Source: a candidate division NPL-UPA2 bacterium (GTDB lineage Bacteria > NPL-UPA2 > JAGMAN01). From it: 12,496 bases of DNA. The notes under the pieces were generated by a model. It was not told the DNA's origin, made no database searches, and worked only from the letters and a program-made list of their open reading frames with translations. Positions 1-12,496 of this stretch are shown here, piece by piece. How positions within the stretch are numbered: position 1 is the first letter of the stretch; each line of letters opens with the position of its first letter. The stretch is taken from NCBI GenBank assembly GCA_021129695.1, contig JAJOKU010000006.1, positions 1 through 12,496 on the forward strand. The letters are read 5' to 3'. Made by a program: the position numbers and the translations under genes.

Positions 1-319
1 TACTGTAACCCATTGATTATCAAATAGTTACAAAAAGGGTGCGTAACTCGTGTAGTTAATAGTAAATAGCTGCCGTAACAAGGATAGCCCGAACCGAGAA
101 TAATTTACAAAAATCTGCGTCTCAGATAATGAGCACAATGGTAAAAGGTGTTTTTGAAGGAGCTGAGGGTTTAAGAGGAGCAAGAGCCATAACCACTATT
201 GATACGACCACTGTTTGTGCCCCGACGCCGAGATTATACAGGATAATGCCTAAACACTCTCACGGCACCAAAACTAACTTTCCCCAATATAAGCATTTTC
301 TTCGCTATCATCAACCACT

Positions 320-376
320 GAAACTTCGCAAGGAATGAGTTCTGAGTTCGCCAACTTCGTTGGCGGACGAAGTTTC
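320..376. repeat. Nested palindrome
   Basis: The outer arms GAAACTTCG (320-328) and CGAAGTTTC (368-376) are perfect inverted repeats. They enclose a second perfect hairpin, CGCCAAC (349-355), loop TTC, GTTGGCG (359-365). Stems closed by a three-base loop recur in most intergenic gaps of this window. No T-run follows, so it is not a typical intrinsic terminator. It is probably an intergenic palindromic repeat of unknown function. Confidence 0.6.
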
Positions 377-405
377 TTGCGGTATAAAATACTTTCCTAT
401 ACAAG

Positions 406-440
406 CCCCACTGCTTCGCTTTGCGAAGCAAAGCGTGGGG
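406..440. repeat. Long palindrome, copy 1 of a shared family
   Basis: A 35-base near-perfect palindrome whose ends are CCCCAC and GTGGGG. It matches the 36-base element at 10271-10306 apart from one missing G near the right end. Two copies 9.9 kb apart mark it as a dispersed palindromic repeat (REP-like), not a chance hairpin. Confidence 0.75.
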
Positions 441-487
441 GCAAGAAAATCATATTCCAGTTATCGCCGAAGGCGATTTTCTTGCCC
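439..487. repeat. Nested palindrome with 12-base outer arms
   Basis: Outer arms GGGCAAGAAAAT (439-450) and ATTTTCTTGCCC (476-487) are perfectly complementary. They enclose ATCGCC (463-468), loop GAA, GGCGAT (472-477), which overlaps the right outer arm by two bases. The element overlaps the end of the 406-440 palindrome. The inner hairpin nearly repeats the one just before ispH (4798-4814). Confidence 0.6.
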
Positions 488-564
488 AATTCCTGCAAAT
501 TTGCCACTTCAGCCCCGAAAGTTATCTAATGCCGTGAAAAATTCACAAAAATTCAAAAATTGAC

Positions 565-593
565 TTTACAAGTAATTGATTTTATCTTATAAT
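565..593 (+). promoter_or_regulatory. Sigma-70-type promoter for tyrA
   Basis: TTTACA (565-570) and TATAAT (588-593) are separated by 17 bases, matching the -35/-10 consensus at 11 of 12 positions. Transcription would start near position 600, giving a leader of about 70 bases before the tyrA ATG at 672. This also rules out the more upstream in-frame ATG at 576, which lies inside the promoter. Confidence 0.75.
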
Positions 594-671
594 GCCTGCA
601 TACAGGAAGAAAACCCGCGAAGGCACGAAGACCGAAACTTCACCCGGGGATTGACAGGGAAGAGAGCTAGA

Positions 672-1538
672 ATGAAAAAGCTGGCTATAGTTGGTGTGGG
701 GCTTATTGGTGGCTCAATTGGGCTGGCTTTAAAGAAGAAGAATTTGGTTGAAGAGGTTATTGGAATTGGTCGCCGGCAGGAATCCCTAAATAAGGCCCTC
801 AAATTAGGAGCGGTAGATAGGGCTACCCTTGATTTCAGGGAAGGAGTGAAAGATGCTAATTTAGCTATTGTAGCTACTCCGGTAGATATAATTTCTGAGA
901 TGATTAAAAGAATGCTTTCTCACCTTCCTCAGGGAGCCATTATTACTGATGTAGGGAGCACTAAAGAACAGATTGTGAGGGAAGTGAATAAGATGTTTTA
1001 CCCCAAAGGGCACAAGCTTGAAGGAGCGTCATTTGTGGGCGGACATCCAATGGCCGGCTCGGAGAAGAGAGGAGTGGAATCTGCAAAGGCAGACCTATTT
1101 GAGAAAAGTGTCTGCATTTTGACTCCGGGAGAGACGACCTCATCCGAGGTTTTAGATACAGTTAAGTGGTTATGGGAGAGCATAGGAGCAACGGTTTTAG
1201 TAATGAAGCCGAAGGAGCATGACTTCTTGGTAGCGGCAGTCAGCCATCTGCCCCATCTTGTGGCTACAGCTTTGGTCAATTTAGTGGGTGAGCTGAGGGA
1301 GAGAGATGAGCGCATTCTATCCCTGGTGGCCAGCGGCTTCAAAGATACTACTCGTATCGCAGGTTCCCCCCCGGCGCTGTGGCAAGACATCTGCCTCACT
1401 AATAAGAAAAACATAGCCACCATGATAGATAGATTAATAGGTCTAATCGGGGAAATGAAGAAATGCATCGTGGAAGAAGATGGGGCAGCCCTTCTGAAGG
1501 AATTTGAAAAGGCCAGGTCATTGCGAGATGAACTGTGA
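672..1538 (+). CDS. tyrA: Prephenate dehydrogenase (TyrA family)
   Basis: NAD(P)-dependent oxidative decarboxylation of prephenate to 4-hydroxyphenylpyruvate, or of arogenate to tyrosine; cytoplasmic tyrosine synthesis. Visible motifs are the Rossmann loop GVGLIGGS (residues 8-15), ATPVDI (68-73), TDVGSTK (92-98), HPMAGS (125-130), the helical-domain motif SHLPH (191-195) with the expected catalytic His192, and FKDTTRIAGS (223-232). At 288 residues it is a complete stand-alone dehydrogenase, with no fused chorismate mutase or C-terminal ACT domain, so feedback control by tyrosine through ACT is not evident. I chose ATG 672 because the protein then begins at the family's usual MKKLAIVG; an upstream in-frame ATG at 576 falls within the promoter. 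A purine-rich stretch (GGGAAGAGAG) precedes the start. Substrate preference, prephenate or arogenate, cannot be read from sequence. Confidence 0.93.
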   Translation: MKKLAIVGVGLIGGSIGLALKKKNLVEEVIGIGRRQESLNKALKLGAVDRATLDFREGVKDANLAIVATPVDIISEMIKRMLSHLPQGAIITDVGSTKEQIVREVNKMFYPKGHKLEGASFVGGHPMAGSEKRGVESAKADLFEKSVCILTPGETTSSEVLDTVKWLWESIGATVLVMKPKEHDFLVAAVSHLPHLVATALVNLVGELRERDERILSLVASGFKDTTRIAGSPPALWQDICLTNKKNIATMIDRLIGLIGEMKKCIVEEDGAALLKEFEKARSLRDEL

Positions 1539-1582
1539 TGGGCTATAAAAAGCCTGCAGTGCCCGTGGCAGGGAATTAGCTG

Positions 1583-1726
1583 AGTAAGTGCAAGTTTGAC
1601 AGTTAACCCCTTTTGGGATATTTTTATCGTCGGGACACATTCTCTCTCTATGGGGTGTAGTAACTACCAACCATTTTGGATCTCTCGACGATAAAATTAA
1701 TAAGTGTCAAAGTCCCAGTAAGTGCA
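1583..1726. repeat. Inverted-repeat element flanked by direct repeats (MITE-like?)
   Basis: Identical 10-base direct repeats AGTAAGTGCA lie at 1583-1592 and 1717-1726. Between them are the inverted pairs TTTGACA (1595-1601) with TGTCAAA (1705-1711), and TTTTATCGTCG (1622-1632) with CGACGATAAAA (1686-1696). Terminal inverted repeats inside a short direct duplication would fit a small non-autonomous element. A regulatory leader structure for aroA is the alternative. No coding capacity is seen inside. Confidence 0.4.
1596..1624 (+). promoter_or_regulatory. Possible promoter for aroA-cmk
   Basis: TTGACA (1596-1601) is followed after 17 bases by TATTTT (1619-1624), a full -35 match with a 4-of-6 -10. 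The start site near 1631 would leave a leader of roughly 105 bases before the aroA ATG. It lies within the inverted-repeat element, so the element may carry the promoter. The weak -10 makes this tentative. Confidence 0.4.
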
Positions 1727-1735
1727 GTTAATGGC

Positions 1736-3028
1736 ATGGGGAATTTAAAGATTAAACCGGTTAAGCGATTAGAGGGCTCAATCAAAGCTCCCGGGGATAA
1801 GTCTATTTCTCATCGGGTGGTGATGATTGGGGCCTTAGCTGAGGGCAGAACAGAGGTGGAGGGCTTCCTGAATGCAGAGGATTGTTTGAGGACAGTTAAG
1901 GCTTTTCAGTCAATGGGAATCAAGATAGAAGGGATGGGAAGCGAAAGGCTGCGGATATTTGGGCAGGGATTAAGTGGCTTATCTGAGCCGGGCGATATCC
2001 TTAATGCAGGCAACTCGGGAACGACCATGCGCCTTCTTTTAGGGATACTGGCTGGACAGGACTTCTCAGCTGTTATCACCGGCGATGCGAGCCTCAGGCA
2101 AAGGCCAATGAAAAGGGTGACCGAGCCACTGAGGAAGATGGGCGCTCATATCTCTGGGCCTGATCAGGGAAATTTAGCTCCCCTGTCCATCAGGGGAGGA
2201 AATTTGTCGGCAATTAGTTACAACTCGCCAGTGGCCAGCGCTCAGATTAAGTCGGCCATTCTCTTAGCCGGCCTCTATGCGGAAGGAGAGACCTCGGTTA
2301 CTGAACCAGCCAAATCAAGGGACCATACCGAGCGGATGCTAAAATTCTTTGGAGCTGAGGTGGCTGTCAACGGTTTAACAGTAAAGGTAAGGGGAAGACC
2401 TAAATTAACAGGGAAAACTGTTTCCATCCCCGGGGATATATCCTCTGCCTCCTTCTTCCTGATGGGTGCGGCTATCGTGCCTGGTTCTCGGGTTACGGTG
2501 AGGGGTGTTGGCATGAATCCTACCAGAAGCCGAGTCCTAAAGGTCTTAGAGGAGATAGGAGCCGAAGTAACTATTTCTAATTTAAGAGAAGACCACTTTG
2601 AACCAATGGCCGATATTGAGATAAAGGGAGCAAAACTCAGACCAATAAACTTAGGCGGTGAAATCATTCCTAAAATAATTGATGAGATCCCCGTCATTGC
2701 CATAGCCGCTTGTGTAGCTGAGGGAGAATCGCAGATTAGAGGAGCTGCTGAACTGCGCCTTAAGGAGACGGACAGGCTGAGGGCTTTAGCTACTAATTTA
2801 ACTAAGTTAGGGGCAAGGGTAAAGGAAGTGGAGGAGGGCTTAATTATCCAGGGCGGAAGACCTTTAATGGGAACCGAGGTGGACAGTTTTGGAGATCACC
2901 GCATGGCTATGGCTATGGTTGTGGCCGGACTGGTGACTAAAGGCGAGACCACTATCCTCAATACAGATTGTATTAATACTTCTTTCCCAGAGTTCATGGA
3001 TACCCTTGAGGAAATCGCTGTTTATTAA
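1736..3028 (+). CDS. aroA: 3-phosphoshikimate 1-carboxyvinyltransferase (EPSP synthase)
   Basis: Transfers the enolpyruvyl group of PEP to shikimate 3-phosphate, the sixth step of the shikimate pathway; cytoplasmic. The protein shows the family motifs in order: PGDKSISHR (residues 19-27, substrate-binding Lys22 and Arg27), NAGNSGTTMR (90-99), RQRPM (121-125), SAQIKSA (168-174), the catalytic Asp316 in IDEIP (315-319), RLKETDR (341-347) and GDHRMAM (386-392). The NSGTTMRLLLG form of the PEP loop is like that of Bacillus-type (class II) enzymes, not the NAGTAMRPL of E. coli. The 430-residue length is normal. The ATG at 1736 was chosen because it starts five codons before the conserved VKRLEGSIKAPG; a longer frame opening at a TTG (1676) runs back through the inverted repeat. 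No strong SD is visible. Two bases separate its stop from cmk, so the two are very likely co-transcribed. Confidence 0.95.
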   Translation: MGNLKIKPVKRLEGSIKAPGDKSISHRVVMIGALAEGRTEVEGFLNAEDCLRTVKAFQSMGIKIEGMGSERLRIFGQGLSGLSEPGDILNAGNSGTTMRLLLGILAGQDFSAVITGDASLRQRPMKRVTEPLRKMGAHISGPDQGNLAPLSIRGGNLSAISYNSPVASAQIKSAILLAGLYAEGETSVTEPAKSRDHTERMLKFFGAEVAVNGLTVKVRGRPKLTGKTVSIPGDISSASFFLMGAAIVPGSRVTVRGVGMNPTRSRVLKVLEEIGAEVTISNLREDHFEPMADIEIKGAKLRPINLGGEIIPKIIDEIPVIAIAACVAEGESQIRGAAELRLKETDRLRALATNLTKLGARVKEVEEGLIIQGGRPLMGTEVDSFGDHRMAMAMVVAGLVTKGETTILNTDCINTSFPEFMDTLEEIAVY

Positions 3029-3030
3029 AT

Positions 3031-3699
3031 ATGAAGAGGGGATTGACCATTACCATTGATGGGCCGGCTGGCTCAGGTAAAAGCACTATTGCCAAATTAG
3101 TAGCCAGGAGGTTGAATTATCTTTACATAGACACTGGAGCCATGTATCGAGCCGTTACCTGGAAGGCGCTCCAGGAAAAGATTGACCTGAAAGACGAAGA
3201 AGTGCTGGTGCGCCTGGCCCAGAGGACAGAGATTCTCCTTAAGAAGGCAGGAGATGGCCTGGAGGTTTATGTGGACGGTCAAAATGTCACCGGGGAGATC
3301 AGGCTCCCTCAGGTGACCAATAATGTCTTTTACCTGGCCAGGTTAGCTGGAGTGCGGGAAAGGATGGTTAAACTTCAGCGGGAGATGGGTGAAGAAGGAG
3401 GGGTGGTGGTAGAAGGAAGAGACATCGGGACGGTTGTTTTTCCCCGGGCAGATTACAAATTTTATTTAGATGCTTCGCTTCAAGAGAGAACTCGGCGGCG
3501 ATTTGAGGAGTTGAGAAGCCAGGGGCATAAGGTTGAGCTTAATGAGATTGGGGAAGAGATAAAGGCCAGGGATGGAGAAGATAAGGGCCGTAGAATTGCT
3601 CCTCTAAAAATAGCGGAAGGAGCCATTGTTATTGACTCCACTGAGATGAGAATTGAGGAAGAGGTCTCTGCGATACTGAAATATATTAGGGAGAATTAG
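3031..3699 (+). CDS. cmk: Cytidylate kinase
   Basis: Phosphorylates CMP and dCMP to the diphosphates using ATP; cytoplasmic pyrimidine nucleotide metabolism. It has the P-loop GPAGSGKST (residues 11-19), the CMP-binding IDTGAMYR (33-40), EGRDIGT (128-134) with the substrate-contacting Arg130 and Asp131, a lid-like ERTRRRFEEL (152-161), and the end motif RIAPLKIAEGAIVIDST (188-204), close to the usual R-APLK-A-DAIVIDTT. At 222 residues it is full length. It begins two bases after the aroA stop and has no clear SD in that space, which suggests translational coupling with aroA. The neighbouring order aroA-cmk-plsC-ispH-rpsA is a recurrent bacterial arrangement and supports the assignment. Confidence 0.96.
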   Translation: MKRGLTITIDGPAGSGKSTIAKLVARRLNYLYIDTGAMYRAVTWKALQEKIDLKDEEVLVRLAQRTEILLKKAGDGLEVYVDGQNVTGEIRLPQVTNNVFYLARLAGVRERMVKLQREMGEEGGVVVEGRDIGTVVFPRADYKFYLDASLQERTRRRFEELRSQGHKVELNEIGEEIKARDGEDKGRRIAPLKIAEGAIVIDSTEMRIEEEVSAILKYIREN

Positions 3700-3780
3700 G
3701 ATTTTGTGTTTGTTTAGAGTTTAGGATTTCCCTGAGCGTAGCGAGGGTTAATGTTTTAGGTTCTTCTCCAAAAAGTGTAG

Positions 3781-3789
3781 TTATCCACA
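3781..3789 (+). promoter_or_regulatory. Single DnaA-box consensus match
   Basis: TTATCCACA is an exact match to the strong bacterial DnaA box. A 9-mer can occur by chance and no second box was found nearby, so a replication role is not shown. Its position beside AT-rich direct repeats is the reason for listing it. Confidence 0.35.
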
Positions 3790-3792
3790 GAG

Positions 3793-3826
3793 AGTTGCTC
3801 AAGCAGCTTCGCTGCTTTTCGCAACT
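3793..3826. repeat. Two-segment hairpin
   Basis: AGTTGC (3793-3798) pairs with GCAACT (3821-3826), and inside it AAGCAGC (3801-3807) pairs with GCTGCTT (3811-3817) around a TTC loop, with small internal loops between the two stems. No T-run follows. It belongs to the same style of intergenic palindrome as those near 349-365 and 463-477. Confidence 0.55.
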
Positions 3827-3865
3827 GTAACGGTTATTACTCACTAAAAGCTAATGTCTTATATC

Positions 3866-3955
3866 TAACATCTTAAAATACAATAACTTAGTAATATAAC
3901 AACATTTTAAGAACGGTGCTTAAAATCTCTTAACATCTCACAAAACAATAACTTA
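3866..3955. repeat. 25-base imperfect direct repeat pair
   Basis: Positions 3866-3890 and 3931-3955 are identical at 22 of 25 positions; both start TAACATCT and end ACAATAACTTA. The copies start 65 bases apart in AT-rich DNA. They could be protein-binding iterons or remnants of a duplication; the sequence alone does not decide. Confidence 0.5.
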
Positions 3956-4054
3956 AGTTTATCTAGCAGCTCATTTCTAATGAAGGTGGCTCTGAGATAG
4001 GCTAAGGTCATAAGCAATACAGGTTCTATTTACTGCTAAATTTGGAGAAGAGCC

Positions 4055-4672
4055 ATGTTTTACTCTTTTGCTTCCATCACCTGCCTTATTCTTTTTAAAC
4101 TTCTCTTCGGTCTGAGGGTGGAGGGGAAAGAGAATATACCCAGGAAAGGAGCGGCTATAATTGCTGCCAATCACATAAGCTTCCTCGACCCGGTAGCTAT
4201 AGGGTCGGCTATACGGCGCCATATATACTATATGGCCAGGGATGACCTTTTCACCATTCCTGCGCTCGGATGGTTAATCAGGCACCTTAATGCTTTCCCG
4301 GTGAGGAGGGGTAGCCCGGCCACAAAAGCGATAAAGAAGGCCTTTAGCATACTGGAAAGGGGTGACCTACTGCTCGTCTTTCCAGAAGGACAACGAAGCC
4401 TAAACGGGAAGCTACAACCTGGGCACTTGGGAGTAGGAATGCTCACTCTGCGGTCCAGGGTGCCGGTCATCCCCACTCTCATAGTGGGCAGTGAAAGAGC
4501 ACTGCCGGTAGATGCCCGCTGGATCAGGACACAGAAAATTGAAGTTCGGTTTGGGAAGGCCATTCCCTGGGAGGAATTTCCCGGTGGGGAGAATCGCCGT
4601 AGCCGCTATCAAGCAATAAGTGATAAGATAATGGAGGAAATAAAAAACTTAAGAGTATCGGAATTTCAATAA
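4055..4672 (+). CDS. plsC: 1-acyl-sn-glycerol-3-phosphate acyltransferase
   Basis: Acylates lysophosphatidic acid to phosphatidic acid in membrane phospholipid synthesis. A hydrophobic N-terminal stretch (residues 4-20) probably anchors it to the inner membrane. The acyltransferase blocks are in order: NHISFLDP (39-46, the catalytic NHX4D with His40 and Asp45), GWLIRHLNAFPVRRG (72-86), FPEGQRS (109-115, glycerol-phosphate binding; family consensus FPEGTRS, so Thr is replaced by Gln) and VPVIPTLIVGS (136-146). At 205 residues it is a compact but complete family member. The SD GGAG lies 7 bases before the ATG. The preceding 355-base gap suggests it has its own transcription start. Its stop codon lies in the loop and arm of a perfect 11-base-pair palindrome (4655-4681). 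The acyl donor, acyl-CoA or acyl-ACP, cannot be inferred. Confidence 0.92.
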   Translation: MFYSFASITCLILFKLLFGLRVEGKENIPRKGAAIIAANHISFLDPVAIGSAIRRHIYYMARDDLFTIPALGWLIRHLNAFPVRRGSPATKAIKKAFSILERGDLLLVFPEGQRSLNGKLQPGHLGVGMLTLRSRVPVIPTLIVGSERALPVDARWIRTQKIEVRFGKAIPWEEFPGGENRRSRYQAISDKIMEEIKNLRVSEFQ

Positions 4673-4681
4673 TTCCGATAC
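4655..4681. repeat. Perfect palindrome over the plsC stop codon
   Basis: GTATCGGAATT (4655-4665), loop TCAAT, AATTCCGATAC (4671-4681). The plsC TAA is at 4670-4672. The 11-base-pair stem is strong, but it is followed by G-rich sequence and not a T-run, so a Rho-independent terminator is not supported. It may protect the mRNA 3' end or be an inserted palindrome that supplied the stop codon. Confidence 0.6.
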
Positions 4682-4718
4682 GGATTGGGGTTGCCTTACG
4701 GCACTGCCTTCGGCTGTG

Positions 4719-4746
4719 TTAAGGGGTGTAATCTGACACCCCTTAA
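4719..4746. terminator. Strong intergenic hairpin, possible terminator
   Basis: TTAAGGGGTGT (4719-4729) pairs perfectly with ACACCCCTTAA (4736-4746) around the loop AATCTG. It has 11 base pairs and a GC-rich core. No U-tract follows, so termination would have to be non-canonical; it may simply be another intergenic palindrome. Confidence 0.35.
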
Positions 4747-4797
4747 GGGGTAACAGGGCGCCGAAGGCGACCGCCATAGGGGGAATCCCCTTGGAAG

Positions 4798-4814
4798 TAT
4801 CGCCAAAGGCGATA
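4798..4814. repeat. Hairpin immediately upstream of ispH start
   Basis: TATCGCC (4798-4804), loop AAA, GGCGATA (4808-4814) ends 9 bases before the ispH ATG. A GGAAG stretch (4793-4797) lies just before it, so the hairpin separates this weak SD-like site from the start codon. Upstream, CGCC-GAA-GGCG (4759-4769) is a related hairpin. In RNA the stem could influence ribosome access. Confidence 0.5.
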
Positions 4815-4823
4815 TCTTAGGGG

Positions 4824-5705
4824 ATGGAGATTGAACTGGCTCGGCATTCTGGATTCTGCTTTGGTGTTAAGCGGGCTATGAAGCTTGCCTTCCAGGCAGC
4901 CAATAAGACACGTCTTACACGTCTTACGAGTGCTGCAAGCGCGAGTGCTGCAAGCGAAGGGAAGGTCTATTCCTTAGGTCCCCTTATTCATAATCCTCAG
5001 GCGGTGGATGAGCTCGGGCGAAGAGGAGTGAAGGTGGTTGAAGATTTAAATCAAGTTGAGGATGGAACCCTCATCATTCGCAGTCACGGAGCTTCGCCCT
5101 CTGTGCTTGCTGAAGTTAGGAGGAGAGGCCTGGAGGTTGTAGATGCTACCTGCCCTCTGGTAAAAAAAGTTCAAGATTTAGCTAAAATTCTGGGGGATGA
5201 AGGTTACCTGGTGGTGATAGTGGGAGAGAGGGACCATTACGAGGTCAAATCCCTCCTCAGCTTCGCTGGCCAGGGAGCAGTTGTTCTGGAGAGCCCTGAT
5301 GAGGCAAAGGAACTGGGAGCGGGAAGGAGAATTGGTGTTCTCTCCCAGACCACCCAGTCAATGGAAAATTTTAAGATGGTGGTAGGAGAATTGGTGGCAG
5401 GAGCAGAGGAGACAAAAATCTTCAATACCATCTGTGAAGCTACCCGCCTGCGACAGCAGTCCACGCTAAATTTAGCTAAGCGGGTGGACCTCATGCTCGT
5501 GGTAGGGGGATATGAGAGTGCCAATACTCGTCGTCTAGCTCAAATCAGTGAGGGAACTGGAGTGGAGACCCATCACATTGAAATAGCCCGGGAGATAGAT
5601 TTGCCCTGGCTCAAGGGCAAAGAGAAGGTGGGGGTCACCGCCGGTGCTTCCACTCCGGACTGGGTAATTGAGGAAGTAATGAGGAAGCTTCATAACAACA
5701 GATAA
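4824..5705 (+). CDS. ispH: 4-hydroxy-3-methylbut-2-enyl diphosphate reductase
   Basis: Last step of the MEP pathway: reduces HMBPP to IPP and DMAPP with an iron-sulfur cluster; cytoplasmic. The three cluster cysteines are Cys12 (GFCFGVKRA), Cys110 (DATCPLV) and Cys204 (TICEATRLRQ). Substrate-binding histidines are His56 (LIHNPQ), His88 (RSHGAS) and His138 (DHYEV). SQTTQS (174-179) and VGVTAGASTPDW (269-280) complete the family pattern. Residues 29-44 (TRLTRLTSAASASAAS) are not part of the family: they are encoded by a mosaic repeat (4908-4956) lying between the first helix and the strand GKVYSLG, and the frame is kept. The start gives the normal MEIELARHSGFCFGV; AGGGG touches the ATG with no spacing, so the initiation signal is unusual. 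rpsA follows after 30 bases, a common pairing. Confidence 0.95.
   Translation: MEIELARHSGFCFGVKRAMKLAFQAANKTRLTRLTSAASASAASEGKVYSLGPLIHNPQAVDELGRRGVKVVEDLNQVEDGTLIIRSHGASPSVLAEVRRRGLEVVDATCPLVKKVQDLAKILGDEGYLVVIVGERDHYEVKSLLSFAGQGAVVLESPDEAKELGAGRRIGVLSQTTQSMENFKMVVGELVAGAEETKIFNTICEATRLRQQSTLNLAKRVDLMLVVGGYESANTRRLAQISEGTGVETHHIEIAREIDLPWLKGKEKVGVTAGASTPDWVIEEVMRKLHNNR
4908..4956 (+). repeat. Mosaic 9/15 repeat, copy 1 (in ispH)
   Basis: Two 9-base units (ACACGTCTT twice), one A, then two 15-base units of the form CGAGTGCTGCAAGCG. It is 49 bases long and sense-oriented, and it encodes residues 29-44 of IspH. Related IspH proteins pass directly from the first helix to GKVY, so the insert adds about 16 residues. 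Confidence 0.9.
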
Positions 5706-5716
5706 AAATAAAATCG

Positions 5717-5724
5717 AAGGAGGT
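5717..5724 (+). promoter_or_regulatory. Strong SD for rpsA
   Basis: AAGGAGGT is a full match to the 16S anti-SD, 11 bases before ATG 5736. The 12-mer AAGGAGGTAACA occurs again at 5772-5783, inside the annotated gene and directly before repeat copy 2. That leaves open whether an ATG at 5862 was once the start. Confidence 0.65.
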
Positions 5725-5735
5725 AACAAGAGATT

Positions 5736-7445
5736 ATGGAAGAAAAAGGGAAAGAGGAGGAGGAAAAGGCTAAGGAGGTAACACATCTTACACATCTTAC
5801 ACGTCTTACGAGTGCTGAAAGCGCGAGTGCTGGAAGCGCGAATACTGGAAGCGAAGGGAGAATGCCCGAGAAGGAAAGCCCTGAGGCGCCTGAAGGGGAG
5901 ATACCTGAGGATATGAGCAAGCTCTATGAGGAGACCTTTAAGCACATCGCTGAAGGAGAGCTGATCAAGGGAAAGATCGTCGGGGTAAGCGACAGGGAAG
6001 CATTGGTTGATGTCGGATTTAAATCCGAAGGAAGCATTCCTTTAAGAGAGTTCGGGAGTTCAGTTGAAGTCGGGGACGAAGTGAGTGTGCTCTTAGAGAA
6101 GGTTGAGGACAAGGAAGGCAGAATAGTTCTCTCCAAGTGGAAGGCGGATCAACTTAAGGCTTGGGAGAAGGTATCGGCTGCCTTTCAGGAAGGCAGAATA
6201 ATTGAGGGAACGATAACTAAGCAAGTTAGGGGTGGATTCGATGTGAATATTGGGGTGGAGGCCTTCCTTCCTGCTTCCCAGGCGACCACTTATTCAACCA
6301 GAAACCTCGGTCAGTTGATTGGACAGAAACTCCCCTTTAAGATCATTAAATTAAATAAGCGCCAGCGCAACGTTGTCGTCTCTCACCGGATAGTTAAGGA
6401 GGAGGAGGAGGAGAGAAACAGAGAAAAGATTCTTTCTGGGTTGGAAAAAGGGCAGTTGCGCAAAGGAAGAGTAAAGAACATCACCGATTTTGGTGCCTTC
6501 ATTGACCTGGGAGGGATAGATGGTCTCCTGCACATAACTGATATGTCCTGGGGACGAGTTTCCCATCCATCCGAGGTCTTGGCCATAGGAGATGAGGTTG
6601 AGGTGGTGGTCCTGGACTTTAAGAAAGAGGAGGGGAAGATTTCCCTTGGCCTTAAGCAGAAGACACCCAATCCTTGGCTGAATGTGGAAGAAAGTTATCC
6701 AGTTGGCTCTAAGGTGAAAGGCAAGGTGGTGAATATTACTTCATACGGGGCCTTTGTTCAGTTAGAGGAGGGAGTGGAGGGTCTGGCCCACATTTCGGAG
6801 ATGTCCTGGACTCGGCGCCTCAATCACCCTTCTGAGGTGGTAGCTATGGGGGACATGGTAGAAGTGGTAGTCTTAAGTATAGACAAGGAGAACCAGAAGA
6901 TCTCCCTGGGGATGAAGCAGGTTGAGCCTAATCCCTGGGAACGGGTGAAGGAGCGCTACCCTGTGGGAACCAGGATAGAAGGTCGCATTCGCAACCTAAC
7001 CGATTATGGGGCATTCATCGAATTGGGGGAGGGAATAGATGGTCTTATCCATGTCTCCGATATGTCCTGGAGCGGGAGAGTTGGCCATCCCTCAGAAATT
7101 GTTAAGAAGGGTGAGAAAGTAGAAGCGGTAGTCTTAGAGGTGGATCCGGAGAATAAGAAGATTTCCCTGGGAATGAAACAGCTCACTTCCGATCCCTGGC
7201 TGACAGTCAGTGAGAAATATAAACCAGAACAGTTGGTTAAGGGCAAAGTCACCAAGCTGACTAACTTCGGGGTCTTCGTTGAACTGGAGAAGGGAATAGA
7301 GGGTTTAGTCCACATCTCTGAGTTATCTAACCTGCCTGTCTCTAAACCGGAAGAGGTAGTTTCCTTGGGACAGGAGGTGACCACTAAGGTAATCAGGGTG
7401 AGCCCGGAGGAGAGGCGGATCCGCTTAAGCCTTAAGGAAGCATAA
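5736..7445 (+). CDS. rpsA: 30S ribosomal protein S1, six S1 domains
   Basis: RNA-binding ribosomal protein that helps mRNA reach the 30S subunit. Six OB-fold S1 domains are visible, approximately at residues 74-135, 153-219, 240-308, 323-395, 410-482 and 499-567. Domains 3-6 carry the typical G-V-NIT-YGAFV-L-GV-GL-HISEMSW and KISLGMKQ motifs; domains 1 and 2 are more divergent, as in other long S1 proteins. At 569 residues it is close to the E. coli form. The first 60 residues are charged and low in complexity, and residues 16-39 come from the largest copy of the mosaic repeat (5781-5853). ATG 5736 has a strong SD, but ATG 5862 (Met43) is a possible older start: an SD-like AAGGAGGT precedes the repeat, and without the repeat it would lie about 10 bases from that ATG. 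The TAA stop shares its last A with the next repeat copy. Confidence 0.95.
   Translation: MEEKGKEEEEKAKEVTHLTHLTRLTSAESASAGSANTGSEGRMPEKESPEAPEGEIPEDMSKLYEETFKHIAEGELIKGKIVGVSDREALVDVGFKSEGSIPLREFGSSVEVGDEVSVLLEKVEDKEGRIVLSKWKADQLKAWEKVSAAFQEGRIIEGTITKQVRGGFDVNIGVEAFLPASQATTYSTRNLGQLIGQKLPFKIIKLNKRQRNVVVSHRIVKEEEEERNREKILSGLEKGQLRKGRVKNITDFGAFIDLGGIDGLLHITDMSWGRVSHPSEVLAIGDEVEVVVLDFKKEEGKISLGLKQKTPNPWLNVEESYPVGSKVKGKVVNITSYGAFVQLEEGVEGLAHISEMSWTRRLNHPSEVVAMGDMVEVVVLSIDKENQKISLGMKQVEPNPWERVKERYPVGTRIEGRIRNLTDYGAFIELGEGIDGLIHVSDMSWSGRVGHPSEIVKKGEKVEAVVLEVDPENKKISLGMKQLTSDPWLTVSEKYKPEQLVKGKVTKLTNFGVFVELEKGIEGLVHISELSNLPVSKPEEVVSLGQEVTTKVIRVSPEERRIRLSLKEA
5781..5853 (+). repeat. Mosaic 9/15 repeat, copy 2 (in rpsA)
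   Basis: The longest copy, 73 bases: three 9-base units (ACACATCTT twice, ACACGTCTT), one A, and three 15-base units (CGAGTGCTGAAAGCG, CGAGTGCTGGAAGCG, CGAATACTGGAAGCG). It encodes residues 16-39 in the same frame as in IspH. The units carry several substitutions, so this copy may be older or may have expanded and diverged. Confidence 0.9.
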
Positions 7446-7484
7446 CACGTCTTACGAGTGCTGGAAGCGCGAGTGCTGGAAGCG
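7445..7484 (+). repeat. Mosaic 9/15 repeat, copy 3 (intergenic)
   Basis: One 9-base unit, one A and two 15-base units (40 bases). It starts on the last base of the rpsA stop codon and ends 7 bases before the stop codon of the convergent kinase gene. It is the only copy outside or away from a gene start. It forms no hairpin, so it is not an obvious terminator for either gene. Confidence 0.9.
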
Positions 7485-7491
7485 AAGGGAT

Positions 7492-8661
7492 TCACTTTCC
7501 AGGTGCGGCCAGGGCGGCTGCCCCCAGGATACCGGCATTTTCAAGCCTTGAGATTTCTATTCTGACATCTCCTGAAGAGACCACACTCTGCATTCCTCTA
7601 TACTTCTTTATCGCTTTTTCCACCAGTCTCTTCCACCTGATTCCCATCTTGCCCGCTATTACTACTATTTCTGGGTCAAAAGCTTGTACGGCATTGCGTA
7701 TCCCCTCGGCAAGAGCATGGGCGGTCTCATCTTCTATCTGAAGGGCTAGTTGATCGCCTTCGTTGGCCGCTATGGCTACATGTCTTGCCTCAATATATTT
7801 GATTTTCTCATCACACGTCTTACGAGTGCTGCAAGCGTCCGATTTAGATTGTATTTGTAGATCTTGTAAAATTAGCTCCTTCTCCACCATGTCTATGATC
7901 TTGGTCTTCTTCCTTTCCTCCAGTATTTTCCTAACCTTCTCTCTGGCTATCTCCCTGACTGCCGTTGCAGAGGCATGGGCCTCCAGGCAATCAGGATGGC
8001 CGCAACTGCACCTTCGGCTTCTTCTTCCTGGCGGCAAGGCTATGGTTATGTGTCCCAACTCAGCTCCTCTGAGCTTGTGTCCGGTAATCTTAGTTGAGGT
8101 TCCTGTCTTGGGATTGGTATGAATTACTCCACCACCCACACCCGTACCCAGAGTATAAATTACCAGATTCCGAGTAGCATCTCCCCAGCCACCGAAGATT
8201 CTTTCCCCATCGGCGGCCGCATTGGCATCGTTATCAACAAAGGTGGGCAGGCCCAATTCTTTCTCAATAATCTTCCCTACTGCCAGGCCTTTGAATCCTG
8301 GCAGGTTATGAGCCTCACCAATGGCTTCATTATAACCATCCCAGGAAGGACAGCCAATTCCAATTCCTTTAAATTGAGACTTCCGCTTCCAGCACTCGCG
8401 CTTCCAGCACTCGTAAGACGTGTAAGACGTGTTGACTTTGCTCTCCCCAATCAACTCCTTTATGGCACTTGTCAACCTCTTCATAAACTGAGCCGGGCCG
8501 GAGCTTGCATCTGTTTCCATCTCTTTCTGATGGATTACTTTACCGGAAGCAGTAACAATTCCCAGTTTGACCGTTGTTGCTCCGATGTCTATGCCAACGC
8601 TTGCAGCACTCGCGCTTCCAGCGCTCGCAAGACGTGTAAGACGTGTAGAATGCTTAGCCAT
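7492..8661 (-). CDS. ROK-family sugar kinase (glucokinase-like)
   Basis: ATP-dependent phosphorylation of a hexose, most likely glucose, in the cytoplasm. Motifs from the ATG at 8661: the ATP phosphate loop VGIDIGATTVKLG (residues 22-34), DNDANAA (143-149) with the catalytic Asp145, LGTGVGGG (171-178), and the ROK zinc site ELGH (His204) with CSCGHPDCLE (Cys218, Cys220, Cys225). At 389 residues it is longer than the usual 300-320. About 41 residues come from three mosaic repeats: residues 6-21, 77-93 and 276-283. A longer frame from 8685 is rejected because that ATG overlaps the -10 box; GAGGG lies 7 bases before ATG 8661. The gene converges with rpsA and is divergent from rph. No repressor helix-turn-helix is present, so it is a kinase and not a ROK regulator. 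The exact sugar is not determined. Confidence 0.9.
   Translation of the reverse strand: MAKHSTRLTRLASAGSASAASVGIDIGATTVKLGIVTASGKVIHQKEMETDASSGPAQFMKRLTSAIKELIGESKVNTSYTSYECWKRECWKRKSQFKGIGIGCPSWDGYNEAIGEAHNLPGFKGLAVGKIIEKELGLPTFVDNDANAAADGERIFGGWGDATRNLVIYTLGTGVGGGVIHTNPKTGTSTKITGHKLRGAELGHITIALPPGRRSRRCSCGHPDCLEAHASATAVREIAREKVRKILEERKKTKIIDMVEKELILQDLQIQSKSDACSTRKTCDEKIKYIEARHVAIAANEGDQLALQIEDETAHALAEGIRNAVQAFDPEIVVIAGKMGIRWKRLVEKAIKKYRGMQSVVSSGDVRIEISRLENAGILGAAALAAPGK
7813..7837 (+). repeat. Mosaic 9/15 repeat, copy 4 (antisense in the ROK kinase)
   Basis: One 9-base unit and one 16-base segment (A plus CGAGTGCTGCAAGCG), 25 bases, on the plus strand while the host gene is on the minus strand. 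It is therefore translated from its complement and contributes residues 276-283, ACSTRKTC. It lies between LILQDLQIQSK and the helix leading to ARHVAIAAN, a likely surface segment. It is the only antisense-translated copy. Confidence 0.85.
8384..8432 (-). repeat. Mosaic 9/15 repeat, copy 5 (middle of the ROK kinase)
   Basis: Two 9-base units, one A and two 15-base units (49 bases) in the same orientation as the kinase gene. It is read in a different frame from the ispH copy and gives [16 protein letters not shown] near residues 78-93, between the first long helix (IKELIGE) and the strand FKGIGIGCPS. In other ROK proteins this junction is a short loop. Confidence 0.88.
8598..8646 (-). repeat. 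Mosaic 9/15 repeat, copy 6 (N-terminus of the ROK kinase)
   Basis: Two 9-base units, one C in place of the usual A, then two 15-base units (49 bases) with a few substitutions. It encodes residues 6-21, [16 protein letters not shown], between the start MAKHS and the nucleotide-binding strand VGIDIG. It therefore extends the N-terminus directly before the phosphate loop. Confidence 0.88.
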
Positions 8662-8683
8662 AAGATAACCCTCACTTACGTCC

Positions 8684-8713
8684 ATTTTACTACCATCAGC
8701 TAGAAGCTGTCAA
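8684..8713 (-). promoter_or_regulatory. Promoter of the ROK kinase gene
   Basis: On the minus strand TTGACA (8713-8708) is followed after 18 bases by TAAAAT (8689-8684). Transcription would begin near 8677, about 16 bases before ATG 8661, leaving room for the GAGGG SD. It is divergent from the rph promoter; the two -35 boxes are about 20 bases apart, so the promoters could interfere or share regulation. Confidence 0.7.
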
Positions 8714-8733
8714 TTCATTTTGCCATTGTGCTA

Positions 8734-8762
8734 TTGACACCTCCTCAAAGAGAAGGTATAAT
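8734..8762 (+). promoter_or_regulatory. Perfect consensus sigma-70 promoter of rph-rdgB
   Basis: TTGACA (8734-8739), a 17-base spacer, and TATAAT (8757-8762) match all 12 consensus positions at ideal spacing. The expected start is near 8769-8770, coinciding with an in-frame ATG at 8770, so a leaderless transcript is possible. This is the strongest promoter match in the window. Confidence 0.85.
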
Positions 8763-8788
8763 TGCCCTGATGGTAAATAAGGAGAAGA

Positions 8789-8813
8789 ACACGTCTTGCG
8801 AGTGCTGGAAGCG
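8789..8813 (+). repeat. Mosaic 9/15 repeat, copy 7 (at the rph start)
   Basis: One 9-base unit and one 16-base segment with G instead of A at the junction (GCGAGTGCTGGAAGCG), 25 bases. It lies between AAGGAG (8779-8784) and ATG 8815. If translation began at ATG 8770 it would be read as TSCECWKR. Its internal GGA is 5 bases before ATG 8815 and might act as a weak SD. Confidence 0.85.
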
Positions 8814-8814
8814 G

Positions 8815-9543
8815 ATGAGACAGGACGGGAGGATGCCTGATAAGATGCGCCCGGTGAAGATTAGCCGGGGGTATCTGCGCTATGCAGAAGGGTCTTCCCT
8901 AATAGAAGTAGGCAATACAAAGGTTGTCTGCAGTGCCACTGTTCAGGAGAAGGTGCCTTCTTTTCTGAAAAATACTGGTGAAGGCTGGGTTACTGCTGAG
9001 TACGGGATGCTTCCCCGCTCTTCAAAAGAACGGATTTTTCGGGAGCGAACAAGAATAAGCGAGCGCACTTACGAGATTCAAAGATTGATCGGAAGGTCCC
9101 TGAGGGCGGTTACCAATTTAAAATCCTTGGGAGAGAGGACGGTCTGGATTGACTGCGATGTTATCCAGGCAGATGGAGGGACCCGAACCGCCGCCATTAC
9201 CGGAGCCTTCATCGCTCTGGTGGAGGCGGCTGATTATTTAAAGAGGGAGAAGAAAATAGAGAGATGGCCAATTGAGGATTTGGTAGCCGCAGTGAGTGTG
9301 GGTATGGTGCAAGGAAGACCCCTTCTTGACCTTTCTTATGAGGAAGATTCCCGCGCCTCTGTAGATATGAATATTGTCATGACCGGGGAAGGAAAATTTG
9401 TTGAAGTTCAGGGGAGCGGGGAGGGGACTTCCTTTTCTAAGGAGGAGATGAATAAACTCCTTACCTTAGGGAAAAAAGGGATAAAAGAATTGCTCAAATT
9501 ACAGAAGGAGGGTTTGGGAAAGTTGGGAGAAGCTTTGTGGTAG
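8815..9543 (+). CDS. rph: Ribonuclease PH
   Basis: Phosphate-dependent 3'-5' exoribonuclease that trims tRNA 3' ends, acting as a hexameric ring in the cytoplasm. From ATG 8815 the protein opens with the family's MRQDGR--D--RPV and has 242 residues, the normal length. Motifs: [20 protein letters not shown] (residues 23-42), the phosphate-binding core [19 protein letters not shown] (113-131) with Arg124, and [17 protein letters not shown] (162-178). Two starts are possible. ATG 8815 fits the family, but its SD (AAGGAG, 8779-8784) is now 30 bases away because a mosaic repeat lies between. ATG 8770 is in frame, would add 15 residues, and coincides with the expected transcription start. The 3' end overlaps rdgB by 7 bases, pointing to a two-gene operon with coupled translation. 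Confidence 0.94.
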
Positions 9544-10139
9544 AAGTGGTCATAGCAAGTAGAAATTATAATAAAGTAAGGGAAATTAAAGAAATATTGA
9601 CACGTCTTACGAGTGCTGGAAGCGGGGGGCTAAATATAAAGCTTCTCTCTCTTAAGAGCTTTCCCGGCCTCCCAAAGATAGAAGAAGATGGAAATAGTTT
9701 TAGGGAGAATGCCCTTAAGAAAGCACAGGAAATCGCAAAGTGGACAGGTAAGCTGACCCTGGCTGAAGATTCGGGAATAGAAGTTGACTATTTGAAAGGC
9801 GCCCCGGGGATTTTCTCGGCCAGGTTTGCTCCCACGGACAGGAAAAGGAACCTGAAACTGTTAAAATTGTTGGAAGGTGTGCCAGCTTCTAAGAGAAAAG
9901 CAAGGTTTCGCTCTTGCGTAGCCCTGGTTAATCCCCAAGGCCAGGCAAAGGTAGTAGAGGGGAGCTGTCGGGGAAGAATCAGTTTTAAGCCCAGGGGCAG
10001 TTATGGATTTGGCTACGACTCCATATTTATAGTTCCCAAATATAATAAGACTTTCGGGGAATTAGGTTATCCTCTTAAGAATAAGATCAGTCACCGGGCA
10101 AGAGCGATCCAAAAAATGGGGAAAATCTTGCGAGGGTGA
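9537..10139 (+). CDS. rdgB: XTP/dITP pyrophosphatase (RdgB/HAM1 family)
   Basis: Hydrolyses XTP, dITP and ITP to monophosphates and pyrophosphate, keeping damaged purines out of DNA and RNA; cytoplasmic. The order is [14 protein letters not shown] (residues 4-17), [10 protein letters not shown] (54-63), [24 protein letters not shown] (75-98) with the catalytic Asp78, GYGFGYD-like [10 protein letters not shown] (155-164), and [11 protein letters not shown] (181-191). The usual DDSG is EDSG here. At 200 residues it is normal in length, although residues 22-29, TRLTSAGS, come from a mosaic repeat lying between the first helix and the next strand. The GTG start at 9537 has GGAG 7 bases upstream and overlaps the last codons of rph. 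The rph-rdgB pair is common in bacteria and supports the call. Confidence 0.94.
9600..9624 (+). repeat. Mosaic 9/15 repeat, copy 8 (in rdgB)
   Basis: One 9-base unit and one 16-base segment (25 bases), sense-oriented, encoding residues 22-29 of RdgB in the same frame as in ispH and rpsA. It follows the helix VREIKEIL and precedes the strand IKLLSL, where relatives have a short loop. Confidence 0.88.
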
Positions 10140-10156
10140 TATTTATGTGCTAACCT

Positions 10157-10175
10157 GGATTACTTAAAGTAATCC
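10157..10175. terminator. Palindrome after rdgB, possible transcript end
   Basis: GGATTACTT (10157-10165) and AAGTAATCC (10167-10175) are perfect inverted repeats around a single A. The hairpin would form with a loop of about five bases. It lies 18 bases after the rdgB stop and may mark the operon end, but there is no U-tract. Confidence 0.35.
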
Positions 10176-10184
10176 ACCTCCCTA

Positions 10185-10219
10185 GCCCCCTTCTTGCTTT
10201 CGCAAGAAAGCAGGGGGGC
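10185..10219. repeat. GC-rich palindrome
   Basis: GCCCCCTTCTTGC is followed by the loop TTTC and GCAAGAA, then GCA and a run of Gs that pairs back with the Cs, leaving a small bulge. It is one of a series of intergenic palindromes between rdgB and tyrS. Confidence 0.5.
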
Positions 10220-10270
10220 AGGGACTTTATCCCGGGAATTCTCCGAATTTCACGGGGCGAAGGGCCGCAT

Positions 10271-10306
10271 CCCCACTGCTTCGCTTTGCGAAGCAAAGCG
10301 GTGGGG
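10271..10306. repeat. Long palindrome, copy 2 of a shared family
   Basis: A 36-base nearly perfect palindrome from CCCCAC to GTGGGG, with one mismatch and two G-T pairs over 18 positions. It matches 406-440 except for one added G. Two copies in different intergenic regions show that it is a dispersed repeat. Confidence 0.75.
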
Positions 10307-10320
10307 AAAGATTGCCCTGA

Positions 10321-10370
10321 GAAATGCAGAGCATTTCCAGGACTTAAGTCCTCGCAATCTTCCAGATTGC
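10321..10370. repeat. Three hairpins in tandem
   Basis: GAAATGC-AGA-GCATTTC (10321-10337), the perfect palindrome AGGACTTAAGTCCT (10339-10352) and GCAATCT-TCC-AGATTGC (10354-10370) follow with one base between each. Two of them have a 7-base-pair stem and a three-base loop. Such a tight series is unlikely by chance. Confidence 0.6.
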
Positions 10371-10422
10371 AGAGGGCGGGGTAGCCCACGCTGCTCCAAT
10401 TTTAAGAAGGGTATGAATAGTG

Positions 10423-10486
10423 GGGGCTAAAGTAAGCCCCGTTAGGTGCTTGCCATCTAACCGGGCTGGCGGGGCATTCTAACGGG
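10423..10486. repeat. Overlapping inverted repeats before tyrS
   Basis: GGGGCT (10423-10428) pairs with AGCCCC (10435-10440). GTTAGGTG (10441-10448) pairs with CATCTAAC (10454-10461) with one G-T pair. The larger pair CCCGTTAG (10438-10445) and CTAACGGG (10479-10486) competes with both. It ends 21 bases before the tyrS ATG. It could be a regulatory leader or a mobile palindrome; none of the known T-box core motifs is present. Confidence 0.45.
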
Positions 10487-10507
10487 ATAAACAGCTTTGG
10501 TGAGGAG

Positions 10508-11734
10508 ATGAAACCCGAAGAACAGGTTGAAGTTATAAAGAGGGGGATAGTTGAGATCATCTCAGAGAAAGAACTGCTGTCCAAACTAAGGAGAGCTCAG
10601 AGAGAGAGGAGGGGACTGAGAGTTAAATTTGGAGCTGACCCTTCTGCCCCCGATATTCACCTCGGGCATACGGTGCCTTTGCGGAAACTCCGCGAGATGC
10701 AAGGTCTGGGCCACGAAATTATCTTCATCATCGGAGACTTTACCGCTCGCATTGGGGACCCCAGCGGCCAGTCTGAGACCAGAAGAGCCCTCAGTGAGGA
10801 GGAGGTTAAGCGCAACAGCGAGACTTACCAGAAGCAGGTATTCAAACTCCTGGATCCATCCAGGACCAGGGTGGTCTATAACAGCCAATGGTGCGGAAGG
10901 CTGAATTTTGCTGATGTCATTAATTTGGCCTCTAAATACACGGTAGCCAGGATGTTAGAGAGGGACGATTTCACTAACCGCTATAAACAGGGCCGTCCCA
11001 TTAGCATCCACGAGTTTCTCTACCCTCTGGTTCAGGCCTATGATTCAGTTATTCTCAAGGCTGATGTTGAGGTAGGGGGGACGGACCAGAAGTTCAACTT
11101 CTTAGTGGCCAGGGATTTTCAGAGAGAATATGAGCAGGAGCCACAGGTAATCGTCACCCTGCCCATGTTAGAGGGAACAGATGGAACTGCGAAAATGAGC
11201 AAGAGCTTGGGAAACTACATCGCCGTCAATGAATCCCCTGGGGAGATATTCGGAAAGATTATGTCCATTTCGGATGAGTTAATGATAAGGTATCTTGAGC
11301 TTCTCACTGATATTTCTCCTGCGGAGCTAAAGAAGACAAAAATGGAGTTAAAGCGGGGGAAGCTTCACCCTCGAGACTTAAAGAGGCAGTTAGCTAAGGA
11401 CTTAGTCTCCACCTACCATGGGGAGAAGGCGGCCCTCGGGGCGCAGAGAGAATTTGAGACTATCTTTAAGGAGGGGGGTCTCCCGGACGCCGTTCCAGAG
11501 GTGAGAATCCCTGGCCGTGAGCTTGAAAGAGGTAGAATCTGGATTGTGAAATTTCTTCTTCTAACTAAAATGGCTGGTACCGGCAACCAGGCCCGACGCC
11601 TCATTAAGCAGGGGGGGGTGAAGATAGACGGTGAGAAGTGCACCGACCCGGGTTTGGATATAGTGGTGAGAGAGAGAATGCTCATTAAAGTTGGCAAACG
11701 CAAATTCGCCAGGGTCTTAATAGATGAGAATTGA
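10508..11734 (+). CDS. tyrS: Tyrosyl-tRNA synthetase
   Basis: Class I aminoacyl-tRNA synthetase that activates tyrosine with ATP and loads it on tRNA-Tyr; cytoplasmic. The Rossmann core carries the HIGH-type signature HLGH (residues 51-54) in [30 protein letters not shown] (76-87), VGGTDQKFN (189-197) in the tyrosine pocket, and KMSKS (229-233). A C-terminal S4-like RNA-binding region is seen from about residue 340 ([19 protein letters not shown]). At 408 residues it has the length of the TyrZ-like group. The start is chosen by the family-like [24 protein letters not shown] abuts the ATG, and GGTG lies 5 bases away, so the SD spacing is odd. aroD follows after 12 bases, so the two probably share a transcript, a logical pairing with the tyrosine pathway genes in the window. 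Confidence 0.96.
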
Positions 11735-11746
11735 GGGAAAAATAAG

Positions 11747-12442
11747 GTGAGAATAGGGCAAGGACCTAAAATCGTAGCCGTTATCTGGGGAGACAGGCTT
11801 CTGGAATTAGCTCGGGCGGCCAAGGAAGGCGGAGCCCAGGTTCTGGAAGTCAGAGCAGATCTCTTTGAGAAGGTTAACTTAGCTGATTTAAAGAAGAGGC
11901 TGAAGGAGATAAAACGAAAAGTCAAATTGCCTATTATCGCCACCGTCCGGCGCCGGGATGAGGGAGGAGGACGAAGATACACTGAGCGACAGCGTCTTCA
12001 CATCTTCAGGTCTCTTATGCCCATGGTTGACGCTGTAGATATTGAACTGAGGTCAGGGAAAATAATCGGGGAAGTGATGAGGGAGGCAAAACGGCGCCGC
12101 CGGCTGGTCCTGGTCTCCTATCACAATCTGGAAAAGACGCCTCCCAACAGCATCTTAAAGGATATAGCCTGCCGGGCTAAACAGATAGGGGCGGATATGG
12201 TTAAGATAGCTACTCTGGCTAAAAATAGGCAGGATGTGGCCAGACTCCTTTCCTTCACCTATCAGTGTCCGCATAAGCCTCTGGTCACCATTTCCCTGGG
12301 CCGGGTGGGAAGTATCTCCCGGATTATTGCTCCCCTCTTTGGCTCCCGGTTAACTTACGGCTGTGTGGAAGCTCCGGCAGCGCCCGGACAACTTGATGTC
12401 CTCCATCTAAAGGAGAAGTTAGAAAAAATTTGTGTAACTTGA
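11747..12442 (+). CDS. aroD: 3-dehydroquinate dehydratase, type I
   Basis: Dehydrates 3-dehydroquinate to 3-dehydroshikimate, step three of the shikimate pathway, through a Schiff base; cytoplasmic. The TIM-barrel motifs are EVRADLF (residues 34-40), ATVRRRDEGG (65-74), DIELRS (98-103), SYHNLEKTP (124-132) with catalytic His126, MVKIAT (151-156) with the Schiff-base Lys153, SLGRVGSISRI (183-193, family SMG--G--SR) and FGSRLTYGCVEAPAAPGQL (198-216). At 231 residues it is complete. The GTG start at 11747 follows the tyrS stop by 12 bases, and GAGGG lies 9 bases upstream. It complements aroA in the same window, although about 9 kb of other genes separate them. Confidence 0.94.
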   Translation: MRIGQGPKIVAVIWGDRLLELARAAKEGGAQVLEVRADLFEKVNLADLKKRLKEIKRKVKLPIIATVRRRDEGGGRRYTERQRLHIFRSLMPMVDAVDIELRSGKIIGEVMREAKRRRRLVLVSYHNLEKTPPNSILKDIACRAKQIGADMVKIATLAKNRQDVARLLSFTYQCPHKPLVTISLGRVGSISRIIAPLFGSRLTYGCVEAPAAPGQLDVLHLKEKLEKICVT

Positions 12443-12496
12443 TACTATAGGAATTTCCTTTTTTGGAACACATTAAGTCATTGATAGATAAATACT
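12443..12496. other. Downstream flank of aroD
   Basis: A short AT-rich stretch. AGGAATTTCCT followed by Ts (about 12449-12464) looks terminator-like, but the stem could have only about three or four base pairs with a workable loop, so I do not call it a terminator. Nothing else is seen before the window ends. Confidence 0.3.

Follow-up and report, generated by a model that had tools for sequence, protein, structure and literature searches.

A short dispersed repeat inside conserved protein genes of an NPL-UPA2 bacterium, with the marks of a probable self-nesting mobile micro-element

Introduction

Elements of the IS200/IS605 type are moved by a Y1 transposase, insert beside a short fixed target without duplicating it, and carry subterminal hairpins. 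The small dispersed repeat (SDR) elements of Nostoc punctiforme, as Elhai et al. reportedly described in 2008, are 21–27 nt long, with mobility inferred from comparison; they are said to occur nested in their own copies, and some families to share a predicted secondary structure. In an excerpt of PMC4390886, SDR5 is described as inserted precisely inside HIP1, and Nostoc SDR elements are also cited in a part of PMC3116915, which gives REP/REPIN sequences with RAYT transposases as very short, palindromic and extragenic, in many copies. Rickettsia palindromic elements (RPE) are presented in sections of PMC2229807 as in-frame insertions of 105–146 bp in conserved protein genes, with long stem-loops. 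The enterobacterial RU-1, RU-2 and RU-3 appear in sections of PMC2229807 and PMC2759123 as small mobile sequences of 103–168 bp that are read in frame, RU-2 making target duplications of 3–26 bp (PMC2229807).

A stretch of 12,496 nt from a candidate division NPL-UPA2 bacterium (the window) was analysed, in which an earlier note had seen arrays of 9- and 15-nt units dispersed in housekeeping genes. No description of this element family was found in titles and abstract openings of the literature, and words that begin with repeat, transpos, insertion or mobile do not occur in the main text of the paper on the NPL-UPA2 genome (PMC6305446).

Results

Arrays and host genes in the window

Five host genes were recognised, two of them by solved proteins:

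4824..5705, + strand: ispH (solved IspH 3dnf matched, E 7.9e-73)
5736..7445, + strand: rpsA, ribosomal protein S1 (from the ORF list)
7492..8685, - strand: ROK kinase (Pfam PF00480 on homologues)
8728..9543, + strand: rph (ORF as listed; the start is likely later)
9537..10139, + strand: rdgB (solved 3tqu matched, E 1.6e-35)

The rpsA assignment presumably follows from the S1-like repeats of the protein, and that of rph, which has a DNA match in genome G003, we take from the RNase PH sequence. On re-reading the sequence, 8/8 arrays were present where the earlier note had placed them, 6 on the + strand and 2 on the - strand (8384-8432 and 8598-8646). The array core, defined as the 18-base CACGTCTTNCGAGTGCTG with 1 mismatch allowed, had 8 matches in the window versus a mean of 0.00 in dinucleotide-preserving shuffles, with 0/200 shuffles reaching 8; none is expected by chance. 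Each array has the composition (9)a(15)b, with (a,b) as given:

4909..4956, + strand: 48-nt nested double element in ispH, 2x9+2x15, (2,2)
5782..5853, + strand: 72-nt triple array near the N-terminus of S1 (rpsA), 3x9+3x15, (3,3)
7446..7484, + strand: 39-nt intergenic array between the rpsA stop codon and the ROK 3' end, 1x9+2x15, (1,2)
7814..7837, + strand: single 24-nt element within the ROK kinase gene, antisense to the gene, (1,1)
8384..8431, - strand: 48-nt double element in the ROK gene, frame giving ...ECWKRECWKR, (2,2)
8598..8645, - strand: 48-nt double element at the ROK N-terminus, (2,2)
8790..8813, + strand: single 24-nt element directly upstream of the RNase PH start MRQDGR (8815), (1,1)
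9601..9624, + strand: single 24-nt element in rdgB, residues TRLTSAGS, (1,1)

As the earlier note held, seven arrays fall within ispH, rpsA, the ROK gene (three), rph and rdgB or at the beginning of one of these genes, and the host frames stay open in the ORF reading; the eighth array is intergenic, and the ROK copy at 7813-7837 has to be corrected to antisense. Catalytic motifs were viewed solely via alignments of IspH, RdgB and ROK with relatives.

The ispH array encodes residues 29-44, TRLTRLTSAASASAAS, opposite which the 3dnf alignment has a 15-residue gap, and the rdgB insert falls at an 8-residue gap in the best match, 3tqu, while the second match, 6wwd, has two gaps there (3 and 2). That orthologues might carry the same residues at these places, a doubt raised at the outset, was not borne out for IspH and RdgB, the solved proteins being without the insert residues. 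The IspH model had a mean pLDDT of 91, falling to about 58-66 near the insert; that of ROK was of low quality (mean pLDDT 58), and no interpretation was drawn from it. The rph-adjacent copy is either a 5' leader or, if the in-frame ATG at 8770 is used, an N-terminal extension; rph in G003 begins directly ATG-CGT-TCC-GAT, and G002 is without an orthologue at this place.

Empty sites and target motif

Twenty-nine sites were compared with relatives, of which 12 (2/8 window sites and 10/21 further sites) lacked exactly 21 or 24 nt in a relative, which leaves a clean empty site, and 3 further sites had a net 21-nt gap with ambiguous borders, C128a of G001 and C24 of G002 being counted among these and not as clean; the rest were not judgeable (9) or filled in the relatives compared (5). 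Precise restoration of the flanks in repeat-free orthologues, which the earlier note had suggested checking, was found at 12 of the 29 sites. Neither target-site duplication nor loss of target was seen at these 12 sites. The empty sites support the idea of an element that spreads, entering protein genes and persisting where it does no harm.

Within the window, the antisense ROK copy (7814..7837) and the rdgB copy (9601..9624) each had a clean 24-nt empty site in G002, the former being absent from the other aligned ROK homologues as well. The rpsA array was absent from the G002 orthologue, and its N-terminal surroundings have diverged, leaving no clean empty site. At the ROK array 8384..8431, G002 has 1x9+2x15 at the same place and P0003 has none; the ROK N-terminal array 8598..8645 is also in G002 (1,2) and P0003 (2,2), and not in P0004-P0008.

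Over 55 distinct sites (drawn up by hand from 67 rows, with 12 rows common to several genomes merged; seven site rows were renamed from S to K), the target was A|AANG, with A at -1 in 54, A at +1 in 41, A at +2 in 47 and G at +4 in 48; 4 of the 55 have repeat flanks in common (gtga|aacgg) and perhaps did not arise independently. Since the longer elements described below were found with a pattern that included A at -1 (one mismatch allowed), that base is partly built in for them; the 41 core-defined sites, found otherwise, gave 40, 30, 34 and 36 at the same positions. The motif was also present in most clean empty sites, so it preceded insertion. Left-end matches that the search form did not fit lie outside the 55; they were C110, C2:9768, C42 and one match in C58 that contains a run of N in G000, C72, C93, C5 (two), C19 and C92:5436 in G001, and C119 and C120 in G002.

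Forms of the element and distribution

The minimal forms are of 21 and 24 nt, the 24-nt form CACGTCTTACGAGTGCTGSAAGCG being a variant of the commoner 21-nt form CACGTAAGAGTGCTGCAAGCG. The same ends bracket longer elements of 33-105 nt, so that the whole family spans 21-105 nt. The ends, CACG... and ...AAGCG, are not inverted repeats of each other, and the window copies bear out the earlier observation that the element lacks an inverted repeat in its interior. Folding of the minimal forms was no better than that of shuffles; the longer elements contain short hairpin-like words, and 12 longer forms folded no better than shuffles on average (mean z -0.55). With no support for secondary structure, hairpins are not claimed as functional.

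A search through related genomes, which had been proposed with the first reading, found the family in all three genomes of the genus examined (G000, G001 and G002; 30, 17 and 8 copies of the exact core), which are 70, 81 and 90% complete. Six other genomes of the phylum held 1 bare core match in total, exact element patterns had 0 matches in IMG/VR, and the window had 0 matches in Rfam at gathering scores. A looser 15-base pattern, whose matches listed came from many unrelated organisms, was not used.

The common ends of the 33-105 nt elements would suit an origin of the 21-24 nt copies as scars, left by a larger transposon or by longer elements after loss of their interior. One site with 21 nt in G000 and G002 versus 72 nt in G001 fits such a loss. 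Interiors, which differ between species at one shared site, may equally be later insertions into the 21-mer at GTGCT|GCAAGCG, and among the elements read none had both ends plus a gene between; we consider an origin as scars unlikely, though it is the strongest of the alternatives.

Reading frame and translation

Of the 55 sites, 44 were assigned to genes, partly by hand, nine labels having been changed (four intergenic to sense, four antisense to intergenic, one intergenic to unknown). With the hand labels, the strand bias of the sites had P 0.0004 against the strand background; if all four copies moved from antisense to intergenic stay antisense, sense:antisense is 39:9, P 0.015. L238, one of these four, looks antisense in a long frame, and L360, labelled unknown, looks like the TRK frame. 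The copy before rph was counted as a sense ECC copy, though it is possibly leader.

Two of the three element variants are open whichever sense frame is read. Of the 23 sense copies that have the TAA variant, 0 were in the TAA frame, frames having been assigned from open frames, so that a stop-frame copy would not have been called sense; none of the 9 TAA copies unassigned to genes breaks a frame open for at least 60 codons on both sides (largest 55 and 54). As no gene was found interrupted in the TAA frame by a copy with an internal TAA, translation is likely, and copies within genes would probably be translated as a flexible insert of 7-8 residues. The longer elements were divisible by three in 19/19 rows (14 distinct sites, 3 intergenic). 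The search did not require this of them, and only for these 19 rows is it informative, the search having fixed how long the 21-nt form and the 9/15 arrays are; as it extends to the 3 longer intergenic copies, length in threes may be a property of the element.

These counts also weigh on whether the insert is left untranslated, by translational bypass as with the byp elements of yeast mitochondria, or as a self-removing element. Short inserts in conserved genes, and the hairpin-like words of the longer relatives, would suit this explanation; a skipped insert, however, would not need 0/23 TAA sense copies in the stop frame. As the length and frame evidence is partly built in, an untranslated insert is given slightly more weight, and we hold it to be improbable.

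Nesting

The repeat unit is best read as one 24-nt element, CACGTCTTA+CGAGTGCTGGAAGCG, not two separate units, and the 9-9-15-15 arrays as one copy inserted within another, since the (9)a(15)b counts fit repeated self-insertion of one 24-nt element rather than two repeat units. The two-unit mosaic of the earlier note thereby gives way to a single element, of 24 (or 21) nt, with apparent self-nesting. The steps are deduced from two pairs of orthologues and from the mutations that inner and outer copies carry. The ispH site has a single copy in G002 versus the double in the window, and among protein relatives it has none (P0124), one (P0122, P0123) or two copies (window). The C12 site is single in G000 and double in G001, where the inner unit has a GGA variant and the outer unit the GCA of the single copy. 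The most mutated unit of the rpsA triple array is the outermost 15-mer. Among the copies found, none was a 21-nt form nested in itself.

To explain the (1,2) arrays, a 9-mer must have been lost afterwards or a different route taken; together with the differing numbers of 9-mers and 15-mers between orthologues, these arrays would suit tandem repeats (VNTR) expanding within genes by slippage. Yet single 21/24-nt copies occur at empty sites without a repeat to slip on, near-identical copies sit at unrelated sites, both unit numbers rise together in the two orthologue pairs, and in one pair the 24-nt block that was gained contains a variant base that the old copy does not have. The clean empty sites speak against slippage as the origin, which we rate slightly below the untranslated insert and very unlikely; loss or gain of single units by slippage is possible. 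A signal word for uptake, or of the chi type, that had become enriched through point mutation would also be short with many copies in genes, and is ruled out by the copies being insertions with precise empty sites. An assembly or adapter artefact, which fragmented assemblies and a part of the element word that presumably resembles adapter sequence might suggest, and which the earlier note had allowed for, has next to no probability, because separate genomes carry the insertions at matching places, diverged to an ordinary degree and in differing copy numbers, and protein records of other origin carry them too.

Discussion

The arrays are probably copies of a non-autonomous mobile micro-element, placed precisely at A|AANG, nesting in itself, and kept where the protein tolerates it. 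A copy is placed exactly after A, usually before AANG, with neither duplication nor loss of target, as the empty sites show. The 24-nt form itself contains such a target, CTTA|CGAG, and could there receive a second and third copy, which would give 9-9-15-15 and 9-9-9-15-15-15. Copies in genes would be translated and survive where the host protein tolerates the insert. The agent is likely a trans-acting, sequence-specific strand-transfer enzyme that would join the element ends to A|AANG. Reverse transcriptase (PF00078) was found in none of the three genus genomes; Y1 transposase (PF01797) was found 0 times in G000 and G002 and once in G001, and one IS110-type transposase in G000 only. No transposase or reverse-transcriptase candidate common to the three incomplete genomes was found, and no intermediate either.

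More tentatively, the family could represent sequence-specific mobile DNA of a new class, with 21 nt as the complete transposable unit. Its ends CACGNAAGAGTGCT...GCAAGCG would be recognised by the candidate enzyme at A|AANG, its length in threes and the two variants open in all sense frames would suit gene read-through, and it would offer a docking place both to further copies of itself and to interior modules particular to each species. If the micro-element reading is right, its copies rank among the smallest mobile DNA elements known, entering essential protein genes at a clear motif, and it becomes testable how DNA of ~20 nt can be mobilised at all and with what ease a core enzyme takes up a ready-made peptide insert. 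In the three species compared, one and the same site can already be seen filled, empty and apparently nested, and with many essential genes hit by a 21-24 nt element, a little-known candidate phylum would offer a natural experiment in the tolerance of proteins to insertions.

Among known systems, MITEs were rejected, there being no inverted terminal repeats here and no duplication at the 12 clean empty sites. Non-autonomous IS200/IS605 elements are similar in the short target, here A|AANG, and the lack of duplication; the present element is far shorter and showed no hairpin fold, and a Y1 transposase was found in one of the three incomplete genomes, G001, and not in G000 or G002. REP/REPIN sequences are likewise very short, in many copies and presumably moved in trans, whereas the minimal forms here are not palindromic, with 44/55 sites assigned to genes, and Y1 was not found in two of the three incomplete genomes. 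RU-1/2/3 are also small repeats fused in frame to genes, but longer (103-168 bp), and RU-2 has target duplications. RPE share in-frame, tolerated insertion into conserved protein genes; unlike them, this family measures 21-105 nt, with minimal forms that are not palindromic, no notable fold, apparent self-nesting and a short target motif. Likened by description only, it resembles the Nostoc SDR elements as a dispersed 21/24-nt repeat with empty sites, inferred copies within copies and a precise site, and differs in its phylum, its position mostly inside protein genes and its loose A|AANG target in place of an octamer, as well as, from some SDR families, in having no supported secondary structure. 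Its behaviour is like that of the Nostoc SDR micro-elements, but inside genes, as with the Rickettsia palindromic elements.

Precise insertion and its host genes

The window is contig 9 of genome G000 (910 kb, 167 contigs, 70% complete). On direct check of its sequence, the eight arrays listed by the earlier note were all found in place, and the element core gave 8 matches in the window vs 0 in 200 shuffles. That note also held that the host genes stay open, which was borne out for ispH, rpsA, the ROK kinase gene and rdgB, whose frames run through the copies; at rph, the copy adjoins the start. Gene names given other than from a search are putative. Three copies have other positions:

7445-7484: array, intergenic
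7813-7837: copy, antisense within the ROK gene
8789-8813: copy, immediately 5' of the conserved rph start

At 8770-8817 of the window, an AAGGAG word resembling a ribosome-binding site (8779-8784) precedes the element, and the likely rph ATG (8815) follows it; an ATG at 8770, in frame with rph, would add an N-terminal extension of 15 residues. In G002, rdgB follows almost directly after the ROK match (L194, contig C77, 4353-4373), and rph is not there. An intergenic 41-nt repeat pair (window 406-446 and 10271-10311, 93% identical) carries the inverted repeat GCTTCGCTTTGCGAAGC.

The element is inserted precisely and without duplication, at both species-specific and shared sites, and with changing copy number. 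Sites were compared with relatives at 29 positions (8 in the window and 21 others), and at 12 of these a relative lacks exactly 21 or 24 nt with its flanks rejoined without loss or duplication, in agreement with the insertion proposed in the earlier note; where several relatives were compared for a site, some alignments were not clean.

Sites compared with relatives (C-numbers are contigs, with a letter for a site on the contig)
Clean empty, window: 7813, 9600
Clean empty, G000: C75, C44, C131, C11b, C11c, C12a, C12b, C118a
Clean empty, G001 and G002: C115 of G001; C61 of G002
Net 21 nt shorter in relative, ambiguous borders (3 sites): C5 of G000, C128a of G001, C24 of G002
Filled in compared relatives (5 sites): ispH, two ROK sites, C62, C119
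Beyond judgement (9 sites), diverged or without orthologue: rpsA, window 7445, window 8789, C58, C118b, C88 and C92 of G001
Beyond judgement, other causes: C11a (66-nt composite); C1 (22 nt at gene end)

By protein alignment, ROK insertions number three in the window protein, two in relative P0002, one in P0003 and none in P0004-P0008, and IspH insertions two in the window, one each in P0122 and P0123, and none in P0124. Opposite the window insert, the IspH structure 3dnf shows a gap of 15 residues; of two RdgB structures, 3tqu has a gap of 8 residues at the insert, and 6wwd has gaps of 3 and 2. Identity to the window IspH was 65% for P0125 ('candidate division NPL-UPA2 bacterium') and 64% for the more distant P0133 (Nitrospirae bacterium); going by the name of P0125, the organism may be assigned tentatively to NPL-UPA2.

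Target motif and probable nesting

In the aligned flanks of 41 core-defined sites, A stood at positions -1, +1 and +2 in 40, 30 and 34 cases respectively, and G at +4 in 36; with longer elements included (55 sites, four of which have repeat flanks in common and may not be independent), the counts were 54, 41, 47 and 48, the last with P about 1e-16 against a background of 33% that we set. Since most clean empty sites carry this A/AANG motif (slash, point of entry; exceptions include C131, with A at +4, and C118a, with C at +4 in G002), it belongs to the target and not to the element. The left junction, A/CACG, fits A/NANG, a hint from sequence that the same recognition word may serve element end and target.

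The 24-nt form includes CTTA/CGAG, an A with G at +4, and a copy entering there would yield 9-9-15-15; we infer that nesting is the source of the arrays. The ispH site holds a single copy in G002 and a double one in the window, and the C12 site one copy in G000 and two in G001, where the added inner unit has a GGA variant and the outer retains GCA. In the rpsA array, the outermost 15-mer is the most heavily mutated, as expected if that unit is oldest, and a TTG variant is common to the inner unit at ROK 8598 and the single copy at 8789. Among the arrays seen, none had 9-mers outnumbering 15-mers, and no 21-nt form was nested within itself. To explain the arrays of one 9-mer and two 15-mers (7445, C7 and ROK of G002), a 9-mer must have been lost or a different route taken.

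Distribution and longer relatives

G001 and G002 belong to the same genus as G000, G003 and G004 to the same order, and G005-G008 to the same phylum. Searched with at most 2 mismatches, the 24-nt form's 19-base core had 11 matches in G000 (8 in the window), 3 in G002 and 1 in G001; a further 57 genomes gave one 2-mismatch match only, probably by chance. The wider core GAGTGCNGNAAGCG has 30 exact matches in G000, 17 in G001, 8 in G002 and 1 in six other genomes of the phylum together, and the shorter 21-nt form CACGTAAGAGTGCTGCAAGCG makes up the majority of copies outside the window. In 121 kb of G000, from contigs picked for carrying the element, 12-mers with at least 6 places were only the element family or its longer-interior words (AAGGCAGTGCCGTA, CAGCCGAAGGCA), and 117 had at least 4 places vs 0 in one Markov control. 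Two copies lie within GAAAAAC/GAAAAGC-like heptamer runs (G000 stretches L201, C118, 1600-1720, and L199, C12, 4360-4430).

The left end CACG[TA]AAGAGTGCT also starts elements of 33-105 nt that end in [GA]CAAGCG (19 rows, 14 distinct sites), every length being divisible by three. Their interiors are made up of words like CAGTGCCGTAAGG, or else of GTCCACAGGAC and GCCCTTTAGGGC (these two in G002 and at C8 of G001). Counts for the module CAGTGCCGTANGGCA are 17 in G000, 14 in G001 and 0 in G002. At the sites below, the ends are kept and the interior differs by species.

Element length at the same site
C119: 21 nt in G000, 72 nt in G001, 21 nt in G002
C128a: 21 nt in G001, 45 nt in G002
C12:3186 in G000, 60 nt; C61:14451 in G002, 57 nt
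Two further sites, G000 and G001: 84 and 45 nt; 75 and 105 nt

With such interiors between constant ends, the 21-mer is either the minimal element, taking modules at GTGCT/GCAAGCG, or the remainder after modules leave. Twelve longer forms folded no better than shuffles (mean z -0.55, range -1.95 to 1.37).

The intergenic stretch at 4679-4818 of the window, 5' of ispH, has a run of short words (GCCTTACGGC, GCCTTCGGC, CGCCGAAGGCG) also found in longer-element interiors, and module CAGTGCCGTAAGGCA lies within this stretch at 4692-4706 (minus strand). Beside a regulator-like coding region in G001 (L364, C5:851-901) lies a palindrome, ACACGAAGGAGTGCTCCCC...GGGGAGCACTCCTTCGTGT, with a left half similar to the left end of the element; G002:C120 has a shorter version of this palindrome.

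Probable translation of copies

By frame, with hand corrections included, the 55 sites fell into TRKSAAS/TRLTSAAS (TRK, 25), HVRVLQA (HVR, 8), ECCKR (6), antisense (5), intergenic (10) and one without class. Of 23 sense copies of the TAA-bearing variant, which has a stop in the third frame, 18 were in TRK, 5 in HVR and 0 in the third (P about 0.0004 vs the codon-phase background of A/AANG), frames being assigned from open frames such that a TAA copy in the third could not be scored sense; variants without TAA had 6/16 there. Because open-frame assignment hides stop-frame copies, 9 unassigned TAA copies were examined, and none lay in a frame open for at least 60 codons on both sides (largest 55 and 54 codons). 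Sense exceeded antisense by 39 to 5 (P 0.0004 vs the strand background of A/AANG, 528 to 292), or by 39 to 9 with all doubtful cases taken as antisense (P 0.015), and TRK exceeded HVR beyond background (P 0.0001). We infer that copies are translated; the frame and strand bias fits, and does not prove, translation with subsequent selection for an insert that is small and soluble.

The IspH model (mean pLDDT 91) is confident outside the region of the insert (residues 29-44); there, the first part of the insert prolongs helix 13-36, and the second forms a low-confidence loop ahead of strand 48-51. By eye, an antisense copy at 1558 of L246 (G001:C128) appears part of a signal-peptide-like N-terminus, LLSLAALLRVFSF.

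Probable movement in trans and comparison with known elements

The element appears to have been moved in trans. In three genomes of the genus (70, 81 and 90% complete, so that absence of an enzyme is weak evidence), no reverse transcriptase was found and a Y1 transposase was present only in G001; a single IS110-type transposase gene (L374, G000:C113:460-717) was the only one in five genomes searched.

Literature searches by titles and abstract starts returned no published description of this element family. In size and nesting, the element is like what is reportedly the case for the Nostoc SDR micro-elements. It further shares with them a precise insertion site, described in PMC4390886. The element folds no better than shuffles, unlike some SDR families, for which a shared predicted structure is reported; the likeness covers size, nesting and site. 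Like the RPEs, which PMC2229807 describes as accepted in frame by genes, it is accepted in frame, but it has neither the size nor the palindrome of RPEs. We have filed the element under neither SDR nor RPE.
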